Source of the DNA: Nocardia beijingensis NBRC 16342
GTDB taxonomy: Bacteria; Actinomycetota; Actinomycetes; Mycobacteriales; Mycobacteriaceae
Assembly: GCF_001612785.1 (NCBI RefSeq)
Contig: NZ_BDBC01000051.1
Span: 62,001-126,000 of the forward strand
Direction: 5' to 3'
Length of the DNA: 64,000 nt
Made by a program: the position numbers and the translations under genes. Below the pieces are notes generated by a model, which saw only the letters and a program-made list of their open reading frames with translations, searched no databases and had not been told where the DNA came from. This document shows, one piece after another, positions 1-64,000 of this stretch (its first letter is position 1; every line of letters starts with the position of its first letter).

Positions 1-214
1 TGCGACGCGCCTCGGTCAGCTCGACCTCGAGCTTGCCGAGCGCCATGACCAGCGGGCCGACCGCGAGATCGGCGACCAGTTGTGGATCGTCGTAGCCGCG
101 CTCGATCGCGATGAGGATGTTGGACCGGATGCGCTCGGCCACCGTGGCGCCCGCCGGAATGTTCCAGGATCCGACCACCTCGGCGAGGCCCGCGGTGGGT
201 GGTTCGTCGGACAT
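1..214 (-). CDS. Unknown protein, N-terminal part only (3' end outside window)
   Basis: An open frame begins at an ATG at 212-214 and runs off the left edge, giving 71 codons that start MSDEPPTAGLAEVV. It is a soluble, mixed-charge sequence with no signal peptide or membrane segment in the visible part. I do not recognise the family and see no motif that would fix a function. It is divergent from the ATPase gene that starts at 383, so the 168 bases between them should hold promoters for both. The reading frame is convincing because of its codon-position G+C and balanced protein composition, but identity is open. Confidence 0.55.
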   Translation of the reverse strand, partial: MSDEPPTAGLAEVVGSWNIPAGATVAERIRSNILIAIERGYDDPQLVADLAVGPLVMALGKLEVELTEARR

Positions 215-382
215 GCCCCTCCGTTCCCGCGCCGCCCTGCCGCGCGACCATTCTGGCGAACCGCCACCAGCCTAGAGAACCGGCGGCGAGAGCAATAGTG
301 CAATACGAAACGCTAGGGCTTTCTAGAACACGCCGTAGACGCGCCCAGATCATCCGGACGAAACGCGCTACGGTGTCGGGGC

Positions 383-1564
383 ATGGACCCCGTGCGGAAC
401 CCGTATGCCCCCGGCGCGGGACAGCGCCCGCCCGAATTGGCCGGGCGCGACAAACAACTCACGGCTTTCGACATCGTGCTCGAACGCATCGCGCGCGGTA
501 GGCCGGAACGCAGCGTCATGCTGACCGGTCTGCGCGGCGTCGGAAAGACGGTGCTGCTCAACCAGCTTCGCTCGGCCGCGATATCGCGCGGTTGGGGCAC
601 AGGCAAGATCGAGGCGCGTCCGGACCAGGAACTGCGCCGCCCGCTGTCCTCGGCATTGCACATGGCGGCGCGTGCGATCGCGACGGCGCACCGCAATCCG
701 GAACGGGTGGACGACTTCCTCGGCATCCTCAAGGCTTTCGCGCTGCGGTCCACCGCGGACAAGGGCATGCGGGAACGCTGGCAGCCCGGCATAGACGTAC
801 CAGCGGTGAGCGGCAGGGCCGATTCCGGCGATATCGAGATCGATCTGGTGGAACTCCTGGTGGAGGCGGCGGCCCTGGCCGGCGACATCGGCGTGGGCAT
901 CGCGATCTTCATCGACGAGATGCAGGATCTCGGCCCCGCCGACATCTCCGCGATCTGCGGCGCGTGCCACGAACTGAGCCAGGACGCCGCGCCGTTGATC
1001 GTGGTCGGCGCGGGCCTTCCGCACCTGCCCGCGGTGCTGTCCGCTTCAAAGAGCTATTCGGAGCGACTATTCAGTTATCACCGCATCGATCGCTTGGACC
1101 GGGAATCGGCCGACCAAGCGCTGATCGCGCCGGCCCAGCGCGAGGACGTGAAGTTCACCGACGACGCCCTGGACGCGCTGTATAGCAAGGCCGATGGCTA
1201 CCCGTATTTCGTGCAGGCGTACGGCAAGGCGGTGTGGGATCAAGCGCCGGAGAGCCCGATCACGGCCGAGGACGTCGAGGTGGCTTCACCCGCGGCCGAG
1301 GAGGAGCTCGCGGTCGGATTCTTCGGTTCCCGTTACGAGCGGGCTACCCCGGCGGAGCGCGAGTACATGCGTGCCATGGCCGACCTGTCCGGCGACGACG
1401 GCCCGGTGGCGACCGCCGCGGTGGCCAACGAACTCGGCCGCAAGCCCGCTTCGCTCTCGCCCGCCCGTGACGGCCTGATCAAGAAGGGCCTCATCTATTC
1501 CGCCGAGCGCGGCACGATCGGGTTCACGGTGCCGCATTTCGGCCGCTATCTGCGCTCGGTGTGA
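383..1564 (+). CDS. Orc1/Cdc6-like AAA ATPase of unknown role
   Basis: This 393-residue soluble protein is a P-loop ATPase. Walker A is GLRGVGKT at residues 49-56. Walker B is IFIDEMQD, with Asp178 and Glu179. The region after about residue 290 looks like a winged-helix domain (AVANELGRKPASLSPARDGL, then a basic KKGLIY segment). This is the arrangement of Orc1-like/AAA_16 ATPases that are common and mostly uncharacterised in actinobacteria; nucleic-acid binding is inference. It stands alone, divergent from the gene at 1-214, with 160 bases before the next gene. The ATG at 383 has only a weak GGGG purine stretch ahead of it. Function is not known. Confidence 0.8.
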   Translation: MDPVRNPYAPGAGQRPPELAGRDKQLTAFDIVLERIARGRPERSVMLTGLRGVGKTVLLNQLRSAAISRGWGTGKIEARPDQELRRPLSSALHMAARAIATAHRNPERVDDFLGILKAFALRSTADKGMRERWQPGIDVPAVSGRADSGDIEIDLVELLVEAAALAGDIGVGIAIFIDEMQDLGPADISAICGACHELSQDAAPLIVVGAGLPHLPAVLSASKSYSERLFSYHRIDRLDRESADQALIAPAQREDVKFTDDALDALYSKADGYPYFVQAYGKAVWDQAPESPITAEDVEVASPAAEEELAVGFFGSRYERATPAEREYMRAMADLSGDDGPVATAAVANELGRKPASLSPARDGLIKKGLIYSAERGTIGFTVPHFGRYLRSV

Positions 1565-1692
1565 GCGCGGCCGGCCATGCGGAGAGTGGCGGATTGCCAG
1601 CTATTCGCCCTTCTTTCAAGATCGCTAGATATTCGTAGATTTATCTCGACCAGCGGGCCTACCGATGGGTAACAAACCCTCCTACACTCGGA

Positions 1693-1708
1693 TGTGATCC
1701 TGATCACG
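1693..1708. promoter_or_regulatory. CRP/GlxR-like palindrome ahead of acyl-CoA dehydrogenase
   Basis: TGTGATCCTGATCACG matches the CRP-family pattern TGTGA-N6-TCACA at all but the last base, and contains a perfect GTGATC/GATCAC inverted repeat. It ends 16 bases before the ATG at 1725 and just before the purine-rich GGGAGGA at 1714-1720, so a bound regulator would sit at or downstream of the transcription start. Regulator identity is inferred. Confidence 0.5.
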
Positions 1709-1724
1709 TCCGAGGGAGGACATC

Positions 1725-3680
1725 ATGGCGACAGCCGCGAAAGTCGACGCCACCGAAGAACAGGCCCGCGCACTGGTCGAGGAGTCCCGCGAAACGAGCT
1801 GGGCCAAACCGTCCTTCGCCAAGGAGATGTTCCTCGGGCGGTTCCGGCTCGACCTGATCCACCCGTATCCGCAACCCGGCCCCGAGGACGCCGAGCGCAC
1901 CGAAGCGTTCCTGTCCCGGCTGCGCACGCTGTGCGAGTCCATGGACGGATCGGTGATCGAAGCGGAGGGCCGGATCCCGGAGGAGTACGTCAAGGGTTTG
2001 GCCGAACTCGGCTGCTTCGGCCTGAAGATCCCGCAATCGTACGGCGGCCAAGGGCTTTCCCAGTTCGGCTACAACCGAGCGTTGATGCTGGTCGGCTCGA
2101 CGCACCCGAGCCTCGGCGTCCTGCTCTCCGCGCATCAGTCCATCGGGGTGCCCGAACCGCTCAAACTGGCGGGCACCGACGAGCAGAAAGCCGAGTTCCT
2201 GCCCCGCTGCGCGGCCGGAGCGGTCAGCGCGTTCCTGCTCACCGAGCCCGACGTCGGCTCCGACCCGGCCAGGATGGCCAGCACCGCGACGCCGACCGAC
2301 GACGGCGAGGCCTACCTGCTCAACGGCGTGAAGCTGTGGACGACCAACGGCGTGGTCGCCGAGCTGCTGGTGGTGATGGCACGGGTGCCCAAGAGCGAGG
2401 GCCATCGCGGCGGCATCTCGGCGTTCGTCGTCGAAGCCGACTCCCCGGGCATCACCGTCGAGCGGCGCAACTCCTTCATGGGCCTGCGCGGCATCGAGAA
2501 CGGCCTGACCCGCATGCACGACGTCCGGGTGCCGAAGCGCAACCTGATCGGCCGGGAGGGCGACGGCCTCAAGATCGCGCTCACCACCCTGAACGCGGGC
2601 AGGCTCGCCATTCCGGCGTTGTGCACCGCCGCCGCGAAGTGGTCGTTGAAGATCGCGCGGGAGTGGAGCACCCAGCGGGTGCAGTGGGGCAGGCCGGTGG
2701 GCGAGCACGCGGCCGTCGGCCAGAAGATCGCGTTCATCGCGGCGACCACGTTCGCGCTGGAAGCGGCGCTCGATCTGTCGGCGACCATGTCCGACGAGGG
2801 CCGCAACGACATCCGGATCGAGGCGGCGCTGGCCAAGCTGTGGGCCAGCGAGATGAGCTGCCGGATCGCCGACGAACTCGTGCAGATCCGCGGCGGCCGC
2901 GGCTACGAGACGGCGGCGTCGCTCGCCGCGCGCGGCGAACGGGCCGTCCCCGCCGAGCAGCTGGTGCGCGATCTGCGGATCAACCGCATCTTCGAAGGTT
3001 CCAGCGAGATCATGCGGCTGCTGATCGCCAGGGAGATGGCCGACGCGCACATGGCGGCCGCGGGCGCGCTGGTCGACCGCAAGGCCGAGTTCAAAGACAA
3101 GGCGAAGGCCGCGGTCGGCGCGACGGGTTTCTACGCCAAGTGGTTCCCGCAACTCGCGGTCGGCGCGGGTACGGTGCCCGCGGCGTACACCGAATTCGGG
3201 GTGCTGGCCCGGCATCTGCGCTTCGTCGAGCGCAGCGCGCGCAAGCAGGCCAGGTCGCTGATGTACGCGATGGGCCGCTGGCAGGCGGGGCTGGAGTACC
3301 GGCAGAACTTCCTGGGCCGGATCGTGGACATCGGCGCCGAGCTGTTCGCGATGTCGGCGGCCTGCGTGCGCGCCCACGCGTTGCGGGCAGCGGACGCGCC
3401 GGAGGGCAAGGCGGCCGAAGAACTGGCCGACACCTTCTGCAGGCAGTCCCGGCTGCGGGTGCGCGAGTTGTTCGACGCGCTGTGGGAGAACACCGACGAT
3501 GACGACCGCACCCTGACCCGCGGCGTGCTCGACGGCCGTTACGAATGGCTGGAGGACGGCGTGCTCGACCCGAGCGAGGGGACCGGCCCGTGGATCGCGG
3601 AGTGGCAGATGGGGCCGTCGACCGAAGAGAACCTCCTGCACCCGTTCCTGCCGTCCACCCGTCCCGGCGCGAAGGCCTGA
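1725..3680 (+). CDS. Acyl-CoA dehydrogenase, long (VLCAD/FadE-like)
   Basis: This 651-residue flavoenzyme should catalyse FAD-dependent alpha,beta-desaturation of acyl-CoAs in beta-oxidation. The sequence shows the acyl-CoA dehydrogenase N-terminal and middle domains (LTEPDVGSDPA near residue 170, then the KLWTTNG strand) and the C-terminal four-helix domain with RIFEGSSEIMR. Glu424 in that motif is at the position of the catalytic base of medium- and very-long-chain enzymes. About 200 further residues follow, as in VLCAD/ACAD9-type proteins (about 650 aa), suggesting long substrates. The start follows GGGAGGA with 4-bp spacing. It is monocistronic: a CRP-like palindrome precedes it and a strong hairpin follows the stop. 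Substrate is inference. Confidence 0.93.
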   Translation: MATAAKVDATEEQARALVEESRETSWAKPSFAKEMFLGRFRLDLIHPYPQPGPEDAERTEAFLSRLRTLCESMDGSVIEAEGRIPEEYVKGLAELGCFGLKIPQSYGGQGLSQFGYNRALMLVGSTHPSLGVLLSAHQSIGVPEPLKLAGTDEQKAEFLPRCAAGAVSAFLLTEPDVGSDPARMASTATPTDDGEAYLLNGVKLWTTNGVVAELLVVMARVPKSEGHRGGISAFVVEADSPGITVERRNSFMGLRGIENGLTRMHDVRVPKRNLIGREGDGLKIALTTLNAGRLAIPALCTAAAKWSLKIAREWSTQRVQWGRPVGEHAAVGQKIAFIAATTFALEAALDLSATMSDEGRNDIRIEAALAKLWASEMSCRIADELVQIRGGRGYETAASLAARGERAVPAEQLVRDLRINRIFEGSSEIMRLLIAREMADAHMAAAGALVDRKAEFKDKAKAAVGATGFYAKWFPQLAVGAGTVPAAYTEFGVLARHLRFVERSARKQARSLMYAMGRWQAGLEYRQNFLGRIVDIGAELFAMSAACVRAHALRAADAPEGKAAEELADTFCRQSRLRVRELFDALWENTDDDDRTLTRGVLDGRYEWLEDGVLDPSEGTGPWIAEWQMGPSTEENLLHPFLPSTRPGAKA

Positions 3681-3690
3681 GCAGCGGCCG

Positions 3691-3725
3691 GGCTCGTCGC
3701 ACGCCCGTCGAGCGTGCGGCGAGCC
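3691..3725 (+). terminator. Hairpin terminator after acyl-CoA dehydrogenase
   Basis: Arms GGCTCGTCGCACGC (3691-3704) and GCGTGCGGCGAGCC (3712-3725) form a 14-pair stem with one G-T wobble and a 7-base loop, 10 bases after the stop codon. There is no T tract, as is usual in actinobacteria. Confidence 0.7.
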
Positions 3726-4020
3726 GGGCTCGCCCACTATTTGCCACTATTGGAATTTCCCTAGACAACCGCAGATTTTCCTCGCGGGCCGCGCGACAGG
3801 TTCGTCCCGACGGAAATCAGCGCAATCTAAAGGAATCTAGCTTTTTGTCTAGCATTCCGTAGTTCTTCCTGTGCGCGTGGCGACAGCTGCCCGATCGACC
3901 GGCGGCGTCGGTTGGACAACGTGTGCGTAACGGCAGGTGTAGGGGGGTAACGGCGCGGAAATCCAGTTCGACAACTGGGCAGGAGACGCCGAACATGCGC
4001 CTCGCCCACAGGAGGGTGCC
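3726..4020. other. Intergenic region upstream of the hydrolase, no gene seen
   Basis: About 300 bases without a supportable coding frame. The first half is A+T-richer than the surroundings (3738-3860, with several CTAG tetramers), the second half has a run of seven G near 3941-3947. It should hold the promoter of the hydrolase gene at 4021, but I cannot define a -35/-10 pair with confidence. Confidence 0.5.
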
Positions 4021-4983
4021 ATGTCCACCACCATCGCCCGCCGCGCCGCCGATCACGACGGCCACCGCATCACGGTGTCGGCCGAAGACGGTGTCCCTCT
4101 CGCGGTCCGCGTCTTCGGCGCCGACGACGCCCTCGCGAGCGTCGTCTTCGTGCACGGCCACTGCCTGCGGGCCGAATCCTGGACCTCCTTGCGCGCACAC
4201 CTCCTGCGACAGTGGGGCGACGACATCAGGATGGTTTTCTACGACCACCGCGGCCACGGCGAGTCCGGGATGGCGCATCCGTCGACGTACACCATCGAGC
4301 AGCTCGGGCACGACCTCGACACCGTGCTGCGGACGGTCGCGCCGACCGGTCCGGTAATCCTGGTCGGCCACTCGATGGGCGCGATGGTCGTGCTCGCCTA
4401 TGCGCGGCTCTACCCGCAGGCCATCGGCACGCGGATCGCGGGCGTCGGGTTGCTCGCCGGCGCGGCCGCCGGGATCACCGACGCCGGGCTGGCGCGCCTG
4501 CTGCATCGGCGCGCGGTGAACTCGCTGCAAGCCGCCGTCACGCACGCCCCTCGGGTGATGCAGGCGTCCCGGCGCCTGACCCGCAGCCTCTTCGCGCCGA
4601 TCCTGCGCGAGGCCGAATTCGGCACCGGGAAGGTGAACCCGCGGTTGGCCGCGCTGGCCACCGCGATGCTGAACGACACCCCGCTGGTGACCATGGCCGG
4701 ATTCCTGCACTCGCTGATCACCTTCGACGAGACGGCGACCCTGCACCACCTCGGCGCCGTCCCCGCGCTGGTCCTGGCGGGTTCGGCCGACCTCATCTTT
4801 CCCTTCGCCCACTCCGTGGCACTGGCCTCACAGCTGGCCGGTTCCGAATTGGTCCGGCTGGAAGGGGCCGGGCACAGCGTGCTGCTCGAACGAGCCGAAG
4901 AGGTCGCGCTCTCCCTCGCCGGACTCGCCGAGCGCGCGTTCGCCGCGGCGCGCCCCTCCGCCGGCTACGCCGCTGCGGGCTGA
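4021..4983 (+). CDS. Alpha/beta hydrolase
   Basis: A 320-residue alpha/beta-hydrolase-fold enzyme. The visible landmarks are the oxyanion-region HGHC near residue 44, the nucleophile elbow GHSMG with Ser118, a late Asp in GSADLIFP and the catalytic His in GAGHSVLLE. All three catalytic positions are therefore present. There is no signal peptide, so it should act in the cytoplasm. The substrate cannot be told from sequence; mycobacterial relatives are annotated as lipases, esterases or haloperoxidase-like enzymes. The ATG at 4021 follows AGGAGGG (4011-4017), which decides the start. It stands alone. Confidence 0.88.
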   Translation: MSTTIARRAADHDGHRITVSAEDGVPLAVRVFGADDALASVVFVHGHCLRAESWTSLRAHLLRQWGDDIRMVFYDHRGHGESGMAHPSTYTIEQLGHDLDTVLRTVAPTGPVILVGHSMGAMVVLAYARLYPQAIGTRIAGVGLLAGAAAGITDAGLARLLHRRAVNSLQAAVTHAPRVMQASRRLTRSLFAPILREAEFGTGKVNPRLAALATAMLNDTPLVTMAGFLHSLITFDETATLHHLGAVPALVLAGSADLIFPFAHSVALASQLAGSELVRLEGAGHSVLLERAEEVALSLAGLAERAFAAARPSAGYAAAG

Positions 4984-5052
4984 ACCTCGGCAATCGGACG
5001 GCAACTAGCGGATTTCTACCTCGCACGAGCCAGGAACGAATTCTTTCGGTAC

Positions 5053-5085
5053 TGTGTTGTAGATCACGTTGTGTGGTGGGTCACA
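5053..5085. promoter_or_regulatory. Two tandem CRP/GlxR-like sites
   Basis: TGTGTTGTAGATCACG (5053-5068) and TGTGTGGTGGGTCACA (5070-5085) each fit TGTGA-N6-TCACA with two and one mismatches, separated by a single base, that is 17 bases start to start. They lie about 90 bases before the ATG of the 95-aa gene. The side-by-side arrangement is more suggestive than either site alone. Confidence 0.4.
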
Positions 5086-5174
5086 CGGCTGGGTGCAGCG
5101 CGGTCCAAGGCAAACGGGCAACCGCGCGTCACTGCACCGAGTTCGCATGTCCGCCAGGGAATCAGGAGGTATCG

Positions 5175-5462
5175 ATGACTCGCAGCGAATTCGCGGAACT
5201 ACGCTACGCGGTCGGCCAGCTCCGGCAATCCATCGGCGTACTCCGCACCCAGTACGGCGACGCCAGCACGGTGCGGCGGTTGGAGAACGACCTCGAGCGC
5301 CTCGTCATCGACGCCGACGAACTCGAGCAGTCACCGCCGCCCGAGGTGCGGCGCCGGCCGCAGGACGTCATCTACGTGCCGGACAGCAAGTCCGACGAAG
5401 CCGCCTGGATGGGCGCGCAGGACGAGGGGCTCGGCTTCCACTCCCGTCCGCGGACGAAGTAG
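5175..5462 (+). CDS. Conserved unknown protein, 95 aa
   Basis: A 95-residue acidic, helical protein starting MTRSEFAELRYAVGQLRQS. Residues 5-50 have a heptad-like pattern (LRYAVGQL, IGVLRTQYG, VRRLENDLERL, VIDADEL) that could form a coiled coil. The C-terminal third is Pro/Arg- then Asp/Gly-rich and probably flexible. The ATG is fixed by AGGAGG at 5164-5169; a longer in-frame extension upstream is not supported. I recognise it only as a Nocardia-type hypothetical protein. Two CRP-like sites about 90-120 bases upstream suggest metabolic control. Confidence 0.75.
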   Translation: MTRSEFAELRYAVGQLRQSIGVLRTQYGDASTVRRLENDLERLVIDADELEQSPPPEVRRRPQDVIYVPDSKSDEAAWMGAQDEGLGFHSRPRTK

Positions 5463-6229
5463 TCCCCGGATGGGCGGCGCGAGCCGCCCATCCCGGTATC
5501 CACGCCCGCCGTGGCGGCGACGCCCCAGGCACCGGGCTTCATCCTGGCGCCGCGCCGACCGGACGGCGGGCATCACGAAGAGCACGGCGACGGCATGATC
5601 GCTGCGAGCGGGTCGGCATTCGAGGCCGCGGCGGTTCTCCGCGCCACGCAGTTCATGCGGCAACTCGGCACGGTGTGCGGGTCGGCCGGATACCGCCCGT
5701 GATCGAGGCGTCGTTCGATCCGGGCACGGCAGTCGAGTCGTAACCCGCGCCGGGAGCCGGGAGCCGGAAGTCGGAAGCCGGAAGCCGGAAGCCGGAAGCC
5801 GAAAGCCGGAAGCCGGAAGCCGGAAGCCGGAAGCATTGTGCACGGGCCACGCGCCGAACGCCGACGGATCACCTACCTTGCGTTCGGCCATCATGTCGAA
5901 CATCGACGAGGCCGACCCCACATCACCGGCGCGGGCGGCTACCATCAGCGGCGCTGAACGCCGTGGCTGTCGACCGGCGATCCACTGCCTCAACCGCACG
6001 GTTGAAGCGGCAATTCCGGCACTCCGGTTTCCCCTGCTCGAACTCATTTCACTGCCTCCGACTTCGAAAAGTCCGGTTGGCCCGGAACTCTCGGGAGACA
6101 TACCTGAGGCTTGCCTGATGTGGCGTAAATCATACGGTTGACGGCGGGGCGGGTTTGTCGAGACCCCGCTCGATCAATAGCGGACGTGTCGTATGGTGCT
6201 CAGCATCACATTCGATTGCGGAGGTAACG
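5463..6229. other. Gene-poor stretch between the 95-aa gene and sdh
   Basis: About 770 bases with no coding frame I can support. Several open frames exist on both strands but their products are low in quality, and one is mostly the translation of a 7-bp tandem repeat (5751-5834). A TTGACG hexamer at 6138-6143 and A+T-rich bases around 6125-6135 suggest that the sdh promoter lies in the last 100 bases, but no matching -10 is evident at standard spacing. Confidence 0.6.
5751..5834. repeat. Tandem repeat, 12 units of 7 bp
   Basis: Twelve head-to-tail 7-bp units, consensus CGGAAGC. Units 1 and 2 read CGGGAGC, unit 3 CGGAAGT and unit 8 CGAAAGC; the other eight are identical. The period is not a multiple of three, so copy changes would shift any reading frame through it. 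The near-perfect units point to recent slippage expansion. Confidence 0.95.
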
Positions 6230-6271
6230 ATGACCACCCGCACACAAGATCAGCGAGGCATCCCACTGTGA
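6230..6271 (+). CDS. Leader ORF of 13 codons coupled to sdhC
   Basis: An ATG at 6230 preceded by GGAGG (6220-6224, spacing 5) opens a 13-codon frame encoding MTTRTQDQRGIPL. Its TGA stop (6269-6271) overlaps the GTG start of sdhC (6268-6270). The only good ribosome-binding site in front of sdhC therefore serves this ORF, and sdhC translation probably depends on ribosomes finishing it. There is no run of a single amino acid that would mark a classical attenuator. An alternative is a mis-placed start with the true sdhC N-terminus elsewhere. Confidence 0.55.
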   Translation: MTTRTQDQRGIPL

Positions 6272-7098
6272 GTGCCGCACCGACCGCCGCCCCCGAAGCG
6301 GGCACCGGCGTATTCAGCAGAACAAGGGCCCGAATCTCGGATCGCACATTGCGCACCGACCGATGGTGGATCCCCCCACTCGTCACGGTGCTCGGGCTCG
6401 CCGCGTTCGTCATCTACGCGACGATCAGATCGTATGTGCGCACGGCGTATTGGGTTCCGGACTATCACTATCTGACCCCGTTCTACTCGCCGTGCCTGAG
6501 CACTTCCTGCGTCGAGGGCTCCAGCCATTTCGGCACCCCCTTCGGCGATCTGCCCGCGATCCTGCCGCTGGGCTTCGTGGTGCTGCCCTTCCTGCTCGGC
6601 TTCCGCCTGACCTGCTACTACTACCGCAAGGCCTACTACAGGTCGGTGTGGTTCTCCCCGCCAGCCTGCGCCGTGGCCGAGCCGCACGCCAAGTACACCG
6701 GCGAGACCAAGCTGCCGCTGATCATCCAGAACGCGCACCGCTACTTCTTCTATGTGGCCGTGGTGGTTTCGCTGATCAACACCTATGACGCCATCGTCGC
6801 CTTCCACGGCAAGACCGGCGGCTTCGGTTTCGGTCTCGGCAATATCGTGTTGCTGGTCAACGTGATCCTGCTGTGGGCCTACACGCTGTCGTGCCACTCG
6901 TGCAGGCACATCGCGGGCGGACGGCTCAAGCACTTCTCCGAGCACCCGGTGCGCTACTGGTTCTGGACTCAGGTCTCCAAGCTGAACACCCGGCACATGG
7001 CGCTGGCCTGGACCACCCTCGGCACCCTCGTGCTGACCGACTTCTACGTCATGTTGGTTGCCAGCCAAACGATTTCGGATCTGCGGTTCATCGACTGA
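6268..7098 (+). CDS. sdhC: Succinate dehydrogenase membrane anchor (Sdh1 type)
   Basis: Membrane-anchor subunit of the Sdh1-type succinate dehydrogenase. About five hydrophobic segments are visible (for example PLVTVLGLAAFVIYATI, ILPLGFVVLPFLLGF, FFYVAVVVSLI, IVLLVNVILLWAY and LGTLVLTDFYVMLVA). Conserved His and Cys residues (CHSCRHIAGG) may relate to haem binding, though that is inference. With the GTG start at 6268 the protein is 276 residues, close to the mycobacterial Rv0249c (273); an ATG at 6193 would add a poor, non-membrane N-terminus. It is followed by sdhA after 25 bases. Confidence 0.88.
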   Translation: MSAAPTAAPEAGTGVFSRTRARISDRTLRTDRWWIPPLVTVLGLAAFVIYATIRSYVRTAYWVPDYHYLTPFYSPCLSTSCVEGSSHFGTPFGDLPAILPLGFVVLPFLLGFRLTCYYYRKAYYRSVWFSPPACAVAEPHAKYTGETKLPLIIQNAHRYFFYVAVVVSLINTYDAIVAFHGKTGGFGFGLGNIVLLVNVILLWAYTLSCHSCRHIAGGRLKHFSEHPVRYWFWTQVSKLNTRHMALAWTTLGTLVLTDFYVMLVASQTISDLRFID

Positions 7099-7123
7099 CC
7101 GCCTCATCGAGGAGTTTTTCTGC

Positions 7124-9064
7124 ATGGCAGAAGTGGAACGGCACAACTACGACGTCGTCGTGATCGGAGCGGGCGGCGCCGGATTGCGGGCGGTCATCGA
7201 AGCCAGGGAGCACGGCCTGTCCGTCGCGGTGGTGTGCAAATCGCTGTTCGGCAAGGCGCACACCGTGATGGCCGAAGGCGGTTGCGCGGCGTCGATGGGC
7301 AACGCGAACGAGAAGGACAATTGGCAGGTCCATTTCCGGGACACGATGCGCGGCGGCAAGTTCCTGAACAACTGGCGCATGGCCGAATTGCATGCCCAGG
7401 AAGCGCCCGACCGGGTGTGGGAACTGGAGACCTACGGCGCGCTGTTCGACCGGACGCCGGACGGCCGCATCAGCCAGCGCAATTTCGGCGGCCACACCTA
7501 CCCGCGGCTCGCGCATGTCGGCGACCGCACCGGCCTGGAGATCATCCGCACCATGCAGCAGAAGATCGTCTCGCTGCAGCAGGAGGATTTCGCCGAGACC
7601 GGTGACTACGAGAAGCGCATCAAGGTCTTCGCCGAATGCACCATCACCGAATTGCTCAAGGACGGTGACCGCATCTCCGGCGCGTTCGGTTACTGGCGGG
7701 AATCGGGCCGCTTCATCCTCTTCGAGGCCCCGGCTGTGGTCCTGGCGACCGGCGGCATCGGCAAGTCCTACAAGGTGACCTCGAACTCCTGGGAGTACAC
7801 CGGCGACGGGCACGCGCTCGCGCTGCGCGCCGGCGCGACGCTGATCAACATGGAGTTCCTCCAGTTCCACCCCACCGGCATGGTCTGGCCGCCCAGTGTG
7901 AAGGGCATCCTCGTCACCGAGGGCGTGCGCGGCGACGGCGGGGTGCTGAAGAACACCGAGGGCAAGCGGTTCATGTTCGACTACATTCCGCCGGTCTTCA
8001 AAGGGCAGTACGCCGAGACCGAGGAAGAAGCCGACCAGTGGCTGCGCGACAACGACTCCGCACGCCGCACGCCGGATCTGCTGCCGCGCGACGAGGTCGC
8101 CCGCGCCATCAACGAGGAGGTCAAGGCCGGGCGCGGCACCGAGCACGGCGGCGTCTACCTCGACATCGCCTCCCGGATGCCCGCCGAGGAGATCGTGCGG
8201 CGGCTGCCTTCGATGCACCATCAGTTCAAAGAGCTCGCCGATGTGGACATCACGAAGGAGCCGATGGAGGTCGGCCCGACCTGTCACTACGTGATGGGTG
8301 GGATCGAGGTCGATCCGGACACCGGCGCGGCCACGGTGCCCGGCCTGTTCGCCGCGGGTGAGTGCTCCGGCGGCATGCACGGGTCCAATCGCCTGGGCGG
8401 GAACTCGCTGTCGGACCTGCTGGTGTTCGGCCGCCGCGCCGGGCTCGGGGCCGCCGCCTATGTGGAACAGCTCGGCGAGCGGCCATCGGTCGCGGAAGAC
8501 GACGTCACGAAGGCCGCGCAGGCCGCCGTCGCGCCGTTCGATCCGCCCGCCGACGGCAAAGGCGAGAACCCCTACACCTTGCACACCGATCTGCAGCAGA
8601 CGATGAACGACTTGGTCGGCATCATCCGCAAAGAACACGAGGTACGGGAGGCGATCGACAGACTCGCCGAGCTGCGTGCCCGGTTCCGCCAGGTCACCGT
8701 GGAGGGCCACCGCCAGTTCAATCCCGGCTGGCATCTCGCGCTCGACTTGCAGAACATGCTGCTGGTCAGCGAATGCGTGGCGCACGCGGCGCTGCTGCGG
8801 ACCGAGAGCCGCGGCGGGCACACCCGGGACGACTATCCATCGATGGACCCGGACTGGCGGAACAAACTGCTGGTGTGCGCGGTGGATCCGGGTACGGCCG
8901 GCGACCCGATTCCCGGTGTCACCGTGACGCGCAAGGATCAGATTCCGATGCGATCGGACCTGCTCGCCCTCTTCGATCTCGGCGAGCTCGAGAAGTACTA
9001 CACCCCGGATGAACTCGCCGGGCACCCGGCCGCGGCCGGGCATTCGACGGAGCGAGAGGCGTAA
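7124..9064 (+). CDS. sdhA: Succinate dehydrogenase flavoprotein subunit (Sdh1 type)
   Basis: Catalytic flavoprotein of complex II, oxidising succinate to fumarate. The FAD-binding Rossmann motif VVVIGAGGAGLRA lies near residues 11-23. His46 in KAHTVMAEGG is the expected covalent FAD attachment site. Further signatures are the HPTG segment, the HGSNRLGGNSLSDLLVFG segment near the FAD capping region and the C-terminal SRGGHTRDDYP. Length is 646 aa, equal to mycobacterial Rv0248c. The ATG at 7124 follows GAGGAG (7109-7114) and replaces a longer in-frame start that would overlap sdhC. It is followed by sdhB after 2 bases. Confidence 0.96.
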   Translation: MAEVERHNYDVVVIGAGGAGLRAVIEAREHGLSVAVVCKSLFGKAHTVMAEGGCAASMGNANEKDNWQVHFRDTMRGGKFLNNWRMAELHAQEAPDRVWELETYGALFDRTPDGRISQRNFGGHTYPRLAHVGDRTGLEIIRTMQQKIVSLQQEDFAETGDYEKRIKVFAECTITELLKDGDRISGAFGYWRESGRFILFEAPAVVLATGGIGKSYKVTSNSWEYTGDGHALALRAGATLINMEFLQFHPTGMVWPPSVKGILVTEGVRGDGGVLKNTEGKRFMFDYIPPVFKGQYAETEEEADQWLRDNDSARRTPDLLPRDEVARAINEEVKAGRGTEHGGVYLDIASRMPAEEIVRRLPSMHHQFKELADVDITKEPMEVGPTCHYVMGGIEVDPDTGAATVPGLFAAGECSGGMHGSNRLGGNSLSDLLVFGRRAGLGAAAYVEQLGERPSVAEDDVTKAAQAAVAPFDPPADGKGENPYTLHTDLQQTMNDLVGIIRKEHEVREAIDRLAELRARFRQVTVEGHRQFNPGWHLALDLQNMLLVSECVAHAALLRTESRGGHTRDDYPSMDPDWRNKLLVCAVDPGTAGDPIPGVTVTRKDQIPMRSDLLALFDLGELEKYYTPDELAGHPAAAGHSTEREA

Positions 9065-9066
9065 CG

Positions 9067-9813
9067 ATGGGTTACGACGCCAAATTCCGCGTATGGCGCG
9101 GCGATCTCGACGGCGGAGAACTGCAGGATTTCACCGTGCTGGTGAACGAGGGCGAGGTGGTGCTCGACATCATCCACCGCCTACAGGCCACCCAGGCGCC
9201 CGATCTGGCCGTGCGCTGGAACTGCAAGGCGGGCAAGTGCGGTTCGTGTTCGGCCGAGGTGAACGGGCGACCGCGTCTGCTGTGCATGACCCGGATGTCC
9301 ACCTTCACCCAGGACGAAGTGATCACGGTGACGCCGATGCGCACCTTCCCCGTGATCAAGGACCTGGTGACCGACGTGTCGTTCAATTACGAGAAGGCAC
9401 GCGAGATTCCGTCTTTCACGCCACCCGCCGATCTCAAACCGGGCGAGTACCGGATGAAGCAGGTCGACGTGGAACGTTCACAGGAGTTCCGTAAGTGCAT
9501 CGAGTGCTTCCTGTGCCAGAACACCTGTCATGTGGTTCGTGACCACGAGGAGAACAAGAAAGCGTTCGCCGGACCCCGCTATCTGATGCGGATCAGCGAA
9601 TTGGAGATGCACCCGCTCGATGTCGGCGACCGCACCGAACTCGCGCAGGACGAGCACGGGCTCGGCCTGTGCAACATCACCAAATGCTGCACCGAGGTCT
9701 GCCCGGAGCACATCAAGATCACCGACAACGCGTTGATCCCGATGAAGGAACGGGTGGCCGATCGCAAGTACGACCCGCTGGTCTGGCTGGGCAACAAGCT
9801 GTTTCGCCGATAG
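9067..9813 (+). CDS. sdhB: Succinate dehydrogenase iron-sulfur subunit (Sdh1 type)
   Basis: The 248-residue iron-sulfur subunit passes electrons from the flavoprotein to the membrane quinone site. Cluster ligands are all visible: Cys53, Cys58, Cys61 and Cys73 for [2Fe-2S]; Cys144, Cys147, Cys150 and a later Cys for [4Fe-4S]; Cys202, Cys208 and Cys212 for [3Fe-4S]. Length equals mycobacterial Rv0247c. It follows sdhA with a 2-base gap and is the last gene of the operon; a perfect hairpin begins 12 bases after its stop. Confidence 0.96.
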   Translation: MGYDAKFRVWRGDLDGGELQDFTVLVNEGEVVLDIIHRLQATQAPDLAVRWNCKAGKCGSCSAEVNGRPRLLCMTRMSTFTQDEVITVTPMRTFPVIKDLVTDVSFNYEKAREIPSFTPPADLKPGEYRMKQVDVERSQEFRKCIECFLCQNTCHVVRDHEENKKAFAGPRYLMRISELEMHPLDVGDRTELAQDEHGLGLCNITKCCTEVCPEHIKITDNALIPMKERVADRKYDPLVWLGNKLFRR

Positions 9814-9824
9814 CACGCCGGACA

Positions 9825-9850
9825 ACCGGCCGGGGAAGTCCCCGGCCGGT
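9825..9850. terminator. Terminator after sdhB
   Basis: ACCGGCCGGGG (9825-9835) pairs perfectly with CCCCGGCCGGT (9840-9850) around an AAGT tetraloop. It lies between sdhB and the oppositely oriented small membrane-protein gene, so it can serve both strands. Confidence 0.85.
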
Positions 9851-9860
9851 CGGCGCACCC

Positions 9861-10058
9861 TTACAACATGGCCACGACGCCGAGGGCCACGACCCACACC
9901 AGCAGGCCGACGAGCAGCGCCGACCACAGCGAGCTGGTGAGGACGAAGACTCCGACCGCCGACACCGCGAACAACAGCGCGACGATCAGCCATTCCACCC
10001 AATCGCCCGGCCGCAATTTCCGGTACCGGGGATGGGAACTCTTGAGCCCACGGTCCAC
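9861..10058 (-). CDS. Small two-helix membrane protein, 65 aa
   Basis: A reverse-strand frame encoding about 65 residues: a basic N-terminus (KSSHPRYRKLRPGDW) followed by two hydrophobic stretches, WLIVALLFAVSAVGVFVLTSS and ALLVGLLVWVVALGVVAML, ending almost at the last residue. I used the GTG at 10056-10058; an ATG at 10169 would add a low-complexity Arg-rich tail overlapping the DUF397 gene. No strong ribosome-binding site is seen for either. Family not recognised. It is downstream of the DUF397 and family-U genes on the same strand. Confidence 0.5.
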   Translation of the reverse strand: MDRGLKSSHPRYRKLRPGDWVEWLIVALLFAVSAVGVFVLTSSLWSALLVGLLVWVVALGVVAML

Positions 10059-10146
10059 AGACTGTGGGCTACCCGTATTCGGCCTCGGCAAACGTCTTTC
10101 CGTTGCCGAATATGTGTCATTCCGTGATCTTCGAAGGCGCCGCGCC

Positions 10147-10371
10147 TCAGCGTGGCCGGTCGAACTCACCGTCCTGCACGCCCGCGGTGAAGGCGGCCCA
10201 CTCTCCCGGCGTGAAGATCAATACCGGCCCTTCGGGGTCGGCCCCGTTGCGCATCCCCACGTGTCCGTCGGCGAGCAGCGCCACTTCGACGCTGTCGTTT
10301 CCCGAACCGTCCCCGGCTTTCCGCCACGTGGCGCCGGTCAGGTCGATGTTCGCGTTGCCTTGAATGCTCAC
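10147..10371 (-). CDS. DUF397 protein, single domain
   Basis: A 74-residue single DUF397 protein. The family pattern is clear: W-R-K-A-G-DGSGNDSVEVAL near the start, GMRNGADPEGPVLIF in the middle and the C-terminal FTPGEWAAFTAGVQDGEFD. DUF397 proteins in Streptomyces and Nocardia usually accompany XRE/DUF5753 regulators and are linked to developmental and antibiotic regulation (WhiJ/AbaA-type clusters). Here no XRE gene is adjacent; instead a family-U gene lies upstream. The GTG start is set by AAGGAG about 9 bases upstream; a longer frame to 10515 reads through Arg-rich junk. Confidence 0.85.
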   Translation of the reverse strand: MSIQGNANIDLTGATWRKAGDGSGNDSVEVALLADGHVGMRNGADPEGPVLIFTPGEWAAFTAGVQDGEFDRPR

Positions 10372-10561
10372 GAAACGAACTCCTTCGCTATCTGCCGTGG
10401 GGAGACGTGTGTACGGACCGAGAACCCAGCACCACCACTGGACGCACGCACGCGCGCCCGATAGTACCGCCGCCGACCGGCGTCGGCGGGCGACTACCGA
10501 GGAAAAGGCCGGCACCCGCCACGCGATTCGACGGAACCGTTTTCAGCGAGGAATCCTGCCC

Positions 10562-11032
10562 TCAGCGGCGGCGCGGCGCGGGCTCCGCCCAAGCACGGAT
10601 GGCAGCGACCACCACCCGGCCCGACGGGCGAAACCTGTTCCGCGGCGGCACGATCCAGGAGCGAATCGCGCCGACCGCCGCCGTCGGGGACGGCAACGCG
10701 ATCGTCGACCCGGTGCGGGACACCGAGACGTTGAGCCGGAACAATTCCGCGAACAGGCGCGTATCGTTCTCCGGCAGGTCCGGCGCGATCAGGAAGGTCC
10801 AGCGATTCGAGCGCGGATGCGCCAGGATCGGGCCGAGCCGCACGCTCTTGCTCTGCATGTGCGCCTTCACCGCCTGTCCCAGGCTGCTCGGCATGGTCAA
10901 CGCCCACACCGATCCGGCGCGCATCACGATCCGGCCCAGTTCGGGCGGATCCACCACGGCGGGCAGATCGCATTCCCGCCGGTAGAACTGGCATCTGGAC
11001 CGCGGCGTATCCCCAAGTGGCCTCTGCTCCAC
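10562..11032 (-). CDS. Unknown family U protein, copy 1 (paralogue at 57401)
   Basis: A 156-residue soluble protein clearly homologous to the product at 57401-57925. The shared core includes GPILAHPR (residues 67-74), RWTFL (77-81), LFAELFR (93-99), a PSP turn, SWIVPP and RPSGRVVV near the end. I do not recognise the family, and no catalytic motif is obvious, although the His-Pro-Arg and Arg-Trp pairs are the most constant positions. The GTG at 11030-11032 follows a GGGGG stretch at spacing 6; an ATG at 11117-11119 would lengthen it by 29 residues. Both copies lie close to a DUF397 gene. Confidence 0.7.
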   Translation of the reverse strand: MEQRPLGDTPRSRCQFYRRECDLPAVVDPPELGRIVMRAGSVWALTMPSSLGQAVKAHMQSKSVRLGPILAHPRSNRWTFLIAPDLPENDTRLFAELFRLNVSVSRTGSTIALPSPTAAVGAIRSWIVPPRNRFRPSGRVVVAAIRAWAEPAPRRR

Positions 11033-11227
11033 TGACAACCCCCTGCAGTTGTGTGGTTCGACGATGAGGTGCGCGCCATCCCGAGCCCCTTCGGCTACCG
11101 CTCGCGTACCGATGTGCATGCGGCGATAGCCGAGTGTGGCGCGACTACCTCTAGTTTTGCTTTTCCCCGGCCTGAACCGACGGATAAAGAATGGGCAAAA
11201 CTGCGGAAAAGTGAACGCGCCGTGCGG

Positions 11228-12169
11228 TCAGTGCCAGGTGTGGTCGGTCAGCGGGGTGCGCGGGCCGAACTTCGGCTTGTGGAAATGGCCGCTGATCTCG
11301 AGCAGGCGGATCGCCCGATAGCGGTGCGGACGCAGCGGTTCCAGATATTCGATCATCGCGTCGTCATCGATGGGACGGCCGAGCAGCGTCCAGCCGACCG
11401 CGGCGGCCAGGTGGTAATCGCCGACCGACAGCGCATCGGCGTCGCCGAAAGCACGCTGCGCGATCTCCGCGGCGGTCCACACCCCGATGCCGGGGACGCT
11501 GCGCAGCATCCGCGCCGCCTCGACCGGGTCGACCCGGGCAGCGCGCTCCAGCGATTCGGCGATACGAGCAGCGCGCACGATGGTCTGGGCGCGCTGCGGT
11601 CCGACATTGGCGCGGTGGTAGACCCAGGAGGGGATGCGCCGCCAAGCGTCCGCGTCCGGCGGCAACCGCATGCCCTCCGGCGCGGGACCCGGCGCCGGTT
11701 CGCCGTACTGCCGCACCAATTTCCGCCACGACGCCCGTGCCGACACGGTGTGCACCTTCTGTTCCAGCACCGACGGCACCAGCGCTTCGAAAACCAGGGC
11801 CGTGCGCAGCATGCGCAGCCCAGGGAAGCGGCGGTGGGCATCGACGAGCTTCGGATGATCCGGGAGGAATGCCGAGACGTCTTCGTCCAGGCAAAGCATG
11901 TGCTCGAGACCCGAGAGGAATTCCGCCGCGCCCGGACCCCACGCGCGGGCGTGCACGGCGAACGGACCGGCCTGGGCCAGGCGGTAGGTGACCGGACCGG
12001 TCGGCAGCCGGGAAGCATGCCAGTGCGCGCCGTCGGCCGTCACCCGGTGGCACGGATCGCCCGCGCCGCGACCGAGGGGGGCGAGGGTGCACGCCAGATC
12101 GATCGGCCGATCCGTGGTCACGGTCCGGCTGGCTTCCGGCTCGACCGTCACGCTGCGCACCGGAATCAT
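11228..12169 (-). CDS. alkA: DNA-3-methyladenine glycosylase, AlkA-like
   Basis: A 313-residue HhH-GPD superfamily DNA glycosylase that removes alkylated bases in base-excision repair. The helix-hairpin-helix is MLRSVPGIGVWTAAEIA, followed by VGDYHLA with Asp251 as the catalytic aspartate. The N-terminal half (DLACTLAPLGRGAGDP and onward) matches the AlkA_N-like domain. There is no Fe-S cluster cysteine loop, which separates it from EndoIII and MutY. The ATG at 12167-12169 is used; a GTG at 12208 is an alternative. It is divergent from the 34-aa peptide gene, across an A+T-rich segment. Confidence 0.85.
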   Translation of the reverse strand: MIPVRSVTVEPEASRTVTTDRPIDLACTLAPLGRGAGDPCHRVTADGAHWHASRLPTGPVTYRLAQAGPFAVHARAWGPGAAEFLSGLEHMLCLDEDVSAFLPDHPKLVDAHRRFPGLRMLRTALVFEALVPSVLEQKVHTVSARASWRKLVRQYGEPAPGPAPEGMRLPPDADAWRRIPSWVYHRANVGPQRAQTIVRAARIAESLERAARVDPVEAARMLRSVPGIGVWTAAEIAQRAFGDADALSVGDYHLAAAVGWTLLGRPIDDDAMIEYLEPLRPHRYRAIRLLEISGHFHKPKFGPRTPLTDHTWH

Positions 12170-12365
12170 TCTGCCCGGTGCGGCGCGCGGCGCCGCGTCG
12201 GCCTCCACCGAGCGGCTCGGATTATCATCTGAGCCACACCATAAGGCTTTTCATACCCATCGCACATAATTATGGATTCGTAATACGATGTAACGACATG
12301 AGATTCACGGCGATATTGTTTTCGTTCGGCAAATATCTGGCTGTAGCAATGATGGAGGTTCTCTG

Positions 12366-12470
12366 ATGATCACCAATCTGCTCAACTGGCTGCTCAACGC
12401 CTGGGGTGGGGTTTCCGCGGGCAGCTCGGGCTACCAGATTCCGCCGGGCACCCTGCCGTTCGGCAGCTGA
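12366..12470 (+). CDS. Short peptide gene, 34 aa, hydrophobic N-terminus
   Basis: A 34-codon ORF beginning MITNLLNWLLNAWGG and ending PPGTLPFGS. GGAGG at 12354-12358 lies 7 bases before the ATG, and a strong hairpin follows 10 bases after the stop. The 120 bases upstream are markedly A+T-rich for this genome, as expected of a promoter. The first 14 residues alternate Leu/Trp/Ile with Asn, giving an amphipathic helix suited to a membrane surface; the rest is Gly/Ser/Pro-rich. There is no cleavable signal peptide. Function is unknown; I infer a membrane-associated small protein. Confidence 0.6.
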   Translation: MITNLLNWLLNAWGGVSAGSSGYQIPPGTLPFGS

Positions 12471-12479
12471 ACCACGCGG

Positions 12480-12506
12480 GCGCCCGCCCGGCTCGTCGGC
12501 GGGCGC
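12480..12506. terminator. Bidirectional hairpin between peptide gene and dehydrogenase
   Basis: GCGCCCGCC (12480-12488) pairs with GGCGGGCGC (12498-12506), loop of 9. It sits between the stop of the 34-aa gene (12470) and the stop of the reverse-strand dehydrogenase (12515). Confidence 0.75.
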
Positions 12507-12514
12507 TCGAAAGG

Positions 12515-15313
12515 TCATTCCTCCAGCAGGAATTGCGCGATATGCCGCGCCTGTCGCCCGGAGAGGGCAGCGGTTTGCGTGCGACAGGAGAAGCCGTCGG
12601 CGAGGAAGACCGCGTCCGCACCCGCGGCGCGCAGGGCGGGCAGTATGCCGTTCTCGGCCACCGCGACCGAAATGTCGTAATGGCCCGATTGCATTCCGAA
12701 ATTACCCGCCATACCGCAGCAACCGGTGATTTCCGTCACCGTCACGCCCATGCTGGCTAATAAACGGCGATCGGCATCGAATCCGAGAATCGCGTGCTGG
12801 TGACAATGCGGCTGGACCACCACTCGCCGACCGGTTCGCCGCGGCGGGCGCCAGGCCGGCTGTTCGGCGAGGAACTCGGCCAAGGTGCGCACGGCGGCGG
12901 CGGTCCTGGCGGCTCTCGGATCGTCCGGCAACAGTTCGGTCAGGTCAGCGCGCAGGACCGCGGTGCAGGACGGTTCCAGTCCCACGACCACGCCGCCCGC
13001 GTCGACGTGCTCCTGCAAGGCGGACAGCGTGGCCCGCAACCGCGCGCGGGCGCCGTCGAGCTGGCCGGTGCTGATCCAGGTGAGTCCGCAGCAGACGCGC
13101 CGCTCGGGGATTCGGACGCGGTAGCCCGATGCGGCCAGCAGCCGGGCCGCGGCCAAGGCGATCTCGGGGTCGAACGCGTCGGTGAAGGTATCGATCCACA
13201 GCATCACCTCGCCGGAAATACCGCTTTCGACCCGCTGTTCGGGCGCGTAGGCGGACTCGACCAGCCGGGCGCCTTCGTCCAGATCGCGCCAGATGCGGCG
13301 GAAGGTGCGCGGGGCGAGGCGCGGCACATCGCGGCGCGGGTCGATGCCCGCGGCCCGCAGCCCCGCTCGGCGCAGCGCGGTCCGGCCCGCGAGCGCGTTG
13401 ACGACCCGCGGCACCCGACTGGCGGCGGACAGCCATCGAGGCAGCCAGCCCAGCGCGTAGTGATCGATGGGCCGGAGCCGGTGGCGGTAGCGGCGATACA
13501 GCGTCTCCGACTTGTAGGTGGCCATGTCCACACCGGCGGGGCAGTCCGACCGGCACGCCCGGCAGGACAGGCACAGATCGAGAGACTCGGCGACGGCGTC
13601 CGACGACCACGGCAGCGCGCCACGCACCACCTCTTGCAGCACCCTCGCCCGTCCGCGGGTGCTGTCCTTCTCGTCCCTGGTGGCCTGATAGGACGGGCAC
13701 ATGAAACCGCCGTCGGCGCGACATTTGCCGACGCCGACGCAACGATGGACCGCGACACCGAGATCGCCGCCGTCCTCCGCGAGCAGGTGACCGTTCGACG
13801 CGCCGACGCCACCGAGTCCGGCCAGCCGCAGGTCGGCGTCGATCGGCCGCGGTGCGACGAGCACGCCGGGGTTCAGGACGTCGTCGGGGTCGAACAGCGC
13901 TTTGTAACCGGCGAAGACGTCGAGGACCGCGGGGGAGTACATCGCCGCGAGCAACTCGGAGCGAGCCCGGCCGTCGCCGTGCTCGCCGGACAGCGAACCG
14001 CCGTGCCGGACGACCAGCTCCGCGGCATCGAAGAGGAAGGCGCGGAAGCGGTGCGGCGCGTCGGCGATCGGAAGATCGAGGCGGACGTGGATGCAGCCGT
14101 CACCGATATGCCCGTACAGCAGCCCGTCGACGCCGTGCTCGCGGGTCAGGTCGGCGAAATCGCGCAGGTAGGCGCCGAGCCGGGCGGGTGGGACGGCGGC
14201 GTCTTCCCACCCGGGCCACGCAGGCTGCCCGTCCGGTGTGCGGCCGGCCAGCCCCGCCCCGTCGGCGCGGATACGCCACAGCGCCGCGGCGCTGCCGGGA
14301 TCGGTCACGATCCTGCTGTCCATCGCGCCCGCCGTCCGGCACAGCCGCTGCGCGACGGCCAGCGCGTCGGCCTGCGTCGCGCCCGCGGTCTCCACGAACA
14401 GCCAACCGCCGCCGCGCGGCAGGTCGGGCACCGTCCCCCGATGCGCCCTGACCACGTCGACCAGCCGCGCGTCGATGCCCTCCACCGCGATCGGCGCGCA
14501 GGCCAGCACGGCGGCGACGTCGTCGGCCGCGGTGGCGATGTCCGGGTAGCCGAGCACCGTGAGCACGGTGGCCGCGGGCAGCTCGACCAGCTCGACCGTC
14601 GCGTCCAGCAGCAGGCCGCAGGTGCCCTCGCTGCCGACGAACGCCTTCGCCGCCGACGCGCCGCGCTCGGGCAGCAGATGTTCCAAGCCGTAACCGGATG
14701 CCTGGCGGTCGAAGCGGCCGAGATCGGTGCGCAGCACCGCGAGATTCGCCCGGCTGAATTCCGCGAGACCAGGCACCGCGGACAGGTCGGCGGCCAACGT
14801 GCGCTCGGTGCGGGTGCCGTCCAGGATGCGCAGCTCGCGCACCGTATCGGAGGTGCGGCCCCACGCGACGGCCCGCGGTCCGCACGCGTTGTTGCCGATC
14901 ATGCCGCCGAGCGTGCAGCGATTCTGCGTCGAAGGGTCCGGTCCGAAGCGCAGGCCGTGCGGACGGGCGGCACGCTGCAACTCCGACAGCACCACGCCCG
15001 GCTGCACGGTCGCCACGCGCTCGTCGGGATCGATCGCCACCACCCGGTTCATATGCCTGCTGAAGTCGAGCACCAGCCCGGGGCCGATCGCGTTGCCCGC
15101 CACCGACGTTCCCGCGCCGCGCGCGGTCACCGGCAGCCCCTCGTCTCGGGCGAATTCCAAGGTGACCGCGACGTCGTCGTCGGTACGGGGAAAGACGACC
15201 GCCGCCGGGACGACCCGGTAGTTCGACGCGTCGGAGGAGTACTCCGCCCGCCGCCGCTCGGAGGTATCGACCGCACCATCGATCCTGCGACGCAGGGCCG
15301 CCATCGGGTTCAC
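12515..15313 (-). CDS. FAD/Fe-S 2-hydroxyacid dehydrogenase (D-lactate / D-2-hydroxyglutarate type)
   Basis: A 932-residue fusion of a flavin oxidase and an iron-sulfur protein, like E. coli YdiJ and actinobacterial D-lactate dehydrogenases. The N-terminal third is a PCMH-type FAD domain (TARGAGTSVAGNAIGPG, then CTLGGMIGNNACGP). The FAD-oxidase C-terminal domain follows (LLYGHIGDGCIHVRLDLP). Next come two cysteine sets, CVGVGKCRADGGFMCPSY and CLSCRACRSDCPAGVD, then two CCG domains (CCGLTWIST and CCGMAGNFG). It should oxidise a D-2-hydroxyacid to the 2-oxoacid. Start is GTG at 15313 or ATG at 15304; neither has a clear ribosome-binding site, and a tight hairpin lies in the leader. Confidence 0.9.
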   Translation of the reverse strand: MNPMAALRRRIDGAVDTSERRRAEYSSDASNYRVVPAAVVFPRTDDDVAVTLEFARDEGLPVTARGAGTSVAGNAIGPGLVLDFSRHMNRVVAIDPDERVATVQPGVVLSELQRAARPHGLRFGPDPSTQNRCTLGGMIGNNACGPRAVAWGRTSDTVRELRILDGTRTERTLAADLSAVPGLAEFSRANLAVLRTDLGRFDRQASGYGLEHLLPERGASAAKAFVGSEGTCGLLLDATVELVELPAATVLTVLGYPDIATAADDVAAVLACAPIAVEGIDARLVDVVRAHRGTVPDLPRGGGWLFVETAGATQADALAVAQRLCRTAGAMDSRIVTDPGSAAALWRIRADGAGLAGRTPDGQPAWPGWEDAAVPPARLGAYLRDFADLTREHGVDGLLYGHIGDGCIHVRLDLPIADAPHRFRAFLFDAAELVVRHGGSLSGEHGDGRARSELLAAMYSPAVLDVFAGYKALFDPDDVLNPGVLVAPRPIDADLRLAGLGGVGASNGHLLAEDGGDLGVAVHRCVGVGKCRADGGFMCPSYQATRDEKDSTRGRARVLQEVVRGALPWSSDAVAESLDLCLSCRACRSDCPAGVDMATYKSETLYRRYRHRLRPIDHYALGWLPRWLSAASRVPRVVNALAGRTALRRAGLRAAGIDPRRDVPRLAPRTFRRIWRDLDEGARLVESAYAPEQRVESGISGEVMLWIDTFTDAFDPEIALAAARLLAASGYRVRIPERRVCCGLTWISTGQLDGARARLRATLSALQEHVDAGGVVVGLEPSCTAVLRADLTELLPDDPRAARTAAAVRTLAEFLAEQPAWRPPRRTGRRVVVQPHCHQHAILGFDADRRLLASMGVTVTEITGCCGMAGNFGMQSGHYDISVAVAENGILPALRAAGADAVFLADGFSCRTQTAALSGRQARHIAQFLLEE

Positions 15314-15326
15314 TGTGTCTATTTTT

Positions 15327-15345
15327 CCAGCGCCTGCGGCGCTGG
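15327..15345. promoter_or_regulatory. Tight hairpin in leader of the FAD/Fe-S dehydrogenase gene
   Basis: CCAGCGCC and GGCGCTGG form a perfect 8-pair stem with a TGC loop, 13-31 bases upstream of the GTG start on the reverse strand. It occupies the place where a ribosome-binding site would be expected. A role in translation control is only an inference. Confidence 0.4.
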
Positions 15346-15347
15346 GT

Positions 15348-15442
15348 GTTCGCGGCCCTCTTGTGGCTCGCGTTTACGCGACCGCCGCTTGCTCCTTCGT
15401 CGCGTACGCGGCGGCCGCGTAAACGCGAGCCGGGCCGCGAAC
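15348..15442. repeat. Long inverted repeat (potential cruciform)
   Basis: The outer arms are GTTCGCGGC (15348-15356) and GCCGCGAAC (15434-15442). The main arms are GGCTCGCGTTTACGCG (15365-15380) and CGCGTAAACGCGAGCC (15416-15431), 16 perfect pairs. An inner CCGCCGC/GCGGCGG adds seven more pairs around a 19-base loop. In all, 32 pairs form, interrupted by a 7/2-base internal loop and one mismatch. Confidence 0.9.
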
Positions 15443-15490
15443 GGCAGATGCTCGGTCTCGCTTCGCTCGAAACCGGTGGTCGGGGTGCGC

Positions 15491-15917
15491 TGGGCGCGTC
15501 GGTTGCCAAGCCCGCTGTCCGAGTGCGTGGTTCACGGTGGCCGATGTCAGATCGCTCGGCAGGCGTGGCCCACCGCCAAAATAGTGGTCCCGCAGCCCGC
15601 CGATCCTGACGATGAGGCATTCGCCCCACAGCGTCACGCACGAGGCGCCGCCCAGGTGCGCCATTCACAGTGACCAATGACAGGGTGATCGGCAAGCGTG
15701 GTCTATCGCGGACGGGGTGGTCCTGGGGACCGCCGACCCTGACGGTGAAATATTCGCCCACAGCGTCACGCACTGGGCGCGTCGGTTGCCAAGCCTGTTG
15801 CCCGAGTGCGCGATTCACGGTGACCAATGACAGCGGTCGGCAAGCGTGGCCGATCGCGGAAATGGTGGTCCTGGGGACCGCCGACCGTGGCGGCATGTGT
15901 CCGTCTACGGCGTCGAT
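15491..15917. repeat. Three direct copies of an imperfect ~140-bp element
   Basis: Copy A spans 15491-15641, copy B 15642-15773 and copy C 15774 to about 15917. Shared blocks in order are TGGGCGCGTCGGTTGCCAAG (A and C; missing in B), TTCACGGTGACCAATGACAG, TCGGCAAGCGTGG, GTGGTCCTGGGGACCGCCG (B and C; diverged in A) and CGCCCACAGCGTCACGCAC (A and B; diverged in C). GGTCC-TGG-GGACC inside copies B and C can fold as a small hairpin. B lacks about 16 bases near its left end. No coding potential is conserved across copies. Confidence 0.85.
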
Positions 15918-16263
15918 CGTCTACAGGCCGGTGCGAAAGAATTGTGGCGGCGCTGGCTGTCCGGCGTTCGAGGCCCATGTAATCGTGCCCGCTGGCTCGC
16001 CGGATCGAGACTTGGCGGGCAGCCTGGGGAAGCGGCGCATCTGCGCGTGCACGCTCGACGGTATGCGTCAGTGAAGACTGCTTCGCCGACACGCCGCGCT
16101 GATCGCCCTCCGCCGTTCCGAGGCGGGCATGCCGGCGGCGTTCGTCGGGTGTTCGCCGCGCCGGTTGCGCCAACGTCATTCGCCTCAGGGGCGGGTGGGA
16201 GGTTCGGGGCCTCGGCCGGTTTCGCTGTGGGCGGAAACCCTCGGTGGGCGGAATCGACTTGAA

Positions 16264-16279
16264 CTCAACCATTGTTGAG
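16264..16279. promoter_or_regulatory. Palindromic operator candidate of the ABC exporter
   Basis: CTCAAC-CATT-GTTGAG is a perfect 6-bp inverted repeat with a 4-base spacer, 56 bases before the GTG start of the exporter. TCAAC/GTTGA half-sites of this kind are typical for MarR-family repressors of drug exporters. No MarR gene is adjacent, so the regulator would act from elsewhere. Confidence 0.5.
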
Positions 16280-16335
16280 GTCTTAGTGTCGGTGGCCAGG
16301 TCTTGGATGGGTGGGGAGCGAAGAGGGAGTACGAC

Positions 16336-18216
16336 GTGAGTATCGAATCCGTGGCGTGGAGCCAGATGTATCGGCGGGCGAACGCGCCGCAGGAACAGCG
16401 GCCGTTCCGGCTCGCCACCGCGCGGCGCATCCTTCGGTTCGCCGCGCCGCACCGGCGGCGGATCGGCGCGTTCCTGCTGTTCAGCGTGGTGTCGGCGGTG
16501 CTCGCGGTGGCGACGCCGGTGCTTGCGGGCCGGGTCGTCGACCACATAGTCGGCGGGGCGGCGCCACGGGTGGTGGTCGTGCTCGCGGCGGTGATCGGCG
16601 TGCTCGCGGTGTTCGACGCGGGGCTCGGGGTGGCGATCCGGTGGATGTCGGCGCGCATCGGTGAGGGGCTCATCCTCGATCTGCGCACCGCCGTGTTCGA
16701 CCACGTGCAGAAGATGCCCGTCGCCTTCTTCACCCGCACCAGGACCGGCGCGCTGGTCAGCCGCTTGAACAACGACGTGATCGGCGCTCAGCGCGCGTTC
16801 AGCGACACCCTGTCCGGCGTGGTGGCCAATCTGGTCACCCTCGCGCTGACCCTCGGGGTGATGATCAGCATCTCGTGGCAGATCACGCTGCTCGCGCTGG
16901 TGTTGCTTCCGGTGTTCGTGCTCCCGGCGCGGCGGATGGGCAACCGCTTGGCCGACTTGCAGCGCGAAGCCGCCCGGCTGAACGCGGCGATGAGCACCCA
17001 GATGACGGAGCGGTTCTCCGCGCCGGGCGCGACACTGGTCAAGCTCTTCGGGCGTCCGGAACAGGAGTCCGGCGAATTCGCGCTGCGGGCCCGCCGGGTG
17101 CGGAACATCGGCGTGCGCACCGCGATGCTGCAAACGGTCTTCGTCACCTCGCTCACCCTGGTGTCCGCGCTGGCGATCGCCTTGGTGTACGGCCTCGGCG
17201 GCTGGTACGCCCTGCGTGGGCAATTGGACGCGGGTGCGGTCGTGTCGCTGTCGCTGCTGCTGACCAGGCTCTACACGCCGCTGACCGCGCTGGCCAGCGC
17301 CAGGATGGAGATCATGGCGGCGCTGGTGAGCTTCGAGCGCGTCTTCGAAGTGCTCGATCTGAAGCCGCTGATCGAGGACGCCCCTGACGCGAAACCGGTT
17401 CCGGAGGGCCCGGTCGCGGTGGAGCTGGACGCGGTGAGTTTCGGCTACCCGTCGGCCGACAAGGTGTCGCTGGCCTCCCTGGAGGACGTGGCCAATCTGG
17501 ACACCCGCGGTGGGGTGCGGGTGCTGCACGACGTGTCGCTGCGCGCCGAGCCCGGTCAGCTGATCGCGCTGGTCGGCTCGTCGGGCGCGGGCAAATCGAC
17601 CATCGCGCAGTTGGTCTCCCGCCTCTACGACGTCGACGCGGGCACGGTGCGGTTGAACGGCGTCGACGTGCGCGAGCTGACCACCGCATCGCTCCGCGAC
17701 ACGGTCGGCCTGGTCACCCAGGACGGGCATCTGTTCCACGACACCATTCGCGCGAATCTCCTGCTCGCGCGGCCGGAGGCCACCGAGGACGAACTGTGGG
17801 ACGCGCTCCAGCGCGCCCGGCTGCGTGACCTGGTCGCGTCGCTGCCGGACGGGTTGGCGACCGTGGTCGGCGAGCGCGGCTACCGGCTCTCCGGGGGTGA
17901 GCGCCAGCGCCTGACCATCGCCCGCCTGCTGCTGAAGCAGCCGCGTGTGGTGATCCTGGACGAGGCGACCGCGTCGCTGGACTCGACCTCGGAAGCCGCC
18001 GTGCAGGAGGCGCTGTCCGAAGCGCTGGAGGGCAGGACCGCGCTGGTGATCGCGCACCGGCTGTCCACCATCCGCGCCGCCGACCAGATCCTGGTGCTGG
18101 AGGAGGGCCGAATCGTGGAGCGGGGCAACCACTCCCAGCTGCTGAACGCCGATGGCCGCTACGCGGAGCTGTACCGCACCCAGTTCGCCGAGGAACCCGT
18201 CACGGCCGCGGCGTGA
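16336..18216 (+). CDS. ABC exporter, TM-NBD half transporter (MsbA/MDR-like)
   Basis: A 626-residue type IV ABC exporter with an N-terminal six-helix membrane domain (about residues 50-330) and a C-terminal nucleotide-binding domain. Walker A is GSSGAGKST with Lys420. The signature is LSGGERQR, Walker B is VVILDEATASLD and the switch His is in IAHRLST. Half transporters of this type dimerise to export lipids, peptides or drugs; the substrate is unknown. A short insertion (SADKVSLASLEDVANLDTRG) sits at the start of the NBD and differs from typical members. GTG at 16336 follows GAGGGAG at spacing 7. Confidence 0.92.
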   Translation: MSIESVAWSQMYRRANAPQEQRPFRLATARRILRFAAPHRRRIGAFLLFSVVSAVLAVATPVLAGRVVDHIVGGAAPRVVVVLAAVIGVLAVFDAGLGVAIRWMSARIGEGLILDLRTAVFDHVQKMPVAFFTRTRTGALVSRLNNDVIGAQRAFSDTLSGVVANLVTLALTLGVMISISWQITLLALVLLPVFVLPARRMGNRLADLQREAARLNAAMSTQMTERFSAPGATLVKLFGRPEQESGEFALRARRVRNIGVRTAMLQTVFVTSLTLVSALAIALVYGLGGWYALRGQLDAGAVVSLSLLLTRLYTPLTALASARMEIMAALVSFERVFEVLDLKPLIEDAPDAKPVPEGPVAVELDAVSFGYPSADKVSLASLEDVANLDTRGGVRVLHDVSLRAEPGQLIALVGSSGAGKSTIAQLVSRLYDVDAGTVRLNGVDVRELTTASLRDTVGLVTQDGHLFHDTIRANLLLARPEATEDELWDALQRARLRDLVASLPDGLATVVGERGYRLSGGERQRLTIARLLLKQPRVVILDEATASLDSTSEAAVQEALSEALEGRTALVIAHRLSTIRAADQILVLEEGRIVERGNHSQLLNADGRYAELYRTQFAEEPVTAAA

Positions 18217-18228
18217 GCCGTCGTCCGG

Positions 18229-19749
18229 CTAGCTCGCCGTCTGGTCCGCGCTACAAGTGGTGTCGGCGTCCGGCAGGGTTCCCGCGCCGAAGTAGGTGTT
18301 GATCGCGTTGTTCACACAACTGCTCAGCTCAGGCCGGAAGGTCATGTGGATGCGGACGCCTTGCAGGCTGACCATGCGCGACTCCGACAGGTACTGGTGC
18401 AGCCGGACGCCGTGCGCATAAGGAGTGCGCGGATCACCCGTCGCCTGCACGATCAGCGCGGGCACGGCGTTGCGCACCACGGTCGGCGGCTCCACCGGGC
18501 GCGGCCAGAAGGCGCACGGCTGGATATTGCCCGCCAGCGCGCCGAACACCGGCTGCGTGGCCCGGCTCTCCTCGATATTGCGCCAGTACCAGAGGGGATC
18601 GATGGGCGCGCTGACATCACCGCAGGCGATCTCCGCCAGGACGGAGTTCTCGTTGTCCCGCAGCGCCGCCACGATGGCGCGCAGCCGCGGCGTCTGCGCG
18701 GTCGTCGGCGGCCCGCCCGCGGCGTCGGCGAGTTCGCGCACCGCCGCGGCCAACGGTTCGTTCAGCCGGAAGTTCCACAGCAAGGCGTGCAGGATGAACG
18801 GCAACCAATGGTCGTCGATAGCGAATCCATCGATGACGATCGGCTGGCGGTGGACGATCCGGACCAGCTCCTCGATCTTCGCGCGCACCTGCTGCGGCGT
18901 CGCCCCGAGCCGGAACTGTTCGTCCCGGGCGGCGGCCCACACCGCCCAATCGTCCAGCGCGATCTCGTCGGCGGGTCCCCAATCCTGGACCAAGCCTGTC
19001 CAGTACCGATCCGGGTCGATCGCGCTGTCGAGCACGATGCGATCGCTGCGCTCGGGAAACATCTGGGTGAAGACCGCCCCGAGATACGTGCCGTAGGACA
19101 AGCCGTAGAAGTTGATCTTCTCCTCGCCCAGTGCCGCCCGGACGACGTCCATGTCTCGCGCCGTGTTGCGGGTGGTGAACTGCCGCACCAGCTCCGGATC
19201 ACGAACGACGCAGCTCACGGCCATGCCGGCGGACAGAACGGTGTCGTGCGCGAAACCCAGCGGATCGAGGCCCGCCGACCGGACCATCTCGCCGACCGGC
19301 CACCCGCACCGCGGGCTCGAGGTGGATTCGCCGACGCCGCGCGGGTCCAGCCCGATCAGGTCGTAACTCGCCAGCACGTCCGGCGACAGCACGTCGCCGA
19401 GCAGATCCACACTGTCCAGGCCCGGCCCGCCCGGACCACCCGGATTCGACACCAGGATGCCCCGCCGCCGCGCCGGATCGCTCGCTTTCACCCGGGATAT
19501 CGCCAAAGTGATCGTGCGACCGCCCGGCTGCCCGTAGTCGAGCGGCACGACGACGTTGGCGCACTCGCCACCGGCCTTGTCCAGATTCTCGACGCCGCAC
19601 GGCTTCCACTCCAGCGGCTGGTGATAGAAGCGGTCCAAGCCGTTCTGACGCGAGTCGTCCACCGGATCGGCCCGGCCGTACGCGGGCGCGGCGAGCAGCG
19701 CGCACACCGCCACTATCGACATCGAACGCCAGAACAGATTCGCGGACAA
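18229..19749 (-). CDS. Secreted TAP-like alpha/beta hydrolase (tripeptidyl aminopeptidase family)
   Basis: A secreted hydrolase of about 506 residues, of the SlpD/SlpE/TAP-like group. After a signal peptide (hydrophobic core MSIVAVCALLAAPAYG) come the oxyanion segment NPGGPGGPG, the nucleophile motif GLSYGTYLG and a C-terminal TAP-like domain ending with ALIVQATGDPRTPY, which holds the expected late Asp, and a His in HMTF. Family members cleave N-terminal tri- or dipeptides or esters. Start is uncertain: TTG at 19747-19749 follows GAGAGG and gives a charged n-region; ATG at 19720-19722 would remove it. It converges on the ABC exporter with 12 bases between stops. Confidence 0.83.
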   Translation of the reverse strand: MSANLFWRSMSIVAVCALLAAPAYGRADPVDDSRQNGLDRFYHQPLEWKPCGVENLDKAGGECANVVVPLDYGQPGGRTITLAISRVKASDPARRRGILVSNPGGPGGPGLDSVDLLGDVLSPDVLASYDLIGLDPRGVGESTSSPRCGWPVGEMVRSAGLDPLGFAHDTVLSAGMAVSCVVRDPELVRQFTTRNTARDMDVVRAALGEEKINFYGLSYGTYLGAVFTQMFPERSDRIVLDSAIDPDRYWTGLVQDWGPADEIALDDWAVWAAARDEQFRLGATPQQVRAKIEELVRIVHRQPIVIDGFAIDDHWLPFILHALLWNFRLNEPLAAAVRELADAAGGPPTTAQTPRLRAIVAALRDNENSVLAEIACGDVSAPIDPLWYWRNIEESRATQPVFGALAGNIQPCAFWPRPVEPPTVVRNAVPALIVQATGDPRTPYAHGVRLHQYLSESRMVSLQGVRIHMTFRPELSSCVNNAINTYFGAGTLPDADTTCSADQTAS

Positions 19750-20159
19750 CGAAGTTCGCCTCTCGACCGGAGCGAGCACGGAGATGATGCGGAAGAACCG
19801 TATCGGATCTGTGCCCGCGACGGCGGCAACGGCTTCCCCCGCGCGGCGGGGCCGGGTCACGACCGGTGCCGGGATGTCGGCGGGGCCTTGCGACTTCCCT
19901 CGGTCGGCGGGGTCCGGTCGAGGCCGGCCGGAAGGTCACAATGCGCGCCCCTGTCGCATCTGGGCGCGTCACCGCGGGACGCCGCAGACCTCATAGTGGC
20001 AGTTGAGCGGCGGCCCAACGGGCGCGTGGCCGGCAGAACCGGCGAAGCCCGGCTCGAACGGATCGAGCCGGGCTTCGCTGCTCGGTCTCATGGTCTGCGA
20101 GGTCGGAACGTCGTCCGGCGCGGAAGTCGTTCGAGCACCGCCGAGCCGAGGACCTTCGG
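19750..20159. other. Intergenic region with a strong hairpin, no gene seen
   Basis: About 410 bases without a supportable gene. The only clear element is the 15-pair hairpin at 20042-20078. The part next to 19750 should carry the promoter of the secreted hydrolase. Confidence 0.5.
20042..20078 (-). terminator. 15-bp hairpin downstream of the YhdH-type gene
   Basis: GCGAAGCCCGGCTCG (20042-20056) pairs perfectly with CGAGCCGGGCTTCGC (20064-20078), 7-base loop. It lies 82 bases beyond the stop of the reverse-strand oxidoreductase gene and is the most stable simple hairpin in the area. Confidence 0.7.
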
Positions 20160-21155
20160 TCAGAACTCGCCCATGACGCCGAGCACGGTGCGCCCACGGT
20201 GGCTGCCGTCGCGGATGGAGTGCAGCACCCTCTCCACATCGGTGATCGGCGCGTAGTTCTCCAGCGCCGAAAGATGCTGCGGGCGAAGCTCTTTGCCGAG
20301 CTGTGCCCAGACCTCACGACGGCGATCGATGGGCAGGTTGACCGAATCGATGCCTTCCAGGGTGACGCCGCGCAGGATGAACGGCATCACCGTGGTGGGC
20401 AGCTCCGGTCCGCCGGTGAGCCCGCTCACCGCGACCACGCCGCCGTAACCGATGGCGCTGAGCACGTAGGCCAGCGACGCGCCGCCGACGCTGTCGACCG
20501 CCGCGGCCCACCGGGCCTTGGTCAGCGGTCGCGGCTTGGCGTTCGGGTCCTCCGGCAGCCTGCCGATCACCTCGTTCGCGCCGATCTCGCTGAGCAGATC
20601 GTTCGCGTCGGTCTTGCCGGTGGAGGCGATGACCTCGAAGCCGAGGCCGGAGAGGATGTCGATGCTCACGCTGCCCACTCCGCCGGTCGCGCCGGTGACC
20701 AGCACCGGGCCCGCGTCGGGCAGCAGGCCGCGATCGAGCAGGGCCTGCACGCTCAGGGCAGCGGTGAACCCGGCGGTGCCGAGCGCGGCGGCGTCGCGCA
20801 GGCTCAGACCGTCCAGCTTGACCACCCATTCGGCCGGCACCCTGGCGTATTCGGCGAAGCCGCCGTTGTGCGCGACGCCGATGTCGTATCCGTGCGCGAT
20901 CACCTGGTCACCCGGGGCGAAATCGTCGTCGGCGGACTCGACCACCTCGCCGACGAGATCGATGCCGGGGACGATCGGGTAGTCGCGCACCACACCGCCG
21001 CCCTTGGTGATCGCCAGACCGTCCTTGTAGTTCGCGCTCGAGTAGTGCACTTTGATCGTCACGTCACCCGGTCCGAGGAAATCCTCGCCCACCTGCTGCC
21101 GGGTCAGGACGATCCCGCTATCCGATTCGTGTGCCACCATCGCCCAGAACTCCAT
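20160..21155 (-). CDS. NADPH-dependent quinone/acryloyl-CoA reductase (YhdH/AcuI type)
   Basis: A zinc-independent medium-chain reductase of 331 residues. The N-terminal GroES-like domain contains SSANYKDGLAIT and VPGIDLVGEVVES, and the Rossmann domain has VLVTGATGGVGSVSIDIL for NADPH. YhdH/YhfP/AcuI proteins reduce acryloyl-CoA or quinone-like enones, and this sequence follows their pattern along its whole length, including HNGGFAEYARVPAEWVV. No zinc-ligand cysteines are present. ATG at 21153-21155 matches the family N-terminus (M-x-F-x-A-M-V); ATG at 21165-21167 is four codons longer. Next gene upstream is dinB, also on the reverse strand, 37 bases away. Confidence 0.88.
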   Translation of the reverse strand: MEFWAMVAHESDSGIVLTRQQVGEDFLGPGDVTIKVHYSSANYKDGLAITKGGGVVRDYPIVPGIDLVGEVVESADDDFAPGDQVIAHGYDIGVAHNGGFAEYARVPAEWVVKLDGLSLRDAAALGTAGFTAALSVQALLDRGLLPDAGPVLVTGATGGVGSVSIDILSGLGFEVIASTGKTDANDLLSEIGANEVIGRLPEDPNAKPRPLTKARWAAAVDSVGGASLAYVLSAIGYGGVVAVSGLTGGPELPTTVMPFILRGVTLEGIDSVNLPIDRRREVWAQLGKELRPQHLSALENYAPITDVERVLHSIRDGSHRGRTVLGVMGEF

Positions 21156-21192
21156 GCGGACGAGCATACGAGCGTCAGGACGGGTCCGGGAG

Positions 21193-22263
21193 CTACTGCG
21201 GCAGGAGTTCCAGCCGCACGCCGAGCAGACGAACCGGGCGGTCGAGGTCGAACCGTTCGACGATGCGCACCGCCGTCTCGGCGATTCGCGCGACGTCGAT
21301 GGTGGGTTCGGGCAGTTTCTCCTGTTTGCTGCGGGTGTAGAAGGTGTTCGTGCGCACGGTCACCGAGACGCGGGTGCCGATCCGGCCCGCCGCGGCCATC
21401 TCCTCGGCGACCTCGGTGGCCAGCCGCGCGACTTGGGCGCGGATCTCGCCGGGATCGGTCAGATCGTGCGGGAAGGTCTCGGATTTGCTTCGGCCGACCG
21501 GGATTCGCGGGTCGGTGGTGACGTCCGTATCGCCTTTGCCGTGGCCGAGCACCCAGAGATACGGACCGGTGTTCGGCCCGAATTCGGCGGCCAGGCGATT
21601 CCGGTCCGCCGCCATCAACTCGCCGACAGTGCGAATGCCGAGTTCGGCGAGCCGGGCGGCGATGCGGCTGCCGATGCCCCACAGCGCGTCGGTCGGGCGG
21701 TGGGCCATGATCTCGGTCCAGTTCGCGGCGGTGAGCCGGAAGACGCCGGCGGCGGCGCCCGCGCCCGCGGCGGGCTCGGCCGAGGACTTGCCCGCCGACT
21801 TGGCGAAGCCGGTCGCGAGTTTGGCGGTGAGTTTGTTGTCCCCGATGCCGATCGAGCAGGTCAGATCGAGGCCGGCGATGGCCTCGCGCACCTGCCGCGC
21901 GAGTGCTTCCGGATGGTCGGTGTCGGCGGCGAGGAACGCCTCGTCCCAGCCCCATACTTCGACGCGTCCGGGGAACGTCCGCAGCAGGGCCATGACCTCG
22001 TCGGAGGCATCCTCGTAAGCGGCCATGTCCAAGGGGAGGAACACGCCGTCGGGACACTTGCGCTGGGCGCTGCGCAGCGGCATTCCGGCCCGCACGCCGA
22101 ACGCGCGCGCCGGATAGGACGCGCAGGTCACCACCTTGCGCGGCTCGCTGGGATCGCCGTGGCCGCCGACGATGACCGGCAGTCCCCGCAGTTCCGGATG
22201 ACGGCGGAACTCCACCGCCGCCTGGAACTGATCGAGATCGACGTGCAACAGCCATCTGGCCAC
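21193..22263 (-). CDS. dinB: Y-family DNA polymerase, DinB2 type, with Gln at the steric-gate position
   Basis: A 356-residue translesion polymerase closely resembling mycobacterial DinB2/DinP (Rv3056). Metal ligands Asp9 (HVDLDQF), Asp107 and Glu108 (WGWDEAFLA) are present. The palm motif CSIGIGDNKLTAKLATGFAKSAGK and a little-finger domain ending RPVRLLGVRLELLPQ follow. There is no C-terminal beta-clamp peptide of the usual QL-x-LF form visible. The residue two after Phe13-1 in DLDQFQ, Gln14, aligns with the steric-gate Tyr/Phe of Dpo4 and Pol IV, and with Leu14 of mycobacterial DinB2. Start is GTG at 22261-22263, weak ribosome-binding site. Confidence 0.9.
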   Translation of the reverse strand: MARWLLHVDLDQFQAAVEFRRHPELRGLPVIVGGHGDPSEPRKVVTCASYPARAFGVRAGMPLRSAQRKCPDGVFLPLDMAAYEDASDEVMALLRTFPGRVEVWGWDEAFLAADTDHPEALARQVREAIAGLDLTCSIGIGDNKLTAKLATGFAKSAGKSSAEPAAGAGAAAGVFRLTAANWTEIMAHRPTDALWGIGSRIAARLAELGIRTVGELMAADRNRLAAEFGPNTGPYLWVLGHGKGDTDVTTDPRIPVGRSKSETFPHDLTDPGEIRAQVARLATEVAEEMAAAGRIGTRVSVTVRTNTFYTRSKQEKLPEPTIDVARIAETAVRIVERFDLDRPVRLLGVRLELLPQ

Positions 22264-22401
22264 ATGCCGTTCTTACCGCAGGGGTGCGACACCCGGCCTG
22301 GATTCCGCCGCGATCGCCCGCCGACCGGCGGCACCGCGCCTACCGCGTCGTTCTTGGTACGGCCGCCGCGCAGGCCTCGTCCGATTGCGCGGCCGCGAAA
22401 A

Positions 22402-22416
22402 CAGAATTAAATTCTG
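22402..22416. promoter_or_regulatory. Perfect palindrome at the TetR start: autoregulatory operator candidate
   Basis: CAGAATT-A-AATTCTG is a perfect 7-bp inverted repeat around one base, ending 3 bases before the ATG at 22420. It contains an A+T-rich TTAAAT that could serve as a -10 for a leaderless transcript. Its position fits repression of its own gene by the TetR protein. Confidence 0.6.
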
Positions 22417-22419
22417 GTC

Positions 22420-23004
22420 ATGAAGATTCGAGATCGGTTGCTGTTGGCAGCCGAGCGCCAGTTCGCCGAGCACGGCGCGCTCGACGCGACGCTGACGCAG
22501 ATCCGCGCCGCGGCGGGCGCCAGCGTCGGCGCGCTTTATCACCACTTCCCCGACAAGTCCGACCTGTACCGGCAGGTCTGGGCCAACGCACTGGTGGACT
22601 ATCAGGAGCATTTCTGGGCGGTGGTCGGCGACAGCGCCGACGCGCGCGAAGGCGTCGTCGTCGGCGTGCACGAGCATTTGCGCTGGGTGAGCGAGAACCA
22701 GTACCGCGCCACCGTGCTCACCGCGGCGCGGCCGCCAGGGGTGCGCGAGAGCGAGAGCAATCGCCGCTTCATGTCCGACGTGACGCGATGGTGGCGCACG
22801 CACGCCGGATACGGGGCGGTGCGGGATCTCCCGATCGATCTGGTCTACGCGCTGTGGCTCGGCCCGGCGCAGGAGTACACGCGGCAGTGGCTCGGCGGGG
22901 AGATGCGCCTCGCCCCCGACCGAGTCGCGGGCGAACTCGCCGACGCCGCCTGGCTCGCCCTCGCCGCCGACCGCCCCCGTGCCGCGAAAGAGGTCTCCCG
23001 ATGA
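22420..23004 (+). CDS. TetR-family transcriptional regulator
   Basis: A 194-residue TetR-type repressor. The N-terminal helix-turn-helix is LLLAAERQFAEHGALDATLTQIRAA, followed by GASVGALYHHFPDKSDLYRQV, the classic recognition-helix region (residues 5-50). The ligand-binding C-terminal domain has no assignable ligand. The ATG comes 3 bases after a perfect palindrome, with no ribosome-binding site, so a leaderless mRNA is likely. The stop overlaps the start of the thioesterase (ATGA), so the two are cotranscribed and presumably the regulator controls acyl-CoA-related metabolism. Confidence 0.93.
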   Translation: MKIRDRLLLAAERQFAEHGALDATLTQIRAAAGASVGALYHHFPDKSDLYRQVWANALVDYQEHFWAVVGDSADAREGVVVGVHEHLRWVSENQYRATVLTAARPPGVRESESNRRFMSDVTRWWRTHAGYGAVRDLPIDLVYALWLGPAQEYTRQWLGGEMRLAPDRVAGELADAAWLALAADRPRAAKEVSR

Positions 23005-23447
23005 CCACCACGACCCTCGACCTGGACAGCGCCAAGAAGGTCCTGGCCGCACAGCCCTTCGCGACCCTGGTGGGCACCGAGATCACCGCGTTCGGCGACG
23101 GCGCCGCGACCCTGGTCATCCCGCTGCGCCCGGAGCTGACCCAGCAGTTCGGCTACGTGCACGGCGGCGTGCTGGCCTACGCGGCCGACAACGCCCTCAC
23201 CTTCGCCGCTGGAACAGTGCTCGGCGCGAACGTGCTCACCGGCGGTGTGACCATCACCTACCTGCGTCCCGCCGCGGGTGAACGGTTGCGCATCGAGGCG
23301 TCCGTCACCGGGGCGACGCGTCGCCAAGCGGTGGCCCACTGCGAGATCTACGCGGAAAGCCCTGACCGCGAACCGATCCTGTGCGCGGTGGGCCAAGGCA
23401 CAACGCGGCTCGCGGAAACCGACCTGACCGGCACGAACGGCTCGTGA
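23001..23447 (+). CDS. PaaI-family hotdog thioesterase
   Basis: A 148-residue hotdog-fold acyl-CoA thioesterase of the PaaI/YigI type. The signature QFGYVHGGVLAYAADNALTFAAG, with the conserved HGG, is followed by GVTITYLRPAAGERL, the central strand pair. Such enzymes hydrolyse small or aromatic acyl-CoAs, protecting the CoA pool; the specific substrate is unknown. The ATG overlaps the TetR stop by ATGA, showing translational coupling. A 14-pair bidirectional hairpin follows its stop. Confidence 0.9.
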   Translation: MTTTTLDLDSAKKVLAAQPFATLVGTEITAFGDGAATLVIPLRPELTQQFGYVHGGVLAYAADNALTFAAGTVLGANVLTGGVTITYLRPAAGERLRIEASVTGATRRQAVAHCEIYAESPDREPILCAVGQGTTRLAETDLTGTNGS

Positions 23448-23459
23448 TGGCATACGAGA

Positions 23460-23490
23460 GGCCGGGCACGGAGTAGCTCCGTGCCCGGCC
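23460..23490. terminator. Bidirectional terminator between thioesterase and lon
   Basis: GGCCGGGCACGGAG (23460-23473) pairs perfectly with CTCCGTGCCCGGCC (23477-23490) around a TAG loop. It lies 13 bases after the thioesterase stop and 14 bases after the lon stop on the other strand. Confidence 0.85.
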
Positions 23491-23503
23491 CGTTCGTCCC
23501 GGA

Positions 23504-25891
<2,388 letters not shown>

Positions 25892-25911
25892 GTTCTTCGA
25901 CCCTTCCAAAA

Positions 25912-25932
25912 GTTGAGCGATGCCTACTCAAC
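25912..25932. promoter_or_regulatory. HAIR-like HspR operator of lon
   Basis: Read in the lon direction the site is GTTGAGT, seven bases, GCTCAAC. The known HspR-associated inverted repeat is CTTGAGT-N7-ACTCAAG, so 11 of 14 arm positions match and the spacing is exact. It lies immediately ahead of the lon ribosome-binding site. Confidence 0.65.
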
Positions 25933-26091
25933 CCCGGGGCGGGTGGGTTTGTTCCGCCCCGACCGGTCCGTTCGCTGACGGCGAAGTCACGACCGGCTTC
26001 GCGTTGACACTCCGTCCAAGGCAATGAGAACGTTGTGACCTTGATATCTCATACCGGCGGTACCGCCGGATCGGCTTAGGGAGTCCCATCG

Positions 26092-27447
26092 ATGTCGTCG
26101 CTCGCCGCTGGCGTGTTCATCGACTGGGAAAGCCTGACCGGGCAGCCGAAATTCGTGGTCGACCTGATCACGTTCCCGATCTTCAGCGCGCTGGCGGGAT
26201 GGCTGACCAACTGGACCGGCGTGCTGATGCTGTTCTGGCCGATCGTCTTTCGCGGCATCCGCATCCCCGGCCTGCACGTGCTCTACCCGTATTTCCCGCG
26301 CCGGGTGCAAGTGCTGCCGACCTTCTCCGGTGACGGCCGCCGCCTCGGATTCCAGGGCTTCATCCCGGCGCGCGCGGAGAAGATGGCCAGTATCTGCGTG
26401 GACAAGGCCCTGATGCGGATCGGCAGTCCCAAGGACTTCATCCACGAACTCGATCTCGACGGCATCGCCGACTACATCGCGGTGCTCGCGCGCGAGCAGG
26501 TGCGCCCGCTGGTGGACGAGCTGATGTACCGGGAGAACCCTGACCTGTGGCGTTCGGTGCCGCGCGCGGCCAAGCAATTGATCTACCAGCGGGTGGATCG
26601 GGAACTGCCCGCGCTGTCGCGCCGCGCGTTCGCGTCGCTCGGCGACAACGTCGACCAGTTGATCGGCATCAAGGGCTTCGTGATCCGCTACCTGCAGGAC
26701 AACCCGGCCATCCTCAAGGACCTCACCACCACCATCGCGGCGCCCGAACTGCGGTTCATGGTGCGCATCGGCTTGCTCGGCGCGCCCTTCGGCGTGCTGC
26801 TCGCTCTGTACCTGCATGTGCACCAGCAGATTCCGGTGCTCGGCTGGGTACCCGGCTGGGTGATCGTTCTGCTCGCCTCGGCGGCGATCGGCGTGATCGT
26901 GAACGTCATCGCGGTGAAGATGGTGTTCGAGCCGGGTGACCCGCAACCGAGGTACAAGTACCTGTGGAAGCAAGCGCTGCTGGCGAAGCGGCAGCCGCAG
27001 GCGGCGACCGATCTGGCGCACATCCTGGCCTACCAGGTGCTGACGCTGCCCAATCTGTCGAAAGAGCTGCTGGAGGGCCCGAACGGGGACAAGACCAGGC
27101 AGTTGCTGGAGCGCCTCATCGCCGACGAGATCAATCGCCAGCTCGGGCCGACCACCACGCTGGTGCGGGCGGCGCTGGGCCGTCGTCAGTTCGACAACCT
27201 CACCGTCGGCGCGGCGGGCGCCGCCGTCGGCTTGGCGCCGACCCTGGCCGAGGACGAGGAGTTCATCCGGGAGCAGGCCAAGACCATCGATGAGTTCGCC
27301 GCGCGTAAGCTGCGGCGGCTCACTCCGGGGGAGTTCATGGAGATGTTCTACGCCTCCGTCGAACAGGACGCCTGGCTGCTGTATCTGCACGGTGCGGTGC
27401 TCGGCCTTGCCGTGGGAGCCACCCACCTGCTCCTTTTCGGCTGGTAG
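26092..27447 (+). CDS. DUF445 family membrane protein
   Basis: A 451-residue protein with membrane segments at the N-terminus (LITFPIFSALAGWLTNWTGVLMLFWPI), in the middle (LLGAPFGVLLALYLHV and VIVLLASAAIGVIVNVIAVKMVF) and at the extreme C-terminus (LLYLHGAVLGLAVGATHLLLFGW). The paired segments GWLTNW and NVIAVKMVFEP are the DUF445 hallmark (usually G-Y-I-T-N-W and K-M-L-F-R-P). The large helical soluble region between them is typical. Function is unknown in the family. ATG at 26092 has GGGAG about 10 bases upstream. It is divergent from lon. Confidence 0.85.
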   Translation: MSSLAAGVFIDWESLTGQPKFVVDLITFPIFSALAGWLTNWTGVLMLFWPIVFRGIRIPGLHVLYPYFPRRVQVLPTFSGDGRRLGFQGFIPARAEKMASICVDKALMRIGSPKDFIHELDLDGIADYIAVLAREQVRPLVDELMYRENPDLWRSVPRAAKQLIYQRVDRELPALSRRAFASLGDNVDQLIGIKGFVIRYLQDNPAILKDLTTTIAAPELRFMVRIGLLGAPFGVLLALYLHVHQQIPVLGWVPGWVIVLLASAAIGVIVNVIAVKMVFEPGDPQPRYKYLWKQALLAKRQPQAATDLAHILAYQVLTLPNLSKELLEGPNGDKTRQLLERLIADEINRQLGPTTTLVRAALGRRQFDNLTVGAAGAAVGLAPTLAEDEEFIREQAKTIDEFAARKLRRLTPGEFMEMFYASVEQDAWLLYLHGAVLGLAVGATHLLLFGW

Positions 27448-27559
27448 CGGGCCCATCGCCGCCAAGATAAAACAAGCATGCTTGCCTTTTTTTGGCCTCG
27501 CTGCGATGCTGGACGCCGGTGGCGCACGAGGCGGTGTGCCCGGGACGGCAGGGGCACAG

Positions 27560-28351
27560 ATGGCTGATCTAGAGGCTTTGCTCGGCGATTTCGCCGACGA
27601 ATGCGCGGACCTGGAACGACTCGTCGCCGCGCTGGCGCCCGAGGAATGGGCGCGCGCCACGCCCGCGCCCGGCTGGACCATCTCTCATCAGATCGGGCAT
27701 CTGGCCTGGACCGACGAGATCGCGACGATCGCCACCGCGGACGCCGCCCGCTTCCAGCAGTTGCTGACCGAAGCGGGGCCCCGCGCGCTCACCTTCGTCG
27801 ACGAGGCCGCCGAGAAAGCGGCGACCGAACCGCCCGCCGAGTTGCTCGACCGCTGGCGCCGTGGGCGCGCCGCGCTCGCCACCGCGCTGCGGGCGGTGCC
27901 CGCGGGCGCCAAATTGCCCTGGTTCGGCCCGCCGATGAGCGCCGCGTCGATGATCTCCGCCCGCATCATGGAGACCTGGGCGCACGGGCAGGACGTAGCC
28001 GATGCCGTCGGCGTGCACCGCTTGCCGACGGCGCGGCTGCGCACCGTGGCGCATATCGGCGTGCGCACCAGGAATTTCGCTTACACCGTGCACGGAAAGA
28101 ACCCGCCCGCAGCCGAATTCCGGGTAGAGCTCACCGCGCCGGATCGCACCATCTGGTCGTGGGGACCGGAGGACGCCGAACAGCGAGTGACCGGACCGGC
28201 GCTCGATTTCTGCCTGCTGGTGACCCAGCGCCGCCATCCGGACGATCTGGCGCTCGTGGCGCACGGCGCGGACGCCGCGGAATGGCTTACCATCGCACAG
28301 GCTTTCGCGGGCCCCTCGGGCGAGGGAAGGACGGCGGGCCAGTTCACCTGA
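27560..28351 (+). CDS. Maleylpyruvate-isomerase-type metal-binding protein (TIGR03084-like)
   Basis: A 263-residue protein of the mycothiol-dependent maleylpyruvate isomerase N-terminal (DinB-like four-helix) superfamily. The metal-site pattern is visible: WTISHQIGHLAWTDE near residues 38-52 and METWAHGQDVADAVG near 136-150, contributing His ligands. A small C-terminal beta domain follows (AEFRVELTAPDRTIWSWGPEDAEQRVTGPALDF broken over two strands). Members are thought to use mycothiol, the actinobacterial thiol; the reaction here is not known. ATG at 27560 is preceded by AGGGG. A longer frame running in from upstream is not supported. Confidence 0.83.
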   Translation: MADLEALLGDFADECADLERLVAALAPEEWARATPAPGWTISHQIGHLAWTDEIATIATADAARFQQLLTEAGPRALTFVDEAAEKAATEPPAELLDRWRRGRAALATALRAVPAGAKLPWFGPPMSAASMISARIMETWAHGQDVADAVGVHRLPTARLRTVAHIGVRTRNFAYTVHGKNPPAAEFRVELTAPDRTIWSWGPEDAEQRVTGPALDFCLLVTQRRHPDDLALVAHGADAAEWLTIAQAFAGPSGEGRTAGQFT

Positions 28352-28357
28352 CCCGCC
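28333..28357 (+). terminator. Weak hairpin overlapping the stop of the MPI-type gene
   Basis: GGCGGG (28333-28338) pairs with CCCGCC (28352-28357), extended by CAG/CTG after one mismatch. The stop codon lies in the right arm. Confidence 0.35.
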
Positions 28358-28699
28358 CACACCCGACCCGATCGACGATGATGCGGGAGCGGGCGAGCGC
28401 CACACTTGGGTGCGCCGTGTTCATGTCGACGGCCGGACGCCGTTGGCCGGGTGTCTCGAGTTGGCAGTCGAGAATGGCGCTCGCCAGCTTTCAGTTGTTT
28501 ACCCGCCTGTGCGCTCACGGAAACATCCGCGCAAGACAGGCCGGGGCGCGCCGGTTCCTTCCGCGCCGCCCGCCCGTTGTGATCCTGCTCTCTTCGATGA
28601 GGTATGCCCCACGATCGCGGAGGTAATCTGGTCGCGCGTACAGCTTTCCATGGTGCTGATCGCCTGTGGGGAGCAGCGTCGAAGGGAAAGGAACGCATC
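28358..28699. other. Intergenic region, no gene seen
   Basis: About 340 bases. Frames run through it on both strands but lack starts with ribosome-binding sites and have Arg-rich products. It must contain the promoter of the secreted protein at 28700; I could not fix its elements. Confidence 0.5.
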
Positions 28700-29347
28700 G
28701 TGACAGCACACCGGCCTGGCCAGGTCGCACGGCATGCCGCCGTCGTGCTCGCCGGTGCGGCCAGCCTGAGCCTGACCGTCGCGGCGGGCGCGTATGTCGT
28801 TCACCAGATCGCCGATACGCAGCGCCCCGATACTCCGATCGCCGCGCCGGTCACCCCGGCCGCCCCGGATGAGCCCCGCCACGGACACGGCACGGTCTTC
28901 GATCCCGTGCTGACCGGCACCAGTTTCGTCCTGCCGAAAATGGTTTCCGACGCACCTGTCGATGAGCGGGAACCGATTGCTCCGCAAGCTGGTTCGCCTG
29001 CCGCACCGCCTGCTCGCGCACCCCTCGGCGGCACCGTCCGGCTCGGCGACGCCTACCTCGGCGCGCGAGTCGCGGAGGGTGAGACCGACACGGTCTCGGT
29101 CACCGTGGACACGAATGCCTTGACCATGCTCACGGGTCTGCTCCGGCCCGGTTCCGCGCCGGAGCCGGGCGCGGGCGCGGTGACCACGATGCGCACCGAC
29201 CTCGATACCCAGCGGGGCGAAGTGCGAGTGGCGTTCTCCGACCCGCGTCTGGGCGAGCACGACTTGCACCTGGATCGTCACCCCGCCCCGAAGGGAACCG
29301 ACGAACGCGCGGCCGCGCACGGTGCGGTGGATTCCACCGTGGTGTGA
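28700..29347 (+). CDS. Secreted or membrane-anchored unknown protein, 215 aa
   Basis: A 215-residue exported protein. A basic start (TAHRPGQVARH) is followed by a hydrophobic segment AAVVLAGAASLSLTVAAGAYVV and then a Pro/Ala-rich stalk (residues 40-60 and 95-110), so it is either cleaved or held as a type II membrane protein. The C-terminal part contains a beta-rich module (GGTVRLGDAYLGARVAEGETDTVS broken by a turn). I do not recognise the family. GTG at 28700 follows AAAGGA; a longer upstream frame crosses the untranslated leader. It lies 22 bases before lhgO on the same strand and may be cotranscribed with it. Confidence 0.7.
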   Translation: MTAHRPGQVARHAAVVLAGAASLSLTVAAGAYVVHQIADTQRPDTPIAAPVTPAAPDEPRHGHGTVFDPVLTGTSFVLPKMVSDAPVDEREPIAPQAGSPAAPPARAPLGGTVRLGDAYLGARVAEGETDTVSVTVDTNALTMLTGLLRPGSAPEPGAGAVTTMRTDLDTQRGEVRVAFSDPRLGEHDLHLDRHPAPKGTDERAAAHGAVDSTVV

Positions 29348-29369
29348 CCCACCGCTTACCCTGCTCGGC

Positions 29370-30554
29370 ATGAGCGCCTACGACTTCTGCGTCATCGGCG
29401 GCGGCATCGTCGGGGTGGCGACCGCGCACCGGATCCTGGCGCGCCATCCCGGTGCGAGTCTGGTGCTGCTGGAGAAGGCCGAGCGTCTTGCCGTCCACCA
29501 GACCGGGCACAACAGCGGCGTCATCCACTCCGGCATCTACTACCCGCCGGACAGCCTGAAGGCCACGCTGTGCCGCCGGGGTGCGCGCTGGACCAAGGAT
29601 TTCGCCGCGGCGCACGACATTCCGCACCGGGTCTGCGGCAAATTGCTGGTCGCCACCGACGACGCCGAGTACGGGCGCATGCTCGCACTGCACGAGCGTT
29701 CCGTCGTCAACGGGGTGACCGTCGAGCTGATCGACGCCGCCGAACTCGCCCGGCGTGAACCGAACGTCACCGGCGTCGGCGCGCTCTTCGTCGCCGACAC
29801 GGGCATCGTCGACTACACCAGGGTGACCGAGGCGCTGGCCGAGGAAGTGCGCAGCACCGGAGGCGAATTCGTGTTCGGCGCCGAGGTCGCGACGCTCACC
29901 GAGACCTCGGACGCGGTGACCGCCGCCGGACCGGCCGGCTCGTGGACGGCGCGGCGCCTGGTGGTCTGCGCGGGGCTGCAAGCCGACCGGATGGCACGGG
30001 CGGCCGGACTGCGCACCGACTTTCGCATCGTTCCCTTCCGCGGCGAGTACTACCAACTGCCGCAAGAGCGCAACGACCTGGTCAGCACGTTGATCTATCC
30101 GATCCCTGATCCCGAGTTGCCTTTTCTCGGCGTGCATTTGAGCCCCATGATCGACGGAACGCTCACCGTGGGGCCGAACGCGGTGCTCGGCCTGGCCAGG
30201 GAAGGCTACCGAAAAGGCAGCGTCGACTTACAGGACGCGCGAGAAGTGCTCGGATTCGCGGGCTTTCACCGCGTCGCCAAGGCGAACGTCGGCACCGGAC
30301 TGCGGGAGCTGCGCGATTCGCTGTTCAAGCGGGGCTACCTGGCTCGATGCCGCCGCTACTGTCCGGAGCTGACACTGGCTGATCTGCTTCCGCGGGAGGC
30401 CGGAATTCGCGCACAGGCGGTGTTGCGCGACGGAACCTTGGTGCACGACTTCATGATCGAGCGCACCGACCGCTCGGTGCATCTGCTCAATGGGCCCTCA
30501 CCTGCGGCGACCTCGGCGATGCCGATCGCCGAGCACATCGTCGATCAGCTCTGA
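29370..30554 (+). CDS. lhgO: L-2-hydroxyglutarate oxidase (LhgO)
   Basis: A 394-residue FAD enzyme of the DAO superfamily matching LhgO/YgaF. The dinucleotide-binding motif is CVIGGGIVGVATAHRI at residues 7-22. The family-typical QTGHNSGVIHSGIYYPP follows near residue 45, then TLTVGPNAVL and the C-terminal VLRDGTLVHDF. It oxidises L-2-hydroxyglutarate, a metabolic by-product, to 2-oxoglutarate, passing electrons to the quinone pool in E. coli. ATG at 29370 gives the family N-terminus; an upstream in-frame extension overlaps the previous gene. Confidence 0.92.
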   Translation: MSAYDFCVIGGGIVGVATAHRILARHPGASLVLLEKAERLAVHQTGHNSGVIHSGIYYPPDSLKATLCRRGARWTKDFAAAHDIPHRVCGKLLVATDDAEYGRMLALHERSVVNGVTVELIDAAELARREPNVTGVGALFVADTGIVDYTRVTEALAEEVRSTGGEFVFGAEVATLTETSDAVTAAGPAGSWTARRLVVCAGLQADRMARAAGLRTDFRIVPFRGEYYQLPQERNDLVSTLIYPIPDPELPFLGVHLSPMIDGTLTVGPNAVLGLAREGYRKGSVDLQDAREVLGFAGFHRVAKANVGTGLRELRDSLFKRGYLARCRRYCPELTLADLLPREAGIRAQAVLRDGTLVHDFMIERTDRSVHLLNGPSPAATSAMPIAEHIVDQL

Positions 30555-30692
30555 GCACGCGTCCGAGCACCCTTTTCCCAAGCAACCACTCGGTCGCAAT
30601 CTTGCGATTGCATCCACCAAATCGCCCAGAGCTCTCGAATAAAGAGGAGAGCTGTAGTACTTTTGACGCCAGTCGTGGGACAGGGAGGGCCT

Positions 30693-31163
30693 ATGGGCCA
30701 CATCAAGTACGCGAGTGACGTCGGAGCGCCTGTCGAGGTCGCTTTCAACTACACCGACAACCATCTCTTCGTACCCGATTGGATGTTCGGGATCGCGGAC
30801 TTCGTACCGACCGGCGACCAGGAACGCGGGCTGGGCGCGGTCTTCGCCGTCAGCAGCCGCCTCGCGCTCTGGCAGCCGACCACCACCTGCGAGATCACCG
30901 AATACCGCCCCAACGCGGTGATCGGGTACACGCTGCGCGGGCGTTTCTCCGGCACGCTGCGGCTGCGCTTCGACCCGCTCGGTTACGGGCGCTCGGTGCT
31001 GACCTCGGAGGCGGAGTACGGTCCGCCTCGCGGAGCACTCGGGCGCCTCGGCGCAGGCCTGGTGGACGCCGCGGTGAAATCGGCGTTGCGCCGCACGGAG
31101 TCGCGGCTACGGAGAGAGATAGAGGAATTCCACGGTACCGATCTTGTCGGTCGGATTGCGTAG
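30693..31163 (+). CDS. SRPBCC-fold protein (polyketide cyclase/START-like)
   Basis: A 156-residue SRPBCC superfamily protein. The N-terminal YASDVGAPVEVAFNYTDNHLFVPDWMFG is the typical first strand and helix pair, and the last third is the long amphipathic helix closing the ligand cavity (GLVDAAVKSALRRTESRLRREIEEF split by a kink). Such proteins bind lipids or polyketide-like ligands; ligand unknown. ATG at 30693 follows GGGAGGG at 30683-30689, which decides the start over an upstream frame. It precedes the RNase HI gene by 10 bases and is probably cotranscribed with it. Confidence 0.82.
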   Translation: MGHIKYASDVGAPVEVAFNYTDNHLFVPDWMFGIADFVPTGDQERGLGAVFAVSSRLALWQPTTTCEITEYRPNAVIGYTLRGRFSGTLRLRFDPLGYGRSVLTSEAEYGPPRGALGRLGAGLVDAAVKSALRRTESRLRREIEEFHGTDLVGRIA

Positions 31164-31173
31164 GGTGCCAGCC

Positions 31174-31746
31174 ATGATCATCGTGAGCACCGACGGATCC
31201 TGCCTCCGCAATCCCGGCGGCGCCATCGGCTGGGCTTGGGTCAATCATCAGGGCTCTTCGGCGAGTGGGGGAGCCACGTCGGGAACCAATCAGGTCGCGG
31301 AGTTGCGCGCGGTGCTGGAAGCGATCGTCGCCCATCCGGGCTCCGAACCCCTGCTCATCGAGAGCGATTCGCTCTACGCCATCAAATGCGCCTCGGAGTG
31401 GGTGTCGGGGTGGCGACTCAACGGCTGGCGCACCTCGACCGGTGGCGCGGTGAAGAACGTCGAACTCGTCCGGCAGATCGATCAGGCCATCGCGAGCAGG
31501 CCGGGTCCGGTCCGGTTCCGCTGGGTCCGCGGGCATGTCGGCAACTACTTCAACGAACAGGCCGATGCGCTGGCCGGAGAAGCGGCTCGGCAGGCCGCGG
31601 TCACCGCGGCTGTCGCCGAGGCGAACACCGTGGAAATGCTCGCGGTGACTGTGGAGGAAACGCCGACGGCGCCGGAAGCGCCGAAGGACGAGGCCGCGGG
31701 GAAGGCGGCCGCGCCGTCGGCGCCACAGGCTTTGACGCTGTTCTGA
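31174..31746 (+). CDS. rnhA: Ribonuclease HI
   Basis: A 190-residue RNase H type 1 that cuts RNA in RNA-DNA hybrids. The four acidic catalytic residues are present: Asp7 (STDGS), Glu43 (VAELRA), Asp64 (ESDSLY) and Asp130 (EQADALAG), with the usual His120 in VRGHVGN. The basic-protrusion region is partly kept (WVSGWRLNGWRT). After residue 140 there is an Ala/Glu/Pro-rich tail of about 50 residues with no domain. ATG at 31174 is used; an in-frame ATG at 31144 lies inside the previous gene. Confidence 0.92.
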   Translation: MIIVSTDGSCLRNPGGAIGWAWVNHQGSSASGGATSGTNQVAELRAVLEAIVAHPGSEPLLIESDSLYAIKCASEWVSGWRLNGWRTSTGGAVKNVELVRQIDQAIASRPGPVRFRWVRGHVGNYFNEQADALAGEAARQAAVTAAVAEANTVEMLAVTVEETPTAPEAPKDEAAGKAAAPSAPQALTLF

Positions 31747-31776
31747 CCGCGCGGCGAACGCAGGCTGCCCGAATGA

Positions 31777-31811
31777 CCTCCGGCGGTGGTGGCTCGGCCC
31801 ACCGCCGGAGG
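31777..31811. terminator. Bidirectional terminator between rnhA and the mce operon
   Basis: CCTCCGGCGGTGG (31777-31789) pairs perfectly with CCACCGCCGGAGG (31799-31811), 9-base loop. It lies 30 bases after the rnhA stop and 7 bases after the end of the mce-associated gene. Confidence 0.85.
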
Positions 31812-31818
31812 CGCTCGG

Positions 31819-32661
31819 CTAGTTGCCCGGCTGCGGGGCGGGCTGACCAGACGGTGCCTGCTGCGGGACGCCGCCCGGCGCAGGAGCACCGCCCGGTGCG
31901 GGAGCGCCGCCGGGTGCGGGAGCGCCGGGCAGGCCGGTGCCCGCGCCCTTCAGCATCGGCGAATCGAGCTTCTCGACCAGCCACTTGTCGCCCGACTTCG
32001 ACAGCTGGGCGATCACTACGACAAACTGCCGCTCGGGGTTGGCCTGGGTGAAGTTGGTCCGGTACTGCGTGAGGGTCACCAGCACCTTGGCTGAAGTCTT
32101 GTCACCGGACTGGTAGCCGCACTGCACGTCGTCGACCCAGGACTTGACCTGCGCCTGCACCATGGCGTCCTTCAGCGCCTTGGTCGCGTCGTCGAACTCC
32201 TTGAGGAACTCGCCCGACGACCCGGCCTTCACCGTGGCGAAGTAGTCGTCGAGGTTCTTCGAGTAGTCGTAGACCGACACGTCCTTGCCGAATTCGCACG
32301 CGGCGTTGGTGGAGTCGCGGATCGCGTCGAGCTTGTCGCCGCGGTCCTTGCCCTGCAGGAAGAACACCACCACCGCGGTGATCGCCGCGACCGCGAGCAC
32401 ACCGGCCACGAACGCGGCCACCAGCGGAAGCGAAGTCGACTTCCCGGACCTGGCGGGTGCGCCCGCCGTGCGGGACTCGCTCTTCGCTGCTTTCTGCTTC
32501 TCGCCTGCCTCGGCCTTGTCTGCCTTCTCCGCCTTGGACAGGTCGGGCTTCGCCGCGCCAGCGGCGTCCTGCGACTTCTCGGTCACCGCGTCGGTGTCCT
32601 GGTCGGAGGCGGCGGCCGTGGTCTCGGCGTCCTTGCCGGTCTCGGCGTCGTCGGTAGACAT
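31819..32661 (-). CDS. Mce-associated membrane protein
   Basis: A 280-residue accessory protein at the end of the mce operon. The first 85 residues are Ala/Lys/Glu/Asp-rich and disordered, followed by one membrane segment (LPLVAAFVAGVLAVAAITAVVVFF split at the Pro), then an extracytoplasmic NTF2-like domain with CEFGKDVSVYDYSK and a C-terminal Pro/Gly tail with GAPAPG repeats. This is the standard Mas layout. Mas proteins stabilise Mce complexes in mycobacteria. ATG at 32659-32661 is chosen over an in-frame ATG 15 bases upstream. It begins 132 bases after the mceF stop. Confidence 0.85.
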   Translation of the reverse strand: MSTDDAETGKDAETTAAASDQDTDAVTEKSQDAAGAAKPDLSKAEKADKAEAGEKQKAAKSESRTAGAPARSGKSTSLPLVAAFVAGVLAVAAITAVVVFFLQGKDRGDKLDAIRDSTNAACEFGKDVSVYDYSKNLDDYFATVKAGSSGEFLKEFDDATKALKDAMVQAQVKSWVDDVQCGYQSGDKTSAKVLVTLTQYRTNFTQANPERQFVVVIAQLSKSGDKWLVEKLDSPMLKGAGTGLPGAPAPGGAPAPGGAPAPGGVPQQAPSGQPAPQPGN

Positions 32662-32793
32662 CGATAAAACCTGCACTTTCCCGGCGCGCGTCGGTGCGCA
32701 CCGATTGGCTTCAGTGGTCCGCGACAGCGAACCGCGAGCGTTCCACCGGCGAGTATGCCCGGCCGGCGGGACGACCGCCGGGCCGGGTACGTC

Positions 32794-33972
32794 TCACCGC
32801 ACCGGAGGCAGCGTCCGCTCGTTCGGATCCACACCCGGCGGCATGTGCGCGCCGTTGTTCGGCACGTCCGGCCGCGGGGCGTTGGCGGCGCCGCGGATCT
32901 GCTGACCCGGCGGCGGGTTCTCACAGTAATTCCACTTCGGGATCGTGCCGTCCTGCACGACCTCGTTGCGGATCTTCGGAGTGTTGTAGGTGCAGAACGG
33001 CCGCGGCCAGATGTCGATCATCGCGTGGAACTCGCCGTCGTGCGCCGGAACGCCGAGCGCTTCGCCACCGAGCGCGAGCGAGGGGAACAGCGCGCGCAGC
33101 GCGGGCAGCCGCAGCTGCGCCGCCTTCGTGATCGCCTGGAAGTTGGTGGCCAGGCTGGTGATCGGATCGGCCGTCTTGTCCACCACCGCGCCCAGGCTGG
33201 TGAGCTGGCCCGGGGCCTGCTCCAGCACTCGCTGCAGTTCCGCGTTGGCGTTGTTGAACTGCTCGAACAGCACGCCCGAGTTGCGCGTCAGCGTGGCCAG
33301 ATCGGGTTGCGCCATGGACGTGGTGTTCGCGATGGTGCGCAGGTTGGTGATCAGATTCGTGGTCTGCGGCAGCAGCGAATCCAGGCCCGCCATCGCCAAG
33401 CTGATGCCGTTGACCAGCCCGCGCAGCTGATCAGGGCCGCCGCTGAGCGCGATGTCCAGCTCGTTCAGGATGACCTGGAAGTGATCCGGGTTGATCTGCG
33501 CGATCAAGGCGCTGGCGTTGTCCAGCACCGACCACACCGGCGTCGGCGTGTGGATCTTGTCCGGATCGAACTTGATCACCGCGCCGTTGGCCAGGTACGG
33601 CCCCTGCTCGGCGTTCGGCCGGAAGTCGATGTACTGCTCACCCGCGCCGGACAACGCCTGCACCGCGATCTGGGTGTCCACCGGGATCTTGTACTTCGAC
33701 TCGATCTGCGCGGTGGCGGCGATGGCCTGGCCGCGATCGGTCAGCTCGATCGAGGTCACCTTGCCGATGCGCCAGCCGCGCAACGTCACGTCGTTGCCGG
33801 GTTGCAGACCGCCGGACCGGTCCAGATTCACCGTGACGGTGTAGTCGGTCCGCAGCGGGTTCACCCGCATGACGTTGATCATCAGGTACGCGGCGCCGAC
33901 CAGCAGCACGAGCACCAGGCCCAGGTTCGACAGGAAGATCTTGCTGCCGAACAGCTTGCGCGCGGAGGTCAT
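32794..33972 (-). CDS. mceF: Mce family protein F
   Basis: A 392-residue MlaD-domain protein, sixth of the mce set. One N-terminal membrane anchor (IFLSNLGLVLVLLVGAAYLMI) precedes the MlaD domain (YTVTVNLDRSGGLQPGNDVTLRGWRIGKV) and a long helical domain with repeated amphipathic heptads (about residues 150-310). The C-terminus is Pro/Asn-rich. Mce A-F proteins are thought to form a hexameric tunnel carrying lipids or sterols from the cell surface to the YrbE permease. Its start overlaps the mceE stop as ATGA. Confidence 0.9.
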   Translation of the reverse strand: MTSARKLFGSKIFLSNLGLVLVLLVGAAYLMINVMRVNPLRTDYTVTVNLDRSGGLQPGNDVTLRGWRIGKVTSIELTDRGQAIAATAQIESKYKIPVDTQIAVQALSGAGEQYIDFRPNAEQGPYLANGAVIKFDPDKIHTPTPVWSVLDNASALIAQINPDHFQVILNELDIALSGGPDQLRGLVNGISLAMAGLDSLLPQTTNLITNLRTIANTTSMAQPDLATLTRNSGVLFEQFNNANAELQRVLEQAPGQLTSLGAVVDKTADPITSLATNFQAITKAAQLRLPALRALFPSLALGGEALGVPAHDGEFHAMIDIWPRPFCTYNTPKIRNEVVQDGTIPKWNYCENPPPGQQIRGAANAPRPDVPNNGAHMPPGVDPNERTLPPVR

Positions 33973-35072
33973 CGCTGTCCTCCCGCCACCCGGCTCTGCA
34001 CGAGTTGCAGCACCTGGATCAAGCTGCCCGCGAAGTCCTGCAGGTCGTTGAGATCCTGGATCTTGCCGTGCTGCGGATCGGTGAGCGCGCTGATGTCCAG
34101 ATTGGTCGCGGTCGCGTACACCGCGAAGCTGCTGCCGCGGAAGGTCGCGTCCACCTTCGGCCGAATTTCGCGCAGCCGATCCAGCAGGACGCCGAAGCCG
34201 TCACCGGTCTTCGCGATCGCGTCCATCAGCTGGCGGGTGTTGTCCAGCAGTCCGTTCAGGGTCTCGGTCGAAGTGTTCGCGTAGTCACCCAGCGCGGCGC
34301 TGGTGGTGGACAACTTGGTGAGCAGATCGCCGAGTGCCCGGTTGTTCTCGGCGATGGCGCCGATCATCTGCGGCAGCGTATCGGCCACCTGGCCGAGTTC
34401 CGACCGCCTGCCCTCGATGGTGTCGGCGAGCGTGCTGAACTCGCCGAGCACGCTGTCCACCCGCGCGGAGTTGGCGTTCAGACTGCCGACGACGCCGGTC
34501 ATCTCGGTGATCAGGTGAGCGAGCTGCTCGCCCCGGCCGCCGACGATGGAGTCCAGCTCGGAGCCGAGCTTGGAGAGGCTGGCGATGCCGCCGCCGTTGA
34601 ACAGCATGGAGACCGAGATGAGCAACTGCTCGACGGTCGCGCCGGCCGAGGTGCTGTCGATGGTGAGGGTGTCGCCGTCGTGCAGCATCGCCGCGCCGGG
34701 CTCGGTCTTGGGCTTGGACACCGCGACGAACACGTCGCCGAGGGGAGTGGCCTGCCGCAGCTCCGCCGTGCTGCCCTTGGGCAGCTCGATGTCCTTGCGG
34801 ATGGTCAGATCCACGATGGCCTGGAAGTTCTTGGTCTTGATGTCGGTGACCACGCCGACATCCGAGCCACCGATCTTCACCTTCGCCTGGTCGGGCAGGT
34901 TCAGCGCGTTCTCGAAGACCGCGTGGATGGTGTAGGTCTCCCCGCCCTGGCCCGGTTTCGGCAGCGGCAGCTTCTCCACGGTGAGCCCGCAGCCGGAGGT
35001 GACCGCCACACCGGCCACCGCGGCGAGGGCGACCAGCGCCCTGCGTGCCTTGATCGTCATTCGGTCCGTCAT
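33969..35072 (-). CDS. mceE: Mce family lipoprotein E
   Basis: A 367-residue lipidated Mce protein, the equivalent of LprK-type MceE. The signal peptide ALVALAAVAGVAVTSGC places the lipid-modified Cys at residue 28, followed by GLTVEKLPLPKPG. The MlaD domain (TYTIHAVFENALNLPDQAKVKI split over two strands) and the helical Mce domain come next. ATG at 35070-35072 overlaps the mceD stop (ATGA); the frame extends 24 codons upstream into mceD, but that extension is not credible. Confidence 0.9.
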   Translation of the reverse strand: MTDRMTIKARRALVALAAVAGVAVTSGCGLTVEKLPLPKPGQGGETYTIHAVFENALNLPDQAKVKIGGSDVGVVTDIKTKNFQAIVDLTIRKDIELPKGSTAELRQATPLGDVFVAVSKPKTEPGAAMLHDGDTLTIDSTSAGATVEQLLISVSMLFNGGGIASLSKLGSELDSIVGGRGEQLAHLITEMTGVVGSLNANSARVDSVLGEFSTLADTIEGRRSELGQVADTLPQMIGAIAENNRALGDLLTKLSTTSAALGDYANTSTETLNGLLDNTRQLMDAIAKTGDGFGVLLDRLREIRPKVDATFRGSSFAVYATATNLDISALTDPQHGKIQDLNDLQDFAGSLIQVLQLVQSRVAGGQR

Positions 35073-36178
35073 TTCGTCAGTCCGAGCAGTGCGGCGGTGA
35101 GCCCGTAGTCGGGGCCGAAGTCCTGCATGTTTCCGGTGCGGCAACCATCGGCCTTCATCTGGATGCGTTCGCAGAACAGGCTGACGATCTCACCCGAGAG
35201 CGCGGTGCCGATCACCGCGTGCAGCCGGACGTGCCCGTGCTGGCGGTCGATGATGTTGTCGACGTTCTGCATGACCATCGGCGCGAGGTCGGCGACCTCG
35301 GTGAGGCCGTAGGCGTTGTCGCGCAACTGCTGGGTCACGTTGGTCAGGCCGGCCATCGAGCCCTGCAACTGGTCCTGGTACTGCGTCAGCGTGGTGCTGG
35401 TGTTCTGCAGGAAGGCGAGCAGCTGGTCGAGCGTGGCCTGCAAGCCGGGAGCCTGCTCGGCGAGCAGGCCGGTCATCTGGGTCACGCGGTTGCTGAAATC
35501 GCGCACCGACTGGTCGTTCTCGGCCAGCATGGTGGTGAGGTCGTTCAGCTTGATGATGATGCTGGAGATCGCGTCCTTGTTGTCCACGCCGACCTTCAGC
35601 GCGCTGGACAGCGCGTTGAGGGTGTCGCGGATCTTCTCGCCGTTGCCGTTGAGCATCGGGTACAGCACCCGGCCCGACAGCGGGCCGATGCCCTCCTGAC
35701 CCGGCTCCGGCTTCAGCGCGGCGGCGAACTGGTCGATGGTCTTGATCATCGTGTCGAGCTCGACCGGCGTCTTGGTGCGGGCCTTGGGCAGATGATCGCC
35801 GTCGGACAGGGTCGCGCCACCGGTGTAGACCGGGGTCAGTTCGACGTGCCGGTCGGTCACGATGGATGGCGAGACGATCGCGGCGATGGCGTCTTTCGGG
35901 ATCTTCACGTCCTTGTCGATGGACATGTGCACCTCGACCAGCGTGCCCTTGGGCACGATCTTGTCGACCTTGCCCACGTCGAGCCCGAGCACCGTGATCG
36001 GGTTGCCCTCGTAGATGCCCGCGATGTTGTCGAAGTCGGCGGTGATCTGCAGGGTGTTGCCCAACGCGTCGTTCACCGAGCTCGGCAGCAGCGAGCAACT
36101 GCCGACCGTCAGTGCGGCGGCGCTGATCAAGACCGTCTTCGCGACGGCAGGCAGCGAAAAGCCCGTGCGGAATCTCAT
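35069..36178 (-). CDS. mceD: Mce family protein D, with its own lipobox
   Basis: A 369-residue Mce protein. Unusually for a D subunit the N-terminus looks like a lipoprotein signal: TVLISAAALTVGSC with Cys at residue 28, then SLLPSSVNDALG. The MlaD domain (ITADFDNIAGIYEGNPITVLGLDVGKV broken by a turn) and a helical region with repeated Leu/Asn heptads follow. ATG at 36176-36178 overlaps the mceC stop (ATGA). Whether it is truly lipidated is inference from the -3 to +1 residues V-G-S-C, which are acceptable but not ideal. Confidence 0.88.
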   Translation of the reverse strand: MRFRTGFSLPAVAKTVLISAAALTVGSCSLLPSSVNDALGNTLQITADFDNIAGIYEGNPITVLGLDVGKVDKIVPKGTLVEVHMSIDKDVKIPKDAIAAIVSPSIVTDRHVELTPVYTGGATLSDGDHLPKARTKTPVELDTMIKTIDQFAAALKPEPGQEGIGPLSGRVLYPMLNGNGEKIRDTLNALSSALKVGVDNKDAISSIIIKLNDLTTMLAENDQSVRDFSNRVTQMTGLLAEQAPGLQATLDQLLAFLQNTSTTLTQYQDQLQGSMAGLTNVTQQLRDNAYGLTEVADLAPMVMQNVDNIIDRQHGHVRLHAVIGTALSGEIVSLFCERIQMKADGCRTGNMQDFGPDYGLTAALLGLTK

Positions 36179-37176
36179 CCCTGGCACCCCTCGATGACTT
36201 GGGCGAAGCACAACCAGTTGTCCGGGAACAGCCACGGCAGGCCGACATCGCCGTACGGACCGCTGCCGCCCCAGGAGTTCGCCAGGTAGCGCAGGGTCGG
36301 CGGCATGAGCGACAGCATCCGATCCAGGTTGTCCTTGTTCTTCTGCAGGCCCTCGGCCATGGTGTTCAACTGCTGGATGGTCGGGCCGAGCTGATCGTTG
36401 TTCTCCGCGCCGATCGCCTCCAGCTGCTTGGTCAGCGTCGCGACGTTGTCCAGCAGCTGGCGCAGTAGCGCCTGGCGCTCCATCACCCGGTTGGCGATGG
36501 CCTCGCCCTGAGTGATCACCAGCAGGATGCTGTTGCGGTTGTCGCCGAGGATCTGAGTGACCCGATCGAGGTCCTTCAGCAGAATGTCGACCTCGGCCTT
36601 GCGGCGGTCGATCACCTTGGCCAGCGCGCCGACGCTGTCCAGCGCCTGCGCGGTGAGCTGGGGCGAGCCGTTCATCTGCTCGTTGATCAGGTTCAGCGAG
36701 TCGGCCAGCTTCTTGGTGTCGAGCGCTTCGAATTTCGGAGTGCCGACCTGCACCACGTCGGCCAGGTTGTACGGCACCGAGGTGTTGGAGACCGGAATCC
36801 GCTTGCCCTTCAGCCCGGAGCCGTCGCCCGGTTCGAGGTCGACGTACCGCGCGCCGAGCAGCGTGGCCATCTTGATCGACGCGCGCGCGTCCGGGCCGAG
36901 TTTCACGTCGTTGCTGACGCTCAGCGTGAGCAGCACGTGACTGCCCTCGAGTTCGGCGGCGACCACCCGCCCGGAGGACACCCCGGCGACGTTCACCTTG
37001 TCGCCGACCCTGATGCCCGCGGCCTGCACGAACTCGGCCTTGATCGACTGCTCGCCGACGCCGATCAGTTTGTAGACGCTGGACACCAAGAGCAGCACCA
37101 CGATGAGGGCGCCGCCGATGATGCCCAACCAGAAGTACCGGTTGCTGTCGAACCTGGACCTGAGCTTCGTCATCAT
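36175..37176 (-). CDS. mceC: Mce family protein C
   Basis: A 333-residue Mce protein. The N-terminal anchor is YFWLGIIGGALIVVLLLVSSVY, then the MlaD domain (AEFVQAAGIRVGDKVNVAG and SGRVVAAELEG), then a long helical region and a C-terminal CFAQVIEGCQG that resembles the short cysteine pair of MceC proteins. Start is one of two adjacent ATGs at 37174-37176 and 37171-37173; the first overlaps the mceB stop as ATGA. A longer frame inside mceB is not supported. Confidence 0.88.
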   Translation of the reverse strand: MMTKLRSRFDSNRYFWLGIIGGALIVVLLLVSSVYKLIGVGEQSIKAEFVQAAGIRVGDKVNVAGVSSGRVVAAELEGSHVLLTLSVSNDVKLGPDARASIKMATLLGARYVDLEPGDGSGLKGKRIPVSNTSVPYNLADVVQVGTPKFEALDTKKLADSLNLINEQMNGSPQLTAQALDSVGALAKVIDRRKAEVDILLKDLDRVTQILGDNRNSILLVITQGEAIANRVMERQALLRQLLDNVATLTKQLEAIGAENNDQLGPTIQQLNTMAEGLQKNKDNLDRMLSLMPPTLRYLANSWGGSGPYGDVGLPWLFPDNWLCFAQVIEGCQG

Positions 37177-38216
37177 GGGCGGCACACCGCCGAGTGCGAG
37201 GTGCCACCGATCTGGGAGAACAGACCGCGTGGGAAGAGCACGCCGTAGAGCGACACGTCGAGGCCGCACAGATAGGCGTTGGCGTAACCACCCTCCGAGG
37301 TGTGCCTGCCCGCCGCCGACAGGACGTTCGGCAGGTCGATCGCGGCTTGATCGAGTTTGGCGCCGTTGTCGAGCAGCAGCGTCAGCGCCGCGCTGGTGGA
37401 GTTCTGCGCGTTACGCAGGCTCGGCTGGATCCGGTCGAGCATGCCGACCACCGACGTGGTCGCGCTCGCGATCTGCTCGGTGGAGGCGAGCAACGACTGT
37501 CCTTGTTCGTACAGCCCGCCGATCAAGGCCCGGGTCTGGGTCACCAAGGTCTCCAATTCATCACCTCGTTTCGCCAACCCCGACATCACGCCCGACAGGT
37601 TGGAGATCACATCGGACAGGATCGCGTCCCTGCGCTGGAAGTCGGTGGCCAGCTGGGCGGCCTGGACGATGAACGCGCTCAGCGAGACGCCGTCACCCTG
37701 CAATGCCTGGATGAACGTCTCCGACAGCCGGTTGACCTGCTCGGGCTGCAACACCTGGAACAGCGGCTGGAACCCGTTCAGCAGACCCGACACGTCGAAC
37801 GACGGCTCGGTGCGGTCGATCGGGATGGAACCGTTGTTCTTCAGCGGCGCCGGATTCGGCGCCTTGCCCGGCGCCAGCGCCACATACCGCTGACCGATCA
37901 GGTTCTGGTAGCGGACCAGCGCTTTGGTGTCGTTGTAGATCGTCTGGTCCCGCTGCACGACGAAGGTGACCTTGGCGACCGACTTCTTCAGATTCGCGTC
38001 GCGGCCGAGCTCGATCTTCTCGACCTTGCCCACCCGGACGCCCGCCATGCGGACGTCGTCGCCCTCGTGCAGGCCGAGCACATCGGAGAACGTGGCGGAG
38101 TAGGTGTAGGTGTCGCCGCTGACGATGCGCGCCAGCGTGTTCCACACCACCACCGTGACCAGGATCGACACGATGGCGAAGATGCTGAATCCGATCAGCG
38201 GTTTGCGAATGCTCAT
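37173..38216 (-). CDS. mceB: Mce family protein B
   Basis: A 347-residue Mce protein. The N-terminal anchor LIGFSIFAIVSILVTVVVW precedes the MlaD domain (YSATFSDVLGLHEGDDVRMAGVRVGKVEKI broken by turns) and a helical domain. The C-terminus contains two cysteines (YLCGLDVSLYG and SAVCRP). ATG at 38214-38216 overlaps the mceA stop, so translation is coupled along the operon. Confidence 0.9.
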   Translation of the reverse strand: MSIRKPLIGFSIFAIVSILVTVVVWNTLARIVSGDTYTYSATFSDVLGLHEGDDVRMAGVRVGKVEKIELGRDANLKKSVAKVTFVVQRDQTIYNDTKALVRYQNLIGQRYVALAPGKAPNPAPLKNNGSIPIDRTEPSFDVSGLLNGFQPLFQVLQPEQVNRLSETFIQALQGDGVSLSAFIVQAAQLATDFQRRDAILSDVISNLSGVMSGLAKRGDELETLVTQTRALIGGLYEQGQSLLASTEQIASATTSVVGMLDRIQPSLRNAQNSTSAALTLLLDNGAKLDQAAIDLPNVLSAAGRHTSEGGYANAYLCGLDVSLYGVLFPRGLFSQIGGTSHSAVCRP

Positions 38217-39700
38217 CGGCCTGCACCGTTGTCGGACACCTGCATGGTTCCGCCCTTCAGGATCGTGCTCAGCAGCAGGTATTCCGCGGTGGTCGGCTGC
38301 CGGCCGAGCAGCGCGGTGATCGCCGCGTCACCCCGGTAGGAGATCGGTGCCGCCGACGGTGTGCCCTCCGGCGCGGCGGCCGGAGCCACCGGCGCCGGGG
38401 CCGCGGCCGGCGGGAGCAGGCCCGGCAGCATCGGGAACAGGCCCTCGAGCGGGGTGCCCGCGAACGGCGCGGGTGCGCCGCCGGTCGGAGCGGCCGCGGT
38501 GGCGCGGTTCGGATCCGGGGTGGTGACGCCGGGAATCAGCGGCAGACCCGGCATCGGCACCACCGGCGGAAGCCCGGCGGCCGAAGCGAGCGCGCGCGGC
38601 TTCAACTGCTCCGGCAGCTCGCCGACATCGGCGACGGCGGGAGCGGTGTAGCAGCTCGGCCCGACCAGGTCGCCGTAGCGCGGGCAGTCGGCCACGGTGT
38701 AGGGCCGGTACGGGGTCAGCGTGATGCCCGCGTCCCAGACCTGCTGTTTCTGCGGACCCCACTTGAAGGTGGTGTCCATCCGGCGCATGGTCTCGCTGAG
38801 GTTCAGCAGGCTCCTGGTGATCGCGTCCGGGTCGGCGGCGAGAGCGCCGAACATGTCGTTGGTGCCCGCGGTGACCTCGATGCCCACGTTCGGGTTGCGG
38901 GCGAACAGCCCGTTCACCGTGTCGATGGTTCCGCTGGTGCCGGTGATCAGCGAGACCAGCTCACTGCGCCGGTCGGCGATGGTGCGCGCGGTCTGCACCG
39001 AGCTGCCGAGCACGTCCACCAGCTCGGGCGCGGACTGGTTGAGCGCGTTGAACGAGGCGGAGAAGTCGCCGAGCAGCACACCGAGATCGGGGATCGACTC
39101 GTCGACGGCGAGCAGCCAGCGGTCCAGCCGCTCGACGGTGGAGCCCGGCATCCGGCCGCTGCCGTCCAGCGCCTGGGACAGGGTGCCGAGCACCCGGCCG
39201 AACTGCACCGGGTCGATCTTGTCGAGGATGTTGCGGACCGTGGTGAGCGTGTCCTGCAACGCGATGGTGCCCTTGCTGCGGTCCTCCTCGATGACCGAGC
39301 CCTCGTGCAGGTACTGGTCGGCGGGACCGTTGAAGACGAGTTCGACGGAGGTGACGGCGAACAGGTTGCTGGGCACCACGCGGGCGGTCACGTTCGCCGG
39401 GATGTCACCGGCGAACTCCGGCTTCATCTCGATCCTGACCTTCTGCAGCTCGCCCTTGGCCGCGACGTCCACGGTCTTCACCGCGCCGACGAGCACGCCG
39501 CGGAACTTGACGTCGGCCTGCTCGGGCAGACCGTCGCCGGTGGTGGTCAGGTTCGCGGTGACGTTGACCTTCTCCTGGAAGTACCCCTTGTAGCGCAGCA
39601 TCAGGACGCTGAGTACCAACGCGAACACGACCAGACCGCACACGCCTGCGATGAGCAGCTGCCGCATCGTGGGCCCACGCCCACTGGGATCGATGATCAT
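38213..39700 (-). CDS. mceA: Mce family protein A
   Basis: The first Mce subunit, 495 residues. One N-terminal anchor (LIAGVCGLVVFALVLSVLML) is followed by the MlaD domain (VTANLTTTGDGLPEQADVKFRGVLVG split at Gly) and the helical Mce domain. A long Pro/Ala-rich tail from about residue 370 ends with a short ordered segment. The tail is longer than in mycobacterial MceA proteins (about 400-450 aa). ATG at 39700 lies 7 bases after the yrbEB stop; an in-frame ATG at 39667 is a poorer candidate. Confidence 0.9.
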   Translation of the reverse strand: MIIDPSGRGPTMRQLLIAGVCGLVVFALVLSVLMLRYKGYFQEKVNVTANLTTTGDGLPEQADVKFRGVLVGAVKTVDVAAKGELQKVRIEMKPEFAGDIPANVTARVVPSNLFAVTSVELVFNGPADQYLHEGSVIEEDRSKGTIALQDTLTTVRNILDKIDPVQFGRVLGTLSQALDGSGRMPGSTVERLDRWLLAVDESIPDLGVLLGDFSASFNALNQSAPELVDVLGSSVQTARTIADRRSELVSLITGTSGTIDTVNGLFARNPNVGIEVTAGTNDMFGALAADPDAITRSLLNLSETMRRMDTTFKWGPQKQQVWDAGITLTPYRPYTVADCPRYGDLVGPSCYTAPAVADVGELPEQLKPRALASAAGLPPVVPMPGLPLIPGVTTPDPNRATAAAPTGGAPAPFAGTPLEGLFPMLPGLLPPAAAPAPVAPAAAPEGTPSAAPISYRGDAAITALLGRQPTTAEYLLLSTILKGGTMQVSDNGAGR

Positions 39701-39707
39701 CTGGTGT

Positions 39708-40571
39708 CTACCCCGAGATCCGGATGCCTGGGTTTACGCCCCAGATCGCCAATGTCATGAACAGGTTCGCGAAAACGACCGCGATGATGCACATCTTGAT
39801 CGCGCGGCCCGCGGCCACACCGACGCCCTCGGGGCCACCGGAGGCGAAGAAGCCGTAGTAGCACTGGATGAACGTGGTGATCGCGACGAACAGGATCGCC
39901 TTGATCAGCGAGTAGATGACGTCGGTCGGAACCAGGAACTGATAGAAGTAGTGCTGGTAGGTGCCGGTGGCGGTGCCGCCGATCAGCTGCACGGTCAGCG
40001 CGCAGGAGACGTAGGCCATGGTGAGGCCGAGGCAGTAGAGCGGGATGATGGCGACCATCGCCGCGAACATCCTGGTGCTGATCAGATACGGCAGCGGCCG
40101 GATGGCGATGGACTCGAGCGCGTCGATCTCCTCGGAGATACGCATGGCGCCGAGCTGCGCGGTGAACCGGCAGCCCGCCTGGGCCGCGAAGGCCAGCGTC
40201 GCCAGCAGCGGACCGAGTTCGCGCGTCGTCGCGAACGCCGAGATCGCACCGGTGATCGGACTCAGCCCGAGCAGGTTCAGCGAGTTGTAACCCTGGATGC
40301 CGACGGTCATGCCGCCGAACGCGCTCAGAATGACGACGACGCCGATGGTGCCGCCGCCGACGACGAGATTGCCGTTGCCCCAGGTGACGTCGGAAAGCAG
40401 GCGCCACACTTCCTTGGGGTAGTGCCGCAGCGCCAGCGGGATCGAGCCGATCGAGCGCAACAGGAAGAACACCTGGTGGCCGAGCCTGGCCAGCCAATCG
40501 ACCGGAGCCTGCGCGGATTTCCGGAACGCCTGGAGCGGCCGCAGCAGCGGCGGTACATAGGTTGATGACAC
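39708..40571 (-). CDS. yrbEB: YrbE/MlaE-type permease B of the mce transporter
   Basis: A 287-residue permease of the MlaE family with five or six membrane helices. The conserved core FAAQAGCRFTAQLGAMRISEEIDALE is the EQ-loop region that contacts the Mkl-type ATPase; SEEIDALESIAIRPL is the coupling helix. Together with yrbEA it forms the inner-membrane channel of the Mce importer. No ATPase gene is present here, as usual for mce operons, whose ATPase is encoded elsewhere. It follows yrbEA after 4 bases. Confidence 0.93.
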   Translation of the reverse strand: MSSTYVPPLLRPLQAFRKSAQAPVDWLARLGHQVFFLLRSIGSIPLALRHYPKEVWRLLSDVTWGNGNLVVGGGTIGVVVILSAFGGMTVGIQGYNSLNLLGLSPITGAISAFATTRELGPLLATLAFAAQAGCRFTAQLGAMRISEEIDALESIAIRPLPYLISTRMFAAMVAIIPLYCLGLTMAYVSCALTVQLIGGTATGTYQHYFYQFLVPTDVIYSLIKAILFVAITTFIQCYYGFFASGGPEGVGVAAGRAIKMCIIAVVFANLFMTLAIWGVNPGIRISG

Positions 40572-40575
40572 CGGC

Positions 40576-41430
40576 TCAGACCACCTGTGACGGGAATAGT
40601 GCGTTGTAAACCTGGGTGATGATGAGGTTCACTCCGAACAGCATGATGGCGGAGCTCACCACCGCGGAATTCACCGAGTTCGCGACACCGCCGGGGCCAC
40701 CACGGGTGTTCAATCCGGTGTCGCACGCGATGATTGCCGCCAGCAGGCCGAAAATCAGCGATTTCATCAGCGCGACAAGCAGATCGGTGGTCACCGCGAA
40801 CGAAGAGAAGGTGCCGACGTAGGAACCCGGCGTACCGTTCTGCGCGAAGATGTTGAAGATGTAGCCGGTCAAGAAGCCGACGAAGACGACGAAGCCGCAC
40901 AGCAGCACACTCACCAGCATCGCGGCGCCGAGACGCGGAGCGACCAGCCTGCGCATCGGATCGACGCCCATCACCTTCATGGCGTCGATCTCCTCGCGGA
41001 TGGTGCGCGAGCCGAGATCGGCGCAGACCGCCGAGCCGACGGCGCCCGCGATCATCAGCGAGGTGACCAGCGGGGCGCCCTGCTGAATGATGCCGAGGCC
41101 GTTGGCCGCGCCGATGAACGAGGTGGCGCCGACCTGCCCGGCGACCGAGCCGACCTGGATGGAGACGATGACGCCGATCGGGATGGCGACCAGCAGGGTC
41201 GGCGCCGCGGAGACGCTGGCCATGAAGGCGCACTGCCGCACGAACTCCGCGACCGGGAAGCGCCCGCGGAAAATCGAGACGAACAGTTCGGCGACCGCGG
41301 CGAAGCCCATCGTGATCTGCCTGCCGAAGGTCTCCAGCGATCGCTTGGGATGATCTTGCCAATAAGATCTCGTCCAATCGACCGCACCACTGAACCGTGA
41401 CCCTGATGGTGGACTCTCGGTCGACTGCAC
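40576..41430 (-). CDS. yrbEA: YrbE/MlaE-type permease A of the mce transporter
   Basis: A 284-residue MlaE-family permease, first gene of the operon. The coupling motif ADLGSRTIREEIDAMKVMGVDP is visible together with hydrophobic helices on both sides and NTRGGPGGVANSVNSAVV near the C-terminus. GTG at 41428-41430 follows AGGAGG at spacing 8 and gives a length close to the family; GTG at 41487 or an ATG at 41553 would add 19-41 residues with no ribosome-binding site. Which mycobacterial mce operon this corresponds to cannot be told by eye, so no number is given. Confidence 0.88.
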   Translation of the reverse strand: MQSTESPPSGSRFSGAVDWTRSYWQDHPKRSLETFGRQITMGFAAVAELFVSIFRGRFPVAEFVRQCAFMASVSAAPTLLVAIPIGVIVSIQVGSVAGQVGATSFIGAANGLGIIQQGAPLVTSLMIAGAVGSAVCADLGSRTIREEIDAMKVMGVDPMRRLVAPRLGAAMLVSVLLCGFVVFVGFLTGYIFNIFAQNGTPGSYVGTFSSFAVTTDLLVALMKSLIFGLLAAIIACDTGLNTRGGPGGVANSVNSAVVSSAIMLFGVNLIITQVYNALFPSQVV

Positions 41431-41490
41431 TGGCTGATCCTCCTCGACGCCGGTTGGTTGCCCCGACGACTCGTTTGCTTGACGCACCTT

Positions 41491-41503
41491 ACTACGGAGT
41501 AGT
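41491..41503. promoter_or_regulatory. Palindrome in the mce promoter region
   Basis: ACTAC-GGA-GTAGT, perfect 5-bp arms with a 3-base spacer, 61 bases upstream of the yrbEA start. It fits an operator for a GntR- or TetR-type regulator; mce operons are often so controlled, but no regulator gene is adjacent. Confidence 0.35.
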
Positions 41504-41776
41504 GCAGAACACACCATCCACTTGTGATCGCAGTCATAGATGTCTGTCACCACTGCCGGAAAGTGATGGTTAAAGCGCGGAACATTGGGAACGACCCCAA
41601 AGATGATCAGCCGAGCTCTGGCACAAGCTACAGCCGAAGTGCGGGAATGCCCGATCGCTTCCTGCGATTCGGCGAATTACTTCGGATAACTTTCATCGAA
41701 AATCCGATTTGTTTCCTGGAACCAACGCGGCGCCTTCTTACTATCACTGCGTCACTAACGGCCACACGATTTTCAC

Positions 41777-41799
41777 AATTGCGATAGCTAATCGCTATT
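41777..41799. promoter_or_regulatory. 23-bp imperfect palindrome between mce and protease genes
   Basis: Outer AAT/ATT and inner GCGAT/ATCGC arms are arranged symmetrically around a central AGCTA, with single mismatches in between. It lies 158-180 bases before the protease start in an A+T-rich stretch. Confidence 0.4.
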
Positions 41800-41956
41800 G
41801 GGCCGATAAGATACATTTGATCACGGTTGTATGAAAGTGGATTGAAGTGCGGAGCGGTGGGGACAACCCCCGTAGTGGTGACGCGCCCGAGACCGATTAC
41901 TGACACGATGGGTGCGACAGATTGATATCGTGCGGGCTTCCGACGTCTGGAGGGAC

Positions 41957-42631
41957 ATGTTCAGCAAACTCGCCAAGGTGGCCAACGCCGCCTTCGCCGT
42001 CGCCCTGGGCGCGGCGCTGCTCGGCACGGGCGCAGGGGCCGCTAACGCCGACCCGGGCCCGCCGGTGTTGGGCGGTGGATCCGGCATCATCATCGACAAC
42101 CAGTTCGAGTGCACGGTCACGACGGTCGGCCACGACAACGCGGGCCGTCTGGTCGGCCTGACCGCGGGGCACTGCGGCGACCCCGGCGCACAGGTCTACG
42201 CCGAAGCCGATCGCGGCTCGGGCGTGATCGGCCGTTTCGTGTACTCCAACCACGATCTCGACTACGCCGTCATCCAGTTCGAGCCGGGCAGGATCACCCC
42301 GGTGAACCGGGTCGGCAACGTCACCATCACCGGTATCGGCGGACCGGCCAACTTCCCGCAGATCGTCTGCAAGGAAGGGCGCACCACCGGCAACACCTGC
42401 GGTATCGCCTGGGGTGACCTCTTCAGGACGAACGTCGAGACCTGGAGCCAGATGTGCGTCGTCGAAGGCGACTCCGGCGCGCCGGTCGTCGTCGGTTCGA
42501 CGCTGGTCGGCATGGTGAACGCCTACCTGGCCATCGCGTGCTTCGGTCCCGAGGTGGGAACCAACATGAGCGCGATCATGGGCGACATCAACGCGCGCGG
42601 CGGCGTCGGCGCGGGCTTCCTCCCGATCTGA
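41957..42631 (+). CDS. Secreted trypsin-like serine protease (S1 family)
   Basis: A 224-residue exported chymotrypsin-fold protease like mycobacterial Rv1815. A signal peptide (AFAVALGAALLGTGAGAANA, cleavage after ANA) precedes the mature enzyme. The triad is His72 (TAGHCG), Asp102 (HDLDYAVI) and Ser173 (EGDSGAPV), complete. Cysteines around residues 53/73 and 137/145 suggest disulfides. ATG at 41957 follows GGAGGG; an upstream in-frame ATG at 41912 would spoil the signal peptide. An intrinsic terminator with a T tract follows. Confidence 0.9.
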   Translation: MFSKLAKVANAAFAVALGAALLGTGAGAANADPGPPVLGGGSGIIIDNQFECTVTTVGHDNAGRLVGLTAGHCGDPGAQVYAEADRGSGVIGRFVYSNHDLDYAVIQFEPGRITPVNRVGNVTITGIGGPANFPQIVCKEGRTTGNTCGIAWGDLFRTNVETWSQMCVVEGDSGAPVVVGSTLVGMVNAYLAIACFGPEVGTNMSAIMGDINARGGVGAGFLPI

Positions 42632-42650
42632 TCGCCCGCTACTCGGCGAT

Positions 42651-42693
42651 GAGCGGCCCGAACGCGAGCTACGCGTTCGGGCTGCTCATTTTT
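42651..42693 (+). terminator. Intrinsic terminator of the S1 protease gene
   Basis: GCCCGAACGCG and CGCGTTCGGGC form an 11-pair stem over a 5-base loop, extended by GAGC/GCTC outside one mismatch, and followed by ATTTTTT. This is one of the few classical T-tailed terminators in the window. Its right arm is inside the 3' end of the reverse-strand MFS gene. Confidence 0.85.
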
Positions 42694-44132
42694 TCGCTCG
42701 GCGCCACCGCAGGTCCGGCGACCGCGCACTGGGGCATGCAATCGACGCTGTCGAGCGTGGGCGCGTGCCGCACCGGGCGCAGCAGCACGGCGGCGAGCAC
42801 CGCGCCGAGCACCAGCAGCCCGGCGCACAGCCACATCGCGGTGGCGAAGCCGGCGTCGAAAGCCGCGGGATCACCCAGCGCGCCCGAGATGCCCGCGAGT
42901 CCGGGCAGCGCCGCCACCGCGAGCAGTTGCGCGGTGCGCGCGACGGCGTTGTTCACGCCGGAGGCGATGCCGGCCTCGCTCGCGGGCACCGCGCCGAGCA
43001 CCGCACCGGTGAGCGGCGCGACCAGCGCCGCGAGCCCGAGCCCGAAGACGAGGACGCCGGGCAGCACATCGGTGAGATATCTCGTTTCGGGTCCGATGCG
43101 CAGCAACAGCACCAAGCCCGCCGCCGCCAGCAGCGGTCCCGCGGTCATCGGGATGCGCGGCCCGTGCCGCTGCGCCCAGCGTCCGGCGGGAGCCGACAGC
43201 GCCAGCATGATCAGCGTGATGGGCACTGTCGCGACGCCGGACATCAGCGGCGTGTACCCCGCGACCAGTTGCAGTTCCAGCACCAGCAAGAAGAAGACGC
43301 CACCGAGGGCGGCGTAGACCGCGAGCGTCACGAGATTCGCCGCGGTGAACACCCGCGAGCCGAACAGCGACGGCGGCACCAACGGGTGGTCGCTGCGCAG
43401 TTCGATCACGACGAATGCCAGCAGCAGCACCACACCGGCCCCGATGAGCACGGGCACGGTGTCGATCAGTCCGAGAGTCAACGCACCCAGAGCCAGCGCC
43501 ACCACGAGCGCGCCCGGTACGTCCAGCTCGGGGGCGGCGTCGGGATCGTGGCTCTCGGGCACGTGCCGCAACGCGACCAGCACGACGACGACGGTGAGCG
43601 GAACGTTGAGGAAGAAAATGGACCGCCAGCCCGCGAACTCGATGAGCCAGCCGCCGAGGAACGGCCCGAGCGCGCCTGCCACCCCGCCGAAGCCGGACCA
43701 CAGGCCGATCGCGGCGCCTTGATCGCGGCGATCGATGGACGAGGAGATCAGCGCCAGACTGCCCGGTGTGAGCATCGCGCCGGCGACGCCCTGCAGGATC
43801 CGGGCCGCGACCAGCAGTTCGATGGACGTCGCGACGCCGCACAGCACCGAAGCGACCGCGAAAGCCGCGGTGCCCCAGACGAAGACCCTGCGGCGGCCGA
43901 ACTTGTCGCCGAGCGAGCCGCCGAGCAGGATGAACGACGCGAGGGTGAGGGTGTAGCCGTTCAACGTCCACTGCAACCCGGCGACGTCGGTGTCCAGCGA
44001 TTCGCCGATCCGCGGCAACGCGATGTTCACGACCGTCGCGTCGAGGGAGGCGACCGAAGATCCGAGGATGGTGGCCAGCAGAATCCAGCGACCGGTGCCC
44101 GACCGCAACCGCGGTAACTCGGTGGTGCTCAC
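42669..44132 (-). CDS. MFS drug exporter, DHA2 (14-helix, EmrB/QacA) family
   Basis: A 487-residue major facilitator with about 14 membrane helices. Motif A-like GGSLGDKFGRRRVFVWG follows helix 2, and the DHA2-typical LDATVVNIALPRIGESL is in helix 1 with the conserved Asp. LVAARILQGVAGAMLTPGSLALI is motif C-like. It should export hydrophobic compounds by proton antiport; substrate unknown. GTG at 44130-44132 gives a normal N-terminus; an in-frame upstream start adds eight residues. It converges on the S1 protease gene, with its last codons overlapping that gene's terminator. Confidence 0.9.
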   Translation of the reverse strand: MSTTELPRLRSGTGRWILLATILGSSVASLDATVVNIALPRIGESLDTDVAGLQWTLNGYTLTLASFILLGGSLGDKFGRRRVFVWGTAAFAVASVLCGVATSIELLVAARILQGVAGAMLTPGSLALISSSIDRRDQGAAIGLWSGFGGVAGALGPFLGGWLIEFAGWRSIFFLNVPLTVVVVLVALRHVPESHDPDAAPELDVPGALVVALALGALTLGLIDTVPVLIGAGVVLLLAFVVIELRSDHPLVPPSLFGSRVFTAANLVTLAVYAALGGVFFLLVLELQLVAGYTPLMSGVATVPITLIMLALSAPAGRWAQRHGPRIPMTAGPLLAAAGLVLLLRIGPETRYLTDVLPGVLVFGLGLAALVAPLTGAVLGAVPASEAGIASGVNNAVARTAQLLAVAALPGLAGISGALGDPAAFDAGFATAMWLCAGLLVLGAVLAAVLLRPVRHAPTLDSVDCMPQCAVAGPAVAPSEKMSSPNA

Positions 44133-44173
44133 CCACCCCAACCTAGCGGCAGGCAAGCAGTGGGAAGTCCTGC

Positions 44174-44797
44174 TCAGAGCTCCTGGACGCAGATGACGAA
44201 ACGGCGCTTGTCGTAGACGTATCCCGTGCCGCTGCCGCAGACGTTCACGTCATCGGCGCTGTCCACACGCTTGACCACCTTGACGCCCTTTACCGGAGAC
44301 GAACCGGTGCAGTCGATGCGCTTGGGGTCGTCACCGCCGACATCCATGCAGCCGCCGACCACCCAGTCGATGTCGAGGCACAGCGCGCCCTGTTCGATGC
44401 CGTTGATCGTCTCGGCGTAGTAGTTGTCGGCGTCGCTGCTGCACTGCGAGCTCTTCGCCTTCTTATCGATCACCTTGTAGTTCGACTCGCGGCTGCCGCA
44501 CGACGCCTTCTCGATGGTGGCGTTGGTGGTGGTGCCGCCGAGCTTCACGCAGTCGCCGATGCTCGCGTCGAAATCGGTGCTTCCGCTCGGCTTGCTCGTC
44601 GTCGGCTTGCCGGTGCTCGGCGCGGGCTTGCCCGAGGACGGCTTCGGCGTGTTGGTCACCGACACCGCGTCGATCGTCCCGTCCACGGCGGGCTGTGCGG
44701 TGCCGCTGACCGTGGAAGTACAGCCGACCAGCGACAATCCGGCCGCCACGGCCATTCCGGCGAAGGCGAGACGCCCCCAGGTCAGTTGACGAGACAC
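44174..44797 (-). CDS. lppU: LppU-like lipoprotein
   Basis: A 207-residue lipoprotein. The signal peptide AFAGMAVAAGLSLVGC places the lipidated Cys at residue 26, followed by TSTVSGTAQPAVDG, a motif common to mycobacterial Lpp proteins. A Lys/Pro/Ser/Thr-rich linker (residues 50-75) leads to a domain with six cysteines (CVKLG, ASCGSR, SSQCSS, ALCLD, GGCMD, IDCTG and VNVCG are visible), as in LppU/septum-formation-like proteins. Function unknown. ATG at 44795-44797; divergent from the gene at 44985. Confidence 0.8.
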   Translation of the reverse strand: MSRQLTWGRLAFAGMAVAAGLSLVGCTSTVSGTAQPAVDGTIDAVSVTNTPKPSSGKPAPSTGKPTTSKPSGSTDFDASIGDCVKLGGTTTNATIEKASCGSRESNYKVIDKKAKSSQCSSDADNYYAETINGIEQGALCLDIDWVVGGCMDVGGDDPKRIDCTGSSPVKGVKVVKRVDSADDVNVCGSGTGYVYDKRRFVICVQEL

Positions 44798-44984
44798 GTA
44801 CAGTCCTCCCGAGCTGTAACGCCGGCGAACTCACGCCCCCGTAATCCGAAGTTGCCTTGGCTGCGCTTGAAATACCACGCCATGAATACACCATCGACCG
44901 AGCGCCCGTCGAGCCGGAGCCGGAAACGAACCGCGGCCAGTAGCTCTGGGTATGGTGAGGTTTCTGTGTGAGAGGAGCCCCCGG

Positions 44985-45491
44985 GTGAAGCTGATCAGCG
45001 CAATCGTGTGTTCGACCGCCGCGATCGGAGGCTCCCTGGTCGTTCCCGGCGTGGCCGCCGCGGCGGATGTGCACTGCCGATCGGAACGCGGAACCGATAT
45101 CACCCGCATCGTTGGGGAGACCGCCTGCCGCGCGGCGACCGACGACTACGGCTTGGCCACGGCCAGCGGGATCGACGGGGTTGGCTACGCCAACGCGACC
45201 TCGGGCGCGACGGCCATCGGCATCGGCGCGGCGGGAGGCGTCGGCGCGAGCGAGGGCGCGGGCGGGATTCCGGTCGCGCTCGGCTTCGGCCAGGACGCCG
45301 TCGCCATCACCTCGACCACGGTGCCGGGCGTGCGCACTTTCGCGATCTCGATCGCGCTGGAAGGGTCGCGAGCGGGGGTGGAGACCGCCGAACAGACGGT
45401 CGTCTGCCTCGGCGCGGCGGCCTTCGCGTGGAACGCCGACAGCGGCGACGCGTGCATTGCGACACCTTTTGGGCTCTGGCAGACCCATTGA
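44985..45491 (+). CDS. Secreted protein, DUF6764-like
   Basis: A 168-residue secreted protein. Signal peptide KLISAIVCSTAAIGGSLVVPGVAAA is cleaved before ADVHCRSE. The mature part is Gly/Ala/Thr-rich with repeated GIDGVGYANA, GATAIGIGAAGG and GASEGAGG segments and four cysteines in two pairs, a composition suited to a small beta-helix or sandwich. I believe this is the DUF6764 family of Corynebacteriales, of unknown function. GTG at 44985 follows AGAGGAG at spacing 7; an ATG at 44952 lies before that site. Confidence 0.7.
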   Translation: MKLISAIVCSTAAIGGSLVVPGVAAAADVHCRSERGTDITRIVGETACRAATDDYGLATASGIDGVGYANATSGATAIGIGAAGGVGASEGAGGIPVALGFGQDAVAITSTTVPGVRTFAISIALEGSRAGVETAEQTVVCLGAAAFAWNADSGDACIATPFGLWQTH

Positions 45492-45543
45492 ACGGGTTAC
45501 CCTGGTTGACCAGCCCGGATAACGGCGGTCAGGAGGTGACCCC

Positions 45544-46827
45544 ATGGTTTCGGCAATGGCGGCGGACGACTTCGAGCCCGCCGATGCACCCGGCGGGAAG
45601 CTGGCGGCGCCGCACGAAATGCTGGTCGATCCGCGTTTCATCCGGCTGGCGGATCAGTTCTTCGGCCTGTTCGCCCAGCCTGCGCGCGGCGGCGGGGCAC
45701 TGGCTGTCTACCTCGACGGCAAGCCCGTTGTCGACATCTGGGCAGGCTGGGCGGACAAGGAGCGGCGCTGGAACGGCGATACCGTCGCGCTGACCTTCTC
45801 CACCGGCAAGGGCGTGGCGTCCACCGTCGTGCACCGCTTGGCCGAACGCGGTCTGATCGACTACGACATCCCGATGGCCGAGTACTGGCCGGAGTTCGCC
45901 GCGCACGGCAAAGACGACATCACCGTCCGTGACGTGCTCTGCCACCGCGCCGGTCTGCACCGGGTGCGCGGCCTGGTTCCCGGCCGCGAAGGCATCCTGC
46001 ACTACGACGCCGTGGTTCGTGCGCTGGCCGAAAGCCCGGCGGACCCTCGGCGCATCCGCACCTCCGGCTATCACGCGATCACCTTCGGCTGGCTGGTCGC
46101 CGAGCTCGTGCAACGAGCGACGGGCACGCCGTTCACCGAGGTGCTGCGCACCGAGATCGCCGAGCCACTCGGGCTGGACGAGTACTGGTTCCGCGTTCCG
46201 GAATCCGAACGGCACCGGATCGCCAAGATCTACCGTCACCTCGGCCCGCCGGGGATCCGCTGGAACACCGCCTCCTCGGTGCTGTCCTGGGTGCGGCCGG
46301 TGCGCGGGCTCGCCGAGGCGGGCATGCCGGAGAGCTTCGACGAACTGGTCCGCGATCCCCGCGTGCACGACTCGGTGATGCCGGGCTGGAACGGCGTGTT
46401 CTCCGCGCGCGCACTGGCGCGGATGTACGGCGCCCTGGCCAACGGCGGCGTGGTCGACGCGGCCGGATCGGACCGGAAGACGCACGGTGCCCAGCAAGGC
46501 GCGCCGTTCCTCCACCCGCGGACGATCGAAACCATCAGTCACGTGCAGCCGACCCACAGCCGGGACTACGTGCTCGGCGTGCCGATCCACTTCACGCTCG
46601 GCTACCACCGCCCGGTCCTCATGTCCAAGCAACAGCCACGGCACGCGTTCGGCCACTACGGCGTCGGCGGGTCCGGCGCGTACGCCGATCCGGATCTCGG
46701 CATGTCCATCGCGTTCGTGACCAACGGGCTCGGCAGCATGGTGACCGCGCTCGGCGACGCCAGGCTCGCGCGGCTGGCGGCGACGGCGCAGGCGACGGTG
46801 CGCAAGTACAAACAGGCCGCGGGCTAG
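45544..46827 (+). CDS. Serine hydrolase with class C beta-lactamase fold (esterase)
   Basis: A 427-residue beta-lactamase-fold serine hydrolase without a signal peptide. The nucleophile motif is STGK with Ser86 and Lys89; YHAITFGWLVAEL supplies the expected Tyr; the third motif region is near FGHYGVGGSG (HxG-like). WVRPVRGLAEA and the C-terminal VTNGLGSM follow. Mycobacterial relatives (LipD, LipE, LipL) are esterases or lipases rather than beta-lactamases. ATG at 45544 follows CAGGAGGTGA, one of the strongest ribosome-binding sites here. The P450 gene starts 50 bases later and may share the transcript. Confidence 0.88.
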   Translation: MVSAMAADDFEPADAPGGKLAAPHEMLVDPRFIRLADQFFGLFAQPARGGGALAVYLDGKPVVDIWAGWADKERRWNGDTVALTFSTGKGVASTVVHRLAERGLIDYDIPMAEYWPEFAAHGKDDITVRDVLCHRAGLHRVRGLVPGREGILHYDAVVRALAESPADPRRIRTSGYHAITFGWLVAELVQRATGTPFTEVLRTEIAEPLGLDEYWFRVPESERHRIAKIYRHLGPPGIRWNTASSVLSWVRPVRGLAEAGMPESFDELVRDPRVHDSVMPGWNGVFSARALARMYGALANGGVVDAAGSDRKTHGAQQGAPFLHPRTIETISHVQPTHSRDYVLGVPIHFTLGYHRPVLMSKQQPRHAFGHYGVGGSGAYADPDLGMSIAFVTNGLGSMVTALGDARLARLAATAQATVRKYKQAAG

Positions 46828-46877
46828 GCGTCGAACCGCCGCCGTCGCGGCCTCGTGTTCTCGACATGGAGGTGCGC

Positions 46878-48245
46878 ATGCCACGAACCGAGGCGGGTGC
46901 CCGCCACGGCGGGCCGCGCGTGCCGCGAGCGACCGTACTGCACGCCTTGGCCGCGGGGGCGGATTTCGATCGGTACTTCCGCTGGCGCAGGGCGCGCGAA
47001 GGCGACCCGTTCTACGTTCGCTTTCCCGGCTTCGGCGCGGTGCTGTTCACCGGGACGGCCGTCGGCGCGAGCGAGTTGTTCCGCTTGCCGGTCGACGGCT
47101 CCGAGCCGCCGCGGCCGAATCCGATCGAACCGATGGTCGGCGCCGCGTCGCTGATCCTGGCTTCCGGCGAACGTCATCGCCGCGACCGCGCCCTGCTCAC
47201 GCCCGCCTTGCACAGTGCCAGGGTCCGGGAGCACGGAGAGCTGATCCGGGAAGCCACCGAGGGGGAACTCGCCGGGAAGAGCGGTCAGGAGTGGGCGGTG
47301 GGCGCGCGCGTCGATGCGCGAGCGGCGGCGCGGGCCCTCACGCTTCGCGTGATCGCGACGGTGGTGCTGGGTGCGCGCGACCCGCGGCGGCAGGCGGAAT
47401 ACACCGCCGCGATGGCGGACTTCCTCACGGCCTTCTCCGGGCCGTTGCTGCTGCTACCCGCGCTGCGCCGCGGACTGCACGGGCACGGTCCGTGGGATCG
47501 GTTCCGCGCCGCGCGCGAGCGATTGGACCGGTTGATCCGCGCCGACATCGCGCACCGGCGCGCGCATCCGGCGGCGCCGCCCTCCGACCTGCTCGACCTG
47601 TTGCTGTCCGCCTATCCCGACGACGCCGACGACGTACTGTGCGAGCAGATACGCACGTTGCTGGTGGCCGGGCACGAGACCACCGCGACCACGCTGGTCT
47701 GGGCGCTGTTCCGGCTGCACCGCGCACCCGAGGCACTGGACAGGCTGCGGCGGGAGCTGCGGGACGCGGGCTGGGACGCAAGCCCGGAGGACCTGGCCGC
47801 ACTGCCGTACCTCGACGCCGTCTGCCAGGAGACGCTGCGGCTGCACCCGCCGGTGCCGATCGTCCTGCGCAGGCTGACCGAGCCCTTCGCGCTGCGCGGC
47901 GTCGCGCTCGCCCCCGGCGACACCGTAGGGGTAGCGGTGCCATTGCTGCACTCCGATCCCGAGGTGTGGTCCGACCCGGGGCGCTTCGACCCGTCCCGCT
48001 TCGTCGGGCGCCGCTACCGGCCGTTCGAGTTGGCGCCGTTCGGCGGCGGCCATCGGCGCTGCGTCGGCGCGGCCCTCGCGGAGTACGAGTTGCGGATCGC
48101 GCTGGCCACCATCCTGACGCGAGTACGCCTGTGGCTCGCCCCTCGATACGCGCGCGGGAGGGTCCCGCTCACGGTGCCGCACAATATCGCGAGCGGTCCG
48201 CATGGTCCGATTTCGTTCGACGTGATCAGTGAGCTTCGTCACTAA
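46878..48245 (+). CDS. Cytochrome P450
   Basis: A 455-residue soluble P450. The I-helix oxygen-binding motif AGHETTATTL, the K-helix QETLRLHPP (ExxR), and the haem loop FGGGHRRCVGAALA with Cys395 as iron ligand are all present. It resembles mycobacterial CYP135/138-type proteins, but its subfamily and substrate cannot be stated. ATG at 46878 is preceded by GGAGG at spacing 5; the ATG at 46866 is part of that site and is unlikely. No redox-partner gene is adjacent. Confidence 0.93.
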   Translation: MPRTEAGARHGGPRVPRATVLHALAAGADFDRYFRWRRAREGDPFYVRFPGFGAVLFTGTAVGASELFRLPVDGSEPPRPNPIEPMVGAASLILASGERHRRDRALLTPALHSARVREHGELIREATEGELAGKSGQEWAVGARVDARAAARALTLRVIATVVLGARDPRRQAEYTAAMADFLTAFSGPLLLLPALRRGLHGHGPWDRFRAARERLDRLIRADIAHRRAHPAAPPSDLLDLLLSAYPDDADDVLCEQIRTLLVAGHETTATTLVWALFRLHRAPEALDRLRRELRDAGWDASPEDLAALPYLDAVCQETLRLHPPVPIVLRRLTEPFALRGVALAPGDTVGVAVPLLHSDPEVWSDPGRFDPSRFVGRRYRPFELAPFGGGHRRCVGAALAEYELRIALATILTRVRLWLAPRYARGRVPLTVPHNIASGPHGPISFDVISELRH

Positions 48246-48352
48246 TGAGTTTGCTGTGAACCATCTTTCGGGAAAACATCGACTCCGGCTCCCGGTCGCC
48301 CGATCCGTCGTGACCGGCAGGTTTGCCCGCTTCGATACCCGGTCGCCGCGTT

Positions 48353-48368
48353 TGTGATCCATACCACA
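48353..48368. promoter_or_regulatory. CRP/GlxR-like site upstream of the L,D-transpeptidase
   Basis: TGTGATCCATACCACA fits TGTGA-N6-TCACA with one mismatch. It lies about 170 bases before the transpeptidase start in a 290-base intergenic region where I saw no gene and no riboswitch that I could support. Confidence 0.4.
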
Positions 48369-48536
48369 ACAAGCACGGGTGACGAATCATTCTGAAACGC
48401 CGGTAGCTTCGAGGCGCGCCGGGACGGTAGGAATGGACGACGGGTCGGGCCGTCGATACCAGTGGGGCGCTCTTCTGGCTCCGCGCTGAAATGAAATATC
48501 TCGCTGCGCGGCGTACGCGTGCGCGCGAGAGATGGA

Positions 48537-49451
48537 ATGGACGAGAAACCTATGCATGCCGCTTTGCACACCGGGTCGTTGCCTGCTCCTCGCAAGGGAG
48601 CGCGGCTAGCCCGCCGGATGCGCGAGGGCGTCCTGCTGTCCGCCGCGATCGCGGCAGCCGGTGTTCTGCTCGTCGCGCCTGCCCAGGCCGAACCGCTTCC
48701 CGGGATCGGCACCGGCTCGGCCGCCGCCGCCACCGAGCCCGAACCACAGGCGAACTTCGCTCCGCCCTCGATCAACATCGCCGACGGCGAGGTGGTCGGC
48801 GTCGCACAGCCGATCATCATCACCTTCAAGGAACCGGTGACCGACCACGCCACCGCCGAGAAGGCCATCAAGATCACCTCCTCGAAGTCGGCGCCGGGCC
48901 ACTTCTACTGGCGCGGCGACAAGCAGGTGCGCTGGCGGCCGGACGAGTTCTGGCCGGACAACACCGACGTCCAGGTGCAGGCGGGCGGCACGACCAGCTC
49001 GTTCCGCATCGGCGACGCCTTCGTGACGACCGCCGACGACACCACCCACACCATCACCATCACCCGCAACGGTGAGGTGGTGAAGGAGATGCCCACCTCG
49101 ATGGGCAAGCCCAAGCACGAGACGCCGAACGGCACCTACATCGTCGGCGAGCAGCTGCGCAAGATGACCATGGACTCGTCGACCTACGGCGTTCCGGTGA
49201 CCGACCCCGAGGGCTACAAGCTCGAGGTCGAGTACGCCACCCGCATCTCCAACAGCGGCATCTTCGTGCACGCCGCCCCGTGGTCGGTCGCCCAGCAGGG
49301 CGTGTCCAACGCCAGCCACGGCTGCCTGAACGTCAGCACCGAGGACGCCAAGTGGTTCTTCGAGAACGCGCGTCGCGGCGACCCGGTGATCGTGCAGAAT
49401 ACCCAGGGCGGCACGCTCAGCGCGAGCGACGGTCTCGGCGACTGGAACTGA
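48537..49451 (+). CDS. L,D-transpeptidase (YkuD domain)
   Basis: A 304-residue exported enzyme forming 3-3 cross-links in peptidoglycan. After a signal peptide (GVLLSAAIAAAGVLLVAPAQA) come an Ig-like domain (about residues 70-160, as in mycobacterial Ldts) and the YkuD catalytic domain with IFVHAAPW and the motif SHGCLNVS, where Cys263 is the nucleophile. Length is short for LdtMt2 (408) and nearer to LdtMt1 (251). ATG at 48537 is chosen; ATGs at 48519 and 48552 are alternatives. A strong terminator follows. Confidence 0.92.
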   Translation: MDEKPMHAALHTGSLPAPRKGARLARRMREGVLLSAAIAAAGVLLVAPAQAEPLPGIGTGSAAAATEPEPQANFAPPSINIADGEVVGVAQPIIITFKEPVTDHATAEKAIKITSSKSAPGHFYWRGDKQVRWRPDEFWPDNTDVQVQAGGTTSSFRIGDAFVTTADDTTHTITITRNGEVVKEMPTSMGKPKHETPNGTYIVGEQLRKMTMDSSTYGVPVTDPEGYKLEVEYATRISNSGIFVHAAPWSVAQQGVSNASHGCLNVSTEDAKWFFENARRGDPVIVQNTQGGTLSASDGLGDWN

Positions 49452-49477
49452 CCATCCGGTAACCCCTGATCGGCGCG

Positions 49478-49533
49478 AAGCCGAACATTACGATCAATTG
49501 CTCGAAGTAGCCGATCGTAGTGTTCGGCTTTTG
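49478..49533 (+). terminator. Terminator between the L,D-transpeptidase and ugp operon
   Basis: Arms at 49478-49495 and 49513-49530 (AAGCCGAACA, one mismatch, TACGATC against GATCGTA, mismatch, TGTTCGGCTT) give 17 pairs, followed by TTGCTG. It separates the transpeptidase from ugpA. Confidence 0.85.
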
Positions 49534-49618
49534 CTGTACTTGGCCCGTGCGCGAGAAGTTCAGCGCGACGGCGGGCGATCGTAACCGGCTGTTTGCTCCG
49601 GTCCGTAGAGTCACCGCC

Positions 49619-50548
49619 GTGCGTACCAGGCCGGAGCGAGTGCTGCCGCAGCCACCGGGACGCGGTCTGCGGCACCGTCCCTGGCCGGACTACGCCCTCT
49701 TCCTGGTCTTGGTGCTGCCGAATCTCGCGCTGCTCGCACTGTTCGTCTACCGGCCGCTGGTCGACAACATCCGGCTGTCGCTGTTCGACTGGAACATCTC
49801 CGATCCGGTCGCCACCTTCGTCGGTTTCGACAACTACCGCGAATGGTGGAGCAGGCCGGATTCCTGGGACATCGTCACCAACACCGTGGTGTTCACCCTC
49901 GCGGCGGTGGTGGGCAGCATGGCGCTCGGTCTGGCGCTCGCGTTGCTGCTGGATCGGAAACTGTTCGGCCGCAACGTGGTCCGCTCCGCGATCTTCGCGC
50001 CGTTCGTCATCTCCGGCGCCGCCATCGGCGTGGCCTTCCAGTTCATCTTCGATCCGAGTTTCGGCCTGGTCCAAGACGCACTGCACCGGCTCGGCGTGCA
50101 CGAGGTGCCGGATTTCTACCAGAACCCGCGATGGGCGCTGTTCATGGTGACGGTGACCTACGTCTGGAAGAACCTCGGCTACACCTTCGTCATCTATCTG
50201 GCCGCACTGCAAGGCATTCGGGCCGATCTGATGGAAGCCGCGCAGATCGACGGCGCGAGCCGCTGGAGGACGTTCACCAAAGTCCTGCTGCCGCAATTGC
50301 GGCCGACGACCTTCTTCCTGTCCATCACGGTGCTGCTGAATTCGTTGCAGGTCTTCGACATCATCAACGTGATGACCCGAGGCGGACCGCTCGGCACCGG
50401 CACGACCACCATGGTCTACCAGGTCTATCAGGAGTCCTTCCGCAATTTCCGGGCCGGGTACGGCGCGACCGTGGCGACCATCATGTTCCTGGTGCTGCTG
50501 GTGGTGACGCTGGTGCAGGTGCGGGTGATGGATCGGGGGCAGCAGTGA
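49619..50548 (+). CDS. ugpA: ABC sugar-phosphate permease UgpA
   Basis: A 309-residue MalF-type permease, first gene of a four-gene cassette with the order of mycobacterial ugpAEBC (Rv2835c-Rv2832c). Six membrane helices are visible, and the EAA loop is LMEAAQIDGASRWRTFTKVLLPQL. In mycobacteria this system takes up glycerophosphocholine and related glycerophosphodiesters, with glycerol-3-phosphate proposed earlier. GTG at 49619-49621 has no real ribosome-binding site; an in-frame upstream start would lie in the terminator, so a leaderless or short-leader mRNA is likely. Confidence 0.9.
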   Translation: MRTRPERVLPQPPGRGLRHRPWPDYALFLVLVLPNLALLALFVYRPLVDNIRLSLFDWNISDPVATFVGFDNYREWWSRPDSWDIVTNTVVFTLAAVVGSMALGLALALLLDRKLFGRNVVRSAIFAPFVISGAAIGVAFQFIFDPSFGLVQDALHRLGVHEVPDFYQNPRWALFMVTVTYVWKNLGYTFVIYLAALQGIRADLMEAAQIDGASRWRTFTKVLLPQLRPTTFFLSITVLLNSLQVFDIINVMTRGGPLGTGTTTMVYQVYQESFRNFRAGYGATVATIMFLVLLVVTLVQVRVMDRGQQ

Positions 50549-51378
50549 ATCGACAGCGCGCGGTGACGCTGCTCGGCTACGGGGCGATGGCGTGCGTGCT
50601 GATCATCGTGGGCGTCCCGCTGTTCTGGATCTTCATCACCTCGTTCAAAGCGCGGCCGGACATCTACGTGCAGCCCGCCGTGTACTGGCCGCACAGCTGG
50701 CACCCGGAGAACTACCGGGAGGCCACAACGGCGCTGCCGTTCTGGACCTTCCTGCGCAATTCGCTGATCGTCACCGGCATCGTCGCCGGGGTGAAGTTCG
50801 TGCTCGGCGTGCTCAGCGCGTACGGCCTGGTGTTCCTGCGGTTTCCGGGCAAGACGGTGGTGTTCCTGGTGATCATCGCGGCGCTGATGGTGCCCAACCA
50901 GATCACCGTGATCTCCAACTACGCGTTGATCGCTCAGCTGGGGTGGCGGAATACGTTCCAGGGCATCATCGTTCCGCTCTGCGGTGTCGCCTTCGGCACC
51001 TTCCTCATGCGCAACCACTTCCTCTCGCTGCCCTCCGAGGTGATCGAGGCGGCGCGGATGGACGGTGCGAACTGGTGGCGGTTGCTCACCAGGGTGGTGC
51101 TGCCGATGTCCGGGCCGACGATGGTCGCTTTCGCGGTGGTGACGCTGGTCAACGAGTGGAACGAATATCTGTGGCCCTTCCTGATGGCCGACGACACGAC
51201 GGTCGCCACCCTGCCGGTCGGACTGACGCTGCTGCAGAACACCGAGAACCCGAGCGTCACCAACTGGGGACCGGTCATGGCGGGGACGCTGCTGACCATG
51301 CTGCCGATCCTCGTGGTCTTCCTGGTGCTGCAACGCCACATGATCAAGGGCCTCACCTCCGGTGCGGTCAAGGGTTGA
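50545..51378 (+). CDS. ugpE: ABC sugar-phosphate permease UgpE
   Basis: A 277-residue MalG-type permease (mycobacterial UgpE 275 aa). Six helices, with the EAA loop VIEAARMDGANWWRLLTRVVLPMSGP that docks on the UgpC ATPase. The GTG start overlaps the ugpA stop (GTGA), a 4-base overlap showing coupling. The C-terminal MIKGLTSGAVKG is the typical end of this permease family. Confidence 0.93.
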   Translation: MNRQRAVTLLGYGAMACVLIIVGVPLFWIFITSFKARPDIYVQPAVYWPHSWHPENYREATTALPFWTFLRNSLIVTGIVAGVKFVLGVLSAYGLVFLRFPGKTVVFLVIIAALMVPNQITVISNYALIAQLGWRNTFQGIIVPLCGVAFGTFLMRNHFLSLPSEVIEAARMDGANWWRLLTRVVLPMSGPTMVAFAVVTLVNEWNEYLWPFLMADDTTVATLPVGLTLLQNTENPSVTNWGPVMAGTLLTMLPILVVFLVLQRHMIKGLTSGAVKG

Positions 51379-51397
51379 CCGATCAAGGAGAAACCAC

Positions 51398-52726
51398 GTG
51401 TCCACTACACAGTTCCCGGCGCTCACCCGCCGCGGCTTCCTCGGGCTGACCGGCGCGCTCACGGCGGGCGCGGCGCTGACCGCGTGCGCGGGCACCGGAG
51501 GCGGCGGCAAGCAGTCCGGCGACGCCGAGACCATCACCTTCTGGTCCAATCACCCAGGCACGTCGAAAGAGCTGGAGGCCGAGCTCATCCGCCGCTTCCA
51601 GGAGAAGTACCCCGACCTCACGGTGCACCTGGTCGACGCGGGCAAGAACTACGAGGAGGTGTCGCAGAAGTTCAACGCGGCGCTCTCGGGCGGTGACCTG
51701 CCCGACATCGTGGTGCTCTCCGACGTCTGGTGGTTCAACTACGCGCTGAACGGCACCATCGAACCGCTCGACGGCCACTTCGCCGACGCGGGCGTGCAAC
51801 TGGACGACTACGTCGATTCGCTGGTCGCCGACTACCAGTTCAACGGCAAGCACTACGCGCTGCCCTACGCCCGCTCGACCCCGCTGTTCTACTACAACAA
51901 GGACGTGTGGAACCGGGCCGGCCTGCCCGACCGCGGTCCGCAGAGCTGGCAGGAGTTCGACGAGTGGGGGCCGAAGCTGCAAGAGGTGGTCGGCGAGGGC
52001 AAGCTCGCGCACGGCTGGGGTGACGCGAAGAACTACCTCGCCTGGACCTTCCAAGGCCCGAACTGGACCTTCGGTGGCGCGTATTCGGACAACTGGACGC
52101 TGAAGTTCAACGATCCGGGCACCATCGCGGCGGGCACGTTCCTGCGCGACATGATCGCCACCAAGAAGTACGCGGGCATCAAGCCGCAGATCGCGGTGGA
52201 TTTCGGTACCGGTGTGATCGCCTCCACCATCGCCTCGACCGGTGACCTGCGGGGCATCCAGAAGAACGCCGAGGGCAAGTTGACCTTCGGCACCGCCTTC
52301 CTGCCGCATCCGAACGGCCCCGGCGTCACCACCGGAGGCGCGGGCCTCGCGATTCCGGCGCGCATCTCCGACGAGCGAAAGGTGAACGCGCTGAAGTTCA
52401 TCGATTTCGTCACCAACGCGCAGAACACCGCGTACTTCTCGCAGGGAACGGGCTACATGCCGGTGCGCAAGTCGGCCGTGAACGACCCGAGCGAGCAGGA
52501 CTTCCTGGCGAAGAATCCGAACTCGAAGGTCGCGATCGACCAGCTGCCGTTGACCAAGTCGCAGGACTACGCCCGGGTGTTCGTGCCGGGCGGTGACCAG
52601 ATCATCGGCACCGGCTTGGAGCAGATCGGTTTGCGCAACGCCGACGTGGCCGCCACGTTCGCGAACGTGACCAGCCAGTTGCAAGCGATCATCGATCGGC
52701 AGATCACGCCCAAGCTGCCGAAGTAG
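51398..52726 (+). CDS. ugpB: Glycerophosphodiester-binding lipoprotein UgpB
   Basis: A 442-residue extracytoplasmic solute-binding protein, very similar in pattern to mycobacterial UgpB. The signal combines a twin-arginine motif (TRRGFLGL) with a lipobox (LTAC), so a Tat-exported lipoprotein is likely. Landmarks of the mature protein are FWSNHPGTSKELEAEL, YARSTPLFYYNKDVW, GLPDRGPQSWQEFDEWG and TGGAGLAIPA. GTG at 51398 follows AAGGAG; the 13-codon upstream extension is not used. It starts 19 bases after ugpE. Confidence 0.93.
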   Translation: MSTTQFPALTRRGFLGLTGALTAGAALTACAGTGGGGKQSGDAETITFWSNHPGTSKELEAELIRRFQEKYPDLTVHLVDAGKNYEEVSQKFNAALSGGDLPDIVVLSDVWWFNYALNGTIEPLDGHFADAGVQLDDYVDSLVADYQFNGKHYALPYARSTPLFYYNKDVWNRAGLPDRGPQSWQEFDEWGPKLQEVVGEGKLAHGWGDAKNYLAWTFQGPNWTFGGAYSDNWTLKFNDPGTIAAGTFLRDMIATKKYAGIKPQIAVDFGTGVIASTIASTGDLRGIQKNAEGKLTFGTAFLPHPNGPGVTTGGAGLAIPARISDERKVNALKFIDFVTNAQNTAYFSQGTGYMPVRKSAVNDPSEQDFLAKNPNSKVAIDQLPLTKSQDYARVFVPGGDQIIGTGLEQIGLRNADVAATFANVTSQLQAIIDRQITPKLPK

Positions 52727-52752
52727 CGCCCGCCCCGAGGAGACCGACAAGC

Positions 52753-53835
<1,083 letters not shown>

Positions 53836-53845
53836 CCGCGGGGAG

Positions 53846-55864
53846 TTACCAGATCTTCACGCGCTCCGCGGGTTCCAGGTACAGCGCGTCGCCGGGTTCG
53901 ACGCCGAACGCCTCGTGGAAGCTGTCGATGTTGCGCACGACCGCGTTGCAGCGGAACTCCGGCGGCGAATGCGGGTCGGTGGCGAGGCGCCGAACGGCCT
54001 CCTCCGTGCGGGCTTTCGTGCGCCAGACCTGCGCCCACCCGTAGAACACCCGCTGCAGGCCGGTGAGCCCGTCGATCACCGGCGCGGCGGCGCCGCCCAG
54101 CGAGATCTTGTACGCCTCCAGCGCGATGGAAAGACCGCCCAGGTCGCCGATGTTCTCGCCGATGGTGAACTGGCCGTTCACCGTGTGCTCGTCCGGCAAC
54201 TCTTTCGGGGAGAGCACGTCGTACTGCTCGATCAGAGCTTTCGTCCGCTTGGCGAATTCGGCGCGGTCCTCGTCGGTCCACCAGTCCACCATGTTGCCGT
54301 CGCCGTCGTACTTCGCGCCCTGGTCGTCGAAGCCGTGCCCGATCTCGTGACCGATCACCGCCCCGATGCCGCCGTAGTTGGCGGCGTCGTCGGCGTTCAT
54401 GTCGAAGAACGGCGGCTGCAGGATGGCGGCCGGGAAGACGATCTCGTTCATGCCCGGGTTGTAGTAGGCGTTCACCGTCTGCGGGGTCATGAACCACTCG
54501 TCGCGGTCGACCGGACCGCCGAGCTTCTTCAGATCCCGATCGTGCTCGGCCGCGTAGCCCCTGCGGTAGTTGCCGACCAGATCGGCCGGGTCGATCACGA
54601 GGCCCGAGTAGTCCCGCCACTTGTCCGGGTAGCCGATCTTCGGAGTGAACTTCTCCAGCTTCGCCAGCGCCGCGATCCGGGTGCCCTCGCCCATCCACTC
54701 CAGTTCGGCGATATTGCGGCGGTAGGCCTCCCGCAGATTGGCCACCAGCTCCACCATCCGCGCCTTGGCCTCCGGCGGGAAGTGTTCGGCGACATAGAGT
54801 TTGCCGACCGCCTCGCCGAGCAGGTCTTGCACCAACGTGACACCGCGCTTCCAGCGCTCCCGGTTCTCCTGCGCGCCGGTGAGCGTGCGTCCGTAGAAGT
54901 CGAAGTTCTGCTCGACCACCGCGTCGGTCAGATACGGCGCACGCGAGCGCAGCACTCGCCAAGCCGCCCACGCCTGCCAGTCCGCGAGCGGCTCTTCGGC
55001 CCACAGCCGCGCGAACGTGCGCAGGTAGTCCGGCTGGTTGACCACCAGTTCGGCGAACAGCTCGGGCCCCGACGCGTCCACGCCTTCGGCCAGCGCTTCG
55101 GTCCACGCGACCCAGTCGAACTCGGGGTTGTCGGCGGCCAGCGCGTCGAAGGTGGTCAGGTTGTACCTGAGTTCGGCGTCCCGCCTGCGCACCACGTCCC
55201 AGTGACCGGCGGCCAGCTTCCGCTCCAGCTCGAAGACGCGTGTGCCGACGGTGCCGAGTTCGTCCGGCAGCAGGCCCGCGACCCGCGCGTCGGCGGCGGC
55301 CAGCGCGAACATGCGGTCGATGTGCGCGATGTACTTCGCCCGGATCTCGGCGAACTCGTCCTGCCGGTAGTACGACTCGTCGGGCAGGCCGATGCCGGAC
55401 TGGGTGGCATGCGCCAGATAGCGGTTGGAGTCCTTGTCGTCGGTGTCGACGTAGACGCCGACCGCGCCCCCGACGCCGGTGCGCTGCAACCGGCCGAGCA
55501 GCGCCGCGAAAGCCCTCTTGTCGCCGACCTCGGCGATCGCCGCGAGTTCGGCGGCGATCGGCGCGAGCCCGGCGGCGGCCACCGCATCGGTGTCCATGAA
55601 GCTGGAGTACAGGTCACCGATCTTGCGGGCCTCGCTGCCGGGTTCGGCGTCGGCGGCCGCGGCATTCTGAATGATTGCCTGCACATCCAGCTCCGCCTGG
55701 TCGTACAGCGCGCGGAAGGCGCCGTCCACCGCACGGTCGGCGGGGATCTGATGCTCTGCCAGCCATTTGCCGTTGACGTGCGCGAACAAGTCGTCCTGCA
55801 CCCGCACGTCCTTGTCGAGGTAGGACAGATCGATACCGGAAGGACGGGTCAGTTCGGAAGTCAC
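53846..55864 (-). CDS. zmp1: M13 zinc metallopeptidase (neprilysin/Zmp1 type)
   Basis: A 672-residue M13 peptidase matching mycobacterial Zmp1 (Rv0198c, 663 aa). The zinc motif is HEIGH with His506, Glu507 and His510 (VIGHEIGHGFD), the third ligand is in ENIGDLGG and the C-terminal ERVKIW resembles the family's conserved Trp end. Substrate-groove motifs NAYYNPGMNEIVFPAAILQPP (split at Glu) are present. There is no signal peptide, as in Zmp1, whose export route is unclear. Zmp1 in M. tuberculosis affects phagosome responses; a similar role here is inference. Confidence 0.94.
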   Translation of the reverse strand: MTSELTRPSGIDLSYLDKDVRVQDDLFAHVNGKWLAEHQIPADRAVDGAFRALYDQAELDVQAIIQNAAAADAEPGSEARKIGDLYSSFMDTDAVAAAGLAPIAAELAAIAEVGDKRAFAALLGRLQRTGVGGAVGVYVDTDDKDSNRYLAHATQSGIGLPDESYYRQDEFAEIRAKYIAHIDRMFALAAADARVAGLLPDELGTVGTRVFELERKLAAGHWDVVRRRDAELRYNLTTFDALAADNPEFDWVAWTEALAEGVDASGPELFAELVVNQPDYLRTFARLWAEEPLADWQAWAAWRVLRSRAPYLTDAVVEQNFDFYGRTLTGAQENRERWKRGVTLVQDLLGEAVGKLYVAEHFPPEAKARMVELVANLREAYRRNIAELEWMGEGTRIAALAKLEKFTPKIGYPDKWRDYSGLVIDPADLVGNYRRGYAAEHDRDLKKLGGPVDRDEWFMTPQTVNAYYNPGMNEIVFPAAILQPPFFDMNADDAANYGGIGAVIGHEIGHGFDDQGAKYDGDGNMVDWWTDEDRAEFAKRTKALIEQYDVLSPKELPDEHTVNGQFTIGENIGDLGGLSIALEAYKISLGGAAAPVIDGLTGLQRVFYGWAQVWRTKARTEEAVRRLATDPHSPPEFRCNAVVRNIDSFHEAFGVEPGDALYLEPAERVKIW

Positions 55865-56029
55865 GGTGTCCAGTATGCCGACAAGCGCGCCCGTCGGCCG
55901 TGGGCGACGACCCCCGAGCCGTCTTTCCGAGCCCGGTCGCCTTGGTCGACGCGAGAAAGGCGACGAGGACGTGCGGGGCCGCTCAGCCGCCTCGGGCCGA
56001 GAGTTGGCGGGTGCGCGTCCTGCGGGAGA

Positions 56030-56404
56030 TCAAGCGGGCAAGACGACGCGATCGAATTCGCCGTCGCGCGCCCCGAGCAGGAAGGCGTCCCATTCCTCCG
56101 CGGTATAGACGAGGGTGATTCCGCCGTGGCGCAGTGCGATGTGGCCATCGACGGCGGGGTGCGCGCTCAGTTCGCCGTTCGATCGCCCGCGGGTGCGTAC
56201 CGCGTCGAGGAACGCGGTCCATTCGGCTGCCGTGACGGTGATGACGGGCTCTTCGGCGGGGCGGTTCGCCGGGTCGCGGCGATATTTGCTGTCCCGGATG
56301 AGCACCGCGTCACCCTCGAACCGGACCTCGACGCATTGGTTGCCGTTGTTCGATCTGGTCGATGTGAACCAGCCGGTGCGTGCCGGCCGTACGGTGCTGG
56401 CCAT
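56030..56404 (-). CDS. Tandem DUF397 protein
   Basis: A 124-residue protein made of two DUF397 modules. The first is WFTSTRSNNGNQCVEVRF, then VLIRDSKY and VTAAEWTAFLDAVR. The second is shortened at the front: GHIALRHGGITLVYTAEEWDAFLLGARDGEFD broken by a turn. The genome's other DUF397 in this window (10147) has one module. It lies 10 bases after the XRE gene on the same strand and is surely its partner, as in WhiJ/AbaA-like clusters of Streptomyces. Confidence 0.88.
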   Translation of the reverse strand: MASTVRPARTGWFTSTRSNNGNQCVEVRFEGDAVLIRDSKYRRDPANRPAEEPVITVTAAEWTAFLDAVRTRGRSNGELSAHPAVDGHIALRHGGITLVYTAEEWDAFLLGARDGEFDRVVLPA

Positions 56405-56414
56405 GGGCAGGATT

Positions 56415-57266
56415 TTACACGCGCGAATAGTGTCTGATCAGGGCCAATGACTCCACTCGCGAGAGCGACTGCTCCACCGCGCGCAGGTAGGCGAAGCGCA
56501 GATCGCGGACCAGATCCGGGTCTTCCACCGCCCCGCCGAACACCGCGCTCTCCACCCAGCCGAACGTCGGCAACTGCTCGCCTGCGAAGTCGATGAGGTG
56601 GAAACTCGATCCGCCGAGCACCGCGCCCGCCGTGGCCGCGAACGGGATCACCCGCACCTCGACGGTGTCCAGTTCCTCGATCAACTCGGCCAGATAGTTC
56701 AACTGCCCGCGCAGCACGTCCGGACCTCCGGTCTGCTGCAACAGCGTGCCCTCCCCGAACACCGCGGTCAGTTCCACCGGGTCCGCGCCGCGCAGTCGCT
56801 GCTGGCGCCGCATCCGGATCGCGACCAGCTGTTCCACCTGGACCGGACGGATCATCACGTCGGCGCTGATCAGCGCGCGAGCGTAGTCCTCGGTCTGCAA
56901 CAGGCCCGGCACCACGAGGCTGTCGTAGCTGCGGATGCTCTGCGCGCCGTATTCCATGCCGTACAGCCGTTGCAGCTCGGGTCCGATCAGCGCCGACGAC
57001 TTCGCCCACCAGCCACGCTGCTTGCTGGCCTCCAGCAGGGCCAGCAGTTCCACGCGCTCCTCGGCGTCCACGTCGAGCAGTTCGAGCACCGGGCCGATGG
57101 TCTTGGTGGTGAGCACGCGCCTGCCCTTCTCCACGTGCGACCAGTTGGCCGGGGTGAAGCCAACCCGCCCGGCGAACCCCGCGGAGTCGAAACCGCGCTG
57201 TTCCCGCAGTTCACGAAGCCGGAGCACCAGCTCCCAGCGGGCAACGGTCGGCGAGACGGGTGCCAT
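56415..57266 (-). CDS. XRE-family regulator with DUF5753
   Basis: A 283-residue helix-turn-helix regulator. The XRE domain covers residues 10-65 (LRLRELREQRGFDSAGFAGRVG, then NWSHVEKGRRVLTTKTI). DUF5753 follows from about residue 100 (IRSYDSLVVPGLLQTEDYARAL split by a turn) to the end (RFAYLRAVEQSLSRVESLALI). These regulators control neighbouring DUF397 genes and development-related loci in Streptomyces. ATG at 57264-57266 gives a standard N-terminus; an ATG at 57317 would overlap the divergent promoter. Divergent from the family-U gene. Confidence 0.9.
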   Translation of the reverse strand: MAPVSPTVARWELVLRLRELREQRGFDSAGFAGRVGFTPANWSHVEKGRRVLTTKTIGPVLELLDVDAEERVELLALLEASKQRGWWAKSSALIGPELQRLYGMEYGAQSIRSYDSLVVPGLLQTEDYARALISADVMIRPVQVEQLVAIRMRRQQRLRGADPVELTAVFGEGTLLQQTGGPDVLRGQLNYLAELIEELDTVEVRVIPFAATAGAVLGGSSFHLIDFAGEQLPTFGWVESAVFGGAVEDPDLVRDLRFAYLRAVEQSLSRVESLALIRHYSRV

Positions 57267-57310
57267 GTGACGGGATGCTACGCCCACTCCGGCGCGCGGC
57301 ATGGTGACTA

Positions 57311-57339
57311 TTGTCAAGCGACTTGCCCAGGACTAGGGT
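57311..57339 (+). promoter_or_regulatory. Sigma70-type promoter of the family-U gene
   Basis: TTGTCA (57311-57316), 17-base spacer, TAGGGT (57334-57339). This places transcription start near 57346 and favours the ATG at 57401 over a frame start at 57311 that would lie inside the promoter. It sits between the XRE gene and the family-U gene, so XRE control of both is plausible. Confidence 0.55.
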
Positions 57340-57400
57340 CGAGGCAGCGATCGATTCTTCCGAGCACGCGTCCCACCACTGCGAGGCGAGGTTGTTCGTC

Positions 57401-57925
57401 ATGGGTACATCGCGCATCGAATCGGGCAGGCCTCTCGCGTCCACGGATTTTCCTTCCATCGAGGACGCGTTCGCTCGCTGCCGTCGCTATCGCGACGATC
57501 ACGGGCTGTACGCGCTCGTCGACCCGATCCTGGGTCGCATCATGCTGGAAGTCGGCTCGGTCGGAGCGGTCGTGATGCCCGCGGAGTTCGGCCGCCGGGT
57601 GCTCGAGCGGTTGGCCGCCGGACCCGAACCGCGGCCGGGCCCGATCATCGCGCATCCGCGCGCCCACCGCTGGACCTTCCTCACCGGCCCCACCGACAAC
57701 TCCTACCTCGACACCGCCCTGTTCGCGGACCTGTTCCGGATCTGCGCATCGATCGCCCTGCCGGGCAGCCACATCGTGCTGCCGTCGCCCGCCGACGAGC
57801 ACGGCGGCTACCGAACCTGGGCCGTGGCGCCCGACGGCGGCTTTCGCCGCGAATTCGCCGAGGTGATCGCCACGACCCGGGCGTGCGCCGCGGCTACCGG
57901 GGCGTCGGCGCGGGCGCCGGAGTGA
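57401..57925 (+). CDS. Unknown family U protein, copy 2 (paralogue at 10562)
   Basis: A 174-residue soluble protein homologous to copy 1. Shared positions are CRRYRDD against CQFYRRE, ALVDP, LGRIMLEVGSV, GPIIAHPR (80-87), RWTFL (90-94), LFADLFR (107-113), LPSP and TWAVAP. There is no recognisable catalytic triad or DNA-binding motif. Divergent from an XRE/DUF5753-tandem-DUF397 pair; copy 1 is next to a single DUF397. The ATG at 57401 fits the promoter at 57311-57339. Its last 32 bases overlap the stop end of the reverse-strand DUF4190-like gene. Function unknown. Confidence 0.75.
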   Translation: MGTSRIESGRPLASTDFPSIEDAFARCRRYRDDHGLYALVDPILGRIMLEVGSVGAVVMPAEFGRRVLERLAAGPEPRPGPIIAHPRAHRWTFLTGPTDNSYLDTALFADLFRICASIALPGSHIVLPSPADEHGGYRTWAVAPDGGFRREFAEVIATTRACAAATGASARAPE

Positions 57926-58397
57926 GGGTGACGCTGTATTTGTCCTGCAGCTTCTGATTCCACTCGCGCTCGCACTGCTCGATCTTGGACTGATCGTTGT
58001 TCGCCTTGTTCACGCAGTCGACGAAGTCCTTGCCACCCGAATTGACGAAGAAGCTGTAACCCACCACCGTGAGCAGCACGGCGCCGATGATGCCGAGCGC
58101 GCCGAGGACGATCCCGGTGATCGCCATGCCCATTCCGCCCGCGGTGCCCGCACGGGCTTTGAACACAGCGACGATGCCGAGGATGACCGCGAAGATGCCG
58201 CAGGCATAGCCGCCGATGACCGTCCAGAAGAACAGCAACGCCAGGATGCCGAGCACCAGCGCCGTGATCGCCAGGCCACGGCCCTTCGGCGATTCCTGCC
58301 AGTAGGCGGGCTGGCCGGGATACTGGCCGCCCGGTGGTTGTGGGTATTGCCCCGGCGGCGGGTACTGGCCGGGCGGCGGGGGCGGATATTGCGACAT
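57894..58397 (-). CDS. DUF4190-like small membrane protein
   Basis: A 167-residue protein. The N-terminal 40 residues are a Pro/Gly/Tyr/Gln-rich cytoplasmic segment (QYPPPGQYPQPPGG), followed by two membrane helices (LAITALVLGILALLFFWTVIGG and FAVILGIVAVFKA, then MAITGIVLGALGIIGAVLLTVVGYSFF) and a short extracytoplasmic domain with two cysteines. This is the DUF4190 layout common in actinobacteria, of unknown function. ATG at 58395-58397 follows GAGGAAG. Its 3' end overlaps the convergent family-U gene by 32 bases. Confidence 0.82.
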   Translation of the reverse strand: MSQYPPPPPGQYPPPGQYPQPPGGQYPGQPAYWQESPKGRGLAITALVLGILALLFFWTVIGGYACGIFAVILGIVAVFKARAGTAGGMGMAITGIVLGALGIIGAVLLTVVGYSFFVNSGGKDFVDCVNKANNDQSKIEQCEREWNQKLQDKYSVTLTPAPAPTPR

Positions 58398-58511
58398 GGA
58401 CTTCCTCTCCGTCGGTGCCTCGCGATGCTCGGTCCGGACGAGGTGGCCCGGGGGTGCGCGGCGGTCGCCTACTGATCGCACTTCCCGCGGACGGATGTTA
58501 ATGCCGACCGG

Positions 58512-59300
58512 CTACTGGGCGCCGAGCCGTGCGTGCATCTCCCAAACCAACACTTCCGAAGGCTGCCGCGCGACCACCCGTTGGCCGCCCGACCTGGTCA
58601 AACGCACCGCGTCTCCTTCATACAGCGGGCCGACGCCCTCCATGTCCACCTCCCCGCGCGCCACGAACAAATGCAGATACGGCGCATCGGGTAGGTCGAT
58701 CACTTGCTCGGCGCCCGGCTCCGCGCTCGCCATGCGCGCCACATGCAGCGCCGAATGGCTGCTGTTGATGGCGATCGCGGTGCGATCCCGGTAGCGGGGC
58801 AGACCCGACGCGACGGTGACCAGACCACCTTTCGCCAGCTCGTCGTCGATTTCGAGCTGCTGGTAGCCCGGGGTGAGGCCCGGCTCGTCCGGCACGACCC
58901 ACATCTGCACGAAATGCACCGGCTGCTCGTGTTCGGCGATGCGGCCGTCCAGACGCCACGAGTCGTTCTTCTCCGAATGCAGGATGCCGGTGCCCGCGCT
59001 CATGCGCTGGGCCAGGCCGGGATAGATGACACCGCTGTGGCCGAGCGAATCCTGATGCACCAGGCTGCCACCGAGCACCCAGGTGACGATCTCCATGTCC
59101 CGATGCGGGTGGGTGTCGAAACCCTGCCCGGGGGAGACGATGTCCTCGTTGTTGACCAGCAGCAAGCCGTGGTGGGTGTTGTCGGGGTCGTAATGTTCCC
59201 CGAAGGAGAACGAATGCTTCGAATCCAGCCAGGAGACCCGCGTCTTCATACGGTCGCCGCCACGGTGGACATCGATGTGTGGTGTCGTGAGTGTGGACAT
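58512..59300 (-). CDS. Pirin-family protein
   Basis: A 262-residue bicupin of the pirin family. The N-terminal cupin has the metal ligands in THPHRDMEIVTWVLGG and GTGILHSEKN (two His, one more His and Glu); the C-terminal domain has FVARGEVDMEG. Bacterial pirins include quercetin 2,3-dioxygenase (YhaK/YhhW) and stress-linked redox sensors; the exact role here is unknown. ATG at 59298-59300 is preceded by GAGGAGG; an in-frame ATG 27 bases upstream is not used. Confidence 0.9.
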   Translation of the reverse strand: MSTLTTPHIDVHRGGDRMKTRVSWLDSKHSFSFGEHYDPDNTHHGLLLVNNEDIVSPGQGFDTHPHRDMEIVTWVLGGSLVHQDSLGHSGVIYPGLAQRMSAGTGILHSEKNDSWRLDGRIAEHEQPVHFVQMWVVPDEPGLTPGYQQLEIDDELAKGGLVTVASGLPRYRDRTAIAINSSHSALHVARMASAEPGAEQVIDLPDAPYLHLFVARGEVDMEGVGPLYEGDAVRLTRSGGQRVVARQPSEVLVWEMHARLGAQ

Positions 59301-59535
59301 CAAGGTCCTCCTCTCGGGACCGTGCACCGATCGCCATTCAGGGTAGGAGCACTTCCACCGCGGTACTCCACATTCCTAGTAAATTGTGCCGCACTCGGCA
59401 TTTTACGCGAGCGACCGGAAGGTGAACGGGAGGCGAGCAGAACCAACCGGTACGTCGAAACGTCGGGCCACCTCGTCGGATATCGCGTCCCGGCCCCGAT
59501 TGCCAAGCGTCACAACGACAACCGGAGGTAGCGAC

Positions 59536-60000
59536 GTGCTGGACCCCGATGACCTCGCCCTGATCGAACAGCAACTCCGCAGCGAAGCACACCGCGATGG
59601 CATCGCGCATTTCGTGGTCGGTGTCGCCGTGTTCCGCGAAGGCAGGCTCCTGGTGGTCCGCCGCGTCGCCGACGACTATCACGGCGGTATGTACGAACTG
59701 CCCGGCGGCGGCGTCGAATCAGGGGAGACATTCGCCGAGTGCGTCGAACGGGAATTGCTCGAGGAAACGGGGCTGCGGATGCGCGCGGTCGTCGACTTCC
59801 TCGGCGGATTCGATTACGCCACCAGGACCAAGTCGAAAGTGCGGAAATACAGCTTCGTCGTGGCGGCGGAACCGGGCGATGTGGCCCTCGCGCCGGGCGA
59901 ACACGACGCGTTCGCCTGGATCGACGCGGACTCGCTCGACGAGCTGCCGATGGCGCCGGACATGCGCGCGACGGTGAGCACACTGTTCGACCGCGTCTGA
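59536..60000 (+). CDS. Nudix hydrolase
   Basis: A 154-residue Nudix protein. The Nudix box is at residues 58-80 (G-x5-E-x7-RELLEETGL), complete with the REUxEExGU metal-binding residues. Flanking strands match the small MutT-like fold (HFVVGVAVFREGRLLVVRR). It hydrolyses a nucleoside-diphosphate-linked compound; the substrate cannot be told. GTG at 59536 follows GGAGG at spacing 7, which decides against a long upstream extension. It runs in the direction of the MFS gene 63 bases later. Confidence 0.9.
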   Translation: MLDPDDLALIEQQLRSEAHRDGIAHFVVGVAVFREGRLLVVRRVADDYHGGMYELPGGGVESGETFAECVERELLEETGLRMRAVVDFLGGFDYATRTKSKVRKYSFVVAAEPGDVALAPGEHDAFAWIDADSLDELPMAPDMRATVSTLFDRV

Positions 60001-60063
60001 CCCGCCATCGGCGCCGACCCGCTCGTGTGCGGCCAAGTCGGAGAACGCAGTACGCTCGCCAAC

Positions 60064-61413
60064 GTGTCGACTGGTCACGCCGAAGGCCACACTCCCGCGG
60101 AGCAACGGCCGGGTGGACTGCGCGCAACACTTCGGCAGAGTTCGGGCGTGTCGCGGCTGGCCGTGGTGCGCTTCGCCGGGCAATTCGGCGATGGGATGTT
60201 CCAGGCGGCGTTGTCGGGGGCGATTCTGTTCAACCCCGAGCGACAGACCGATCCGCTGGCCATCGCGGCGGGCTTCGCGGTGCTGATGCTGCCGTATTCG
60301 CTGATCGGGCCGTACGCGGGCGCGCTGCTGGATCGCTGGGACCGGCGCGCCGTGCTGCTGGTGGCCAACGTGCTGCGCGCGCTGCTGATCGCGCTGGTCA
60401 GCGGAGGGCTGCTGGCCGGAGTCGGCGAGACGCCGCTGCTGTTGCTGGCCTTGGCGGTGGTGGGTGTCAGCAGATTCGTCCTGGCGGGTGTCTCGGCCGC
60501 GCTGCCGCGGGTGGTGACCCAGGCGTGGCTGGTGTCGATGAACTCGGTGCTCGCCACGGTCGCCTCCGCGTGCGCGGGTGCGGGCGCGGCCGTCGCGGTG
60601 GGCGTCATCGGGCTGATCGGAGCGGGAGATTTCGCCTCAGCGGTCGCGGTGGCGATCAGCGGCATCGGGTCGCTGCTCGGCGCGGCGCTGGCGGCTGGGT
60701 TCCGGCCGGGCGTGCTCGGCCCGGCCCCAGGCACGGCGAAGGGCGAGAACACCGTCCACGCGATCGCCACCGGTCTGCGTACCGGGGCCACGGCGGTGTG
60801 GGAATCGCGGGCGGTCACGACGGCGATGCTCGGTATCGGCACGCATCGGATCGTCTTCGGCATGAATACCCTGATCATGGTGCTGGTCTTGCGCCAGACC
60901 CCGGTGGACGGCTCCGGGCTCAGCGGTGGCCTGGTCGGATTCGGCGTCACGATCGCCGCCACCGCCGCGGGCATGCTGGTGGCCGCCGTCCTCGCGCCGC
61001 TGCTCATTCCCCGGCTGGGACGGGCGCGCACCGTGGTCGCCGGTCTGATCACCGCGATGCTGGTGCAATCGACGCTGGTCACGCCGATCGCGTTCGCCGA
61101 ATCGGGCGCAGCGGCGCAGCGTGCGCACGAACTCCTTCTGATCGGTGCGTTCCTGCTGGGTCTGGCCGGGCAGACGATCAAGCTCACCGGTGACGCGACC
61201 ATGCAGATCGACATCGATGACGCCCGCCGCGGCCAAGTGTTCGCGCTACAGGACACGGTGTTCAACGTCGCGTTCGTGCTGGCGATCGCGATCGCGGCCC
61301 TGATCGTCCCGGACGACGGCCGATCGGCGATCGTGGTGCTGGCCGGAGTCGCGATCTACGCCGCGGGAATCGTGGCCATCGCGGTGAACAGGCGTCGCCG
61401 CGCGGTCAGCTGA
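60064..61413 (+). CDS. MFS transporter, 12-helix, unknown substrate
   Basis: A 449-residue major facilitator with about 12 hydrophobic segments. The loop 2-3 motif is ALLDRWDRRAVLLVANVLRALL, fitting the MFS motif A variant of the enterobactin-exporter-like (MFS_3) group; a second one is LIPRLGRARTVV. A GRGQVFALQDTVFNVAF-like segment (DDARRGQVFALQD) is typical of this group. GTG at 60064 is used, though the ribosome-binding site is poor; the frame is open to 60025. Converges on the next gene with an 8-base overlap. Confidence 0.85.
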   Translation: MSTGHAEGHTPAEQRPGGLRATLRQSSGVSRLAVVRFAGQFGDGMFQAALSGAILFNPERQTDPLAIAAGFAVLMLPYSLIGPYAGALLDRWDRRAVLLVANVLRALLIALVSGGLLAGVGETPLLLLALAVVGVSRFVLAGVSAALPRVVTQAWLVSMNSVLATVASACAGAGAAVAVGVIGLIGAGDFASAVAVAISGIGSLLGAALAAGFRPGVLGPAPGTAKGENTVHAIATGLRTGATAVWESRAVTTAMLGIGTHRIVFGMNTLIMVLVLRQTPVDGSGLSGGLVGFGVTIAATAAGMLVAAVLAPLLIPRLGRARTVVAGLITAMLVQSTLVTPIAFAESGAAAQRAHELLLIGAFLLGLAGQTIKLTGDATMQIDIDDARRGQVFALQDTVFNVAFVLAIAIAALIVPDDGRSAIVVLAGVAIYAAGIVAIAVNRRRRAVS

Positions 61414-61879
61414 GCGCCGGGTCGTCGCCGCAGTCGCGCCGGTCGCGGTTCAGCCAGTGGGCGAGGTGCTCGGGCAACGCACCCGCCTCCGAGAGATCGG
61501 ACTTCGGCGGCGAACCCGATGATCGTGCCTCGCCGAGGAGCCGATCCGGTCCATCCGCGTCCGTGCGCACGATCCAGTCCAGCGGCTCGCTCGCCATGTC
61601 ACCGGGCAGACCGGTGATCTGATGGTTCCACGTGCCGAGGCCGGTGGGATCGGTGAAGAAATGGTCGAGCACGCCGTCGTCGTCGAGATCCAGCGCGGCG
61701 ATGTCGGCGCGGCCGGAACCGGCCGCGTCCCACAGCGCGTCGTCGGCGAGGCCGTCACCGTCGAAATCCAGGCCTACCGCGTCGGCCGTGCCCGCGTCGC
61801 CGAGGGTGCGGTCGGCTTCGCTGGTCCAGACGTGCACGGGTCCGTCACCGGTACCGAACACGTACTCGATCTCGTTCAT
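61406..61879 (-). CDS. Small conserved protein with Ca-loop-like Asp repeats
   Basis: A 157-residue acidic protein starting MNEIEYVFGTGDGPVHVW. Residues about 30-75 hold three runs of the type D-x-D-x-D-G (DFDGDGLADDALWD, and DLDDDGVLDHFF), the pattern of Ca-binding EF-hand/dockerin or VCBS-like loops, followed by GLGTWNHQI. No signal peptide or membrane segment is seen, so calcium binding inside the cell would be unusual. I know it only as a conserved Corynebacteriales hypothetical protein. ATG at 61877-61879 follows AAGGA. Confidence 0.75.
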   Translation of the reverse strand: MNEIEYVFGTGDGPVHVWTSEADRTLGDAGTADAVGLDFDGDGLADDALWDAAGSGRADIAALDLDDDGVLDHFFTDPTGLGTWNHQITGLPGDMASEPLDWIVRTDADGPDRLLGEARSSGSPPKSDLSEAGALPEHLAHWLNRDRRDCGDDPALS

Positions 61880-62008
61880 ATGTCCTTGGACGCACGCCGC
61901 GCCGCGCCGGTTCCATCGCGGGGAGCTTTTGATTCGCCGTCCCCCGTTCGCGGTGGTTGTTCCGGTAAGTTGGCTCGGCAGCAGCCGACCGACAGGAGTC
62001 AACACGAC

Positions 62009-62098
62009 ATGGGTTCTCCGGTGCACCACCTCGATGCGGTACGAGAACTGCTGAGCCCCGCCGAATCTCGGTCCGCCACCGGGCATCCGATCGCCTGA
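62009..62098 (+). CDS. Possible short ORF, 29 aa, ahead of the DUF4185 gene
   Basis: ATG at 62009 with AGGAG at 61994-61998 (spacing 10) opens 29 codons starting MGSPVHHLDAVRELLSPAES. It ends 22 bases before the ATG of the DUF4185 gene. The product has a helical, protein-like middle (HHLDAVRELLSPAE) but no known family. It may be a small protein or a leader ORF; it may also be chance. Confidence 0.35.
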   Translation: MGSPVHHLDAVRELLSPAESRSATGHPIA

Positions 62099-62120
62099 CG
62101 AGCGCGGCAGGGCCGACCTG

Positions 62121-63812
62121 ATGCGCGCATTCGCAAGCAAATCGCCTTGTGCACCCGCCTTGTTCGGCGCCTTGCTCGCAGGCGCCCTCGCCGTGCCTGC
62201 GCCCGCCGCGCAGGCCGCACCATTCCCGTGGGCGCCGCCGCCGGTCAACAGCTGCGGTGAGGTCGGTTTCGATCCGCTCAACCGCGAGCCGGATCCCGCC
62301 CAGCCCCCGCCACCACCGCTGCCGCCGCAGATCGACATCCCCGTTCCGATCCCGGAACTCACTCCGGTCCCGGTGCCCGACCCACCACAGGACAACACGC
62401 GGATCGTGCCGGAACCGCTGCCGGAGAATCCGTGCGACAACCCGTGCCCCGACATCAGGGACTATCCCGAACATCCCGGACCCGATCCCGATCCGAGCCC
62501 GACGCCCGAGACCGGCGCCGACGAGAAGACCGGTTCCTCCGGCTCCGCGTCCGGACCCGATTCGGGCAGCGGTTCCGGCTCAGCATCCGGCTCCGGTTCG
62601 AGCGACGGCTCCGGCTCCTCCTCCGGCTCCGGCTCGCCGGTCAAACTGCCGCGCATCGAATTCAAGCCGGAGACCGAGCCGATTCCGGTCCCCGTCCCCG
62701 GCGGTCCCGGTGAGCAGCCGCAGCCGGCGCCGCCGCGGGTCGTGCATCCGGCCGAGCCGGGCCCGCTCGCGGCCGCGGTGGCCGCGCCGACGGTCGAGTC
62801 GGTACAACTGGTCGGGCAGGTGACCGGGCACGGCTCGCAGAACCGCACCGACATGCGCTGGCAGGTCGACGGCACCGATCTCGGCCTGATGTGGGAGACC
62901 CGGCCCGGCGAGGTCGCCGTGGTGTTCGGCGACACCTTCGGCAAGGGCTGGGGTGTCGGCGGCGCGGGCAACGATGACCAGGACTGGCGCAGCAACGTCA
63001 TCGGTTTCAGCACCGACCGCGAGCTGTCCGACGGCCTGACGCTGGACACCTTCGCGCAGGACAGCCGCTGCCACGCGGCGGAGATCCTGGGCAGCCGCAA
63101 GATCAAGAATTGGGAGACCACCACCATCCCGACCTCCGGGTTCGCCATCGGTCACCGGCAGTACCTCAGCTACATGTCGGTGAACCGATGGAGCCGCATA
63201 CCGGGTCTGTGGTGGACCAACTACGGCGGCATCGCCTATTCCGACGACGGCGGGCGCACCTGGCGGAAAGACCAGCACGCCAAGTGGGAGAACCTGTTCG
63301 GGCTCGGCAAGTTCCAGGTCGCGGCGATGGTGCCGCAGGGCGACTACGTCTACATGTTCGGCACGCCCAACGGACGCATCGGCACGATCGCGCTGGCGCG
63401 CGTGCCGAAGCACCAAGTGCTGAACAAGTCCGCCTATCAGTACTGGGTCGGCGGCACCTGGGCGCCCGCCGCCGAGAACGAAGCGACTCCACTGGTGCTC
63501 GGCATCGCCAGTGAGCTCTCGGTGCGCTACGACCGGGAGACCGAGCAGTGGCAGATGGTCTATCTGGATTCGGCGCGGGGCGCGATCGTGCTGCGCACCG
63601 CGGCGAGCCCGCAGGGTGCGTGGACGGACGCGATACCGCTGGTGTCCACCGCCGACTACCCGAAGTCCTACGGTGGTTTCATCCACCCGTGGTCGACCGG
63701 CGAGGACCTGTACTTCACGCTCTCGGCGTGGGACACCTACAACGTGTATCTCATGCACGCCCGGCTCGAGCCGAGCCCGGGTCAGCCCGCCCGCACGAAT
63801 CGCACCGGCTGA
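62121..63812 (+). CDS. Secreted DUF4185 protein
   Basis: A 563-residue secreted protein. The signal peptide ends near PAPAAQA. A Pro-rich segment (residues 50-125) and a Gly/Ser linker (about 135-175) follow. The C-terminal DUF4185 domain spans about residues 230-555: VGQVTGHGSQNRTDMRW, GEVAVVFGDTFG, YLSYMSVNRWSR and GIAYSDDGGRTW, the last an Asp-box-like motif of beta-propeller glycosidase folds. DUF4185 members are predicted five-blade propellers that act on or bind surface sugars; this is inference. The final 31 bases overlap the convergent partial gene. Confidence 0.87.
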   Translation: MRAFASKSPCAPALFGALLAGALAVPAPAAQAAPFPWAPPPVNSCGEVGFDPLNREPDPAQPPPPPLPPQIDIPVPIPELTPVPVPDPPQDNTRIVPEPLPENPCDNPCPDIRDYPEHPGPDPDPSPTPETGADEKTGSSGSASGPDSGSGSGSASGSGSSDGSGSSSGSGSPVKLPRIEFKPETEPIPVPVPGGPGEQPQPAPPRVVHPAEPGPLAAAVAAPTVESVQLVGQVTGHGSQNRTDMRWQVDGTDLGLMWETRPGEVAVVFGDTFGKGWGVGGAGNDDQDWRSNVIGFSTDRELSDGLTLDTFAQDSRCHAAEILGSRKIKNWETTTIPTSGFAIGHRQYLSYMSVNRWSRIPGLWWTNYGGIAYSDDGGRTWRKDQHAKWENLFGLGKFQVAAMVPQGDYVYMFGTPNGRIGTIALARVPKHQVLNKSAYQYWVGGTWAPAAENEATPLVLGIASELSVRYDRETEQWQMVYLDSARGAIVLRTAASPQGAWTDAIPLVSTADYPKSYGGFIHPWSTGEDLYFTLSAWDTYNVYLMHARLEPSPGQPARTNRTG

Positions 63813-64000
63813 CCGGGCCTCGTCTGCGCGATGGCGTCGACGTCGGCGTCGATGACCACCGCGATCACCGGATAGCCCCCCGTGATCGGGTGATCGGCCA
63901 GGAAGATCACCGGTTGCCCGCTCGGCGGCACCTGGATCGAGCCGAGCGCCATGCCTTCGGTCGGCAGTTCGCGGGTGACCTTCCTGGTCAGCGGGGGACC
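63782..64000 (-). CDS. pxpC: 5-oxoprolinase subunit C / KipA-like (C-terminal end, truncated by window)
   Basis: The last 72 codons of a reverse-strand gene whose 5' part lies beyond the window. The visible part reads EGMALGSIQVPPSGQPVIFL, then ADHPITGGYPVIAVV and RPGQPVRFVRAG, the C-terminal signature of AHS2/PxpC (KipA, urea-amidolyase-related) proteins. PxpC works with PxpA and PxpB to open 5-oxoproline to glutamate using ATP. The frame was found directly from the bases. It overlaps the end of the DUF4185 gene by 31 bases, tail to tail. Confidence 0.8.
   Translation of the reverse strand, partial: GPPLTRKVTRELPTEGMALGSIQVPPSGQPVIFLADHPITGGYPVIAVVIDADVDAIAQTRPGQPVRFVRAG

Follow-up and report, generated by a model that had tools for sequence, protein, structure and literature searches.

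Among known systems, the closest to the polymerase analysed here is DinB2 of Mycobacterium smegmatis, which has leucine at the gate position. This enzyme incorporates ribonucleotides (rNTPs) at a rate lowered by about 2.6-6 fold. Its L14A mutant keeps rNTP use, while L14F loses it, the gate being closed (PMC4176160). DinB2 is described as having no polar filter, and its rNTP use has been ascribed to the permissive gate together with the missing filter (PMC10159617). E. coli Pol IV has an aromatic gate, Phe13, and the DinB2 gates listed in the same source consist of leucine, isoleucine and valine only (PMC4176160). The words "glutamine" and "Gln" are absent from the main text of that paper. Likewise, two papers that survey bacterial polymerases use neither "steric gate" nor "glutamine" in their main text (PMC6511836, PMC12926913). 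In the literature searched (titles and starts of abstracts, with partial coverage), we found no report of a glutamine gate in DinB2; kinetic data for any glutamine gate were not found in the literature searched either.

We analysed a window of 64,000 nucleotides from Nocardia beijingensis NBRC 16342 (contig NZ_BDBC01000051.1). The features relevant to this work are the following.

21193..22263, minus strand: dinB2, Y-family DNA polymerase of 356 amino acids, with a GTG start at 22263 and a stop ending at 21193
22222..22224, minus strand: codon 14, CAG, glutamine at the steric-gate position by alignment to 4dez and Dpo4
22123..22125, minus strand: codon 47, cysteine by translation, proposed polar-filter position, opposite Dpo4 Thr45
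22030..22032, minus strand: codon 78, leucine, a residue that, inside the Cys47 clade, varies together with the gate, opposite Dpo4 Met76
21940..21945, minus strand: codons 107-108, metal ligands Asp107-Glu108 in the GWDE motif; the third ligand is Asp9
21748..21792, minus strand: Ala/Gly-rich linker insert, residues about 158-172, a gap in MsDpo4/DinB2
22420-23004, plus strand: TetR-family regulator (PF00440), divergent from dinB2, with 156 bases between the starts

The interval 21193-22263 had been reported in a preliminary description. It holds a real and complete open reading frame, but the strand had been omitted: dinB2 is encoded on the minus strand, and the plus strand of the same interval translates into an unrelated frame with no such polymerase. 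The GC content at third codon positions is 0.87 in the dinB2 frame, and 0.52 and 0.72 in two overlapping frames. The protein reaches 535.9 bits with the NCBIfam model NF002883 (DNA polymerase IV; cut-off 330). It also exceeds the cut-offs of Pfam IMS (PF00817, 137.4 bits) and IMS_C (PF11799, 81.1 bits). The match lies well outside what chance would give. Together with the predicted fold, the two Pfam domains place the Y-family palm/fingers and little-finger domains in the product. The AlphaFold model has a mean pLDDT of 88.3, and its top solved folds are entries of MsDpo4, with 6jum_A first (TM 0.85 and 0.87, 54% identity). The closest solved structures by sequence are MsDpo4 6juo and 4dez (390 bits). 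MsDpo4 (PDB 4dez, 6jul) we take to be M. smegmatis DinB2. Tree, fold and family model concur that the Nocardia protein is a DinB2/DinP-type Y-family polymerase, as first described. IMS_C reaches residue 354 of 356, so the polymerase region stands alone without a C-terminal extension. The same organization is given for M. tuberculosis DinP (PMC6511836). The linker insert is predicted to be poorly ordered, with pLDDT below 50 at residues 158-169. The linker is longer in certain Nocardia; the match in Nocardia nova (L065) has 1158 bases versus 1068.

The neighbours of dinB2 are an acuI-like reductase gene downstream, the divergent TetR gene, a hotdog thioesterase gene and, beyond them, lon. A TetR homolog is present in the same locus in 31/49 and 45/80 of the Nocardia loci searched, two sets that share species. 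By tblastn (1e-8; loci of at least 4 kb), homologs of the neighbours occur beside dinB2 in Nocardia and in one locus of genus g16 only, and a functional link to them was rejected as ordinary synteny. The GAACNNNNGTTC core is not found within 4.4 kb of the dinB2 start; two copies lie in the window, at 26746 and 37828. A mobile or phage origin of dinB2 was also rejected. The IMG/VR search, by the peptide patterns used, returned no dinB2 relative. Phage records gave 30 matches, all below 60% identity, the 20 listed ones lying at 28.5-33.0%, and plasmid records gave three, among them a 2.66 Mb replicon of Nocardia farcinica and an 11.85 Mb Nonomuraea record. Plasmid 5 of Tsukamurella tyrosinosolvens (L255) encodes at 3001-4044 a DinB2-type polymerase with a leucine gate and Thr47; a metallo-hydrolase gene and uvrA come after it. 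Another gene of the window, at 27290-28351 on the plus strand, has a product of the mycothiol maleylpyruvate isomerase type, which Pfam "DinB_2" matches as well. This Pfam superfamily is unrelated to the DinB2 polymerase despite its name.

Gln14 sits at the steric-gate position, the gate role being assigned by position. The alignment with 4dez is gapless across residues 1-79 and puts Gln14 opposite Leu14; in the alignment with Dpo4 it stands opposite Tyr12. Both alignments agree with the preliminary description, which is also confirmed in its reading of the codon (22224-22222, CAG) and of the metal ligands. Asp9, Asp107 and Glu108 are present here and invariant in 139/139 aligned DinB2 rows.

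Compared with M. smegmatis DinB2, the Nocardia protein belongs to the same family and shares Cys47, the GWDE motif and the restriction to the polymerase region. It differs in having Gln14 instead of Leu14, Leu78 instead of Ser78, and the Ala/Gly-rich insert. Actinobacterial DinB2-like enzymes gated by isoleucine or valine (PMC4176160) likewise have a non-aromatic gate and the GWDE motif, but Thr47 instead of cysteine, in all 43 such loci. Sulfolobus Dpo4 and E. coli Pol IV share the Y-family fold and the metal ligands. Dpo4 differs by its Tyr12 gate and by Thr45 at the filter position. E. coli Pol IV also has threonine at the filter position, and it differs by the aromatic gate mentioned above. 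Gln14 is thus a non-aromatic gate, as in the DinB2 group, but lies outside the published list of leucine, isoleucine and valine. We did not take that list as defining DinB2, because glutamine and leucine rows mix in one supported clade (see below).

Our genus sample comprised 98 genomes drawn evenly, the window's own included. At a threshold of E 1e-40, a DinB2 match is present in 95 of them and three have none. All 96 Nocardia loci from these 95 genomes have Gln14, 95 read by script and one (L133) by eye; L133 ends at a contig edge, and its remaining sequence starts LDQFQ. Full-length Nocardia matches are 67 to 100% identical to the query with the glutamine unchanged, encoded by CAG in 92/95 loci and by CAA in 3/95. 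Nocardia bovistercoris has a DinB2 gene on each of two contigs (L072 and L073), both 81% identical and with Gln14; they are either a duplication or an assembly copy. Gln14 is also present in all of 80 named Nocardia loci (the best 80 of 414 relatives, at most 96% identity). These were excluded from the counts because one search pattern contains the glutamine motif.

The family sample comprised 251 genomes of 31 genera. DinB2 matches (threshold 1e-70) were found in 141/251 genomes and 20/31 genera. Outside Nocardia, 94 of the 120 matching genomes were read, covering all 19 other genera, several by one genome, and five mycobacterial genomes from the class sample were added. Glutamine is the sole state read in 9 of the 20 DinB2-bearing genera: g1 (Nocardia), g9, g11, g13, g15, g17, g19, g20 and g28. 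Genus g29 is mixed, with 6 glutamine and 16 leucine gates of 22 (five of the leucine ones from the class sample); one g29 row shares 87% identity with M. smegmatis DinB2, and on this ground we take the genus to be Mycobacterium. Leucine, isoleucine or valine gates are present in g6, g10, g16, g22, g23, g24, g25, g27, g30 and g31.

The class sample comprised 394 genomes (threshold 1e-60), with matches in 102, of which 72 lie outside the family. From 34 of these 72 genomes we took 35 loci, and the 34 loci outside the family that hold the gate region all have leucine, isoleucine or valine. Over the 227 loci read by script in the three samples, the gate is glutamine in 142, leucine in 42, isoleucine in 36 and valine in 7, and aromatic in none. 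Three of 230 loci fall outside this count: L133 and L157, both glutamine by eye, and L229, which has no gate region. The L229 match (G362:C1:3001726-3002574) is DinB2-like, starts at query residue 55 and contains one in-frame TGA. The idea of Gln14 as a peculiarity of a single gene fails: it is in every Nocardia locus read and common in the family.

We built one tree of 139 DinB2 rows, 20 of them from a thinned Nocardia set, and one of 58 rows, 7 of them from Nocardia; L229, which has no N-terminus, was excluded. M. smegmatis DinB2 is absent from the 58-row tree, in which L144 is 80% identical to it; L243 in the 139-row tree is 87% identical to it. The smaller tree includes two outgroup paralogs from the own genome, and columns 14 and 47 were removed before building it. 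This genome (7.48 Mb, 113 contigs) encodes four proteins with an IMS domain above the cut-off. The outgroup paralogs have aromatic gates, phenylalanine in L003 and tyrosine in L001. The fourth protein, L004, lacks the start of the domain in its match and is presumably ImuB-like. All 58 DinB2 rows fall into a single clade that excludes the two paralogs (100/100). Within it, a clade of 38 rows (100/99) holds all glutamine rows and the leucine rows of g16, g24 and g29. Glutamine needs three changes on this tree, also when only starred branches are considered, and the monophyly of all glutamine rows is rejected on the rooted tree (p-AU 0.0015). The quick 139-row tree likewise needs three changes, two of them forced by starred branches. 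The Cys47 clade thus holds about three exchanges between leucine and glutamine, with the direction (gain or loss) ambiguous and the root uncertain owing to the long outgroup branches. Glutamine is encoded by CAG or CAA, and leucine most often by CTG. Since CTG and CAG are one base apart, a single base can separate the two states.

The best explanation, which we consider moderately probable, is that Nocardia DinB2 would be a template-dependent translesion or gap-filling polymerase with an open Gln14 gate and weak sugar discrimination like the M. smegmatis enzyme. With Gln14 in place of the aromatic gate and Cys47 in place of the filter residue, neither of the proposed rNTP barriers is present in its usual form. 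The smaller and flexible glutamine would leave space for the 2'-OH. Consequently, rNTPs might be accepted with just a weak preference for dNTPs, as in the Leu14 enzyme, and ribonucleotide patching of DNA might be possible at low dNTP supply. Glutamine is nearer leucine than phenylalanine in size, so an open gate seems the likeliest outcome. Likewise, the apparent lack of both proposed barriers, shared with M. smegmatis DinB2, makes weak sugar discrimination the prediction we favour.

We infer that residue 47 is the polar-filter position from sequence differences among PDB entries and from papers on the filter. The MsDpo4 chains vary there, with cysteine in 4dez and 6juo and threonine in 6jum and 6jun. 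The crystallised MsDpo4 variants also vary at residue 14 (leucine or tyrosine), and a mutant Pol IV, 6jup, has alanine and cysteine at the matching places. Cys47 is present in 142/142 script-read Gln14 loci, and the leucine loci have cysteine in 22, threonine in 19 and serine in 1. This tie between Gln14 and Cys47 amounts to 2-3 independent pairs and is not significant, with column 47 changing twice on the 139-row tree. Cys47 alone proves little, because the filter is disputed, Rev1 selects poorly and paralogs have other residues there. More precisely, the polar-filter mechanism has been argued against with Y-family structures included (PMC10639073), Rev1 shows poor sugar selection with both gate and filter present (PMC9130138), and the aromatic-gated paralogs of the own genome have alanine and glycine at this position.

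A polar residue does not mean an open gate, because glutamate acts as the gate residue in family A polymerases (PMC10639073). Gln14 could then be hydrogen-bonded over the C2' face and exclude rNTPs, so that the glutamine lineages would have regained sugar discrimination. The recurrence of glutamine lineages, with glutamine retained inside each, is consistent with such a gate. So is residue 78, which varies with the gate and would fit a re-packed pocket: its counterpart Dpo4 Met76 lies in the ceiling above the nascent pair (PMC6273265). Among rows with Cys/Ser47, the 54 with Gln14 have at position 78 leucine (37), glutamine (8), threonine (6) or valine (3), and never serine, while those with Leu14 have serine in 21/23. 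In eight of 356 columns, the gate included, three glutamine groups have a commonest residue in common that is not the commonest in two leucine groups. Of these eight, columns 14 and 78 alone show a difference above 0.85 in each of the three contrasts, which were picked after the gates had been seen and use one leucine group twice. Nevertheless, columns 19 and 80 fully separate the same groups in all three contrasts, with a residue that differs per group. Because they separate the groups equally, residue 78 may mark descent only. Given the few events and the post hoc choice, the link of residue 78 to the gate is to be taken as a lead. Moreover, family A is a separate polymerase family, so the shared polar, non-aromatic gate would be a functional parallel at most, and we found no residue that could act as a partner of Gln14. 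We therefore consider an rNTP-excluding Gln14 fairly unlikely.

The gate might instead be tuned for base fidelity, mispair or lesion bypass, slippage or manganese use, with sugar choice as a by-product that is similar for leucine and glutamine. When overexpressed, the L14F form of M. smegmatis DinB2 slows growth and is more lethal than the wild type (PMC10159617), so the gate site influences more than rNTP use. The alignment places position 78 at the nascent base pair, which points in the same direction. On the other side, the rNTP use kept by L14A (PMC4176160) is consistent with indifference of the gate to sugar but uninformative on fidelity. Such a tuning seems distinctly unlikely to us.

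It is highly improbable that the Gln14 amide hydrogen-bonds the ribose 2'-OH, which would make the enzyme an rNTP-preferring RNA polymerase for repair, evolved repeatedly and independently, its residue 78 being re-packed around the glutamine. Finally, an origin of Gln14 in sequencing error, frameshift or misalignment has practically no probability, being refuted by the agreement of 96/96 genus-sample loci and by an alignment that puts glutamine, and no other residue, in the gate column with no gap near the motif.

Returning to the open-gate reading, the glutamine gate is, judged by sequence, a natural variant of a ribonucleotide-tolerant enzyme group, and the tolerance of the glutamine form itself is predicted. 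The exchanges of leucine and glutamine in otherwise similar enzymes, without the proposed filter residue, provide natural pairs for testing how a polymerase chooses its sugar. The same pairs bear on how widely ribonucleotide patching occurs across Nocardia, the mycobacteria and their relatives.
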